The notes below the pieces were generated by a model. That model worked only from the letters and a program-made list of their open reading frames with translations. It searched no databases and was not told where the DNA came from. A program made the position numbers and the translations under genes. This document shows positions 1 through 37,275 of a DNA stretch of 37,275 nucleotides, one piece after another; position 1 is the stretch's first letter; each line of letters starts with the position of its first letter. This stretch comes from Candidatus Doudnabacteria bacterium (lineage in GTDB: Bacteria; Patescibacteriota; Doudnabacteria; UBA920), in NCBI GenBank assembly GCA_003151625.1, contig PLYC01000004.1:4296-41570 (forward strand). Reading direction: 5' to 3'.

Positions 1-381
1 GAGCAATTTTACTATGAGGTGCGAGAAACTAGGGAATTTACTATAGCGGATATCCAGGAACAGCTTGCTGTCATTTATGGGCTCAGGCCGGAAGATTTTG
101 CCTCTATAGATATTAAAAAGGAAAGTTCCGGGGTGATTCTGGAAAACGCAGAGCTGCATCTTAAACCCGAAATAAGTATAAAACTTTTTGGGCATCAAGT
201 TAGTTTTGAATTTACGGTAGAAGGCCGGATCACCAAGACAACCCAATCGCAAATTACCAACTTAAGCCGAAATGATTTTTATGATGATGGCGATATCCGG
301 GGAGAAAGTTTGGCTGATTATGACCGAACTACTGGACGGTGGAAAATGCAACCGAACATTCTAAAAATACAAAAGCCATAA
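1..381 (+). CDS. Hypothetical protein, 5' end outside window
   Basis: The reading frame is open from base 1, so the gene probably starts upstream; a GTG at 19 is the first start codon in view but has no Shine-Dalgarno site. About 126 residues are visible. The sequence is mixed alpha/beta and polar, with a stretch of alternating hydrophobic residues around 'KLFGHQVSFEFTVEG' that suggests beta strands. I see no signal peptide, membrane segment or catalytic motif, and I do not recognise the family. It ends 15 bases before the next gene on the same strand, so the two may share a transcript. Confidence 0.55.
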   Translation, partial: EQFYYEVRETREFTIADIQEQLAVIYGLRPEDFASIDIKKESSGVILENAELHLKPEISIKLFGHQVSFEFTVEGRITKTTQSQITNLSRNDFYDDGDIRGESLADYDRTTGRWKMQPNILKIQKP

Positions 382-396
382 AGAAAACTTTAATTC

Positions 397-1020
397 ATGA
401 AAAAAATTATTGTTATTTTAGCCGCCATATTCTCCCTGTCCGCAGGCTGTCAGAGTACTGTTGTCAATCAAGCTCCCCCGGCAAAGCCAGTAGCCTGCAC
501 CCTGGAAGCCAAACAGTGCCCGGACGGTTCTTATGTTGGCCGCAGCGGTCCTAATTGTGAGTTTGCGGCCTGTCCTGAACCGAAAGCTACGACTACTCCT
601 ATTTCTCCGCCTGCTGGCACAATCTGCCCGCAAATTGCCCTGGCGTGTCCTGACGGTAGCTTTGTAACTGCACAAGGACCTAACTGCAAAATCCCTGCCT
701 GCCCAACTCTAACCAGCGGCATAGAGGGAAAAATTACCTTAGGCCCGACTTGCCCAGTTGAGCGAATACCGCCAGATCCTAACTGTGCAGACAAGCCTTA
801 TCAGGCAACTGTAATAGTTAAAACCGCTGATGGGCAAAAAGAAATTACCCGCTTTACTTCCCAAACTGACGGCACGTTCAAACAGGCTTTAAAGCCGGGT
901 ACGTATCTGTTGGTGCCGGTAAGCGTTCAAGTTTATCCCCGGGGCGTACAGCAAACCGTGATAGTGAACACGAATATATTCAGCCAGGTTACAATTACTT
1001 ACGACAGCGGCATAAGGTAA
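397..1020 (+). CDS. Putative lipoprotein with two Cys-rich repeats
   Basis: The 207-residue product begins with a lipoprotein signal: Lys-Lys, a hydrophobic stretch and the lipobox L-S-A-G-C with the lipid-accepting Cys near residue 18. Two copies of a short Cys-rich repeat follow (about residues 33-60 and 76-102), each with the pattern C...CPDGS.V...GPNC...ACP, which suggests small disulfide-held units. The C-terminal half (from 'GIEGKIT') looks like a carboxypeptidase-regulatory-like or Cna-B-type beta sandwich ('DGTFKQALKPGTYLLVPV'). It is probably anchored on the outer face of the membrane. Function is unknown. The lipobox and repeats are seen directly; the beta-sandwich assignment is inferred. 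Confidence 0.75.
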   Translation: MKKIIVILAAIFSLSAGCQSTVVNQAPPAKPVACTLEAKQCPDGSYVGRSGPNCEFAACPEPKATTTPISPPAGTICPQIALACPDGSFVTAQGPNCKIPACPTLTSGIEGKITLGPTCPVERIPPDPNCADKPYQATVIVKTADGQKEITRFTSQTDGTFKQALKPGTYLLVPVSVQVYPRGVQQTVIVNTNIFSQVTITYDSGIR

Positions 1021-1075
1021 GCCCTACAACAGTTGTAAGCTTTAATTAATTTATTAAGCATTAATCAATAATACT

Positions 1076-1486
1076 ATGCAAAAAAAGAGCGTAAAAAAAG
1101 TAGTCAAAAAAAAGGGTGACAAAGGGAATATCTGTCTCATATACGAAGATGAAGGAGTGGAAGGAAAAGTCTATTTTTATACACATTGGCGAGGCAGTAA
1201 TATGCGTGAAATAATCAGGCAAGCACTAATCCGCGGTAAAGACCGCTGGGACGATGCACCATATCTCGCCAGAATCATATTCAGCGAATTAATCAAAGAT
1301 GATATATTAGGACTTACTGGCTATGGCATAGCACCATTCGAAATGGATAGGTCAAAGTTAGTCTTTGTTGATCTCAAAGAACAAGAAGCCGATGGAATGG
1401 CCTTTGACGAGTATATCCTTAAGCCTAAACCCTTAGACCACAAAAAAAGGCTGAGTTATACTCAACTGGCGCAAGGGATGCACTAA
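1076..1486 (+). CDS. Hypothetical protein with basic N-terminus
   Basis: A 136-residue soluble protein opens with a very Lys-rich tail (about residues 2-15) that could bind nucleic acid. A compact domain follows with 'YFYTHWRGSNMREIIRQALIRGKDRWDDAPYL' character, meaning an aromatic strand and then an amphipathic helix. I see no signal peptide or transmembrane segment and do not recognise the family. The start lies just after an AT-rich stretch with a possible -10 (TAATAC) and no clear Shine-Dalgarno site, so the transcript may be leaderless. Codon use looks coding, and no competing long frame overlaps it. Confidence 0.6.
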   Translation: MQKKSVKKVVKKKGDKGNICLIYEDEGVEGKVYFYTHWRGSNMREIIRQALIRGKDRWDDAPYLARIIFSELIKDDILGLTGYGIAPFEMDRSKLVFVDLKEQEADGMAFDEYILKPKPLDHKKRLSYTQLAQGMH

Positions 1487-1821
1487 TCAAATTCAAAAAA
1501 ACAACTTGGTGAATGATTATGCACTCTAATTTAACCGGCAACGAGGTCACAAACCCTATTTCCAGGAACGAAGAGTTGTTATAATGGCTCCCAAGCAAAG
1601 ACCCTACAAGCAATTTCAAGCGTTTCCTGCCCGAACCGACATCTGGAGCCATCGGCAAATTTACGCAGCGATTTGCGTGTAGGTTAGGGGCAAAGAAGTA
1701 GTTAAAGTCACTTTGAAATTTTGGCGGGTTATGGTAGTCTTATTGTATAGTTTTTCGTCGAAGGCCCGTCCTTTTTGGCGGAGAAATGGTTTCAGAGAAA
1801 TCTGGAATAGGCGAAAACGCG

Positions 1822-1848
1822 GACCCCCTTAACAGGGGTCTGTTTTTT
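1822..1848 (+). terminator. Rho-independent terminator of a possible small RNA
   Basis: GACCCC and GGGGTC pair across a short loop and are followed by TGTTTTTT. The hairpin does not end a long ORF. The roughly 100 bases before it, starting after an AT-rich TATTGTATAG box at 1741, could therefore be a short non-coding transcript. Confidence 0.6.
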
Positions 1849-1943
1849 ATGGGAGCGCCGGTGCTGGCGGGATAGAGTGAAGTATCCTTCCTTGGGCGCT
1901 ACGGCTCACAATTACCCGTTCATGTCGGGGAGGCGGTAATTCA

Positions 1944-2033
1944 ATGACAAAATGGAAAGGAATTAGTTTTACCGGGGTATCTGCGGAAAAATATGGCATA
2001 GAGTTCAAGCTATGCCGATTTGGAAGGACATAA
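1944..2033 (+). CDS. Possible 29-residue small protein
   Basis: ATG at 1944 is preceded 10 bases upstream by a GGAGG core, and the 29 codons read as a plausible mixed sequence rather than low complexity. The GGAGG lies in the 3' arm side of a hairpin made by AATTACC and GGTAATT, so translation might be masked. It is too short to name, and could equally be the preserved start of a lost gene. Confidence 0.25.
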   Translation: MTKWKGISFTGVSAEKYGIEFKLCRFGRT

Positions 2034-2117
2034 TGTTAGTGAATAGTGATTGGTGGTTAGAGAATAGCGAAACACATCGAGAGTAGTATAAATCAGATGG
2101 GGGATTTAGCCAAGGGT

Positions 2118-2146
2118 TTGACAAACTATGTTTTGGTGTATACTCT
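2118..2146 (+). promoter_or_regulatory. Promoter of the orphan gene at 2194
   Basis: TTGACA at 2118-2123 and TACTCT at 2141-2146 are separated by exactly 17 bases. TATACT at 2139-2144 is an alternative -10. The predicted start of transcription near 2153 gives a leader of about 40 bases that includes AGGAGG. Confidence 0.7.
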
Positions 2147-2193
2147 TTATTTTAGTAATTGTAGCAGAAGTCTAGTTTTCAGGAGGACTATTA

Positions 2194-2568
2194 GTGAGTA
2201 AAAAGCAGAGCTACCAGGTAGTAAGAATTTCTCGAAAAGGAAAGGTGATAGTCTTGCCACAAAACAGGGTGGTCAAGTACGAAAGTGCCGATCCCATAGC
2301 GATTGCTTTAATTCAGGCACTAATCAAGCGGGCTGGTTTGGATCAATTCCACCCGAAACTTGGAATTGCCGCAATTCGCATCCGCAAGGCGGGCAGGAAA
2401 GCTCTGGCGACATCAGGCGCAGCTTTAGCGACCTGCGCGCCGGCGCATTTGAAATTTTTGCGCCCCCACCCGTTCCGTAAACAGGAAAGCCAAGGCGTCC
2501 TTTGGTTCTCTGTCCTTATACCGGCAGGATGCCGGCGGCTCCAGAAGGACATCATCCGCACTTGGTAA
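2194..2568 (+). CDS. Orphan basic protein with strong Shine-Dalgarno
   Basis: GTG at 2194 follows AGGAGG at 2181-2186 with good spacing, and the gene has its own promoter and terminator, so it forms a complete one-gene unit. The 124-residue product is strongly basic in its first 70 residues (runs such as 'RISRKGKVIV' and 'IRIRKAGRKAL'), which suggests nucleic-acid binding. After about residue 70 the sequence is odd (Ala/Cys/His/Pro rich), and the DNA becomes GC-rich. That part may be foreign or read out of its original frame, for instance after a frameshift or a palindromic insertion. I do not recognise it. The start and unit structure are seen directly; the protein's reality is moderately supported. 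Confidence 0.5.
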   Translation: MSKKQSYQVVRISRKGKVIVLPQNRVVKYESADPIAIALIQALIKRAGLDQFHPKLGIAAIRIRKAGRKALATSGAALATCAPAHLKFLRPHPFRKQESQGVLWFSVLIPAGCRRLQKDIIRTW

Positions 2569-2594
2569 CTCGCCTTGCAGCTTCGTTTGTTCCA

Positions 2595-2640
2595 GGCGCG
2601 CAGAGAATCCCATCTGCGCGCCATACCCTCAGTATTTTTT
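2595..2640 (+). terminator. Terminator of the 2194 unit
   Basis: A perfect 10-bp stem (GGCGCGCAGA with TCTGCGCGCC) is followed by ATACCCTCAGTAT and then a run of T, closing the transcription unit that starts at 2118. Confidence 0.65.
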
Positions 2641-2659
2641 ATTTTGCGTAAACAAAACA

Positions 2660-2688
2660 TTGACTTTTTCAAATTTAAGGTGTACTAT
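2660..2688 (+). promoter_or_regulatory. Promoter of the orphan gene at 2759
   Basis: TTGACT at 2660-2665 and TACTAT at 2683-2688 have a 17-base spacer. The predicted leader is about 65 bases and contains CAGGAGGA just before the TTG start. Confidence 0.7.
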
Positions 2689-2758
2689 TTTCCTTAAGAA
2701 GCGGCGCTAAGAGGATTATTTTAAGGCGTTGCTTTTATTTTTTGCAGGAGGAACCAAA

Positions 2759-3193
2759 TTGAATCAGAACGTTGTAGGTACGTGGAACGCGAGCCGGTTT
2801 TCTTCCGGACGCTCTGGTGTAAACAAACATCACACCGAACCCAGGAAGTTGACAGCCGAAGTCAAACCGAACGAACCGTGTCGAATGAATGTTCGATCGG
2901 CATTCCTCCAATCCGAAGCCAAGCGATACTTCATTGAATTATCCAGTCAGGTCAACTGGCGCTTGGTGGAAGAGGCTGGGGATCCTCGGGCCGCTTTTGT
3001 TGCCCAACTTCAGATGTCGGCGGTCGCATGCCCGAACATCAAGATGGTGAGCGCACACAAATGCGGAGAGGATGTTTGCGTTTTGCTCGAGTTTACCGTT
3101 GCGGGCAAGGCGACCACCGCCATGTACAATGGGCAGCTTTGGGAGTATAGATTGTTTCTCCCCAAGCTTCCGGCAGTCGGAGTTCCGGTCTGA
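2759..3193 (+). CDS. Orphan hypothetical protein, TTG start
   Basis: I chose the TTG at 2759 because GGAGGA lies about 7 bases upstream; an ATG-like start at 2729 would leave that site unused inside the gene. The 144-residue product has a polar, probably flexible N-terminus (to about residue 45), then an ordered part with 'YFIELSSQVNWRLVEEAGD' and a region with three Cys (around 'SAVACPNIK', 'HKCGEDVCVLLEF'). No signal peptide or membrane segment is visible. The gene is a self-contained unit with its own promoter and a strong terminator. GC content and codon use are richer than in the neighbouring AT-rich genes, consistent with acquisition. Family not recognised. Confidence 0.6.
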   Translation: MNQNVVGTWNASRFSSGRSGVNKHHTEPRKLTAEVKPNEPCRMNVRSAFLQSEAKRYFIELSSQVNWRLVEEAGDPRAAFVAQLQMSAVACPNIKMVSAHKCGEDVCVLLEFTVAGKATTAMYNGQLWEYRLFLPKLPAVGVPV

Positions 3194-3223
3194 TAGCGCT
3201 AGCAATGGCGCCTGAACAGCTTT

Positions 3224-3260
3224 AGGGTGATGCGTAGAACTTACGCATCGCCCTGTTTTT
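3224..3260 (+). terminator. Terminator of the 2759 unit
   Basis: AGGGTGATGCGT pairs with ACGCATCGCCCT (one mismatch) across a 7-base loop and is followed by GTTTTT. It lies directly upstream of the -10 box of the next gene, insulating the two units. Confidence 0.85.
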
Positions 3261-3261
3261 A

Positions 3262-3270
3262 TGCTAAAAT
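3262..3270 (+). promoter_or_regulatory. Extended -10 of the phosphohexomutase gene
   Basis: TGCTAAAAT is an extended -10 box. It ends six bases before ATG 3277, and no Shine-Dalgarno site fits between them. A leaderless mRNA starting at or near the ATG is therefore likely. The -35 region is poor. Confidence 0.5.
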
Positions 3271-3276
3271 ATGCTT

Positions 3277-4758
3277 ATGGAAAAAATCGATCAATCAATA
3301 TTTAAAGCTTACGATATCCGCGGAGTTTATCCAGACCAAATAGATGCGGATTTGGTGTATAAAATCGCCCAGGCTTATATTAAGTTACTGCAAACGGATC
3401 AGCACGGATCGGAAGCAAACGGATTAACACGAAAAATGACTATCGTTGTGGGGCACGATATGCGGTTGTCCGGCGAGGAGTTTTCCGAGGCAGTTGTTAG
3501 AAGCTTGGCTGATGCCGGGGCGGATGTTTTAGATGTGGGCTTGGTCTCTACCGACCAATTGTATTTTGCCGCGGCTACATTCCCCGTTGACGGCGGAATC
3601 CAAATTACGGCCAGCCATAATCCCAAGGAGTTTGGCGGGATGAAGATGGTAAGGGAGAAGGGGTATCCGATTTCGGGAGATAGCGGAATATATGAGATAA
3701 GAGATTTAGTGGTCAGTGGACAGTGGTTAGTGGACAGTGGCCAGAAAGGGAAAATGCAAAAGCAGGAAATTTACGACGATTACTATAAGCATGTTTTAAA
3801 AACTTTCAATGTTTCCAAATTTAAGCCGCTTAAAATTGTGGCGCACGCGAATTTTGGCATGGCTAATCCGGCCATTGAAAAATTAAAAACCCTTTTGCCG
3901 GTGGAGTTTATTAAAGTTGTGGATGCCGGTTTGGACGGCAATTTTCCCAAAGGCGCGTCTGACCCGCTGTTGCCAACCAACCGCAAAGAAATGATTGCCG
4001 CGGTTAAAGAGCTAAAGCCCGACCTTGGCGTGGCCTGGGACGGCGACGGCGACCGATGCTTTTTTTATGACGAAAACGGCGAGTTTGTAACCCCGGCTTA
4101 TGCCAGCGCTTTGTTTGCCAAATATTATTTACAAAAACACCCCGGAGCGAAAATTTTGCACGATACCCGCGTGGTTAGGGTTATAGATTATATTGTGGCC
4201 GAGAATGGGGGAGAAGTGGTTATGAACAAAGCCGGGCATTCTTTTATTAAGGAGCGAATGATTAAAGACCAAATTGAGTTTGGCTGCGAAACCTCCGGCC
4301 ACTATTATTTTAAGGACAACTTTTATTTGGACAACGGGCTTATCCCGTTTTTAGCTATGCTTGATATTTTATCCAGCGTGGTCCCCCCCTCTCCTTCTGA
4401 CCCATTCGATATGGCTCAGGGTCACCCTGAGCAAAGTCGAAGCGGTGAGGAGAGGGGTAGGGGAGAGGTTGTATCTTTCTCCGAAGTGCTCCGCCCTTTG
4501 CGCGAAAGGTTTTTTATTTCCGAAGAAATAAATTTTGAATATAACAATAAAAATATTTTGGAAGAGGTTAAAAATAAATACAGCGACGCGACCATAGACA
4601 ACGTTGACGGCTACGATTTTAATTACCCCTCTTGGCGCTTTAATGTCCGCCTTTCCAATACCCAAAACCTTTTGCGCATAAACCTGGAAGCCGACAGCGC
4701 GGAACTGTTAAAACAAAAAACCGATGAAGTCTGCGGCCTCATCGATAAGATAAAATGA
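3277..4758 (+). CDS. Phosphomannomutase/phosphoglucomutase
   Basis: This is an alpha-D-phosphohexomutase, which moves phosphate between C6 and C1 of mannose or glucose and feeds nucleotide-sugar and surface-glycan synthesis. All family motifs are present: the phosphoserine loop TASHNP (Ser near residue 113), the metal loop DGDGDR (near 255), the sugar loop ETSGHYYF (near 338) and the phosphate-binding RLSNTQNLLR (near 458). I prefer ATG 3277 to ATG 3271 because of the -10 position. Two stretches look inserted in frame: a GTGGACAGTGG-type repeat near residues 145-160 and a palindromic REP-like piece near 370-400. The stop at 4758 is early. A second copy of the last 15 codons, continuing nine codons further, lies at 5499-5571, so the C-terminus has been replaced by an insertion. 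Confidence 0.93.
   Translation: MEKIDQSIFKAYDIRGVYPDQIDADLVYKIAQAYIKLLQTDQHGSEANGLTRKMTIVVGHDMRLSGEEFSEAVVRSLADAGADVLDVGLVSTDQLYFAAATFPVDGGIQITASHNPKEFGGMKMVREKGYPISGDSGIYEIRDLVVSGQWLVDSGQKGKMQKQEIYDDYYKHVLKTFNVSKFKPLKIVAHANFGMANPAIEKLKTLLPVEFIKVVDAGLDGNFPKGASDPLLPTNRKEMIAAVKELKPDLGVAWDGDGDRCFFYDENGEFVTPAYASALFAKYYLQKHPGAKILHDTRVVRVIDYIVAENGGEVVMNKAGHSFIKERMIKDQIEFGCETSGHYYFKDNFYLDNGLIPFLAMLDILSSVVPPSPSDPFDMAQGHPEQSRSGEERGRGEVVSFSEVLRPLRERFFISEEINFEYNNKNILEEVKNKYSDATIDNVDGYDFNYPSWRFNVRLSNTQNLLRINLEADSAELLKQKTDEVCGLIDKIK
3706..3745. repeat. Degenerate GTGGTCAGTGGACAG repeat inside a gene
   Basis: Imperfect repeats of (A/G)GTGG(T/A)(C/T)AGTGGACA lie in frame within the phosphohexomutase. They encode a Ser/Gly/Gln/Trp loop absent from typical family members. 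Similar GTGATTAGTGG-like strings occur between genes at 2037-2075 and at 9555-9595. Confidence 0.6.
4383..4473. repeat. REP-like palindromic insert inside the phosphohexomutase
   Basis: CCCCTCTCC near the left edge pairs with GGAGAGGGG near the right. The middle carries the CAGGGTCACCCTGAGC type of palindrome. It is translated in frame as a Pro/Ser/Arg/Gly-rich loop between the sugar-binding domain and the C-terminal domain. Confidence 0.6.
4711..4756 (+). repeat. Proximal copy of the phosphohexomutase 3' end
   Basis: This 46-base segment is the present 3' end of the gene. It matches 5499-5544 with two mismatches (CTC/TTC and AAG/AAA codons). The direct repeats bracket a 742-base insert. Confidence 0.9.
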
Positions 4759-4770
4759 CAATTTATTGCC

Positions 4771-4900
4771 ATCCCGGCCGAAAATCCGCTACAGGTGGAT
4801 CTACATAAGGTACGACATCCGAGAGCCGGGATCCATATAAAGGTGAAGGCGATCGGAGCGTATGGGGGCTTCCGACCGCCGGGTGTGTTTTTTCGGTTTT
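4771..4900 (+). ncRNA. Candidate structured RNA with terminator
   Basis: Directly after the gene, ATCCCGGC (4771-4778) can pair with GCCGGGAT about 50 bases later. It encloses a smaller hairpin (ATCCGC with GTGGAT). A terminator follows: GGCGATCGGA pairs with TCCGACCGCC and is followed by GGGTGTGTTTTTT. Either a structured leader-like RNA or the insert's own terminator is plausible. I match it to no known riboswitch class. Confidence 0.4.
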
Positions 4901-4930
4901 ATCCATAGGGGGTAACCTTTTTGGCTCGTT

Positions 4931-4965
4931 AATCACTGAACTCTAAGGCAATCAGTGAACTCTAA
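4931..4965. repeat. Tandem 16-base direct repeat over the HTH gene end
   Basis: AATCACTGAACTCTAA and AATCAGTGAACTCTAA lie 19 bases apart. The second copy covers the last codons and stop of the minus-strand HTH gene, and the first would encode nearly the same ending (LRVQ-stop instead of FRVH-stop). It may be an operator pair or a small duplication of a gene tail. Confidence 0.5.
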
Positions 4966-5146
4966 ATAGACGTCCAACATTGGGCATCTCCAGCGGATGT
5001 GTTTCTAAAAACAGTTTTGCTGCACGCAAACGACTCTGGATGCGGCCGAGAGAGATTCCCGTTTCGTCAGAGAGCTGCTGTGCAGTTCTGCCTTTCCGAT
5101 ACAACTGTAGAGGAAAAGATTCCTGCTCTGCCTTTTGGACACGCAT
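4952..5146 (-). CDS. Small HTH protein, sigma-70 region-4-like
   Basis: ATG at 5146 is chosen because AAGGAGG (complement of 5153-5159) sits six bases upstream; longer starts ignore it. The 64-residue product is almost entirely a helix-turn-helix: 'LYRKGRTAQQLSDETGISLGRIQSRLRAAK' has the spacing of sigma-70 region 4 or a transposase-type HTH. It would bind DNA, perhaps as a regulator of the insert that carries it. A plausible promoter (TTTATA, 17 bases, TACTCT) lies upstream on the minus strand. The gene sits alone inside the segment inserted at the phosphohexomutase 3' end, which makes it the prime candidate for a factor linked to that insertion. Its target is unknown. Confidence 0.6.
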   Translation of the reverse strand: MRVQKAEQESFPLQLYRKGRTAQQLSDETGISLGRIQSRLRAAKLFLETHPLEMPNVGRLFRVH

Positions 5147-5295
5147 GGTCGTCCTCCTTGTCGCAAGTATATCTGTAAATAGAGTATTGTTGAAGTGCAT
5201 AACTATAAAATTTTGTATAAATTCATTTAAATTTCCCTGGACTTACGCCGCCAATAAAGGTTCGCTCTCCGTAGAGCTGCGAGGTATTGAACTTG

Positions 5296-5357
5296 TATTA
5301 GCTCCTCGGCTCGCTTGCCCTTGGAAACCAAGGGCAGACTCGCCTATGTCGCTAATA
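5296..5357. repeat. Large imperfect palindrome, variable-stem family
   Basis: TATTAGC and GCTAATA close a 62-base imperfect palindrome whose tip is the perfect hairpin GCCCTTGG-AAA-CCAAGGGC. Read on the minus strand, the stem is framed by GCGACATAGGCGAG and GCGAGCCGAGGAGC. Nearly the same flanks frame a different perfect hairpin at 12181-12236. Confidence 0.7.
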
Positions 5358-5498
5358 AAAATAGGCGGCTGGAACGGGATCTGGCCGCTTTGGCGATGAA
5401 ACGTTGGTGGAAAAAGTGTAATCATCCCGATTTTGGCTTGTGAGGATTATTTGTGTCTGTTGACGCGGTGGGCGCTCGATAGCGACTGTTTTTAGTAT

Positions 5499-5571
5499 AA
5501 ACAAAAAACCGATGAAGTCTGCGGCTTCATCGATAAAATAAAAAAAGATTTGGACGGCGGCGAGTTGAATT
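5499..5571 (+). pseudogene. Displaced original 3' end of the phosphohexomutase
   Basis: The frame repeats the protein's last 15 residues with one change (Leu to Phe) and then continues for nine more codons (KDLDGGELN) to a TAG. The final codons run into a strong terminator stem, as expected for a native gene end. It has no start codon and cannot be expressed on its own. I infer that this is the ancestral tail and that the tail at 4711-4758 came with the insert. Confidence 0.8.
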
Positions 5572-5600
5572 AGGGTGGTACTCGCCGCCGTCTTGTTTGT
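5553..5600. terminator. Terminator at the displaced gene end
   Basis: A perfect 12-bp stem (GACGGCGGCGAG with CTCGCCGCCGTC) is followed by TTGTTTGT. It was probably the phosphohexomutase terminator. It now separates that remnant from the convergent orphan operon and may serve both strands. Confidence 0.75.
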
Positions 5601-5878
5601 CATGCTGCTGCTCCCATCCGCTTTAGGGGGTGGACGGAAGGCCAAACTACACGGCCTCTATCCACAACCTCAAACGTCAAGTTCAGAGAGTGAGCCATTC
5701 TGCTGACCGCTCCGGAATCGAAGTAGTCGACCATCAGTTCCAGATATTCCGGATTGTGGTTGGCTCTGGCTCCGATTATGGGCTTGAATGGGTCGAAGTC
5801 GGCTTGTAGCAGTTTTGCATGAGCTGCCGCTGCAGTCTCTGCATTAGAGAAGTAGAGATAGAGAATATCACTATTCAC
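5600..5878 (-). CDS. Orphan hypothetical protein, second gene of pair
   Basis: The start is GTG at 5878, with AGGAGG (complement of 5883-5888) four bases upstream. That site overlaps the stop codon of the preceding gene, so translation is probably coupled. The 92-residue product reads like a small alpha/beta protein: 'ILYLYFSNAETAAAAHAKLLQADFDP' gives a strand, then a helix, and a second strand-helix unit follows ('LELMVDYFDSGAVSRMAHSL'). It resembles a ferredoxin-like or ACT-like fold in layout only. No membrane segment or signal peptide is visible. Family not recognised; its partner is the gene at 5888-6337. Confidence 0.6.
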   Translation of the reverse strand: MNSDILYLYFSNAETAAAAHAKLLQADFDPFKPIIGARANHNPEYLELMVDYFDSGAVSRMAHSLNLTFEVVDRGRVVWPSVHPLKRMGAAA

Positions 5879-5887
5879 GTTCCCTCC

Positions 5888-6337
5888 TTAGCCTACACTG
5901 AGATTGTCTTGCACTGGCCTCATGGCGTATGGCCAAGAGGTAAACCTTTGCGGAGCAGAGTGATACCCAAAGAAGAATTCATCTTCCGGAATACGGCGAG
6001 ATAGCATCTCGTCTACTCCCAAGCGTATCATCTCTTCTGTTGTGGCGTGGCTGCTGCCAGGCACGATAAAGAATGATAGCAGGTTTTTTGGCTTTCTGAA
6101 ACAGCCGGAGGATACGCCTTTTTTGACCTCGAATACCAGGCAGTGTTGGTCCTTTGGCCCGACCTTCCTGATGGGTACGGCTTGGTGGGTAGGGTCACTG
6201 GTATCGGCGTTGTTAAGGCGCATACTCAAAAAGGGGTGTCTATATTTGGACTTGTTTTTCCAGTGATTGAACGCGTACCCCATCGCGTTTGAGGAATTAT
6301 AGAAAGCTATGCAAGAATAGCAATCGTCAGCCCCCAT
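5888..6337 (-). CDS. Orphan hypothetical protein, first gene of pair
   Basis: ATG at 6337 follows AAGGAGGTA on the minus strand, the strongest ribosome site in the window. The 149-residue product is soluble, rich in His, Arg and Phe, with a short Cys pair near the N-terminus (DDCYSC). I see no known catalytic motif. It has its own promoter at 6360-6388 and is followed without a gap by the gene ending at 5600; both stop at a shared hairpin. The unit lies between the disrupted phosphohexomutase end and trpS, and resembles the other SD-led orphan units of the window. Confidence 0.6.
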   Translation of the reverse strand: MGADDCYSCIAFYNSSNAMGYAFNHWKNKSKYRHPFLSMRLNNADTSDPTHQAVPIRKVGPKDQHCLVFEVKKGVSSGCFRKPKNLLSFFIVPGSSHATTEEMIRLGVDEMLSRRIPEDEFFFGYHSAPQRFTSWPYAMRPVQDNLSVG

Positions 6338-6359
6338 GAGATACCTCCTTCTTATTGCG

Positions 6360-6388
6360 ATTCTATGCCTAAAAGTTAATATTTACAA
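6360..6388 (-). promoter_or_regulatory. Promoter of the orphan two-gene operon
   Basis: On the minus strand, TTGTAA (complement of 6383-6388) and TAGAAT (complement of 6360-6365) have a 17-base spacer. The leader is about 16 bases and is mostly the AAGGAGGTA site. Confidence 0.65.
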
Positions 6389-6398
6389 GTGGATAACT

Positions 6399-6426
6399 AA
6401 AAAAAGACTGCTCTTTTAGAGCAGTC
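6399..6426 (-). terminator. trpS terminator
   Basis: GACTGCTC and GAGCAGTC form an 8-bp stem followed on the minus strand by TTTTTTT. The trpS stop codon lies inside the stem region, an economical arrangement. Confidence 0.9.
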
Positions 6427-7396
6427 CAATTTTCTGTTTTACTTCTAACAATGTCTGGCTGGCGACTTTGCGGGCGTGGGCGGCGCCTTGTCCTAAGACT
6501 TCGGCCAGGTATTCCGGTTTGGCCAGGAACCCTTCCTTCTTTTCCCGGAATTCGGTAAAGTATTGTGATATGTCTTTGGCCAGCGTGGCTTTAAGTTCGC
6601 TGTATTTTAGCTTGCCGGTTGTTTGGTCTTGGGTAAAATGGCTAATTTCATCAGCTTTTCCAAAATGTGACAACAGAAGCATCAGGTTTTCTTCGCCCGC
6701 GGATTTTGCGCCCGATTCTGTGGCGGTAACAGCTTGTTTAAGTTTTTTAGCAATTTCTTCCGGGCTATCGTCCAAAAATATACAGCCGTTCGGTTCGGAC
6801 TTGGACATTTTTTTGTCCGGACGCTTTAAATCCATTACTTTTGGGAAGTTGGTCCACAGGGGCTTAACTTCTTCAAAAAATTGCCCAAAGCGGTTGTTGA
6901 ATTTCCGGGCTATAACATTGGTAAGCTCCAAATGCTGTTTTTGGTCAACGCCTACCGGGACCAATGTGGCTTTGTAAGCTAAAATATCCGCGGCCATTAG
7001 TACCGGATAGTCAAACAGCCCCATGTTAATATTTTTAACCTGTTTTTGGGATTTGTCTTTGTATTGGGTCATTCTTTCCAGTTCCCCCACAGGAGTAATG
7101 CAATTAAAAATCCAGGCCAGTTCCGTGTGCTCGGGCATTTGGGATTGCAATAAAATTGAGGATTTTTTTGGGTCGAGTCCCGCGGCCAAAAAGTTTGCCA
7201 ACAAATCCAAAGTCATGGCCTTTTTTTCCTGTGGCAAATAGTCCTCGCTTATGGAATGGTAGTCTACCAGACAGAAAAAACAGTTGTAACTGCCGCTATT
7301 CTGCAAAGCCACAAAATTAGACAGTGCTCCCAAGTAATTGCCAATATGTAGTTTGCCGGAAGGCTGAATGCCGGAAAATATAGTTTGTTTGTTCAT
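6416..7396 (-). CDS. trpS: Tryptophanyl-tRNA synthetase
   Basis: This class I aminoacyl-tRNA synthetase charges tRNA-Trp with tryptophan in the cytoplasm. The 326-residue product has normal bacterial length. 'SGIQPSGKLHIGNYLG' at residues 8-23 contains the HIGH-type motif (HIGN), and KMSKS lies near 193-197. The body matches TrpRS through 'QMPEHTELAWIFNC' and 'PVGVDQKQHLELT', which form the tryptophan and ATP pocket. I start at the ATG at 7396, which has GGCGG upstream and lies four residues before the conserved IFSGIQPSG; a longer TTG start is unlikely. It has its own -10 box and terminator, so it is monocistronic. Confidence 0.96.
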   Translation of the reverse strand: MNKQTIFSGIQPSGKLHIGNYLGALSNFVALQNSGSYNCFFCLVDYHSISEDYLPQEKKAMTLDLLANFLAAGLDPKKSSILLQSQMPEHTELAWIFNCITPVGELERMTQYKDKSQKQVKNINMGLFDYPVLMAADILAYKATLVPVGVDQKQHLELTNVIARKFNNRFGQFFEEVKPLWTNFPKVMDLKRPDKKMSKSEPNGCIFLDDSPEEIAKKLKQAVTATESGAKSAGEENLMLLLSHFGKADEISHFTQDQTTGKLKYSELKATLAKDISQYFTEFREKKEGFLAKPEYLAEVLGQGAAHARKVASQTLLEVKQKIGLL

Positions 7397-7454
7397 TAAC
7401 CCGCCTAAACTTTGCCCTTTTTTATGGAGCAATCTTAATGGTTAACAATACTAA

Positions 7455-7460
7455 ATTATA
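7455..7460 (-). promoter_or_regulatory. -10 box of trpS
   Basis: TATAAT on the minus strand lies about 50 bases before the trpS start. A convincing -35 is not seen at 17 bases. A CCCGC/GCGGG hairpin is found at about 7481-7498, just upstream. Confidence 0.45.
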
Positions 7461-7513
7461 TAAAAGATTTTTGTAATTTCCCGCAAAGTTTTGGCGGGTA
7501 AATATATTATATC

Positions 7514-7545
7514 AAAAAACCCCGCCTCTGTAGAGAGGCGGGGTT
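7514..7545 (-). terminator. Native RNase J terminator
   Basis: AACCCCGCCTCT and AGAGGCGGGGTT form a perfect 12-bp stem with a T run on the minus strand. It lies just after the displaced copy of the RNase J tail, not after the present stop codon. Confidence 0.9.
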
Positions 7546-7551
7546 AACCAA

Positions 7552-7581
7552 TTAAATTTCGATAACGACAGGTAGCACCAT
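7552..7581 (-). pseudogene. Displaced second copy of the RNase J C-terminus
   Basis: On the minus strand these 30 bases encode MVLPVVIEI-stop, identical to the end of the functional RNase J (7634-7663). Six of the ten codons differ, all by one synonymous base. No upstream RNase J coding sequence remains next to it. A nine-residue match ending in a stop cannot be chance. Confidence 0.85.
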
Positions 7582-7606
7582 CCGCCTTCGCCAAGGCTTC
7601 GGCGGA
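7581..7606. repeat. TCCGCC...GGCGGA palindrome between RNase J tails
   Basis: TCCGCC and GGCGGA, with an inner TTCGCCAAGGC part, make a 26-base palindrome. A close relative lies in the anticodon loop of the interrupted tRNA-Leu (16041-16070). The repeat abuts the displaced RNase J tail exactly. Confidence 0.8.
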
Positions 7607-7633
7607 CAAGTTGGTCGTCTCTGTAGTATTGAA

Positions 7634-9553
7634 TTAGATTTCAATCACCACAGGTAATACCATTGGTCTGCGTTCCGTCTTTTGGTAGAGGTATTCGCCA
7701 ATTTCGTCGCGGACGATGTTGCGGAGATAGGCGTAGTTGGGTTCGAGTTTTTCTTTACCCTTGCTCTCCACCAGCTTGCGGACTTCGTGTTTGACTTCAC
7801 GAATAAGGTCGTCGTTACCCTTCATATAAATAAAGCCGCGGGAAATAATATCCGGCTGGTTTATCAACTTGCCGCTGCGTCTGTCGAGCGTCATTATAAT
7901 TACAAACATTCCATCTTGCGCCATAACCTGGCGGTCGCGAATTACCACTTCGCCAACGTCGCCAACGCCCAGCCCGTCTATAAATACGTAGCCGGAGGCG
8001 ATTTTGGGATCTTCCACAATTTTTGCTTCCTTGGCAGAAGTAATTTCCAATATTTGCCCGTTATCCATAGCAAAAATATTGGCTTCGGGAATTCCCATAC
8101 CTTTGGCCAGTTCCGCGTGCGCCACAATCATGTGGTGTTCTCCGTGAATTGGCATAAAGTATTTGGGTTTGACCAGCGCAATCATCAGTTTTAATTCTTC
8201 CTGATGCGCGTGTCCTGAAGTGTGGATGTCTAATGTTTTGTTATAAATTACGTGGCTGCCCAAACGTGTTAAGTTGGAAAGCATTACGGAAATAGCGCGT
8301 TCGTTGCCGGGAATAGGGGAGGCGGAAACAATGGTGGTGTCGCCCTTTTTAATTTTTACGGTTTTGTGGTCGCCTTTGGCAATGCGTGAAAGGCCGGCGG
8401 CTTCCTCGCCCTGCGCCCCGGTGGTTAAAATTACAATCTGATTGTCAGGAAATTTTTTGGCGGTTTCGGATTTGATTATAATTTTCGGTTGGATTTTTAA
8501 GTAACCCAAAGACAGCGCGATTTCGATGTTGTTGACCATACTGCGGCCGGTAACAATAACTTTGCGGTTGTATTTGGCCGCGGCGTCAAATACCTGCTGA
8601 ATGCGGGAAATACTGCTGGAGAAATTCGCGAAAATAATCCTGCCTTTAATTTCGCCAAAGGTTCTGTCTATGGTATTGCCGATTTCTTTTTCTGAAATAC
8701 AGTAGCCGGGTTTAATGGCATTCGTGGAATCGGACATAAGCAACAGCACGCCTTCGGCGCCGAATTTGGAAATTTTATCGAATTCCGTGGGCTTGCCGTC
8801 TACCGGCGTGTGGTCAAATTTCCAGTCAGTGGCGTAAATAATTTGCCCAACCGGCGTGGTAATGCACAAACCAATAGAGTCCGGAATGCTGTGGTTGAGC
8901 CTAAAGAATCTGACTTTAAAACTACCCAAAGCCAGGACATCGTCTTTGGTTAGGCTGTTAATTTTGGAGCGTCCCAGCAAGCCAAATTCTTCCAGGCGCT
9001 TTTTTATAAAAGCCGCGGTAAGAGGCAGAGTATAAACCGGCGGGTCGCCGAGTTTTGGCAAAATGTAAGGCATGGCGCCAATGTGGTCCAAATGCCCGTG
9101 CGTAATAATAACGCCGCGGATTCTTTTTTTATTTTCTTCCAGCCATTTGGTGTCGGGAATAATATAGTCTATGCCGGGCATAGTGTCGTCGGGGAAGGCC
9201 AGACCCATGTCAATAATAATAATGTCGTCGCCGTATTCCAGCGCGGTCATGTTTTCACCGACTTCTTCCACGCCGCCCATAGGAATAATTCTTAAGTTTT
9301 GGCGCGACTGAGTGTAGCGGCTGGTAGTGGCGCTCGTTTGCATGCCCAAATCCAAACCGCCCATTTTGTTCATAATGGAATCAAGGACGTCCGCCTCGGC
9401 ACGGCCGCCTAGACTCGATCTAGTCGAGGCTGGCGCCGGGCGAGACGGGTCGGGTTTGGCCTGGTTAGAAAAATTATTCAAACTGGACGGGCGATTTTGT
9501 TGTCTTTGCTGCCCGTGTCTATGGGGATGTTGATGTTGTCTTTTCATCATCAT
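7634..9553 (-). CDS. rnj: Ribonuclease J (metallo-beta-lactamase/beta-CASP)
   Basis: RNase J is a zinc-dependent 5'-3' exo- and endoribonuclease that matures and degrades RNA. The product has the metallo-beta-lactamase signature THGHLDH (near residue 150), the second metal site in 'MSDST' and a beta-CASP region with 'HTSGHAHQEEL' and 'PIHGEHHM'. A C-terminal domain ends in VLPVVIEI. The start is uncertain: three consecutive ATGs at 9553-9547 begin a His/Gln-rich tail, whereas the longer TTG start would translate a degenerate repeat. Residues about 35-55 come from an in-frame palindromic insert. The tail has a synonymous duplicate downstream. A long leader links it to a consensus promoter. Confidence 0.93.
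   Translation of the reverse strand: MMMKRQHQHPHRHGQQRQQNRPSSLNNFSNQAKPDPSRPAPASTRSSLGGRAEADVLDSIMNKMGGLDLGMQTSATTSRYTQSRQNLRIIPMGGVEEVGENMTALEYGDDIIIIDMGLAFPDDTMPGIDYIIPDTKWLEENKKRIRGVIITHGHLDHIGAMPYILPKLGDPPVYTLPLTAAFIKKRLEEFGLLGRSKINSLTKDDVLALGSFKVRFFRLNHSIPDSIGLCITTPVGQIIYATDWKFDHTPVDGKPTEFDKISKFGAEGVLLLMSDSTNAIKPGYCISEKEIGNTIDRTFGEIKGRIIFANFSSSISRIQQVFDAAAKYNRKVIVTGRSMVNNIEIALSLGYLKIQPKIIIKSETAKKFPDNQIVILTTGAQGEEAAGLSRIAKGDHKTVKIKKGDTTIVSASPIPGNERAISVMLSNLTRLGSHVIYNKTLDIHTSGHAHQEELKLMIALVKPKYFMPIHGEHHMIVAHAELAKGMGIPEANIFAMDNGQILEITSAKEAKIVEDPKIASGYVFIDGLGVGDVGEVVIRDRQVMAQDGMFVIIMTLDRRSGKLINQPDIISRGFIYMKGNDDLIREVKHEVRKLVESKGKEKLEPNYAYLRNIVRDEIGEYLYQKTERRPMVLPVVIEI
9390..9451 (-). repeat. 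In-frame palindromic element in RNase J
   Basis: On the coding strand the element begins with GACCCGTCTCG and ends with GCCGAGGCGGA, like the copies in UvrA and UvrC, and has an extra nested palindrome (CTCGACTAGATCGAG). It encodes a DPSRP...LGGRAEAD peptide in the flexible N-terminus. Confidence 0.75.
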
Positions 9554-9794
9554 ACTTAGTGTGCAGTGATTAGTATTTAGTGAGTAGTCAACAAAAACCA
9601 ATCAGAGATATTCTGTCCAAATAAAAATTTGGACTTAATTTATTAAGTTTGTTAGTGACTCAGCTCCAAGTGGTTTGTAACCGACCCGGGACAGGTTCGA
9701 AATTAACAAATGATAATTAAAAAAGAGGTTTTTTAACTGTCGTCTGCTAATTAAATTTACTTTTATTTCCGAGAGATTTTTAACTTGTACAGTA
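9554..9794 (-). other. Long RNase J leader
   Basis: About 235 bases separate the consensus promoter from the RNase J start. The leader has a hairpin (GTCCAAAT with ATTTGGAC), an A/T hairpin with CCTCTTTTTT, and a degenerate GTGATTAGTATTTAG repeat just before the ATG. RNase genes are often autoregulated through long leaders; here that is only an inference. Confidence 0.4.
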
Positions 9795-9823
9795 ATTATA
9801 TCACGCTATGGATTTTTTGTCAA
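9795..9823 (-). promoter_or_regulatory. Consensus promoter of RNase J
   Basis: On the minus strand TTGACA (complement of 9818-9823) and TATAAT (complement of 9795-9800) are separated by exactly 17 bases, a perfect housekeeping promoter. Confidence 0.85.
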
Positions 9824-10062
9824 TTTTCAAAGACAAATTTTTAGTCTTGTGCCAGTCGCCGCCTGGCGGCTCCAATGCAGGGCATGTCCCATTCGCTCTA
9901 CCATTTACATGTTACGTCCGAATTTTTGTAATTGTGGCGTGCCATGTACCTGAGCGGAGCGAATGGTACATGGTGCACCTTATTTTACCAAGTTGGAACG
10001 GAATTGGCAAAATAAAAGGAGATGGCTTGTTATGCTGTATAAGCCTATCCACAAAGCCGAAT
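9824..10062. other. Intergenic region with palindrome and copied leader
   Basis: No gene is convincing here. It contains CGCCTGGCGG-type palindromes near 9860, a nine-base-pair hairpin at 9942-9973, and the beginning of a roughly 128-base segment that is repeated upstream of the paralog at 12791. The repeated part includes CTATCCACA, close to a DnaA box. Confidence 0.5.
9942..9973. repeat. CCATGTACC...GGTACATGG palindrome (family A)
   Basis: A perfect 9-bp stem encloses TGAGCGGAGCGAAT. Related hairpins with different but still pairing arms are at 12628-12667, 15925-15965 and 24601-24634. Confidence 0.75.
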
Positions 10063-10100
10063 TTGACAGCTAATTATTATTGGATTAAGATATAAAAACT
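9973..10100 (+). repeat. Duplicated upstream region, copy 1
   Basis: About 128 bases including the promoter match 12667-12790 closely, so promoter and gene were duplicated together. Confidence 0.85.
10063..10091 (+). promoter_or_regulatory. Leaderless-type promoter, copy 1
   Basis: TTGACA at 10063-10068, a 17-base spacer and TAAGAT at 10086-10091. The ATG at 10101 lies nine bases after the -10, so transcription should start at or next to the start codon. No Shine-Dalgarno site is present. Confidence 0.7.
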
Positions 10101-10490
10101 ATGAGTAAGCAAACCAAAAAAGTTACTTTAGAAGCTTTAGCCGCCACAATGGAGGCTGGTTTTAAGCGAATGGAAGGCCATATTGACGGTGTAGAAGGCA
10201 AAGTGGATAGCGGCTTTAAAGCTGTAAGGCAGGAAATGTCAGTCGGTTTTAAGAAAGCCGAGGAAAATAGGGAAGAGCTGGCAAGAATCATATCCAACGG
10301 TTTTGAGCATACGGCCACCAAAGAAGATATTGCAAGGTTAGAAAAGGGCCAAGTTACCCTAGAGCAAGGCCAGGAAAATATTCAGCTTAGAGTGGATAGC
10401 TTCGCTCCCTATTTTGAAGTCAAACACCTTGAACGCCGGGTAAAACGCCTTGAAGACCGCGCCGGAATCCGCCATTCAATACAGCACTAA
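10101..10490 (+). CDS. Coiled-coil protein, paralog 1
   Basis: The 129-residue product is charged and heptad-patterned through most of its length ('AATMEAGFKRMEGHIDGVEGKVDSGFKAV'), implying an alpha-helical coiled coil. It has a conserved end with 'LAPYFEVKHLERRVKRLEDRAGI' character. It resembles small coiled-coil proteins found near toxin or phage genes, but I cannot assign a function. A paralog at 12791-13189 is nearly identical over the last 75 residues and differs in the number of GFKR(M/V) repeats near the N-terminus. Promoter and leader are also duplicated. The transcript is probably leaderless, and a terminator follows 18 bases after the stop. Confidence 0.75.
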   Translation: MSKQTKKVTLEALAATMEAGFKRMEGHIDGVEGKVDSGFKAVRQEMSVGFKKAEENREELARIISNGFEHTATKEDIARLEKGQVTLEQGQENIQLRVDSFAPYFEVKHLERRVKRLEDRAGIRHSIQH

Positions 10491-10507
10491 AATTCTACTT
10501 TTTAAAA

Positions 10508-10539
10508 CTCCCTCAGATCGGAATTTGAGGGAGTTTTTT
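10508..10539 (+). terminator. Terminator of coiled-coil paralog 1
   Basis: CTCCCTCA and TGAGGGAG form an 8-bp stem followed by TTTTTT. The A-rich left side may let it also act on the convergent minus-strand operon. Confidence 0.85.
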
Positions 10540-10548
10540 GTTAGAATT

Positions 10549-10770
10549 TTAGTAAAGCTTACCATTAAGCAAATTATTTATTCGCTCTGAAGCAATTTTA
10601 AGGTATTTTCGCATACCGTCACGCTGGGTTTTTTCTTCATCTTCTGAAATCGGGTCCTTGTAATAATAATTTATTACATCGGACGATAAACCGTCACGGA
10701 TTTTTTCAACCTCGCGGATAATTTCGTTGTGCCGTTCCCCGGCCAAATTTGTATCAAAGGAATCTGCCAT
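10549..10770 (-). CDS. Small helical hypothetical protein
   Basis: A 73-residue acidic, helical protein whose ATG lies four bases after the stop codon of the upstream 404-residue gene, so the two are surely co-transcribed and probably translationally coupled. No motif, signal or membrane segment is visible. Its charge pattern ('EIIREVEKIRDGLSSDVINYYYKD') suggests a partner-binding helix, perhaps with the coiled-coil product of the gene before it. Family unknown. Confidence 0.6.
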   Translation of the reverse strand: MADSFDTNLAGERHNEIIREVEKIRDGLSSDVINYYYKDPISEDEEKTQRDGMRKYLKIASERINNLLNGKLY

Positions 10771-10774
10771 AATT

Positions 10775-11989
10775 TTAGTAATATGACGATAGGGTATCAG
10801 ACCTCATGTCCCGATAATTGTGATTTTGTCTAGTATCTTCCAAATTTTTTAATTGCTGTTCAGCTTGTTGGACTCGTTGTTCCGAGCGATATATCAATCT
10901 TTGACCGGCCGCCTGTTCCGGCGAGGGTTGCAATTGTCCAAGTCTTTGTATTTCGGCGTTCAACGCTTCAGCAAATTGGCCTAAGGTCTTGGTCTCGGCA
11001 AGTTTATCAGTCTTAAAATTATCGCTGGAAAATTCATAATCGTTTACTTTTTTCACTAAAGCCGAAACTTCTTTGATGGCTCGTTCATTTAGCTTTTCCT
11101 GTTGCGCTGATTTTTCAGCCTCCTGTTTTTGTGCCTCCAGGCCAGCTTTTTGCTGTTCCAGACTCGCTATCTTCTGTTCTTTTTTCTTTTTTCCAGAACC
11201 CAAGAAACCGGTACCTTCACGTTGAGCGTCCTCTATTTGCCTGCCTAGTTCATAGACTTTATGTCCTAAATCTAGCACTTGTCTTCCAAAATCAGTCTTT
11301 TCTTTTGAGGCAGGAGAAATACGAATTTCTGGGGCTTTGCCTATACGATTGTTAAAACCTTTATTGAAAGTTATCTCTACCGGCATATCTTTAGCAGAAG
11401 CCGCTTTTTCATTTAGCGACGCGTGTTCAATTCCTAAACTTTTTAATTTTTCGTGGTCGCCTTGTAAAATCTTAGCCTCATAAGCTTTTTGACCTTCTTT
11501 TGTCTGCAAATTTTGACTTTCAAGACCTGCCCACTGTCGTTCTACATGGGCCGATAAAAGGTCTTTGAAAAATTGTTTTTTTTGCTCCCATCGTTGGTCT
11601 ATGCTTAGGCCTCTGCCAATAATTCTATCCTTATCTCTCGTTTCCTTAGTCGGTTCGTTAGCGGCTAAAACCTTATCAAGTTGTTGTTCATAAAGTTTGG
11701 TTAAATGAGCTTGCACATCGCGGAGATTTTTGTCTGGTGCCAAACTTAATATTTTATTATCAACCAATCTAGCATTATCTAGATTCATGACCTCTTTCCC
11801 AGGCTTGTTAAACATTTTATCTAGTGGTCTACGATTGGCATCTTCAAAACTTTGAGAAACGTTGCGACTTAGGTAATCCTGGTCATTGGCAGACCATTCT
11901 TGGCTCTGCTCCCCAGTTTCTTGTTTTTGACTAACTTCAGATTCAGCGCCGGGGCGGGGCTGTTCTGAGTCGTGCATACTTCGTGGCAT
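10775..11989 (-). CDS. Long coiled-coil hypothetical protein
   Basis: The 404-residue product starts with a disordered Ser/Glu/Gln-rich segment (to about residue 50). It then has a helical region with charged heptads, and a strong coiled coil at about residues 255-310 rich in Glu, Lys, Gln and Ala ('EQKIASLEQQKAGLEAQKQE'). A second helical segment near the C-terminus is Gln-rich. There is no signal peptide or transmembrane helix, so it is probably cytoplasmic and structural or scaffolding. It heads a two-gene operon with the 73-residue protein. I do not recognise a family. Confidence 0.65.
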   Translation of the reverse strand: MPRSMHDSEQPRPGAESEVSQKQETGEQSQEWSANDQDYLSRNVSQSFEDANRRPLDKMFNKPGKEVMNLDNARLVDNKILSLAPDKNLRDVQAHLTKLYEQQLDKVLAANEPTKETRDKDRIIGRGLSIDQRWEQKKQFFKDLLSAHVERQWAGLESQNLQTKEGQKAYEAKILQGDHEKLKSLGIEHASLNEKAASAKDMPVEITFNKGFNNRIGKAPEIRISPASKEKTDFGRQVLDLGHKVYELGRQIEDAQREGTGFLGSGKKKKEQKIASLEQQKAGLEAQKQEAEKSAQQEKLNERAIKEVSALVKKVNDYEFSSDNFKTDKLAETKTLGQFAEALNAEIQRLGQLQPSPEQAAGQRLIYRSEQRVQQAEQQLKNLEDTRQNHNYRDMRSDTLSSYY

Positions 11990-12180
11990 AAGTTTTGGGT
12001 TAAAAATTTATTATTTTGAGTTTAAGGTGTCCAAATGCTTAATCATAAAGCACCCCAATTATAGCATAAGTGTAAAAATCCCGCATATTTGCTACAATTA
12101 GGATTATGGACGACCTAGCCACCGAATTAACCCGTCGTTATGAAATCGCACAAGATAAATTTGCGGCGGAGTTTTTATTC

Positions 12181-12236
12181 GCGACGTAGGCGAGACAAAG
12201 TAATTCCTGAAGGAATTACTTTGCGAGCCCAAGGAG
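12181..12236. repeat. Variable-stem palindrome, second copy
   Basis: GCGACGTAGGCGAG and GCGAGCCCAAGGAG flank a perfect 12-bp hairpin (CAAAGTAATTCC with GGAATTACTTTG). The flanks match those of the 5296-5357 element read on the minus strand, but the hairpin sequence is quite different and still fully paired. Confidence 0.75.
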
Positions 12237-12343
12237 TCTTAAGAAAGGTTCAATACCTCGTCCCGCTAAGCGGGACTGCGAAATGCAGACAGCTCCTTGC
12301 TTAATACCTCGGAGTTCTACTCCGAGGAACCTTCATACTTCCT
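12237..12343. repeat. Further hairpins in the insert
   Basis: Two more perfect hairpins follow: GTCCCGC with GCGGGAC near 12270-12290, and CCTCGGAGT with ACTCCGAGG near 12306-12327. AAGGTTC near 12246 and GAACCTT near 12327 could close an outer stem, as if several palindromic units were nested. Confidence 0.6.
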
Positions 12344-12435
12344 CTGCGATTATTTGGATTTGCTGATTATACGCCCTGTATTGAATAAAATTTTGGTAGA
12401 GTGCAGGGATTTTCCCAAAGGTATTTTTTTAAAAC

Positions 12436-12461
12436 TAAAAAAACCGTCTTCTTAGGCGGTT
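12436..12461 (-). terminator. Terminator of a minus-strand gene remnant
   Basis: AACCGCC and GACGGTT pair on the minus strand and are followed by TTTTTTT. It lies right after the stop codon of the remnant at 12470-12541. Confidence 0.7.
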
Positions 12462-12469
12462 AGCTTTTA

Positions 12470-12541
12470 TCAATTTTTGTCATCTGCCCCAAACCACTCG
12501 TAGCCCTTGTGGGTGATTTGGATGTTAGGGCAGCGTACTTT
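12470..12541 (-). pseudogene. 3' remnant of a minus-strand gene
   Basis: On the minus strand about 22 codons read a protein-like ending (NIQITHKGYEWFGADDKN-stop), followed at once by a good terminator. Upstream the frame dissolves into palindromic repeats and no start exists. This looks like the tail of a lost gene; its identity is unknown. Confidence 0.45.
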
Positions 12542-12559
12542 TTCGCTTTGCAAATTTAT

Positions 12560-12667
12560 GCAGTGAACCATTCGGCCTGTGGCCTCAGGTACACCGCACT
12601 CACCACTCGATCGTGTCCATGGCTGTGCCACGTACCCGACCCCGCTTCGCGGGGGAGTGGTTCGTGG
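12560..12667. repeat. Array of family A palindromes
   Basis: GTGAACC...GGTACAC (about 12562-12594) and CCACGTACC...GGTTCGTGG (12628-12667, enclosing a CCCCGC/GCGGGG tip) lie in series just upstream of the duplicated promoter segment. Confidence 0.6.
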
Positions 12668-12790
12668 TGCACCTTATTTTACCAAGTTGGAACGGGAATA
12701 GCAAAAAAGGAGGTGGCTTGCTAGGCTTTATAAGCCTATCCACAAAGCCGAATTTGACAGCTAATTATTATTGAATTAAGATATAAACCT
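12667..12790 (+). repeat. Duplicated upstream region, copy 2
   Basis: Close match to 9973-10100, including the promoter and the CTATCCACA site. Both copies are preceded by a family A palindrome ending exactly where the homology begins. Confidence 0.85.
12754..12782 (+). promoter_or_regulatory. Leaderless-type promoter, copy 2
   Basis: TTGACA at 12754-12759, 17 bases, TAAGAT at 12777-12782, with the ATG at 12791 eight bases later and no ribosome site. Confidence 0.7.
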
Positions 12791-13189
12791 ATGCAAAAGA
12801 ATACTAAAAAAATTACATTAGACGGCTTAGGAGCTACAGTTAGCAACTTATCCGACAAAGTTGATAAACTGACTTCTGCTATGGAGTCCGGTTTTAAGCG
12901 GATGGACACCGGCTTTAAGCGCGTAGATGCTAAAATGGATGCCGGATTTAAAAAGGCTGAAGAAAACCGCGAATCTTTAGCAAGAATGATAGCTGACGGC
13001 TTTGAACATACGGCCACTAAAGAAGATATTACAAGATTAGAAAAGGGCCAAGCTACCCTAGAACAAGGCCAGGAAAACATTCAGCTTAGAGTAGATAGCC
13101 TCGCTCCTTATTTTGAAGTCAAACACCTTGAGCGCCGGGTAAAACGTCTTGAAGACCGCGCCGGAATCCGCAACACAATTCAACACTAA
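12791..13189 (+). CDS. Coiled-coil protein, paralog 2
   Basis: A 132-residue paralog of the protein at 10101. The N-terminal third differs and contains three GFKR/GFKK-type units in a row ('MESGFKRMDTGFKRVDAK'), while the C-terminal 75 residues are almost the same as in paralog 1. It has heptad-like hydrophobic spacing and no signal peptide, so it is probably a cytoplasmic coiled-coil oligomer. The strongly conserved 'VKHLERRVKRLEDRAGI' end may be the functional interface. Function is unknown. Promoter, leader and terminator style match paralog 1, showing duplication of the whole unit. Confidence 0.75.
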   Translation: MQKNTKKITLDGLGATVSNLSDKVDKLTSAMESGFKRMDTGFKRVDAKMDAGFKKAEENRESLARMIADGFEHTATKEDITRLEKGQATLEQGQENIQLRVDSLAPYFEVKHLERRVKRLEDRAGIRNTIQH

Positions 13190-13202
13190 AATTTTTACTA
13201 AA

Positions 13203-13228
13203 ATTCCCTCTAACGAGGGAATTTTTTT
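13203..13228 (+). terminator. Terminator of coiled-coil paralog 2
   Basis: ATTCCCTC and GAGGGAAT form a perfect 8-bp stem with a TAAC loop and a T6 tail. It also separates the convergent operon ending at 13243. Confidence 0.9.
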
Positions 13229-13242
13229 AGGCCAAGTCTGTT

Positions 13243-13614
13243 TTATTTAGAAGACTCCTCCTGCATATCGGTGTAAGTTTGGGAAATATAACCAGCAGTA
13301 TCCTTTGGAAAATATTCCGATATTTGGTGTTCATCGCAGTATTGCCTAATTGCATCCAAACTGCCCAAGTTAACGAGCTTGTCAACGAACTGATGTCCTT
13401 GATTTTCGGTTTCATAATCAACATCGGAAACTGGTTGCTTATCCAGATGTTCAAGACCTATTTCTTTTCTAGTTGTTTTTCTTTGTGCTTCATCATATTC
13501 CGGGTAGACTCCCATCATAATTTCAAAAGAAACGTCTTTTAAAAGCAATTGGTGAAATTTCGGATTCATTTTTATCGCCTCCAACATAAGAGGCAAGTCT
13601 CGTTCACTTTCCAT
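13243..13614 (-). CDS. Hypothetical acidic protein
   Basis: I start at ATG 13614 (123 residues), because the extra upstream codons of the longer frame overlap the preceding gene and look non-coding. The product is acidic and helical ('ERDLPLMLEAIKMNPKFHQLLLKDVSFEIMMGVYPEYDEAQRK'), with no membrane segment and no recognised motif. It is the last gene of a three-gene minus-strand operon behind two membrane or secreted proteins, 40 bases after the stop of the previous one. Function unknown. Confidence 0.6.
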   Translation of the reverse strand: MESERDLPLMLEAIKMNPKFHQLLLKDVSFEIMMGVYPEYDEAQRKTTRKEIGLEHLDKQPVSDVDYETENQGHQFVDKLVNLGSLDAIRQYCDEHQISEYFPKDTAGYISQTYTDMQEESSK

Positions 13615-13654
13615 ATTTGTTAACTTCGTGAGAGTTTTTTTTATTTTAAAATAG

Positions 13655-14632
13655 TTAAAAGTTAAATTTATTAACCATTTGTTCGTAAAGGCTTTTGTCC
13701 CCAGGGTTTTGGCTGAAAAGCCTGACATCAAAAATCATACTATCAAAGTTTCTCATAAAATAGGTATTCATAGTCCCATCGTTAAACGTTATTTGTATTG
13801 CCTGATTACCATTAATGATAATTTTTGTCTTTGATTGTACCGTATTGCCAAAATCTATGGAATTTATATAATCATCAAGCGTGTAATTGTTTGTATTTAA
13901 AGTGCTTACGATACCAACAATTTCCGCATTGTTGCCTTGTGCCAAGGAAAAGCCCACCACTTGGGCTTTAGATGAAATATCAAATTGACCTTCCGAATAT
14001 TGCCAGTTACTCGGGTAAAATACTTGGTAATTGAGGTCATTATTTTTATAAATACTCAAGGTCGGGTCCTGTATTGCAACCGGCTTAGGGACCATAAAAT
14101 TGTGAGTTTGGCTATAAGTACTGCCAACAAAATTATTATACGGCTTATTTTTTGCATAAACCTGAAGCCCTTTATCCAAGCCCATAATAAATCCAAAAAT
14201 TATTATAAAGGCCGGTAAAAAATTGATGAACCCCCTAAAATTTTTATTTCGCACGGAGAAAATGACTATGGACGTCAAAAATGGAATGAATAAGATGAAC
14301 CAAAATAGGCAATAAAAAGCGGCCTGTTGAAACGACGGGAAAGTTAATATATAACCGCTGATGAGTATCTGAAATCCATATGGGATGGCGGGAAGAAAAA
14401 CAATCATGAATACTGATAGCCACAAAAAAGTTTTCACATTTTGTAGATACAAAAGCTGGTCATTTTTTAAAGACTTGTGGAAATTAACCGCAAAGGCTAT
14501 TTGAATAAAAATTAAACCAAGAATTCCAATAGGGCCGTTAATTATAATGGCTAAACCGGATGAGGAAAGAAGCAAAAGCATAAAGGCGTTTAGCGCCCAA
14601 ATAGCTAAATAAAATTTTATTGATTTATCCAT
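13655..14632 (-). CDS. Membrane protein with exported PsbP-like domain
   Basis: The 325-residue product has about five hydrophobic helices in its first 155 residues. A soluble C-terminal domain follows from about residue 185, with 'YQVFYPSNWQYSEGQFDISS' and 'GNQAIQITFNDG'. That pattern recalls PsbP-like or lipoprotein 'YPxxW' domains that sit outside the membrane. It lies in an operon: its ATG comes 14 bases after the stop of the upstream secreted protein. The role is unknown; the domain name is a likeness only. Confidence 0.65.
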   Translation of the reverse strand: MDKSIKFYLAIWALNAFMLLLLSSSGLAIIINGPIGILGLIFIQIAFAVNFHKSLKNDQLLYLQNVKTFLWLSVFMIVFLPAIPYGFQILISGYILTFPSFQQAAFYCLFWFILFIPFLTSIVIFSVRNKNFRGFINFLPAFIIIFGFIMGLDKGLQVYAKNKPYNNFVGSTYSQTHNFMVPKPVAIQDPTLSIYKNNDLNYQVFYPSNWQYSEGQFDISSKAQVVGFSLAQGNNAEIVGIVSTLNTNNYTLDDYINSIDFGNTVQSKTKIIINGNQAIQITFNDGTMNTYFMRNFDSMIFDVRLFSQNPGDKSLYEQMVNKFNF

Positions 14633-14646
14633 TGTATTTTATTGCT

Positions 14647-15651
14647 CTATTTTACTTGTATAGAAACTTCTTCGCTCCACAATTCACCCGTTAAATCTTT
14701 TTCTGTTTTACCCCCTTCGAGCGTATAGCTAAATATATAAGTTCCAGCCTTAGCATTACTGCTTATTTGAACTGAGAATATTGGCCCTTGATAACTTTGC
14801 CCTGGTTGAAAACTTGGAGGCACTAAACTAAAAAAGTCAGTCGGGTCAAGGGTTAAATCGCCACCTTTATTACTTGGGTCATTAAGTACACTCACGACAC
14901 TGCCGGTCATGCCATTTAAATAAAGAATGTTAGTTGTGCTATTTTGAATTTGTCCTGTTACTTTTACTGAATCGCCAGGTTTCCCGTTCAATATTGAACT
15001 GTCTAAGTTGACATTCAGCTTTGTTGCTGTGATGGAAACGGTGGTAGAGGTAGCGACGGTTGGCTGAAATGGCATTGATAAGCACTGTTGACGTAGTCCT
15101 TGGTCTACTACCATATTACACAATTTGGCATCCTTATTTGCTACTCCAAAAAAAACATAACAGTGGTCTTTGGGACTCTGTGTCTGTATTTGAGAACACA
15201 ATTGCAGATTTTTCATAACCGTGGCTGCTTGAAAAAAGCAATTATCTATAGCAACCTGGGATGAGGCTAATTTGCAAATTTCTGGATTTTTCTGTATTTG
15301 CGCGTAAGCTGCATAACAATCTGCCTGATTTGCGGAAGTGGCACAATAGGATGCGTCGGTTGTTGTTTGAGGATTGACAGGTATTGTGGTTGCAGTTGAC
15401 ATAGGAGCGGTTAAATTTGTGGGTGATGCGGCTGCTGTTTCCTGATGATGACTAACTACTACCGGCCCCAAATTTTGGGGTTGATTGAGAATAAAATATA
15501 CGGCAAGCGATGATGCGGCTAAAATTACCAAAATAAGGATTGTCATTACGGCTTTATCGACATGCCATTTTTTGGCTGGTGTTAGCTGTGTAGGTTGCGA
15601 CGGTAATTGGCCGGGTTGAGGCGGAGGTAAAATTCCATTTGAATTTTCCAT
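14647..15651 (-). CDS. Membrane-anchored Cys-repeat protein
   Basis: ATG at 15651 gives 334 residues. A Pro/Gln-rich cytoplasmic tail precedes one transmembrane helix (about residues 34-56). A Thr/Ser-rich linker follows, then a Cys-paired helical repeat region (about 105-195) with units such as 'CYAAYAQIQKNPEICKLASSQVAIDNCFFQAA'. The C-terminal 120 residues look like a beta sandwich ('KPGDSVKVTGQIQNSTTNILYL'). The Cys repeats match in pattern those of the fusion protein at 24956. It is the first gene of the operon, with TATAAT at 15685-15690. It is probably displayed outside the cell; function unknown. Confidence 0.7.
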   Translation of the reverse strand: MENSNGILPPPQPGQLPSQPTQLTPAKKWHVDKAVMTILILVILAASSLAVYFILNQPQNLGPVVVSHHQETAAASPTNLTAPMSTATTIPVNPQTTTDASYCATSANQADCYAAYAQIQKNPEICKLASSQVAIDNCFFQAATVMKNLQLCSQIQTQSPKDHCYVFFGVANKDAKLCNMVVDQGLRQQCLSMPFQPTVATSTTVSITATKLNVNLDSSILNGKPGDSVKVTGQIQNSTTNILYLNGMTGSVVSVLNDPSNKGGDLTLDPTDFFSLVPPSFQPGQSYQGPIFSVQISSNAKAGTYIFSYTLEGGKTEKDLTGELWSEEVSIQVK

Positions 15652-15684
15652 TTTTTGTTTCTTTAGGTTAATTCTTTTGCCTTT

Positions 15685-15690
15685 ATTATA
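15685..15690 (-). promoter_or_regulatory. -10 box of the three-gene operon
   Basis: TATAAT on the minus strand, preceded by GTG, about 34 bases before the ATG at 15651. The -35 is weak. Confidence 0.5.
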
Positions 15691-15876
15691 CACTATCTTC
15701 AAAAAACAATCATATTTTGGCATAATTGTGGCCTTTGGACGACTTAATTATAGACCTCAAAGAAAACGCTATGATGGTTACGATACAACGGTTTTTAAAA
15801 TTGGTCGTAATTTTATTTTGGCGTTTGTTGTTATTTTGATTTGTTTTTTCGTTCGGAAAATTTGGGCAATCAAAGA

Positions 15877-15903
15877 ATAAAAAACAAGCCAAATTGGCTT
15901 GTT
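15877..15903 (-). terminator. Terminator after the tRNA locus
   Basis: AACAAGCCAA and TTGGCTTGTT form a perfect stem followed on the minus strand by TTTTTTATTC. It ends transcription of the minus-strand tRNA region. Confidence 0.85.
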
Positions 15904-15924
15904 GATTGTATTTTCTTTAAGCTT

Positions 15925-15989
15925 GCCCTGTACCACTTAGGCCTACAGGCCTTCGGGTACAGGGCACTTTTTCGCTTCGCGAAAAAGTG
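15925..15989. repeat. Two palindromes next to the tRNA 3' end
   Basis: GCCCTGTACC pairs with GGTACAGGGC (family A type). It is followed at once by CACTTTTTCGC and GCGAAAAAGTG. The second hairpin abuts the CCA end of the interrupted tRNA. Confidence 0.7.
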
Positions 15990-16040
15990 GTGCCGCGGGA
16001 GGGAGTCGAACCCTCATAACCTTGCGGTCGTACGCACCTG

Positions 16041-16070
16041 CCTGTCCGCCGTAGCTTTAGCGAAGGCGGA
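16041..16070. repeat. 30-base palindromic insert in an anticodon loop
   Basis: The insert contains TCCGCC and GGCGGA arms and a CCTG next to a second CCTG of the host loop, so a 4-base CAGG repeat marks one junction. It is related to the palindrome at 7581-7606. It is far too short to be a self-splicing intron. Confidence 0.8.
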
Positions 16071-16081
16071 AAGCGTATGCG

Positions 16082-16245
16082 CCCCGCACCATTTTTTTAA
16101 ACAATTGGTGGCCGAGGAGGGACTTGAACCCTCACGGCCTTGCGGCCATACGTACCTGAAACGTACGTGTATGCCAATTCCACCACTCGGCCTTCAATTG
16201 TTTAAAAATTATTTTGGTTTATATGGGAAAATGGTGCGGGGTAAA
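16082..16245. mobile_element. Insert carrying a complete tRNA-Leu(CAG)
   Basis: This 164-base insert lies between D-loop and D-stem of the host tRNA. It has 14-bp inverted ends, CCCCGCACCATTTT at 16082-16095 and AAAATGGTGCGGGG at 16228-16241. Inside them is a second nested pair, TTTTTAAACAATTG at 16094-16107 and CAATTGTTTAAAAA at 16195-16208, which directly brackets the inner tRNA. The CCCCGCACC end also occurs in the palindrome after uvrA (24601-24634). Confidence 0.75.
16106..16192 (-). tRNA. tRNA-Leu(CAG), intact
   Basis: A complete 87-base class II tRNA with encoded CCA: acceptor GGCCGAG/CTCGGCC, D-stem GTG/CAC, anticodon stem TACGT/ACGTA with loop TTCAGGT (anticodon CAG, reading CUG), a long variable arm (GGCC-GCAA-GGCC), and T-arm with GGTTCAAGTCC. 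It lies inside the D-loop of another tRNA-Leu with the same anticodon and can replace it in function. Confidence 0.95.
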
Positions 16246-16267
16246 TCTGCCATTTCGCCACCGCGGC

Positions 16268-16447
16268 ATGAACTCATCTTAACATTTAAATATCTTAACA
16301 ATCAAATATATTTTTACTGACGATTGCACCCTCTCTGTCGCCGGAGGCGACATCTCCCCCAAGGGGGGAGAGGGGGAATAGGGGGCATAAATATTGTGAA
16401 CAGCCAGGTTCCGATTTATCCGACTTCCGATAAATCCGATTTTCCGG
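16268..16447. repeat. REP-like and degenerate repeats after the binding-protein gene
   Basis: No gene is present. A GTCGCC-GGA-GGCGAC hairpin and a CTCCCCC/GGGGGAG palindrome lie at about 16330-16385. TTCCGATTTATCCGAC-type degenerate repeats at 16410-16443 run up to the stop codon of the solute-binding protein. Confidence 0.6.
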
Positions 16448-18193
16448 CTACTTCCACACCCGTTTTTCCGCCGCGTACCACTGGTTAATAGTATTAAACC
16501 TTTGGCTGGGGTCAAAAAGCACATTTAGGTGGACATTTTTTATGCCGCTGTCTATGGCATAAATATATTCGGTTTGATCCAAAAATATTATCGGGACTTT
16601 AGACATAATTAAGCTGTTAAATTGTTGGTAGTCCTGGGTCTGAACGGTTTTGTCGGTAGTGGTGCGAGCGTCAATAATAAGTTTGTCGGCGACAGGATCG
16701 GAAAAGCCGGTTAAATTAAAGCCCGGATCTTTTACCTGGCTGGAATGCCAAAAAGGGAACGGGTCGGGATCCGCGCCGAATTTTTGCGGAAAAAGCAAAA
16801 CGTCAAAAGTCCTGGGTTTAATGAGTGTATCGGTTAGCTGTTTGCTTGGCAGAATATTTAGGTTAACGGTTATATTTAACGCTTTCCACTGGTCGGCTAA
16901 GGTTTCCGCGGCCTTGGAGTTAACCAGCGAGTCGTTGGTGGATATGGTAAAGGCCAAAGCCTTCCCCTGTTTGTTGGTTCTAATTCCGGTTTTAGGGTCA
17001 ATTTTCCAGCCGGCGCTGTCCAACAAACTTTGCGCCTGATTTATATCTACCGTTGAAGTGGCGGCCGCCACTCCCTGGCCCAGCCAGGGTGATACCGGCA
17101 AAAAAGCATTGCCGCCGAACACATTGTCGATTATCTGCTGTTTATTTGTAGCCAACGAAAGTGCTAACCTGACATTTTGATCGTTTAAAATTTTGTTGTT
17201 CAAGTTAAAGAAGGCAATTTGATACTGGGGCAAAGGGACAGTTAAAATTTGCGCCTGCGGCTGGTTGCTGTCCAGGCGGATGTCACTGCCCAGGGGGACG
17301 AAGCCGAACCCGTCAATTTCCCGGCTGTGAAAAGCGTTTAAGATATCGTCTTCGTTGTCGTAAAATTTAAAAATTAACTGGTCAATTTTCGGTTTGCCGT
17401 CGTAATAGTCCGGATTTGATTTAAGGGAAATTTCTTCAACTTTCCCGCTGGGCAATTTTTTAATTTGTTTAATGGCGTACGGCCCGCTGCCAACCGCTTC
17501 CAAGTTATTTTTAGACAGCAAAAAGTTTTGCGCGTCCACGCTGCCCCAAACGCTTTTGGGTAAAATATGAATGGCCAGATTGTTTATAAACGGTCCGGAA
17601 ATATCTTTAGTGGTAAATTTTACGCTGTAATCGGAAAGTTTGCTAACCGTAGTTGCCTGCCACAGCGGCCAGAGCGGGCTTTTATAGTTGGCGTCTTGCA
17701 AAAGCCCGATGGTAAAAATAACATCATCGGCGGTCAGCGGTTTGCCGTTTTGCCACTTTAAGTTCGGCTTTAAGTTTATGGTGTATTCTTTTTGATCCTG
17801 GGAAATAATAGGCATGCCTTCGGCCAGGTCGGGGACGAGCTGTCCGGTAGAGTCGTATTTATAGAGCCCGGAAAAAATTAAATTGGTTATGGAAAAATCC
17901 GGTTCCATATTTGCCAAAAGGGGATTAATGTAAGTCGGCTGGCCTATGAGGCCTTCGGTGTAGCTGCCTCCGAAATTCGGAGCCGGTATGGTATGGGCGT
18001 AATAAACATTGCGCAAAGAAACAAACAGGCTTAAAACGGCTAAGACAAAAAGCGCCCCAACGGCGATTTTTTCGTTTTTGCCCATTAATGAAAAAACTTT
18101 CCGCAATCGGGAAAGGCTTAAGTGTCTGAGTTCCCTAAAACCCAGAGAAATTTGTTTGCTGTAGGAGATTAAGTTTTGGGAGAAACCGTTCAT
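16448..18193 (-). CDS. ABC transporter solute-binding protein, family 5
   Basis: The 581-residue product is a membrane-anchored binding protein of the peptide/nickel (DppA/OppA, SBP_bac_5) family, which captures oligopeptides or similar solutes for an ABC importer. Family marks include 'PTYINPLLA', 'DLAEGMPIISQDQKEYTINLKPNLKWQNGKPLTADDVIFT' and 'VRLALSLATNKQQIIDNVF'. A single transmembrane helix at about residues 42-60 tethers it after a basic cytoplasmic tail; there is no lipobox. No permease or ATPase gene is next to it, so its transporter partner, if any, is elsewhere. It follows secG by 110 bases of degenerate repeats and may share its transcript. Confidence 0.88.
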   Translation of the reverse strand: MNGFSQNLISYSKQISLGFRELRHLSLSRLRKVFSLMGKNEKIAVGALFVLAVLSLFVSLRNVYYAHTIPAPNFGGSYTEGLIGQPTYINPLLANMEPDFSITNLIFSGLYKYDSTGQLVPDLAEGMPIISQDQKEYTINLKPNLKWQNGKPLTADDVIFTIGLLQDANYKSPLWPLWQATTVSKLSDYSVKFTTKDISGPFINNLAIHILPKSVWGSVDAQNFLLSKNNLEAVGSGPYAIKQIKKLPSGKVEEISLKSNPDYYDGKPKIDQLIFKFYDNEDDILNAFHSREIDGFGFVPLGSDIRLDSNQPQAQILTVPLPQYQIAFFNLNNKILNDQNVRLALSLATNKQQIIDNVFGGNAFLPVSPWLGQGVAAATSTVDINQAQSLLDSAGWKIDPKTGIRTNKQGKALAFTISTNDSLVNSKAAETLADQWKALNITVNLNILPSKQLTDTLIKPRTFDVLLFPQKFGADPDPFPFWHSSQVKDPGFNLTGFSDPVADKLIIDARTTTDKTVQTQDYQQFNSLIMSKVPIIFLDQTEYIYAIDSGIKNVHLNVLFDPSQRFNTINQWYAAEKRVWK

Positions 18194-18204
18194 CGTAAAG
18201 CGAT

Positions 18205-18300
18205 CCTGATATACGGATGCATCCGGATCTACTGATGTCTACGGATTCCTGCATCCGTAGTTATCCGTTGATCCGGATTTTATCTGGATATCCGGATCGG
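18205..18300. repeat. Degenerate ATCCGGAT repeat tract
   Basis: The whole gap between secG and the binding-protein gene is a tract of imperfect, partly palindromic units such as GATCCGGAT, TACGGAT and ATATCCGGATC. It begins right after the secG stop codon. Confidence 0.7.
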
Positions 18301-18303
18301 ATT

Positions 18304-18528
18304 TTATTTAGTAAAAAGGAAAGCGATGTTAATAGCCATAAACATTACGCCCAGCACAATAGTGGCGTAAAACAGCCATTTTTCAAAACCGCGGCGGGTT
18401 TGGACAATGTTGCCGCCGCCCCCAAATACGTTGGACAGACCGGAAGATTTATTTTGCAGGGAAATTATGATTATCAACAACAACATCACCAAAATGTTCA
18501 AAAAGCGGAAAATTATGTTGGAATTCAT
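18304..18528 (-). CDS. secG: Preprotein translocase subunit SecG
   Basis: The 74-residue product has two transmembrane helices (about 8-24 and 51-70). The typical SecG loop between them, 'LQNKSSGLSNVFGGGG', is followed by the conserved RRGFEKWL segment. SecG joins SecY and SecE in the membrane channel and aids protein export. The length is normal. There is no Shine-Dalgarno site before the ATG; the gene lies directly downstream of a structured RNA with a consensus promoter, so it is probably translated from that transcript. Confidence 0.9.
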   Translation of the reverse strand: MNSNIIFRFLNILVMLLLIIIISLQNKSSGLSNVFGGGGNIVQTRRGFEKWLFYATIVLGVMFMAINIAFLFTK

Positions 18529-18554
18529 AGGATTTCGATGTTATAAGAAGTTTT

Positions 18555-18717
18555 GGGGCTTACGCGCTTGGCTGAGTACGAGGCATTTTCCGAGGATTTT
18601 ATGAGGCGTAGTTAATCTACGCCGAGTAAAACCGCAGGAAAATAACGATGTAATCGGCCAAGCCCCTTGCGGGTTTCATCAATAATTCAGCACTTTTAGA
18701 TGAAACGCGTAAGCCCC
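18555..18717 (-). ncRNA. Structured RNA of unknown class upstream of secG
   Basis: On the minus strand GGGGCTTACGCG and CGCGTAAGCCCC make a perfect 12-bp closing stem for a 163-base RNA. Inside are a TTTCATC/GATGAAA hairpin, CCC-GCAA-GGG (a GNRA tetraloop) and a CTTGGC/GCCAAG stem. The last leads to a long arm built of ATTTTCC/GGAAAAT, GGTTTTA/TAAAATC and the tip GGCGTAG/CTACGCC. A perfect promoter lies 20-50 bases upstream. It may be a 6S-like RNA, another free RNA, or a secG leader. I see no tmRNA, SRP or RNase P signature. Confidence 0.7.
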
Positions 18718-18742
18718 AAGTCTAAAAATAATTTGCCTAACT

Positions 18743-18771
18743 ATTATACTAGGAAAGGAGGGGGGTGTCAA
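18743..18771 (-). promoter_or_regulatory. Consensus promoter of the structured RNA
   Basis: On the minus strand TTGACA (complement of 18766-18771) and TATAAT (complement of 18743-18748) have a 17-base spacer: a perfect match, as expected for a highly expressed RNA. Confidence 0.85.
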
Positions 18772-18778
18772 TGTTCCG

Positions 18779-18860
18779 GAAAAATCGGATTGGCCGGAAT
18801 GTCAGATTAATCGGATGGAAATAATTTGAATTCCGACGTTCCGATTTATCCGACTTCCGA
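18779..18860. repeat. Degenerate ATCGGA repeat tract after uvrC
   Basis: Imperfect units (AATCGGATTGG, TTCCGATTTATCCGAC) start at the uvrC stop codon. The same TCCGATTTATCCGACTTCCG core occurs after the binding-protein gene at 16412-16431. Confidence 0.65.
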
Positions 18861-18862
18861 TT

Positions 18863-20923
18863 TTACAGATTTTGTTTAATTGTTTGTGCCAATTTTTCCC
18901 CCACAATTTTTGCCAATTCATCAGTGCTGGCCTTTCTGATATCCGCCACTGTGCCTAATTTCTGTTTTAAAAGTTTTTTGGTTTTGGGACCAATGCCGGG
19001 AATGTCGTCGAGCGCGGATTTTACCGCCTGCTTGCTGCGGAGCTGGCGGTGGAAAGTAATGCCAAAGCGGTGGGCTTCGTCGCGCAGGCGCTGGAGAAGC
19101 TGGAGCGCCGGGTCGTCGTGGGAAAGAATAATTGGTTCTGGATTATTTGGCAGGAAAATTTCTTCTATTCTTTTGGCCAGCCCGATAATTTGAAATTTGA
19201 AATTTGAAATTTGGCATTTACGCAACGCTTCCAGCGCTGCGTTTAGCTGTCCTTTCCCACCATCGATAACAATGAGGTCGGGGAGAGGCCAAAAAGATTT
19301 TAGATCCGCCTCGGCTCGCGCCAAGCGAGACGAGTTTAAGATTTTAGATTTAAGATTTGGTTGGTTCTTGGATCTTGATTCTTGATTCTTCCCGTCGTAC
19401 TCCGATCTTGATAAGCGGCGGGCTAACATTTCCTTCATCATGGCAAAATCGTCCGGCGTGGTTTTGCCGCGAATTTTAAATTTTCGGTATTCGGATTTGG
19501 CCGGCAGGCCGTCTTTGAATACCACCATACTACCCACGGCATTGGTGCCCTGAATGTTGCTAATGTCATAACATTCAATCCGCCGGGGAATATCGGCAAG
19601 CTTTAAAACATCTTTCAGCCCCTGCAAAGCCTGGTTTATTTTATCCAAATGCCCGGCTTGATCCGAAAGCCATTTACTTAAATATTCCTGCGCGTTGGTT
19701 ACTCCAAGTTTAACCAGCTCCGCCGGTTTGCCCTTTTGGGGGAGAATAATTTCCGCTTTGTTTTTTATGCGTGCGCGGATAATATCCTGCACAATTTTTG
19801 CATTTGTCGTGGGGGTCTGGGTATAAATAATTTTGGGAATATCTGAAGCTTCCAAATAATATTGTTCCAAAAACTTTTGCATAACCTCCCCTAACCCCTC
19901 CTTTGAAAGGAGGGGAATGACTGCAGTATTCCTCTCCTTTTTTAAGGAGAGGCTAGGTGAGGTTAGTTCGTAGACAAAGTTCTCTTTATCCCGCATCTTT
20001 CCGCCGCGAATTTTAAACAGGTTTACGCAGGAATATCCATCGGAGGAGGCCAGGGACACAATATCCCAGTCAACTCTCTTTGCCAAAATAACAGACTGCC
20101 TTTCTTCCAGCAGTGCCAAAGCGTTGAGCTGGTCGCGCACACGCGCGGCTTTTTCGAACAGTTTTTTTGCGGCCGCGAGCTTCATTTCGTTTTTTAGCTG
20201 TTTCATAATTTTACCGTTATTGCCTGCTAAAAAGTCTTCAATCTTTTTTAAATAAAGCCGGTAATCATCCAGGCTGATTTTTCCAATACAAACTCCGGGG
20301 CATCTGTGTAAATGATAATGAAAACAGGGTTTGCCCGAAACTTTTAAGGCCGAACAGTAGGGGAATATTTTGCGCATAAGGTGCAGGGTGTTGCGGATTT
20401 TATAGACCGCGGTGTATGGGCCAAAATAGATTGTAGGTTGTAGGTTGTAGGTTGTAGAGTTTGGTTTTTGGATCTTGGAATTTGTCCGACCTCGGCTTGC
20501 CGTCGAGGCGAGACGGGTTTGGTTCTTGGTTCTTGGATCTTGGTTCTTTTGTTCTACTTTTCTCGCATATCCAATCTGGGGGATTTCCGTGGAGTAGTCA
20601 ATTTTAATAAACGCGTAATTTTTATCGTCGCGAAGTAAAATATTGTACTTGGGCAAATATTGTTTTATAAGAGTGTTTTCCAAATACAAACTTTCCAGTT
20701 CATTATTAACCACTGTGTATCCAAAATCCGCGGCTTCTTCCACCAAAAAAGGAATTTGCGGCCGTTCGTCGCTGCCGTTAAAATATTGCCCCACCCGGCT
20801 GCGTAAATTTTTAGCCTTGCCAATATAAATAACCCCGCCATCCTTGTCCAAAAACCGGTAAACGCCGGGCTTTTTGGGGATGTTGGAGATTTTAGATTTT
20901 AGATTTAAGATTGGGGATCTCAT
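18863..20923 (-). CDS. uvrC: Excinuclease ABC subunit C
   Basis: UvrC makes both incisions around DNA lesions marked by UvrA and UvrB. The 686-residue product has the GIY-YIG nuclease (GVYRFLD...VIYIGKAKNLRSRV, residues about 20-44) and a Cys cluster (CSAL...KPCFHYHLHRCPGVC). It also has a UVR motif (KLFEKAARVRDQL), an RNase H-like nuclease (ECYDISNIQGT...VIDGGKGQL) and a C-terminal helix-hairpin-helix (DIPGIGPKTKKLL). It is longer than usual because repeats are inserted in frame near residues 120-160, 320-350 and 510-540. Even its first residues (ILNLKSKISN) come from an AAATCT repeat. The -10 box is seven bases before the ATG, so the mRNA is likely leaderless. Confidence 0.95.
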   Translation of the reverse strand: MRSPILNLKSKISNIPKKPGVYRFLDKDGGVIYIGKAKNLRSRVGQYFNGSDERPQIPFLVEEAADFGYTVVNNELESLYLENTLIKQYLPKYNILLRDDKNYAFIKIDYSTEIPQIGYARKVEQKNQDPRTKNQTRLASTASRGRTNSKIQKPNSTTYNLQPTIYFGPYTAVYKIRNTLHLMRKIFPYCSALKVSGKPCFHYHLHRCPGVCIGKISLDDYRLYLKKIEDFLAGNNGKIMKQLKNEMKLAAAKKLFEKAARVRDQLNALALLEERQSVILAKRVDWDIVSLASSDGYSCVNLFKIRGGKMRDKENFVYELTSPSLSLKKERNTAVIPLLSKEGLGEVMQKFLEQYYLEASDIPKIIYTQTPTTNAKIVQDIIRARIKNKAEIILPQKGKPAELVKLGVTNAQEYLSKWLSDQAGHLDKINQALQGLKDVLKLADIPRRIECYDISNIQGTNAVGSMVVFKDGLPAKSEYRKFKIRGKTTPDDFAMMKEMLARRLSRSEYDGKNQESRSKNQPNLKSKILNSSRLARAEADLKSFWPLPDLIVIDGGKGQLNAALEALRKCQISNFKFQIIGLAKRIEEIFLPNNPEPIILSHDDPALQLLQRLRDEAHRFGITFHRQLRSKQAVKSALDDIPGIGPKTKKLLKQKLGTVADIRKASTDELAKIVGEKLAQTIKQNL
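19305..19335 (-). repeat. In-frame palindromic element in UvrC, copy 2
   Basis: On the coding strand it runs from ACTCGTCTCG to GAGCCGAGGCGGA and encodes SSRLARAEAD. It is the shortest of four related elements and is next to AAATCT-type degenerate repeats. Confidence 0.75.
19878..19966. repeat. REP-like CCTCCCC element inside uvrC
   Basis: AACCTCCCCTAACCCCTCC and its partner GGAGAGGCTAGGTGAGGTT form the ends of an 89-base palindromic insert. A perfect CCCCTCCTTT-GAAAGGAGGGG hairpin lies on the left and a second hairpin on the right. It is translated in frame as a Ser/Leu/Lys/Glu loop. Confidence 0.7.
20429..20560. repeat. Compound repeat insert in UvrC
   Basis: Three near-perfect TTGTAGG units, a palindromic element (20485-20518, GTCTCG/CGAGG type) and several GGTTCTTGG/GGATCTTGG units lie in a row and are all read through in frame. 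The peptide is Asn/Gln/Thr/Lys-rich and is absent from typical UvrC. Confidence 0.7.
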
Positions 20924-20930
20924 TAATTAA

Positions 20931-20959
20931 ATTATACCTATGGCTGGACAGGATGTCGA
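20931..20959 (-). promoter_or_regulatory. Leaderless-type promoter of uvrC
   Basis: On the minus strand TCGACA (complement of 20954-20959) and TATAAT (complement of 20931-20936) have a 17-base spacer. The ATG begins seven bases after the -10 and there is no ribosome site. Confidence 0.7.
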
Positions 20960-21006
20960 GAATTTGCTAGGTTTTAGCAACGGAAACCCCTTAAGGAGGA
21001 TTGACC

Positions 21007-21423
21007 GTGATTTTAGAGATCGTCGTAATATGCCCGGCAATTTTCGCTCACAATTTGACCACGCTTCAGGCCGAGCGGCTGCTTCGATGGAAACTCGGAG
21101 CCCGCGACAGCTGTCGCGACAGAAGCCTAACTCTTAAAGGTTGGAGATTGGGGAAGACATTTATTACCCCGACCCTGCGCTTGGAGTTGAGGGAAGTTTG
21201 GTTAACCTATCGGCTGTGGCCTTATGTTCCGCCGGTTCGTTTGAGGGTTTTATTATCCTGTCAAACGGATCTTCAAACACACATCGATCCCCACAAGATC
21301 GACCCGTGCTGCTTGTGGGCCTGGGCTAAGGCAGTGTTTATTTTCTGTTGCATTTACCTCCGGTGGGGACCTGGCGAGACTGCCCTGTCTTGGTTTCATA
21401 GGCGGTTCGGCCGAAGTCAGTAG
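21007..21423 (+). CDS. Orphan hypothetical protein with strong Shine-Dalgarno
   Basis: GTG at 21007 is preceded by AAGGAGGA with seven bases between; the in-frame TTG at 21001 is too close to it. The 138-residue product starts with a hydrophobic stretch ('ILEIVVICPAIFA') that may be a signal or membrane anchor. It is rich in Arg, Leu and Trp, with a second hydrophobic segment near residue 105 ('AVFIFCCIYL'). A possible promoter (TGGACA, 17 bases, TAGGTT) overlaps the divergent uvrC promoter, and a strong terminator closes the unit. GC-rich codon use differs from the flanking uvr genes. No family recognised. Confidence 0.5.
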   Translation: MILEIVVICPAIFAHNLTTLQAERLLRWKLGARDSCRDRSLTLKGWRLGKTFITPTLRLELREVWLTYRLWPYVPPVRLRVLLSCQTDLQTHIDPHKIDPCCLWAWAKAVFIFCCIYLRWGPGETALSWFHRRFGRSQ

Positions 21424-21425
21424 CA

Positions 21426-21470
21426 CCCCGCCTCTCCCGATTAATAATTGTGGTGAGAGGCGGGGTTTTT
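21426..21470 (+). terminator. Terminator of the 21007 unit
   Basis: CCCCGCCTCTC and GAGAGGCGGGG form a perfect 11-bp stem followed by TTTTT. Confidence 0.9.
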
Positions 21471-21602
21471 GTTTAATTTACCAAATGTCTTATGTTTCAG
21501 GTTAATTGTTAATGGTTAATCGTAAATTGTTATCTTCCCCCCTTAGCCCCTTGCTCTCTCTTGACTAATGTGGTAAAATTGCTACTAGTTTGTTTTAATA
21601 CA

Positions 21603-21664
21603 CAAATAAACACGAATTGAGAAACGAATTAACACAAAGGTAAAGTTATATTCGTGTTTATTTG
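21603..21664. repeat. Inverted repeat upstream of uvrA
   Basis: CAAATAAACACGAAT and ATTCGTGTTTATTTG are perfect 15-base inverted repeats 32 bases apart. Degenerate AACGAATTAACACAAA units lie between them. They may form a regulatory hairpin, or be one more degenerate repeat tract, in the uvrA promoter region. Confidence 0.65.
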
Positions 21665-21700
21665 TTAATAATTTGTGTAAATTAGTTTGTAATATAATAT

Positions 21701-24592
21701 ATGTTTGACAAAATTTCCGTTCGCGGAGCGCGGCAGCACAATTTAAAAAATTTGGATGTAGATTTGCCAAGAAACAAGCTGGTGGTGTTAACCGGCCTTT
21801 CAGGAAGCGGCAAATCGTCTTTAGCGTTTGACACAATTTACGCCGAAGGCCAGCGCCGCTATGTGGAATCGCTTTCCGCGTACGCCCGCCAGTTTATTGG
21901 GCTTATGGACAAACCGGATGTGGATAAAATAGAAGGTTTAAGCCCGGCAATATCAATCGACCAAAAATCCGCTTCGCACAACCCCCGTTCCACCGTGGGA
22001 ACGGTAACGGAAATTTACGACTACATGAGGCTTTTATGGGCGCGCATTGGCCAGCCGCACTGCCCGGTTTGCGGTAAAAAAATTCAGGGGCAAACTATTG
22101 CTTCAATGGTCATGCAGCTGCAATCGCTCAAACCCGGCACCAAACTCATTTTAATGGCGCCGTTTATTAAAGACCAAAAAGGCGAGCACCGCGTAATTTT
22201 TGAACAAATTAAAAAAGCCGGTTTTGCCCGCGTGCGTTTGGATGGCATAGTAATGGATTTAAACGAAGCCCAAACCGTTAATTTGGACAAGCAAAAAAAA
22301 CACAGCATAGACGTAGTGGTTGACCGTTTAAGTATTAGCCCCGAAGACAAAGGCAGGCTTTCGGAAAGTCTGGAAAAAGCGCTGGATTTAGGCAATGGCA
22401 TGGCGACTGCAATACAAATGGAAACGGATGGAAAGACGAGTAAACACGAAACAGACATTATTCTTTCACAAAAGTTTGCCTGTCCCGATGGCCATATGCA
22501 GCTCTCGGAACTCGACCCGCGGGATTTTTCCTTTAACAGCCCGCACGGCGCCTGTCCGGAATGTAAGGGTCTGGGCAATAAGCTAACCGTAGAGCCGGAT
22601 TTGGTTATGCCAAACCAGCGTTTAACTTTGGCCGAAGGAGCCATTCGTCCGTGGAGCAAAACCACCTCCCGCCTGTCCTGGTACTCGCGGATTCTTCAGG
22701 CCGTAGCCAAAGAGTACGGCTTTTCCGTTAACACTCCGGTTAAAGACTTGCCTAAAAAATTTATAGATATAATTTTGTACGGCACCGGCGGCGTAAAAGT
22801 TAAAGTTGTGGGCGAATTTTCAACCCGAGACGGGGACCCGTCTCGACTCGGCGGTCGAGCCGAGGCGGAGTTTGAAATGAATACGGCCTTTGAAGGCGTA
22901 ATTCCAAATTTGGAACGGCGTTACGGCGAAACCGATTCCGAGTATATGCGCAGTGAAATAGAAAATTATATGCGCGTGCGCCGGTGCCCGTCCTGTAACG
23001 GCAAGCGCCTGAAGCCCGAAGTTTTGGCAGTGCTGGTGGGGGGAGTGGGGATTGTGGACGCCTCGGCTATGAACATCCAGGCGGCATCCGACTTTTTTAA
23101 AGATTTGAACCATACTTTAAACCAAAAAGATCTGACTATCGCCAGGCAAGTGCTTAAAGAGGTTGGCTCGCGCCTGTCTTTTTTGCTTAATGTCGGATTG
23201 TCTTATTTGTCTTTGGACCGCGCCGCCGACACCCTTTCCGGCGGGGAAGCCCAGCGAATTCGTCTGGCCACGCAAATCGGTTCCGGTTTAACCGGAGTGC
23301 TCTATATATTAGACGAGCCGTCCATTGGCCTGCATCAGCGCGACAACCGCAAACTCCTGCAAACTTTAAAAGATTTGCGCGACCTGGGCAACACGGTAAT
23401 AGTAGTGGAGCACGACGAGGAAACCATCCGCGAGGCCGACTGGGTGGTGGACATTGGTCCGGGTGCCGGCAAACACGGCGGCGAACTGGTGGCCGAAGGC
23501 ACGCCGGCCCAAGTGCAAAAAAATCCCAAGAGCATAACCGGCTTGTATTTGGCCGGTAAAGAGTTTATCGAGCTTCCCAAAAAAAGACGTCCGGGCAACG
23601 GCCGCAAACTTTCCATTTTTGGCGCCGCGGAGTTTAATTTAAAAGAAATAAATGTAGATATTCCGCTGGGCAAGTTTGTTTGCGTCACCGGCGTTTCCGG
23701 CAGCGGCAAATCCACGCTCTTTCACGACATTTTGGCGCGGGCGCTGTATAAATATTTTTACAACAGCAAGGACGAACCAGGCAAGCACAAAAAAATTCTG
23801 GGCGTTGAGCATATAGATAAAATTATAAATATTGACCAAAGCCCCATTGGCAGAACGCCGCGCAGTAACCCGGCCACTTACACCGGTTTGTTCACCCCCA
23901 TTCGCGATATTTTTGCGGACACTAAAGAAGCTCGGATGCGGGGCTACAAAGCCGGCCGTTTTAGTTTTAACGTTAGGGGCGGCCGGTGCGAGAAGTGCGC
24001 GGGCGACGGCGTAATTCAGGTGGAAATGAATTTTTTGCCCGACGTATATATTACCTGCGAGGAATGCGGCGGCAAACGCTATAACCAACAGGCTTTGGAA
24101 ATCCATTATAAAGACAAAACCATTGCGGACGTTTTGGAAATGACCGTGGACGAAGCTAAAATATTTTTTGCCGCTCTGCCGCAAATTCACAAAAAACTGG
24201 AAACCTTAAGCCAGGTGGGTTTGGGCTATATGCGGCTGGGGCAAAATGCCACTACTGTTTCCGGAGGCGAGGCGCAAAGGATTAAGCTGGCCACCGAACT
24301 GTCCCGCACATCCACCGGCCGGACTTTGTATTTGCTGGACGAGCCGACGACGGGGCTGCATTTTGCCGACGTCAAAAGATTAATTCACGTGCTCAATAGG
24401 CTGGTGGACAAAGGCAATACCGTTGTGGTAATTGAACATAATTTGGATATGATAAAAACCGCGGACTGGTTAATTGACTTAGGCCCCGAAGGCGGAGACA
24501 AGGGAGGAGAGGTCGTGGCCATAGGCACCCCCGAAGACGTGGCAAGAGTTAAGGCGTCTTACACCGGACAGTATCTTAAGAAAGTATTGTAG
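21701..24592 (+). CDS. uvrA: Excinuclease ABC subunit A
   Basis: UvrA is the ATP-driven DNA-damage sensor that loads UvrB. The 963-residue product has two ABC ATPase halves: Walker [11 protein letters not shown] (near residue 32) and [10 protein letters not shown] (near 665), with signatures [12 protein letters not shown] and [12 protein letters not shown]. Zinc-binding CxxC pairs are at CPVC (near 114), CPEC...CPSC and CEKC...CEEC. An insert near residues 375-390 ([13 protein letters not shown]) is a palindromic element read in frame. The ATG lies two bases after a TATAAT, with no ribosome site. The last six codons and stop have a synonymous duplicate at 24635-24655 beyond a palindrome. Confidence 0.97.
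22824..22869 (+). repeat. In-frame palindromic element in UvrA
   Basis: CGAGACGGG-GA-CCCGTCTCG is a perfect hairpin, followed by a second one (CTCGGC with GCCGAG). The right part GACCCGTCTCG...GCCGAGGCGGA is shared with copies in RNase J and UvrC, in the same strand sense and mostly the same frame. Confidence 0.75.
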
Positions 24593-24600
24593 GGCAGCTT

Positions 24601-24634
24601 GCCCCGCACCTGAGTCAGACGAATGGTGCGCGGG
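24601..24634. repeat. Palindrome between the two uvrA tails (family A)
   Basis: CCCGCACC and GGTGCGCGGG form a stem around TGAGTCAGACGAAT. The loop resembles that of 9942-9973 (TGAGCGGAGCGAAT), and the CCCCGCACC arm matches the ends of the tRNA-carrying insert at 16082-16245. Confidence 0.75.
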
Positions 24635-24655
24635 TATCTAAAAAAGGTGCTGTAA
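24635..24655 (+). pseudogene. Displaced second copy of the UvrA C-terminus
   Basis: These 21 bases encode YLKKVL-stop, as at the end of functional uvrA (24572-24592). Five of six sense codons and the stop codon differ, all synonymously. It directly precedes what looks like the native uvrA terminator. Confidence 0.75.
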
Positions 24656-24660
24656 AAAAT

Positions 24661-24699
24661 ACAAAGAGACTCTTTGCTTTGAGCAAAGAGTCTCTTTGT
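24661..24699 (+). terminator. uvrA terminator / family B palindrome
   Basis: ACAAAGAGACTCTTTGC and GCAAAGAGTCTCTTTGT form a perfect 17-bp stem, followed at a short distance by a T run. The same palindrome occurs at 28135-28174 and in part at 28966-28991, so it is also a dispersed repeat. Confidence 0.75.
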
Positions 24700-24721
24700 A
24701 TTGGATTTTTAGGCCGTATTT

Positions 24722-24861
24722 ATCCAGCACCTTCCCTAAATACCCCATAGCTCTGCTGTGGGGATGAATCCAGCACCACTTATTGCATAAAAGCGGTGCT
24801 GGATGAATGGAATATTAGTCCTGTCTTTGGGGGTTTAATACCCGGCAGGAAGGTGCTGGAT
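24722..24861. mobile_element. MITE-like element with ATCCAGCACCTTCC ends
   Basis: ATCCAGCACCTTCC at 24722-24735 and GGAAGGTGCTGGAT at 24848-24861 are perfect 14-base inverted ends. A second, inner ATCCAGCACC...GGTGCTGGAT pair lies at about 24768-24804. There is no gene inside. The ends match the inverted repeats around the BRO-like gene at 27105. Confidence 0.7.
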
Positions 24862-24955
24862 TTACTTTTTTATCCTTTAGGTATACCCTTAAAAGTGGAG
24901 AAAAATTAAAGCTTAAAGACGTAAATTTTATTCTTTAAGCGGAAACCGGGAAAAT

Positions 24956-26947
24956 ATGAAAACCCGCAATTTTGGCAAGTATTTTTTAGTCGCTTTAGTT
25001 TTTGGACTTTTACTGGCCTTTTATTATTTTACGGATTTTGACGTAACCAAGCATCAGTTTCTTACAGCCGCGTTAAAAGTTCCCAGCATAAGAAATTACG
25101 GGGGCAGCTCGCCGGACACAACCGTTAAAGTATTCGCAAATTACGGTTGGGCAATTGTTTCGGGTTTTGCGCTCGTAGCTTGGTTGGTTTCTTTAGTATT
25201 GCTTTTGATTTTAAAATTGGTCCGCTTGTCAAAATTTTGGATTGCAAATTTGGCAGTATTGCTGCTTACTTACAGCGTTGTTTTGGGTTTGGCCATTGAA
25301 CTGTTATTTTATGAAAAACGTTACGCCGTGGCTTCTTTGGGCATAATCTTTTTTGCCGGCCAGCCATTATATAGTGCCAGCATCGGGGCATTAATTTTTA
25401 TTGTGCTGTTATTTGTTTTATTGATAATAATCAGATTATTTAAAAAGAGAAAGACCCCGCCGGCAAATATTACGCCAACAGCTAAGGCGGAAACAAAAGA
25501 AGTAAAACCGGAAGAACCCAAGCCGGAAACCGTAAGCCAGCCAAAAGAAAGCCTCGTGGCAAAATTCGCGCTATTGCTGCTTTTGCCTCTTTTAGCGGGG
25601 GGCTGTAATTTAATTGGCGGCGGGGAAGACCTTGCCTGCCTTATGAACAACGACCCCCATTGCTACCAAAACGTGGCCGTAACCGAAGGCGATGCGGATG
25701 TTTGCGCGAAGGTTAAACAGCCCGCGGAATTTAAAGACATGGGTTCCAACCCGCCGCAGGACAAATGCTATTTAATGGAGGCCCAAAATACCGGCGACCT
25801 AAGCGCCTGCGATAAAATTAAAGGAGGCCTTATGTCTTACACCCGCGAAGAATGTATTTTGGAGGCTTCGGTGGCGAACCAGGACGCTTCGGGATGCCTT
25901 AAACTTGGGGGCGAAGACAAAGCTAATTGTGTAGATCAACTTCAGCCGCTTATAACGCCGGATAAAGTTTTGGAAGTGGACAGCCAAATCCAAATTTTGC
26001 AGGATGAGCTAAAAAAAGGCAGCGACCCGAACCTGGAAAAACAGCTGGCCGGCTTGCAGACCAAGCGAGGCGATATGCTGGCCATTATGAGTTCGGACAA
26101 CAAGTCCCAATACCAAATTCAGAGCGACCCTTACAATAAGCAAATTATCGGCGATTTTGCCACAGGCGGCATTGACAGCAAAACCAAAAACGAAATGATA
26201 TCCATTAACGAAAAGCTAAAGACCGACGGCGTGCCCATGACCGACGAGCAGTATAAAGCTATGCGGGATTATTATAAATTTAAAAATGACCCTGCTAATG
26301 ACATTGAACAAATGGATGACTCGCAAATCGTGAAAAACCGCTTGGGTGAAAAAGTTACCAACTTAGTTGACAAGCTTAAATTCTGGAAAGTTAAAGACAC
26401 GGTTCAAGAAACCGGCGAGGATCAGCAGCTGCGGTTTTACGAGCGAATGCTGGAGCGGCAGGAGGCCATAGACAAGGGAATGTCGGTAAAGGAAATGAAT
26501 TTTGACAACACGGTAAAAGCCATCGCGGACAAGGTTCAGGAAAAAATAACGGATGAAGCACAGGACAAAATTATTGAGCATTTATTCGGCGAGGAAGCCG
26601 GACAAACAGTAGGCGTTACTACGGCAGTCATGGGCGAAGCCATAGATGAAGTCAAGCAAGAGGCGCAATCGGAAGAGTTTAGGGGTTTGGTAAAGGCTTA
26701 CGACGACGGCATGTCCGAAGAACTGCACAATTTTGGCGGCAACGTGGACAAGGCGCACGAGGCAGTCGTCAAAAAAATGTCGGCCGATCCGTATGCCTAT
26801 GCCACCGGCGACAGCTTTGCCAAATACGGCAATTTAATAGAGAACAAGGAATGCGACGGAAGCAATCCGCACTGCCTGAACAAAGATGTGTTCTGGAAAT
26901 CTATGAAAAAATCTTACAAGTACCAAAATCCGACGCCGTCGGCATAA
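24956..26947 (+). CDS. Multi-helix membrane protein fused to a lipoprotein-like domain
   Basis: The 663-residue product has about four transmembrane helices in residues 8-165. A Lys/Glu/Pro-rich linker (to about 198) follows, then a hydrophobic segment ending in L-A-G-G-C, which is a full lipobox but internal (Cys near residue 222). A Cys-paired repeat region (about 229-330) follows, with units like 'DLSACDKIKGGLMSYTREECILEAS'. A long charged helical region (about 335-650) completes it. It looks like a membrane protein joined to a former lipoprotein. The Cys repeats match the protein at 14647. Function unknown; perhaps envelope assembly. There is no strong Shine-Dalgarno site. Confidence 0.75.
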   Translation: MKTRNFGKYFLVALVFGLLLAFYYFTDFDVTKHQFLTAALKVPSIRNYGGSSPDTTVKVFANYGWAIVSGFALVAWLVSLVLLLILKLVRLSKFWIANLAVLLLTYSVVLGLAIELLFYEKRYAVASLGIIFFAGQPLYSASIGALIFIVLLFVLLIIIRLFKKRKTPPANITPTAKAETKEVKPEEPKPETVSQPKESLVAKFALLLLLPLLAGGCNLIGGGEDLACLMNNDPHCYQNVAVTEGDADVCAKVKQPAEFKDMGSNPPQDKCYLMEAQNTGDLSACDKIKGGLMSYTREECILEASVANQDASGCLKLGGEDKANCVDQLQPLITPDKVLEVDSQIQILQDELKKGSDPNLEKQLAGLQTKRGDMLAIMSSDNKSQYQIQSDPYNKQIIGDFATGGIDSKTKNEMISINEKLKTDGVPMTDEQYKAMRDYYKFKNDPANDIEQMDDSQIVKNRLGEKVTNLVDKLKFWKVKDTVQETGEDQQLRFYERMLERQEAIDKGMSVKEMNFDNTVKAIADKVQEKITDEAQDKIIEHLFGEEAGQTVGVTTAVMGEAIDEVKQEAQSEEFRGLVKAYDDGMSEELHNFGGNVDKAHEAVVKKMSADPYAYATGDSFAKYGNLIENKECDGSNPHCLNKDVFWKSMKKSYKYQNPTPSA

Positions 26948-26999
26948 AAGCGGTTAAAGCCGTAGCGGGACTGTTGCCGAATGGCATTTTATAATGGGG

Positions 27000-27028
27000 T
27001 TTACAAAAGGTGAACGATTGTATATAAT
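27000..27028 (+). promoter_or_regulatory. Promoter just outside the BRO gene's inverted repeat
   Basis: TTTACA at 27000-27005, 17 bases, TATAAT at 27023-27028. Transcription would start about eight bases before the left inverted repeat, so the mRNA leader would contain the whole repeat as a hairpin. Confidence 0.7.
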
Positions 27029-27042
27029 AAATAAAACAATAA

Positions 27043-27084
27043 ATCCAAGCACCTTCCTACGGGGTATTCTGGAAGGTGCTGGAT
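27043..27084. repeat. Left inverted repeat of the BRO element
   Basis: A 42-base sequence that is itself palindromic (CAAGCACCTTCC with GGAAGGTGCTGG) and is repeated in inverted orientation at 28053-28093 with about two mismatches. Confidence 0.85.
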
Positions 27085-27104
27085 AAAATAAGTTTAAAAT
27101 AGAA

Positions 27105-27965
27105 ATGAAAATCGGCAATAAAATCGCGTTATTTGAAGGCAGGCAAATTCGTTGCTTTTGGGATGAAGCTAAAGAGCTTTGGTATTTTTCCGTGGTTGAT
27201 ATCATTGGGGTTTTGACGGGCCAGAACAATCATAAAAAAGCCCAAAGTTATTGGACAACCTTGAAAAATCGCCTAAAAGGTGAAGGAAGCGAGGTGGTCA
27301 CAAAATGTGACCAACTGAAAATGATGGCTTCGGACGGCAAGTTTTACTATACGGATGCTGCTGATACGGAAACTTTGTTTCGTCTTATACAATCAATCCC
27401 ATCGCCGAATGCCGAGCCTTTTAAACTTTGGCTGGCGCGCGTGGGATACGAAAGAGTGGAAGAGACAGAAGATCCTGAAAAAGCGATTCAAAGAGCCATG
27501 GCCACATACCTTAAAAAAGGTTATTCTAAAAATTGGGTGGACTTGCGTTTAAAAAGTATTGAAATCAGGAAAGATTTAACCAATGAATGGGACGAGCGGG
27601 GCGTGAAGACGCGGGATGAGTTCGCGATTTTAACCGACGATATTACGTTTGCCTGGGCGGGTTTAAAGACTAAAGATTATAAAAAGTATAAGGATTTAAA
27701 AAAAGAGAACCTGCGCGATAATATGACCAACCTGGAAATTGTCTTAAATATGCTGGCTGAAACATCCACGACCGAAATTTCAAAAGTTAAGAGACCTGCG
27801 GATTTTGAAAGCAACAGAAAAGTGGCGCGCGAGGGGGGAGGCATAGCCGGCAACGCGCGTAAACAGATAGAAGCCAAAACCGGCAAGCGGGCCATAAGCA
27901 ACGGAAGTTTTGCGCAAATAAACCGTAAGAAATTGCAAAAAGGAAAAACACAAACAAAGCCATAG
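27105..27965 (+). CDS. BRO-N / DinD-like antirepressor family protein
   Basis: The first 100 residues form a BRO-N domain ('KIALFEGRQIRCFWDEAKELWYFSVVDIIGVLTG', then 'SYWTTLKNRLKGEG'), found in phage antirepressors, baculovirus BRO proteins and DinD. The remainder matches DinD-type proteins: 'EWDERGVKTRDEFAILTDDITFAWAGL', 'KKENLRDNMTNLEIVLNMLAETSTTEIS' and a basic C-terminus. Such proteins bind DNA and are often carried on mobile elements; a RecA-modulating role is known for DinD but is not established here. Inverted 41-base repeats flank the gene, and a short terminator overlaps its stop codon, so it looks like the cargo of a small mobile unit. Confidence 0.88.
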   Translation: MKIGNKIALFEGRQIRCFWDEAKELWYFSVVDIIGVLTGQNNHKKAQSYWTTLKNRLKGEGSEVVTKCDQLKMMASDGKFYYTDAADTETLFRLIQSIPSPNAEPFKLWLARVGYERVEETEDPEKAIQRAMATYLKKGYSKNWVDLRLKSIEIRKDLTNEWDERGVKTRDEFAILTDDITFAWAGLKTKDYKKYKDLKKENLRDNMTNLEIVLNMLAETSTTEISKVKRPADFESNRKVAREGGGIAGNARKQIEAKTGKRAISNGSFAQINRKKLQKGKTQTKP

Positions 27966-27984
27966 CCGCGAGGCCGTGGTTTTT
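27960..27984 (+). terminator. Terminator overlapping the BRO gene stop
   Basis: CCATAGCC and GGCCGTGG pair imperfectly around GCGA and are followed by TTTTTG. Confidence 0.55.
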
Positions 27985-28052
27985 GTTAAATTTCACAATT
28001 CGGCACTTGCGCCGGCAAAGGTTTTTTGGTATTAATACAAGTCAATTCATTT

Positions 28053-28093
28053 TCCAGCACCTTCCAGAATACCCCGTAGGAGGGTGCTTGGAT
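28053..28093. repeat. Right inverted repeat of the BRO element
   Basis: Reverse complement of 27043-27084 with about two mismatches. The pair brackets 968 bases that contain just the BRO-like gene. Confidence 0.85.
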
Positions 28094-28099
28094 TTATTT

Positions 28100-28193
28100 T
28101 AATGGGTGTTTACCCCGTTAAATAGTATGCCGGAACAAAGAGACTCTTTGCAAATTTGCAAAGAGTCTCTTTGTTGTTTAAGATAGTTTGTTA
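28100..28193. repeat. Half palindrome and family B palindrome
   Basis: GTTTACCCCGTTAAATAG (also at 29003-29020) is followed by a perfect 40-base family B palindrome at 28135-28174 (ACAAAGAGACTCTTTGC with its complement). It may end transcription of the minus-strand Ala-rich gene. Confidence 0.7.
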
Positions 28194-28838
28194 TTATTGT
28201 TTACAGGTGGCTTTGGCGGCGGTAAAGGCGTCTTGCGCGCTTTTTACGGCGGCTTGGTAAGTGCTTTGCGCGCTTTTTACCGCTGTCTGGTAATCACTGC
28301 GGGCAGTTGTTACCGCTGTCTGATAAGCAGCCCTGGCCACTTGGACGGCAGTCTGGTAATCACTGCGGGCAGTTGTTACCGCTGTCTGATAAGCAGCCCT
28401 GGCCGCTTTTATTGCGGCTTGCTTGGCGGTTTGGTCAGTAAGCGCATTGGCAATTGCTAAAGCGCTGGCGCGGGTGGAGCTGGCTAAGGCTATTGCGCCG
28501 TCGCGCGTTGTCTTAGCAGAATCTAAAGCGCTGGCGCGGGTGGAGCTGGCTAAGGCTATCGCGCCGTCGCGCGTTGTCTTAGCAGAATCTAAAGCGCTGG
28601 CGCGGGTGGTGGTGGCATTGCCTATGGCGTTTTGGCGCGTGGTTTTGGCCGTTGCTATTAAGCCGTCGCGAGTGGTGCGGGCTGCGCTAATGGCGCTATT
28701 GCGGGTTGGGACCACGGTTGCGACGCAGGGTTTTGCAGCCGAAGACACGGCAACAGGCGCAATGTCGGCGGCCAATGCCGGCATGGCCAGCAGCAAGCCG
28801 GAACTAAGCACTAGGGCGCTTATAACTTTATTTGTCAT
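28194..28838 (-). CDS. Secreted Ala-rich repeat protein
   Basis: The 214-residue product has a clear signal peptide (Lys, hydrophobic core, cleavage after A-L-A-A near residue 23). The mature part is almost wholly heptad-like Ala/Thr/Ser/Arg repeats: 'STRASALDSAKTTRDGAIALA' twice, then 'ARAAYQTAVTTARSDYQTAV' units. It should form a long extracellular helix or coiled coil. The DNA repeats are near-identical (a roughly 63-base unit at 28460-28590 and a roughly 66-base unit at 28287-28400), so copy number probably varies by slippage. Two Cys, near each end of the mature protein, may form a disulfide. Function unknown. Confidence 0.8.
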   Translation of the reverse strand: MTNKVISALVLSSGLLLAMPALAADIAPVAVSSAAKPCVATVVPTRNSAISAARTTRDGLIATAKTTRQNAIGNATTTRASALDSAKTTRDGAIALASSTRASALDSAKTTRDGAIALASSTRASALAIANALTDQTAKQAAIKAARAAYQTAVTTARSDYQTAVQVARAAYQTAVTTARSDYQTAVKSAQSTYQAAVKSAQDAFTAAKATCKQ

Positions 28839-28965
28839 GTGTTTTGTTTCTTTTAATTATTTTAGTCTGTTTACTATACACTATATTATACGTTTCGGCA
28901 ATCTTTAATCTTTACTTCTTTTTTGGTGCAGAATCCGTGAATGTAAGCCTAAAATTTGTGCCGGA

Positions 28966-29039
28966 ACAAAGGGACAAAGAGTCTCTTTGTTTGATGATGG
29001 GGGTTTACCCCGTTAAATAGTTCCGGATTTAACGGGGTA
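28966..29039. repeat. Partial family B repeat and TACCCCGTTAAA palindrome
   Basis: ACAAAGAGTCTCTTTGT is a short form of family B. TACCCCGTTAAA (29006-29017) and TTTAACGGGGTA (29028-29039) are perfect 12-base inverted repeats. The order of half-repeats mirrors that at 28100-28174, so the Ala-rich gene is flanked by related repeats. Confidence 0.7.
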
Positions 29040-29113
29040 CAAAACCTGTGCAAAATAAGGGGAAAAAAGGATATTTTACTTGACAAAATTTGCCCAGTTC
29101 AAACCGTCATGTG

Positions 29114-29122
29114 TGTTATAAT
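29114..29122 (+). promoter_or_regulatory. Extended -10 of the large surface protein gene
   Basis: TGTTATAAT is an extended -10 (TG-N-TATAAT). The leader would be about 95 bases and ends in AAAGGA before the ATG. Confidence 0.6.
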
Positions 29123-29223
29123 AACTTTGTATAGCGGAGGTTTCAAAGGTCGCAGAAACAAAAATTTTATATTAGATAATTAAACACTAAAATAGTAAGC
29201 AAATACTTAAACGAAAGGAAAAT

Positions 29224-32130
29224 ATGAAAAAATTATTAGCAAAATTTGCCCTAGCCGCGCTTTTAGCCGCGCCTTTGGCAGGACTTTTACCGCTTGCTGC
29301 GCACGCGGCAGGTACTTTGTTTGTAGATCCTGCAGGGAACGATGCTAACACTTGTTTAGCTCCTGGCGCAGCCACCGCCTGTTTGACGATTCAGGCGGCC
29401 ATCGCTAAGACAGTTTCTGGCGATACAGTTCAAGTTGCAGCAGGTACGTACACGCTGGCTTCAGACATTGGCATCTCAAACGGTATAACGCTGATCGGAG
29501 CGAATGTCGGCGTCGACCCCAACACCGGCAGTCGAGCGTCAGAGACAATAATCGACGGCTCGGGCAGCGCTCGAATCAGAATTAGCACGACTGAGCCAGT
29601 AATAGTCGATGGCTTCACGCTTACTGGGCTGAATCTAGACTCCTACACAACAGGCTCACAGATCACCTACCAGTACAACAAAATTGCCAATCTACCGGGC
29701 AATATGTTCTTCAACGCTCCACACACATACACTTTGAAGAACAACCATATCTACGGTACTGCGGCGACCTGGGATGCGCTGCTTCTTGCTGGCAATTGGA
29801 ATGGAACGACTGGAACAACTGCCACTATCCAAAACAACGTTCTGGACAATGCCAGCACTGCCCAAGGTCTCAATCTAAGTGATGTGAGCGGAACCGTCTC
29901 CAACAACACATTCTCCAATATCGCCGATTACGGCATTTTGGTCGCGAGTAATTCTAGTTCTCTTACTATCTCGAGTAATACCTTTGCAAACATCATTACT
30001 ACAGATCCTACAGTAACTACGTGGGGTGCAGGTATTCGCTTCTTCACGCCGGCGTTGACTGGGCCAGTCACCATAACCGGCAATACCTTCACGAATAATG
30101 TTGTTGGAGTTGCGGTTCGGCCGGATCCTACAGCCGACGATCTTTCGACTGTCACGGTAAGCAAAAATGCATTCACCGGCAATACTATTGGTGTACTCAA
30201 CGCACCACTCGATAACCAACTAGATGCAAATTGCAACTGGTGGGGTAATGCCAGCGGTCCCGGACCTGTTGGTCCGGGTTCAGGTGATAAAATTTCAACT
30301 GGTGTTACCGCCTCAACATGGCTAACTTCTTCAAGTCTTACCAGCGCTTGCAACGGTCCTTTACCTGTCTTAGTGCCATCAGTTACTACCAACAATGCAA
30401 CAGGCATTACTATTTATGATGCAACATTGAACGGCACCAATGGGCCTGTTGCCGCTGATGGGGGGACCTCATTCTGGGTTTCAACATCTACCTTCAGCAC
30501 CGTGAGCCCGACAATTCCGGCGGGCGTCTATTCTACGCCTGTCCTTAGCCCTGTTGCTGCAAATACCGCTTTCTCCGCTTCTCTGTCTTCTATTACCACT
30601 ACCGGTGTTCCTACCAATCTCCCTGCGATAACGCCAGGCACAACGTATTACTTCGCAGCTTGGTCTGAAGTCAGTGGAACATGGTATCCGGGCGCGGTTT
30701 TGAGTTTTATCACGCCCGCACTTCCGGCTTCTTGCCCTGCCGGCACAGCTCCGGTACTTGTGGAAACCGTACCCGTAAATTCTGCTTCATCCGCGCCAAC
30801 TCCAAGCAACAATAGTTTATCAACCGGACAGACTTACTTGCTGGTTTCCTCGGGGACTTGGCAGAACAGTAACTTAAATGCCGCGGATACCGCATATGCG
30901 AGCGTTGATAACTGGACAACATATATGGAAGGCTATAACATCGCTCCATATTTTCTGGGAACGGGAGAGTTCCAGTTACAGGTAAACAGCGCGTTCGTCA
31001 ATTGGGGCAGTTATAGTCCGACGCACACATATTCCTATCTCTATACAGGAACGGGGGCAGTTGTTAATCTGGGAGTGTTTGACGGCGATGATTCTAACCC
31101 TGCGGCTCCGGTAGCAAACCCCGGCTGGTACGGTGACAACTCGGGAAGTCTGTCGGTGGCTATTTATTCCTGTAATCCGACTACCGGTAGCTTGACCGTT
31201 CAGAAAGATGCGAATGGTGGCAATGGGACCTTTAATTTCACGGGCAGCAACAGTATCGGCAGCTTTAGCATTACCACCACGGGAGGCTCAGGAAGTCAGA
31301 CATTTAGTAATTTGACGCCGGGTACGTATAGTGTGACCGAGTCTTCCGCCAAAGGTTGGACAATAATGGACAATGAATGCACTTCAGTTGTGGTGGCAGC
31401 TGGCGCGGCGCCTGTTTGTATTATTTCCAACACCAACAACAAACTGCTCGGCGAAATCCGCGGTACCAAGTATGAAGACCGCGACGGCGATGGAACATTA
31501 AAAGATGGCGATCACCATCGGCTGTCCAGTTGGACCATTAACCTTTACAAATCGAGCGCCCCAAGCACCCTCATAGCTTCAACCAACACTGATGGCCACG
31601 GCAACTATCATTTTAGCGGCTTGGTTGCAGGCAGCTATGTTGTCAGCGAAGTAATGCAGGGCGGCTGGAAACAGACAGTGCCCGGAGGCACCGGTAGCTA
31701 TACCGTAAGCTTATCCGCCGGACAGATAGCCAAGCATAAAGACTTCGGCAACTTCAATTTCGGCACGATTTCCGGAATGAAATACAACGATCTAAACGGC
31801 GATGGTCGCAAGGAGTCCAATGAGCCCGGCCTTTCGGGCTGGAAGATTAACCTTAAAGGACCTGGTCTTAGTGGCCCAACTATCACGACGACAACGGACG
31901 CGAGCGGTAACTATTCGTTCATCGGACTTAAGGCCGGTATGTACACGCTCTCTGAAGTGATACCATCTGCAACCCCTGCATGGCATCAGACCCAGCATCC
32001 GGGTACGGTCAAAATCCAATCGGGTACAAACATGGCCAAAGCCAACTTTGGCAACACGCAGCGCCCGGCCAACAAGTACGGCGGGTTCTTTGACTTCGGC
32101 AATAACTACCGCAATAACGGATTTCGTTAA
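29224..32130 (+). CDS. Secreted beta-helix and SdrD-B-like surface protein
   Basis: The 968-residue product has a signal peptide (cleavage after A-H-A-A, near residue 28). A right-handed parallel beta-helix of about 360 residues follows, as in pectate-lyase-like and polymorphic surface proteins ('TIQAAIAKTVSGDTVQVAAGTYTLASDI', many N-x-F/I turns). A region resembling fibronectin-type modules (about 395-500), a SpaA/Cna-B-like domain (about 655-740) and two SdrD-B-like modules with acidic DxDGDG loops (about 742-950) complete it. It should be an adhesin-like or cell-envelope protein; there is no sortase motif. AAAGGA precedes the ATG. GC is higher than in flanking genes. It is monocistronic with a strong terminator. 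Confidence 0.85.
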   Translation: MKKLLAKFALAALLAAPLAGLLPLAAHAAGTLFVDPAGNDANTCLAPGAATACLTIQAAIAKTVSGDTVQVAAGTYTLASDIGISNGITLIGANVGVDPNTGSRASETIIDGSGSARIRISTTEPVIVDGFTLTGLNLDSYTTGSQITYQYNKIANLPGNMFFNAPHTYTLKNNHIYGTAATWDALLLAGNWNGTTGTTATIQNNVLDNASTAQGLNLSDVSGTVSNNTFSNIADYGILVASNSSSLTISSNTFANIITTDPTVTTWGAGIRFFTPALTGPVTITGNTFTNNVVGVAVRPDPTADDLSTVTVSKNAFTGNTIGVLNAPLDNQLDANCNWWGNASGPGPVGPGSGDKISTGVTASTWLTSSSLTSACNGPLPVLVPSVTTNNATGITIYDATLNGTNGPVAADGGTSFWVSTSTFSTVSPTIPAGVYSTPVLSPVAANTAFSASLSSITTTGVPTNLPAITPGTTYYFAAWSEVSGTWYPGAVLSFITPALPASCPAGTAPVLVETVPVNSASSAPTPSNNSLSTGQTYLLVSSGTWQNSNLNAADTAYASVDNWTTYMEGYNIAPYFLGTGEFQLQVNSAFVNWGSYSPTHTYSYLYTGTGAVVNLGVFDGDDSNPAAPVANPGWYGDNSGSLSVAIYSCNPTTGSLTVQKDANGGNGTFNFTGSNSIGSFSITTTGGSGSQTFSNLTPGTYSVTESSAKGWTIMDNECTSVVVAAGAAPVCIISNTNNKLLGEIRGTKYEDRDGDGTLKDGDHHRLSSWTINLYKSSAPSTLIASTNTDGHGNYHFSGLVAGSYVVSEVMQGGWKQTVPGGTGSYTVSLSAGQIAKHKDFGNFNFGTISGMKYNDLNGDGRKESNEPGLSGWKINLKGPGLSGPTITTTTDASGNYSFIGLKAGMYTLSEVIPSATPAWHQTQHPGTVKIQSGTNMAKANFGNTQRPANKYGGFFDFGNNYRNNGFR

Positions 32131-32150
32131 TCGGCAGTAAGCAAGTCAAA

Positions 32151-32183
32151 AACTCCCCGCGGCGAGCCGCGGGGAGTTTTTTA
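32151..32183 (+). terminator. Terminator of the large surface protein gene
   Basis: AACTCCCCGCGGC and GCCGCGGGGAGTT form a 13-bp perfect stem with a two-base loop and a T tail. Confidence 0.95.
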
Positions 32184-32205
32184 TTTAAGGCTACAATTAG
32201 CTCTT

Positions 32206-32300
32206 GCCCAGCTCCAGTTTTCATTTTTCTTAACCCCATAGTTCCAATATATTTTTTATAAGGAGAGGTAAAATTAATGTTTATAAAACTGGGGCTGGGC
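32206..32300. repeat. Inverted repeat with a short SD-led ORF
   Basis: GCCCAGCTCCAGTTTT and AAAACTGGGGCTGGGC are inverted repeats with one mismatch, 63 bases apart. Between and across them, AGGAGAGG precedes an ATG at 32277 that opens a 12-codon ORF. It may be a leader peptide or just a remnant. Confidence 0.5.
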
Positions 32301-32329
32301 TTGCCAAAAGCTTAAGGCTTGTGTACTAT
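32301..32329 (+). promoter_or_regulatory. Promoter of the TrpR-like gene
   Basis: TTGCCA at 32301-32306, 17 bases, TACTAT at 32324-32329. The leader is about 32 bases and ends in a T-rich stretch without a ribosome site. Confidence 0.65.
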
Positions 32330-32367
32330 ATATAGTCACGGAAGAAAAATCAATTTCAATCTTTTTT

Positions 32368-32838
32368 ATGCCCGCAGAAACTATTAAAATCGAGTCGCCC
32401 GAAAGGGCGGATAAATATATAGCAAATTTGTTTGCTGTCCTGACCAAACTGTCTCCCGGCCAGCTTATGTTGCTTTATGGCGATTTGTTTACCGAAACCG
32501 AGGCTGTAAAATTGGCCAAGCGCCTGGAAATCGCGCGCGGACTTTTGTCGGGCCAAAGTTACCTGCAAATTCAAAAAGCCCTGGGAGTGACCGCCAATAC
32601 CGTGGCCGAGATCCAGCGGGTTTTAAAGAGCGCCGGTAACGGTTTTCGTTCAGCTTCCGAGTGGCTCGCTCTTCCCGGGAAGAGCGAGCGGCAGGTTTTT
32701 TCTTCCGGCACTCTCCCAAACCTTGCGGCTAATAAGTTGCCAGGGGGGGACGCCGGCCGGAGTATATTTGGCGGAGTTTTGGAAAAGCTGTTCCGCTTTC
32801 CTTCACAACAGCAAAAAAAAGTGTTTGAAAAAAACTAA
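32368..32838 (+). CDS. TrpR/YerC-family DNA-binding protein
   Basis: Residues about 10-95 match the TrpR-superfamily helical repressor of the YerC/YecD type: 'YGDLFTETEAVKLAKRLEIARGLLSGQSYLQIQKALGVTANTVAEIQRVLKSAGNGF' contains the helix-turn-helix. YerC-like proteins are DNA-binding regulators of poorly known targets. The last 60 residues are an added low-complexity tail, partly encoded by a palindromic stretch (GCTCGCTCTTCCCGGGAAG type near 32670-32690), so the natural domain may end near residue 95. A promoter and a perfect palindromic terminator make it a single-gene unit. Confidence 0.85.
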   Translation: MPAETIKIESPERADKYIANLFAVLTKLSPGQLMLLYGDLFTETEAVKLAKRLEIARGLLSGQSYLQIQKALGVTANTVAEIQRVLKSAGNGFRSASEWLALPGKSERQVFSSGTLPNLAANKLPGGDAGRSIFGGVLEKLFRFPSQQQKKVFEKN

Positions 32839-32873
32839 AACCACTCTCATTAATGAGAGTGGTTTTAGTTTTT
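32833..32873. terminator. Palindromic terminator of the TrpR-like gene
   Basis: AACTAAAACCACTCTCATT and its exact complement form a stem of about 19 bp with A and T runs on both sides, so it can work in both directions. The stop codon lies in the left arm. Confidence 0.9.
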
Positions 32874-32964
32874 GCCGCGTCGGTTTGTGAGCCGGCCGGA
32901 TATTTGATAATTAAAATTGCCTTAAACATTGTTGTTTAAATATTTAACACTTGTTGTCCAGAGG

Positions 32965-32973
32965 TTATCCACA
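32965..32973 (+). promoter_or_regulatory. Perfect DnaA-box sequence
   Basis: TTATCCACA matches the DnaA box consensus, with a TTGTCCAGA-like second site just upstream. It is isolated from any dnaA or dnaN gene and is probably a minor site, if it works at all. Confidence 0.35.
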
Positions 32974-33034
32974 GTTCGAATGAAAATAAAGGTATTTGTT
33001 GGATATTTAGAGTTTGATGTTTTGAGAAAATAAT

Positions 33035-33062
33035 TTGCAAAAGTTTTTATATCTGTTATAAT
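33035..33062 (+). promoter_or_regulatory. Promoter of the zinc-ribbon gene
   Basis: TTGCAA, 16 bases, TATAAT, with a TG-N extension before the -10. The leader is about 95 bases. Confidence 0.6.
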
Positions 33063-33163
33063 CATTTTTACCGTAAGCTTTTGTTTTATTAGCGACCTGG
33101 AATCCCCGCCGGATACTGCCTAAAATTATTGCCGCTTATTTTTTAGAAAGTCCTAAGCTTCAT

Positions 33164-33499
33164 ATGTCACAAGAAAATAAAATGACTCATTGTCCCAAGT
33201 GCGGCAAACCGGTATTAAATTCCGGACAGTTTTGGGGCAACGCGCAATTTACCATAAAGTGCCCCTGGTGCCAGACCGTGGTTTCCGTCTGCGTGCAGCA
33301 ACAAATTACCGCCAAACTCAAACAGGCCGAACCGATCGGCGGTTATGCCTCGCAGGCGGAATTTTCCCAGCCGCGCGCGCAGGACGATTCAGGTTTTGAT
33401 TCACCCGCCCCGCAAAGGCAGCCCGGCCCGGTCGGCGAAGACGGATTTAAAGTTGTCGGTTACATTTACCCGCAGGGAGACTCTAAATCTCCGGGATAA
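33164..33499 (+). CDS. Small zinc-ribbon protein
   Basis: The 111-residue product has two CxxC knuckles, CPKC near residue 10 and CPWC near residue 33, spaced like a zinc ribbon and separated by 'GKPVLNSGQFWGNAQFTIK'. The rest is a Gln/Pro/Asp-rich disordered tail, ending in 'FKVVGYIYPQGDSKSPG'. It may bind nucleic acid or a protein partner. No neighbour suggests a pathway. A terminator follows 45 bases downstream. No clear ribosome site precedes the ATG (only an AAAGTCC-like string). Confidence 0.7.
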   Translation: MSQENKMTHCPKCGKPVLNSGQFWGNAQFTIKCPWCQTVVSVCVQQQITAKLKQAEPIGGYASQAEFSQPRAQDDSGFDSPAPQRQPGPVGEDGFKVVGYIYPQGDSKSPG

Positions 33500-33544
33500 A
33501 AATTAAATAATTTAAGTTGCGGACCAAGAGAGCCGCGGGACTAC

Positions 33545-33606
33545 GAGCGCCCACTTTAGTAAATAAGCATTTTGCTTATTCACCAAGGTGGGCTCTTGTT
33601 TTTTAC
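33545..33606 (+). terminator. Terminator of the zinc-ribbon gene
   Basis: GAGCGCCCAC and GGTGGGCTC pair around an inner AATAAGCA/TGCTTATT hairpin; TTGTTTTTT follows. Confidence 0.75.
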
Positions 33607-33701
33607 CCCCACACCAAACCAATTTAATTTCACAGTAGGATAAAGTCAAACAATAATTTGTTTACTTCATCAAGGAATTTTAAAAGGGTTTGGTGTGGGG
33701 G
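33606..33701. repeat. 15-base inverted repeat around an AT-rich core
   Basis: CCCCCACACCAAACC and GGTTTGGTGTGGGGG are perfect inverted repeats around 66 bases of AT-rich DNA with no ORF. This looks like a small MITE or a long hairpin in the leader of the next gene. Confidence 0.65.
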
Positions 33702-33791
33702 AGGACAAAGCCGGATAAGTTTAAAGGTCGAAACCATAAATTAACTTAATAAATCCCCCGGCGTAAAATGTCGGGGTAAAAAGGAATAATT

Positions 33792-34385
33792 ATGAAAAAG
33801 ATTTTAGTTTCTTTGAGCGTTGTGAGCATGCTCGCGATGGTAGCCGGCACAGCTTTGGCCGCCTCAACCTCCGGCAGCAGCAGCCCTATCAAATCCAAAA
33901 CCAGCAGCTACACCAGCACTTCGGTTACCAATTCTAACATGGCTTTTGTCACCAATAGCGTAACCTCCTCCGCCAATAGCGGTAATGTTACCGTTTCGGC
34001 CGGACATGGCGACGTTAGCGGGACAACGGTTACCACCGGTGCCGCTTCTACCGACACCACGGTGCAAAACAATGTTAACAACATTAACAGCAATGTCACC
34101 GCTGCTACCACCGGTGCCGAAGCGAGCGTAGCCTCGGATAATTCGACACTTGGCAGCAGCAGCCCTGTTGTGACCGACTCAAGCAGCAAAGATAAAGTAT
34201 CTGTTAAAAACTCTAACGGACTCTTTATTGGCAATACGTTGAACTCAAATGCCTACACCAGCCAGGTCACGGTTGGCACCCATCATGGCGATGTCAGCAC
34301 CACCGTTGTTAATAGCGGCGCAGCCGGTACTACCAGCACTTTGGGTACCTTGGGTAACCAAACAATAAGCGTGGTTACCCGCTAG
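33792..34385 (+). CDS. Secreted Asn/Ser/Thr-rich repeat protein
   Basis: The 197-residue product has a signal peptide (cleavage after A-L-A-A near residue 23). Two related blocks follow, each with 'NSN(M/G)xF(V/I)xNxxxSxAxxxxVTV..GHGDVS.T.V..GAA' (about 45-85 and 142-182). The regular Asn/Thr/Val alternation suggests a beta-solenoid or beta-stacked fibre, as in curlin-like or CPR surface repeats. The next gene carries similar repeats. AAAAGGA lies before the ATG, just after a CCCCGGC/GTCGGGG hairpin at 33754-33774. It is likely a cell-surface fibre component; the exact family is unknown. Confidence 0.75.
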   Translation: MKKILVSLSVVSMLAMVAGTALAASTSGSSSPIKSKTSSYTSTSVTNSNMAFVTNSVTSSANSGNVTVSAGHGDVSGTTVTTGAASTDTTVQNNVNNINSNVTAATTGAEASVASDNSTLGSSSPVVTDSSSKDKVSVKNSNGLFIGNTLNSNAYTSQVTVGTHHGDVSTTVVNSGAAGTTSTLGTLGNQTISVVTR

Positions 34386-34394
34386 TTTTTTAGC

Positions 34395-34476
34395 GCAGTA
34401 ACATTTGGGAAAAAAGCAGGTTTTTTTGCCAAATGAGATTGTGCTGGGCGTCACCCTTTGGGTGACGCCCAGCACA
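34395..34476. terminator. Two hairpins after the secreted repeat gene
   Basis: CATTTGG...CCAAATG with inner A6/T7 pairing is followed by a perfect 17-bp hairpin (34440-34476, TGCTGGGCGTCACCC with its complement). The second lacks a T tail and resembles a dispersed palindrome. Confidence 0.6.
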
Positions 34477-34489
34477 CAAGACTTCAGAA

Positions 34490-34556
34490 ATTAAAACCCA
34501 AATCCACTTTTGGCCGCAACGCCCCCGAGTGGGCAGAAGCGGTTTTAGGTTTTAAA
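34490..34556 (+). promoter_or_regulatory. Structured leader of the large repeat protein gene
   Basis: Nested complementary pieces (AAAACC with GGTTTT, CCGC with GCGG, GCCC with GGGC) can fold one long arm just upstream of the gene. No known riboswitch is recognised. Confidence 0.4.
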
Positions 34557-34577
34557 CTAATTAATCCAGGAACACTT

Positions 34578-37275
34578 ATGTTGAATTCACCAAAGAAAAT
34601 TTTGTATACCAAAGTCGGCCGCGAATACTCTTCGCGAGTTTTGCGTTTTGCCGCCAGTCTGACTTTGGCCGCGTTGTTACTCCAGCCACTGGCCGCTTTG
34701 GCGGACGATCCGGTAACGCTGGACGGCAGCAACCCGCAAAACCCCGCCCAGCAAAACGTCCAAGCCGGTGCCACCGACGGCGTGCCGGTAGTTACCCAAA
34801 CTACTTACTCCACCAGCACTCCCGATTCCGCCGTTGCCCCGACCCTATCTATAACCAACTCGCCCGTGGCCTACACCGGTTCGGCCCAAGCCGCTGATGT
34901 TATCGGTTCAGTCGCGGGCACGGTCAGCAATATCCAATATAACAGTTCGCCGACTGTGCCGGCCGATGCCGGCAGTTACGCCGTTACTGCTGACTTTTCC
35001 CCGACTGACACCACCGGCTACACCAGCCTTTCCCAAGCTTCGGCCGGCAGCTTCGTCATCAGCCAACCCGACTCCGGCTCTTCTGCGTCCTCCAGCGATC
35101 CGAGCATTACCGACGCTTCATCTACTCCGGACACCACATCTGCTTCCACCGCCGACGCGTCAATCCTGCCGCCAACAGACCCCGCAAGCGCCTCCTCAAC
35201 AACCGACAGCACCACGACCATCCTTGACCTGTTAAACACCAATAACCTTAATGCCACTACCACCTCCACTTCCACGGCCGACACCGGTTTAAATGCCATG
35301 ACCGTTAATGGCGATATTAAAAACGCGACCACGACTACGGGTGATGTCAATGTCTACGCCAACGTGTTAACCGTGGCCAACAATAACCTGGTCAATTCCC
35401 AGATTGTGGAAATGAACGACAGCTTTAACAAGCTGGCCGCGGACCTCTACTTAAACCAACCCGAACTAACGGCCGGCCAGCGCACCCAGGATTTAGTCAG
35501 CCCCATTTGCAGCAGCGGCAAAGTGGCTTGCCAGAGCATTACTACTTTTAAGTTAAGCAATCAAAATACGGCCAATGTGGACAATAGCGTGGCCTTAAAC
35601 GGCAACAGCGGCGGCAATAGTATGGCGGCCACAGGCGACCTAAAAGCCAGCTCCATTAATACGGGCAATGTTAATGCCGTGGTGAATATTTTAAATATTG
35701 TAAATACTAATGCGGTCAATTCCACCTGGACGATTGTGACCTTTAATGTTTTTGGCGGCTGGACCGGCGATTTGGTAATGCCTTCGGAGCTGTACTTTAC
35801 CGATGCCATGTCCGTAGGCGCCGACCAAAACAGCGCCATCAGCCAGGTGCAAAAGGTTATTTTAAATGTCAACAACACCAACCAGTCCAGCATCAACAAT
35901 AATGTTACAGTCCAAACCAATACCGGCAATGATGTTGTTGCTACCGTGCCGAACGCTACTACAGGCGGCGGGGATATTAAAAATGTTTCTGTCACTACCG
36001 GCTCTACCACAGCCCAGGCTGATGTCCAAAATGTTTCTAATATTACGGTTTATAACAGCAGTTGGTTTTTGGGGTTGATTAATATTATGGGCAGCTGGTC
36101 CGGCAATGTTTATTCTTTGCCTTCTTCCGTAGCTGTTAATTATAACCCCACCGGTTTTTCCTTTGTTTCCAGCCCGGACCCGGCCGTAGAGGCACAACTG
36201 TTGGCCCAGCTGCAAACCCCCACCGTGACAACTACGCCTCAAACAGGGACCGACCCTTTAACCGGCACAACCGCTCCGGCGGATTCGCAAAACCAGCAAA
36301 ATATTACCACGCCCGATCCTGCGGCAGGCGACGGCACCTCGGCTTCCACTACCGACAGTACCACCGTGGACATTAATAACTCCAATCAGGCCGCCATTAA
36401 CAATAACGTTGCCATTAATGCCACTACCGGCCAAAATACCCTGACTGCCAACGGCGATATTAAGAACGATAGTATTACCACGGGCAGTGCCACGGCTTTG
36501 GCCAATATTCTAAACTTCGCCAATGTTAATTTAGTCAACGCTAATTTATATGTCGGCCTGGTTAATATTTACGGCGACTGGCAGGGCAACATTGTATTTG
36601 GCTATCCCGATTTGTCGGTGGCCCAGAGCATAGACCAAAATCCCATTCCGGCTACGGCTAATTCGCCGGTTAATGTTAAGGTGGCTTTTGCCAACCAGGG
36701 CGACGGTTCTATGGCCGACTCCCAATTGGAATGGAAGTTTGACCCAACGCTGTTTGCTTTAAATACCGCGCAGGCGTCTTTAACGGACGGCTCGCAGCCA
36801 ACCTCAACTTATCAGACCATTGTCCCCGGCGATATTAGGATTGATTTGGGCAAGCTGATGCCAAACGCAACCGGCAACGTGAGTTTGGGATTAACAACAT
36901 TACAAGGCCAAGCCGGCGGCGCGCCGGACAGCTTTTTTGCCCATATCTTTGGCAACGAACCGGAAACCAATTTAACAAATAATCAGAGCACTTTAACTGT
37001 TTTGACAGACCCGACTACGCCGGCCATAGTGATTCCGCCGGTTACAGTGATTCCGCCGGTCGGTAATGCTGACCCCGGAAATTCCGGTAATACCGCCGGC
37101 GGACAAAATAACAATCAGGGTGACGAGTCAACCGGCGGCGGATCAACCGGCGGCGTAAGCTCATCATCGACTGGCGGCGGAGGCGGCGGTAGCCCCTCGA
37201 CCTCTTCGACAAGCTCAGGGACTGCGTCAAGCTCGGGGTCTTCGAGCGGCGGTGGCGGCGGTGGAGGTGGTGGCG
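34578..37275 (+). CDS. Large secreted repeat protein, 3' end outside window
   Basis: The frame is open from ATG 34578 to the window end (899 codons). A long twin-basic-type signal peptide ends near ALADD (residue about 55). An MBG-like domain follows (about 90-165, 'SPVAYTGSAQAADVIGSVAG'), then a Ser/Thr linker. Next come several Asn-rich beta repeats ('NNNVAINATTGQN', 'NGDIKN..TTG.A.A.AN(I/V)LN'; about 210-690) with hydrophobic 'VNIYGDWQGN' blocks. A DUF11-like domain (about 695-805) precedes a Gly/Ser linker. It should be a giant surface or S-layer-like protein. Near 37195 a CTTCGACAAGCTCAGGGA-type repeat is read in frame in the linker. Confidence 0.8.
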   Translation, partial: MLNSPKKILYTKVGREYSSRVLRFAASLTLAALLLQPLAALADDPVTLDGSNPQNPAQQNVQAGATDGVPVVTQTTYSTSTPDSAVAPTLSITNSPVAYTGSAQAADVIGSVAGTVSNIQYNSSPTVPADAGSYAVTADFSPTDTTGYTSLSQASAGSFVISQPDSGSSASSSDPSITDASSTPDTTSASTADASILPPTDPASASSTTDSTTTILDLLNTNNLNATTTSTSTADTGLNAMTVNGDIKNATTTTGDVNVYANVLTVANNNLVNSQIVEMNDSFNKLAADLYLNQPELTAGQRTQDLVSPICSSGKVACQSITTFKLSNQNTANVDNSVALNGNSGGNSMAATGDLKASSINTGNVNAVVNILNIVNTNAVNSTWTIVTFNVFGGWTGDLVMPSELYFTDAMSVGADQNSAISQVQKVILNVNNTNQSSINNNVTVQTNTGNDVVATVPNATTGGGDIKNVSVTTGSTTAQADVQNVSNITVYNSSWFLGLINIMGSWSGNVYSLPSSVAVNYNPTGFSFVSSPDPAVEAQLLAQLQTPTVTTTPQTGTDPLTGTTAPADSQNQQNITTPDPAAGDGTSASTTDSTTVDINNSNQAAINNNVAINATTGQNTLTANGDIKNDSITTGSATALANILNFANVNLVNANLYVGLVNIYGDWQGNIVFGYPDLSVAQSIDQNPIPATANSPVNVKVAFANQGDGSMADSQLEWKFDPTLFALNTAQASLTDGSQPTSTYQTIVPGDIRIDLGKLMPNATGNVSLGLTTLQGQAGGAPDSFFAHIFGNEPETNLTNNQSTLTVLTDPTTPAIVIPPVTVIPPVGNADPGNSGNTAGGQNNNQGDESTGGGSTGGVSSSSTGGGGGGSPSTSSTSSGTASSSGSSSGGGGGGGGG

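Follow-up and report, generated by a model that had tools for sequence, protein, structure and literature searches.

How does a complete tRNA-Leu(CAG) gene come to lie inside the D loop of another tRNA-Leu(CAG) gene, and what has become of the outer gene? The question is raised by a locus in a stretch of 37,275 nucleotides (the window) from the 1.5 Mb draft genome (34 contigs, labelled G000) of a Candidatus Doudnabacteria bacterium. Bacterial tRNA genes are usually viewed as stable landing sites, not as genes that are repeatedly broken and swapped. The explanation that we favour, with moderate confidence, is that a mobile element once entered a tRNA-Leu(CAG) gene at its D loop, bringing with it a diverged replacement with the same anticodon, and that this nest is the scar it left; the element family probably spreads by GIY-YIG homing.

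Anatomy of the nest and the unlikely splicing of the outer tRNA

The outer gene is a class II tRNA-Leu(CAG) of 86 nt on the minus strand that is interrupted twice, in its D loop and in its anticodon loop. The D-loop insert consists, in order, of TTTA, the arm CCCCGCACCATTTT, a linker, the inner tRNA bracketed by a second inverted pair, and the arm AAAATGGTGCGGGG, while the 3′ part of the outer gene (16081–15988, minus strand, 94 nt) includes a palindrome of 30 nt. The features are, in the direction of the tRNA genes:

16448..18193, minus strand: solute-binding-protein gene, the synteny anchor, with tRNA-Leu(CAG) after its stop codon in most relatives
16246..16267, minus strand: 5′ part of the outer tRNA-Leu(CAG), 22 nt, acceptor strand to D loop
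16082..16245, minus strand: D-loop insert of 164 nt that holds a complete tRNA-Leu(CAG), after base 22, between GGCAGA and CGC
16242..16245, minus strand: TTTA, outside the inverted repeat; not in uninterrupted tRNAs, constant in most related inserts and TTCA in some
16228..16241, minus strand: left outer inverted arm, 14 nt, CCCCGCACCATTTT, its pairing kept by two-sided changes among related inserts
16195..16206, minus strand: left arm of the inner inverted pair, TTTAAACAATTG, in the leader of the inner tRNA
16106..16192, minus strand: complete inner tRNA-Leu(CAG), called by ARAGORN and Rfam
16096..16107, minus strand: right arm of the inner inverted pair, CAATTGTTTAAA, overlapping the final two bases of the CCA end
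16082..16095, minus strand: right outer inverted arm, AAAATGGTGCGGGG, its pairing kept by two-sided changes among related inserts
16071..16081, minus strand: outer tRNA from the D-stem 3′ strand to base 33, read from the sequence; the spliced outer is a tRNA-Leu(CAG)
16041..16070, minus strand: 30-nt palindrome TCCGCCTTCGCTAAAGCTACGGCGGACAGG between host bases 33 and 34 (anticodon loop), a copy of a dispersed repeat
15988..16040, minus strand: outer tRNA from the anticodon CAG to the CCA end, read from the sequence as above
15921..15987, minus strand: two more hairpins 3′ of the outer tRNA, the second being CCCTGTACC...GGTACAGGG-CAAGC

This layout agrees to the base with a preliminary description of the locus, which had reported 22 and 94 host bases, a 164-base insert with inverted ends, and the palindrome. 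In the raw window sequence, ARAGORN and Rfam detected the inner tRNA-Leu(CAG) only. After removal of both inserts, which had been claimed to restore the host, ARAGORN indeed called the outer gene as a complete tRNA-Leu(CAG) of 86 nt. The RNA of the 280 nt that make up the nest was predicted to fold at –127 kcal/mol, compared to –89.5 ± 4.9 for shuffles (z = –7.6); in this fold, the two inverted pairs close the inner cloverleaf. An Rfam search of G000 revealed five intact Leu isoacceptors in one copy each (CAG, CAA, UAA, UAG and GAG), the inner gene being the only intact CAG tRNA found.

The preliminary description had offered two alternatives, namely that the insert broke its host and brought the replacement, or that the outer tRNA is spliced by an unknown route. 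In the latter case, the outer gene would be an intron-bearing gene, from the RNA of which the insert and the palindrome are removed and the halves joined, so that both tRNAs work. Such splicing would suit the observations that every outer stem is intact after removal of both inserts, that the spliced outer scores as a tRNA-Leu(CAG) and that all hairpins sit within loops, and the outer inverted arms would keep the halves together in the fold. However, the splicing endonuclease and ligase that accompany archaeal-type tRNA introns and split tRNAs were not found in G000, as neither PF01974 (tRNA splicing endonuclease) nor PF01139 (RtcB) had a match in the draft genome while controls were positive where expected, and this renders splicing unlikely. 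Moreover, no group I or II intron signature was found in the window, the palindrome in the anticodon loop is a dispersed repeat, and outer tRNAs of related nests (see below) are in part decayed, with those of G036 and of the UAG nest in L107 lacking a half and that of G034 lacking its own anticodon (when spliced, it is read as AGT). We thus consider splicing highly improbable, and the second alternative of the preliminary description was not supported.

A known RNA or intron family within the insert was also considered as a candidate and rejected, because Rfam at gathering scores matches the inner tRNA alone. As a separate observation, a third tRNA of the Leu(GAG)-Val cluster in G027 (L123) and G047 (L147), located downstream of tRNA-Leu(GAG) at a distance of about 200–550 nt, contains an insert that resembles a group I intron on visual inspection.

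Recurrence of nests and distinct ancestry of their partners

Nests were searched for first in relatives, using the 280 nt and subsequently the motif of the left end, and finally in all GTDB r220 contigs, using TGGCAGATTTACCCCGCA. The nests recovered from relatives share the same D-loop site, between GGCAGA and CGC, and the same inverted ends (TTTACCCCGCAC...GTGCGGGG), and were found in Doudnabacteria, Moranbacteria and other Parcubacteria records. CAG-in-CAG nests are present in G000, G001, G003, G009, G010, G017, G026, G030 (three tRNAs deep) and G034, and CAA-in-CAA nests in G003, G040, G041, G046 and G030 (again three deep). UAG-in-UAG nests occur in G042, in a Moranbacteria record (L107), in a Parcubacteria record (L109) and in L103, and a GAG-in-GAG nest, three deep, in L107. 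The frame is not specific to tRNA-Leu, since a Val-in-Val nest in the anticodon loop of a G043 tRNA (L137) has the CCCCGCACC ends of the Leu nests. In all nests found, the inner anticodon equals the outer one wherever the latter is legible.

The junctions are similarly regular: with few exceptions, GA or TA precedes TTTACCCCG on the left, and GGGG precedes the D-stem strand on the right. Although different between elements, the inverted ends keep their pairing: among 11 distinct ends, entered by hand and with counts that depend on that reading, 11 cells had changed on both sides, which exceeded all shuffles of the 3′ letters. Similar frames (CCCCGCACCGTAAC...) hold different tRNA types in G040 and G046 versus G030.

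An exact-motif census of 380 genomes of the phylum confined true nests to the order of G000 itself, with the additional matches in G020, G347 and G274 containing no tRNA; the exact motif under-counts, because the GTDB r220 contig scan did reveal nests in Moranbacteria and other Parcubacteria. The pattern CAGATTTRCCCCGCAC, allowing at most one mismatch, occurs at one place in G000. In relatives, its frame-bearing matches lie in tRNA-Leu and the remaining matches are without a tRNA-bearing frame, noting that this pattern includes D-loop bases and that insertions at other kinds of site could escape it.

Since tRNA genes and palindromes are difficult to assemble, the nest might be suspected to be an assembly chimera of two tRNA-Leu loci. 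However, G001, from the same genus and with its own assembly, has the same frame at the same locus, and nests are present in many other records. Because independent assemblies show the same architecture, a chimera is scarcely credible.

The preliminary description had proposed looking for an uninterrupted tRNA-Leu at this site in relatives, and such genes were indeed found. In most relatives compared, the C-terminal part of the solute-binding-protein gene is followed by a tRNA-Leu(CAG), which is nested or partly nested in 11 genomes (G000, G001, G003, G009, G010, G017, G026, G030, G034, G036 and G043) and single in most others (e.g., G002, G004, G005, G006, G008, G012, G018, G027 and G031). 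Occupied and empty alleles thus alternate among relatives at one orthologous site, as is the case for homing endonuclease elements. A protein tree of 25 taxa requires no fewer than six changes between the single and the nested state, three of them forced by well-supported branches. G002 keeps the tRNA of G000 (95% identity) together with the inner inverted pair, while outer halves and frame are not visible, as expected if outer copies decay.

The inner and outer tRNAs of G000 are 74% identical to each other. The outer one is 91% identical to intact tRNAs of G041 and G045, which belong to another family, and the inner one is 95% identical to the G002 tRNA and 91% to those of G004 and G018. Likewise, in six of the six CAG nests compared, each partner is closer to tRNAs of other genomes than to its own partner. 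The order of types can also be reciprocal, with a GCTCGAG-type tRNA inside a GGGTACG-type one in G026 and a GGGTACG-type inside a GCTCGAG-type in G030. Together with the ancestry of the partners, this reciprocal order fits successive invasions.

These data bear on whether the inner tRNA could instead be a local duplicate of the outer one, trapped by template switching at the palindromes. Palindromes promote template-switching errors, and inner and outer tRNAs share anticodon and place. However, their distinct ancestry and the reciprocal order in G026 and G030 exclude local duplication for the six CAG nests, and the identity between partners is that of random pairs. For the window, we give this reading very little credence. 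At the CAA locus of G041 (L089), on the other hand, the 3′ halves of the outer and inner tRNAs are identical, trailer included, indicating that gene conversion or local duplication also occurs at nests; this locus may represent a local duplication event.

Nest partners were no more dissimilar than random pairs (P = 0.14). Immunity by divergence, in which the partners would be required to be dissimilar, is hence not supported, and this result provides no basis for immunity of the cargo to an endonuclease or for selection for difference. Recurrent nests at the same site, an inner gene that is the sole intact copy, distinct nearest relatives of the two partners and single tRNAs at orthologous sites do lend good support to the first alternative of the preliminary description: the insert broke its host and replaced it with a diverged tRNA of the same anticodon.

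GIY-YIG genes and palindromic hairpins at tRNA loci

No endonuclease ORF is present within the 164-nt insert of the window; GIY-YIG genes are encoded at equivalent loci of G000 and its relatives. PF01541 had nine matches in G000, including UvrC, leaving eight free-standing ORFs; five of these have an intact tRNA at a distance of up to about 200 nt, and a sixth is next to a tRNA containing Ns. Across 21 genomes, 16 of 35 free-standing GIY-YIG loci (17 when counting a gapped tRNA), sampled as best-scoring matches and not at random, had a tRNA within 250 nt, versus a chance expectation of ~0.8 as estimated from about 45 tRNAs per 1.1 Mb. The domain was confirmed by Pfam PF01541 in seven of the ORFs at tRNA loci (E 6e-14 or better).

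Several of these loci have a one-sided layout. The tRNA-Asn locus of G000 (L160, C21:22400-22810) reads TCGGGAGTAGCTCAGCGG[hairpin]TAGAGCAATCG, GIY-YIG ORF, intact tRNA-Asn, with a 51-nt hairpin in the D loop of the 5′ fragment, and the tRNA-Asn loci of G011 and G026 likewise have the ORF between a tRNA 5′ fragment and an intact tRNA. In G007 (L121), the 5′ half of a tRNA-Leu(CAA) is followed by the ORF and then by an intact tRNA-Leu(CAA). In G028 (L082), a GIY-YIG ORF lies inside a broken Leu-UAG.

Two-sided nests that include the ORF were found for Leu-CAA (G036, L135), Gln (G000 and G001), Glu (G010) and Pro (G013, in the order 5′ end, intact tRNA, ORF, 3′ acceptor end). At the Gln locus of G000 (L158, L051; C16:152848-153350), a 5′ half is followed by the ORF, an intact tRNA-Gln(UUG) and a 3′ part, both broken copies having D-loop hairpins; the arrangement of tRNA-Gln with a GIY-YIG ORF also occurs in the relatives G001 and G025. 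The T loop of the intact Gln copy in G000 is unusual (GGTCCGA), that of the broken copy being normal (GGTTCGA). Relatedness of the GIY-YIG proteins by target tRNA is mixed, as an Asn pair (72%) and a Leu pair (67%) are mutual best matches across families while the three Gln-locus ORFs are mutually unrelated.

A second arrangement was noted at three other G000 loci (L157, L161 and L164), where two hairpins (..CCCTGTACC..GGTACAGGG..) lie between a tRNA gene, namely tRNA-Tyr, tRNA-Ala(CGC) or tRNA-Arg(UCU), and a GIY-YIG ORF downstream of it. The hairpins at 15921–15987 of the window are like these, the second one resembling those between tRNA and GIY-YIG gene, and are without an ORF. In addition, a tRNA with two Ns mid-gene (G000:C27:6233-6280; L052, L162) adjoins a GIY-YIG ORF and is possibly another interrupted tRNA left unresolved by the assembler.

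The anticodon-loop palindrome has at least 10 further copies in the 1.5 Mb genome, four of which were read in context; being palindromic, dispersed and present in many copies, it is itself a palindromic mobile repeat and may move by its own means. Approximately fifty insert junctions in outer tRNAs, judged by eye and not independent of each other, map to one of three loops (D, anticodon or T), and no junction was clearly located within a stem or within the variable arm. The loop positions may reflect where an endonuclease cuts, which motifs are targeted, or insertion events that date from a time when the tRNA was still functional. Hairpins that lack cargo but have similar ends (TTTA-CCCC..GGGG and CCCC..GGGG-CAAGC) occupy the same loops of the same tRNAs.

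This might in turn indicate that the D loop received a palindromic, MITE- or REP-like hairpin element whose own loop happens to carry a tRNA-Leu, the nearby GIY-YIG genes being separate hitchhikers. The inverted ends of the frame, with pairing kept by two-sided changes, point in this direction, as do the cargo-less hairpins and the dispersed palindrome. Y1 transposases move palindromic repeats, and their genes are present in G000 (two) and in 15 of the 21 genomes searched. Because the frame ends resemble the cargo-less hairpins, a palindromic transposon fits them as well. However, no tRNA-bearing frame was met outside tRNA genes in the CAGATTTRCCCCGCAC search, unlike what an untargeted transposon would leave at unrelated sites, and no target-site duplication was evident. 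Moreover, G010 and G028 have nests or frames with no Y1 transposase detected, and inner and outer anticodons are identical. On balance, we regard a palindromic element with incidental cargo as possible but doubtful.

Proposed homing with a replacement tRNA, and related systems

In the explanation that we favour, the GIY-YIG endonuclease encoded at equivalent nests (Leu, Gln, Glu, Pro) would cut the uninterrupted tRNA gene, and repair from an element-bearing copy (e.g., imported DNA) would insert the endonuclease gene and a spare tRNA between the halves. The carried tRNA would be the part that makes the insertion survivable, and because each isoacceptor gene is single-copy, selection would retain insertions that carry a tRNA of matching anticodon. 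In the window, the copy would then be a relic that has lost its endonuclease gene, with the replacement tRNA having taken over the job of the broken gene and the outer halves and loop hairpins being non-functional, decaying remains. GIY-YIG homing of the family is suggested by the comparison of loci; against it, the window insert and most Leu nests of the TTTACCCCG type are without an endonuclease ORF. Furthermore, the one-sided GIY-YIG loci (5′ fragment, ORF, intact tRNA) differ from the two-sided frame and could therefore be separate elements.

The inverted repeats around the cargo tRNA probably allow it to fold and to be processed independently of the outer halves that resemble it, with which they may keep it from pairing. 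Leader-trailer pairing is stronger for cargo tRNAs than for other tRNAs (mean –12.7 versus –6.4 kcal/mol, P = 6e-6), a feature of two-sided cargo that the one-sided Asn and Leu loci do not have.

Tyrosine-integrase elements enter the 3′ end of tRNA genes and restore it from a short identical repeat. Like these elements at their att sites, the present inserts target a tRNA gene and keep a functional copy; unlike them, the 164-nt insert entered the D loop, has no integrase ORF and carries a complete, diverged tRNA as replacement. Group I introns in bacterial tRNAs, archaeal tRNA introns and split tRNAs also interrupt tRNA genes, often in loops, and may accompany homing endonucleases, whereas here no intron signature and no splicing enzymes were found and a complete tRNA lies within the insert. 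Palindromic mobile repeats such as yeast mitochondrial GC clusters, double-hairpin elements and Rickettsia palindromic elements resemble the small hairpins of the outer loops, as well as the dispersed TCCGCC..GGCGGA palindrome, but are not known to carry tRNA genes.

SegB of phage T4 is a free-standing GIY-YIG homing endonuclease with a target between the tRNA-Arg and tRNA-Ile genes (PMC2988022). The loci described here share with it the GIY-YIG domain, the association with tRNA genes and a host function that is left intact, but differ in that the tRNA gene is broken inside and a full replacement is carried, the window copy being without endonuclease. In the CPR, insertions in rRNA genes include GIY-YIG-encoding forms and short (<200 bp) ORF-less forms with no intron match, located at the top or base of stem-loops (PMC11270868). 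These come from the same bacterial radiation and have the same two forms, but lie in rRNA and have no replacement gene, and the text of that survey does not mention tRNA (PMC11270868). The present case joins the two systems, in that the CPR insertions lie in tRNA genes and bring an entire spare tRNA with them. In the open-licence literature searched, we found no description of nested same-anticodon tRNA genes, or of GIY-YIG genes with tRNA genes, in these bacteria.

Our judgement is evenly balanced as to whether these nests constitute a new class of mobile element of Patescibacteria. Its working unit would be an entire replacement tRNA framed by inverted repeats, to which a GIY-YIG endonuclease may or may not be added. 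Such elements would time and again disrupt essential tRNA genes that exist in one copy and put foreign copies with the same anticodon in their place, so that different lineages of tRNA invade one another in turn (X in Y in X). If so, the essential, single-copy tRNA genes of a large bacterial radiation would be turned over by selfish DNA that carries its own antidote, a working foreign tRNA, and this would amount to replacement of essential tRNA genes by gene drive. This would help explain the large acceptor-stem differences in tRNA-Leu between close relatives here, and would assign a role that can be tested biochemically to some of the numerous small GIY-YIG genes that these bacteria have. It would also call for caution with tRNA counts or tRNA trees in these genomes, as annotation tools miss most broken copies.

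Elsewhere in the window, the plus strand encodes a pair of close paralogues, both small coiled-coil-like proteins, at 10101–10490 (129 aa) and 12791–13189 (132 aa).
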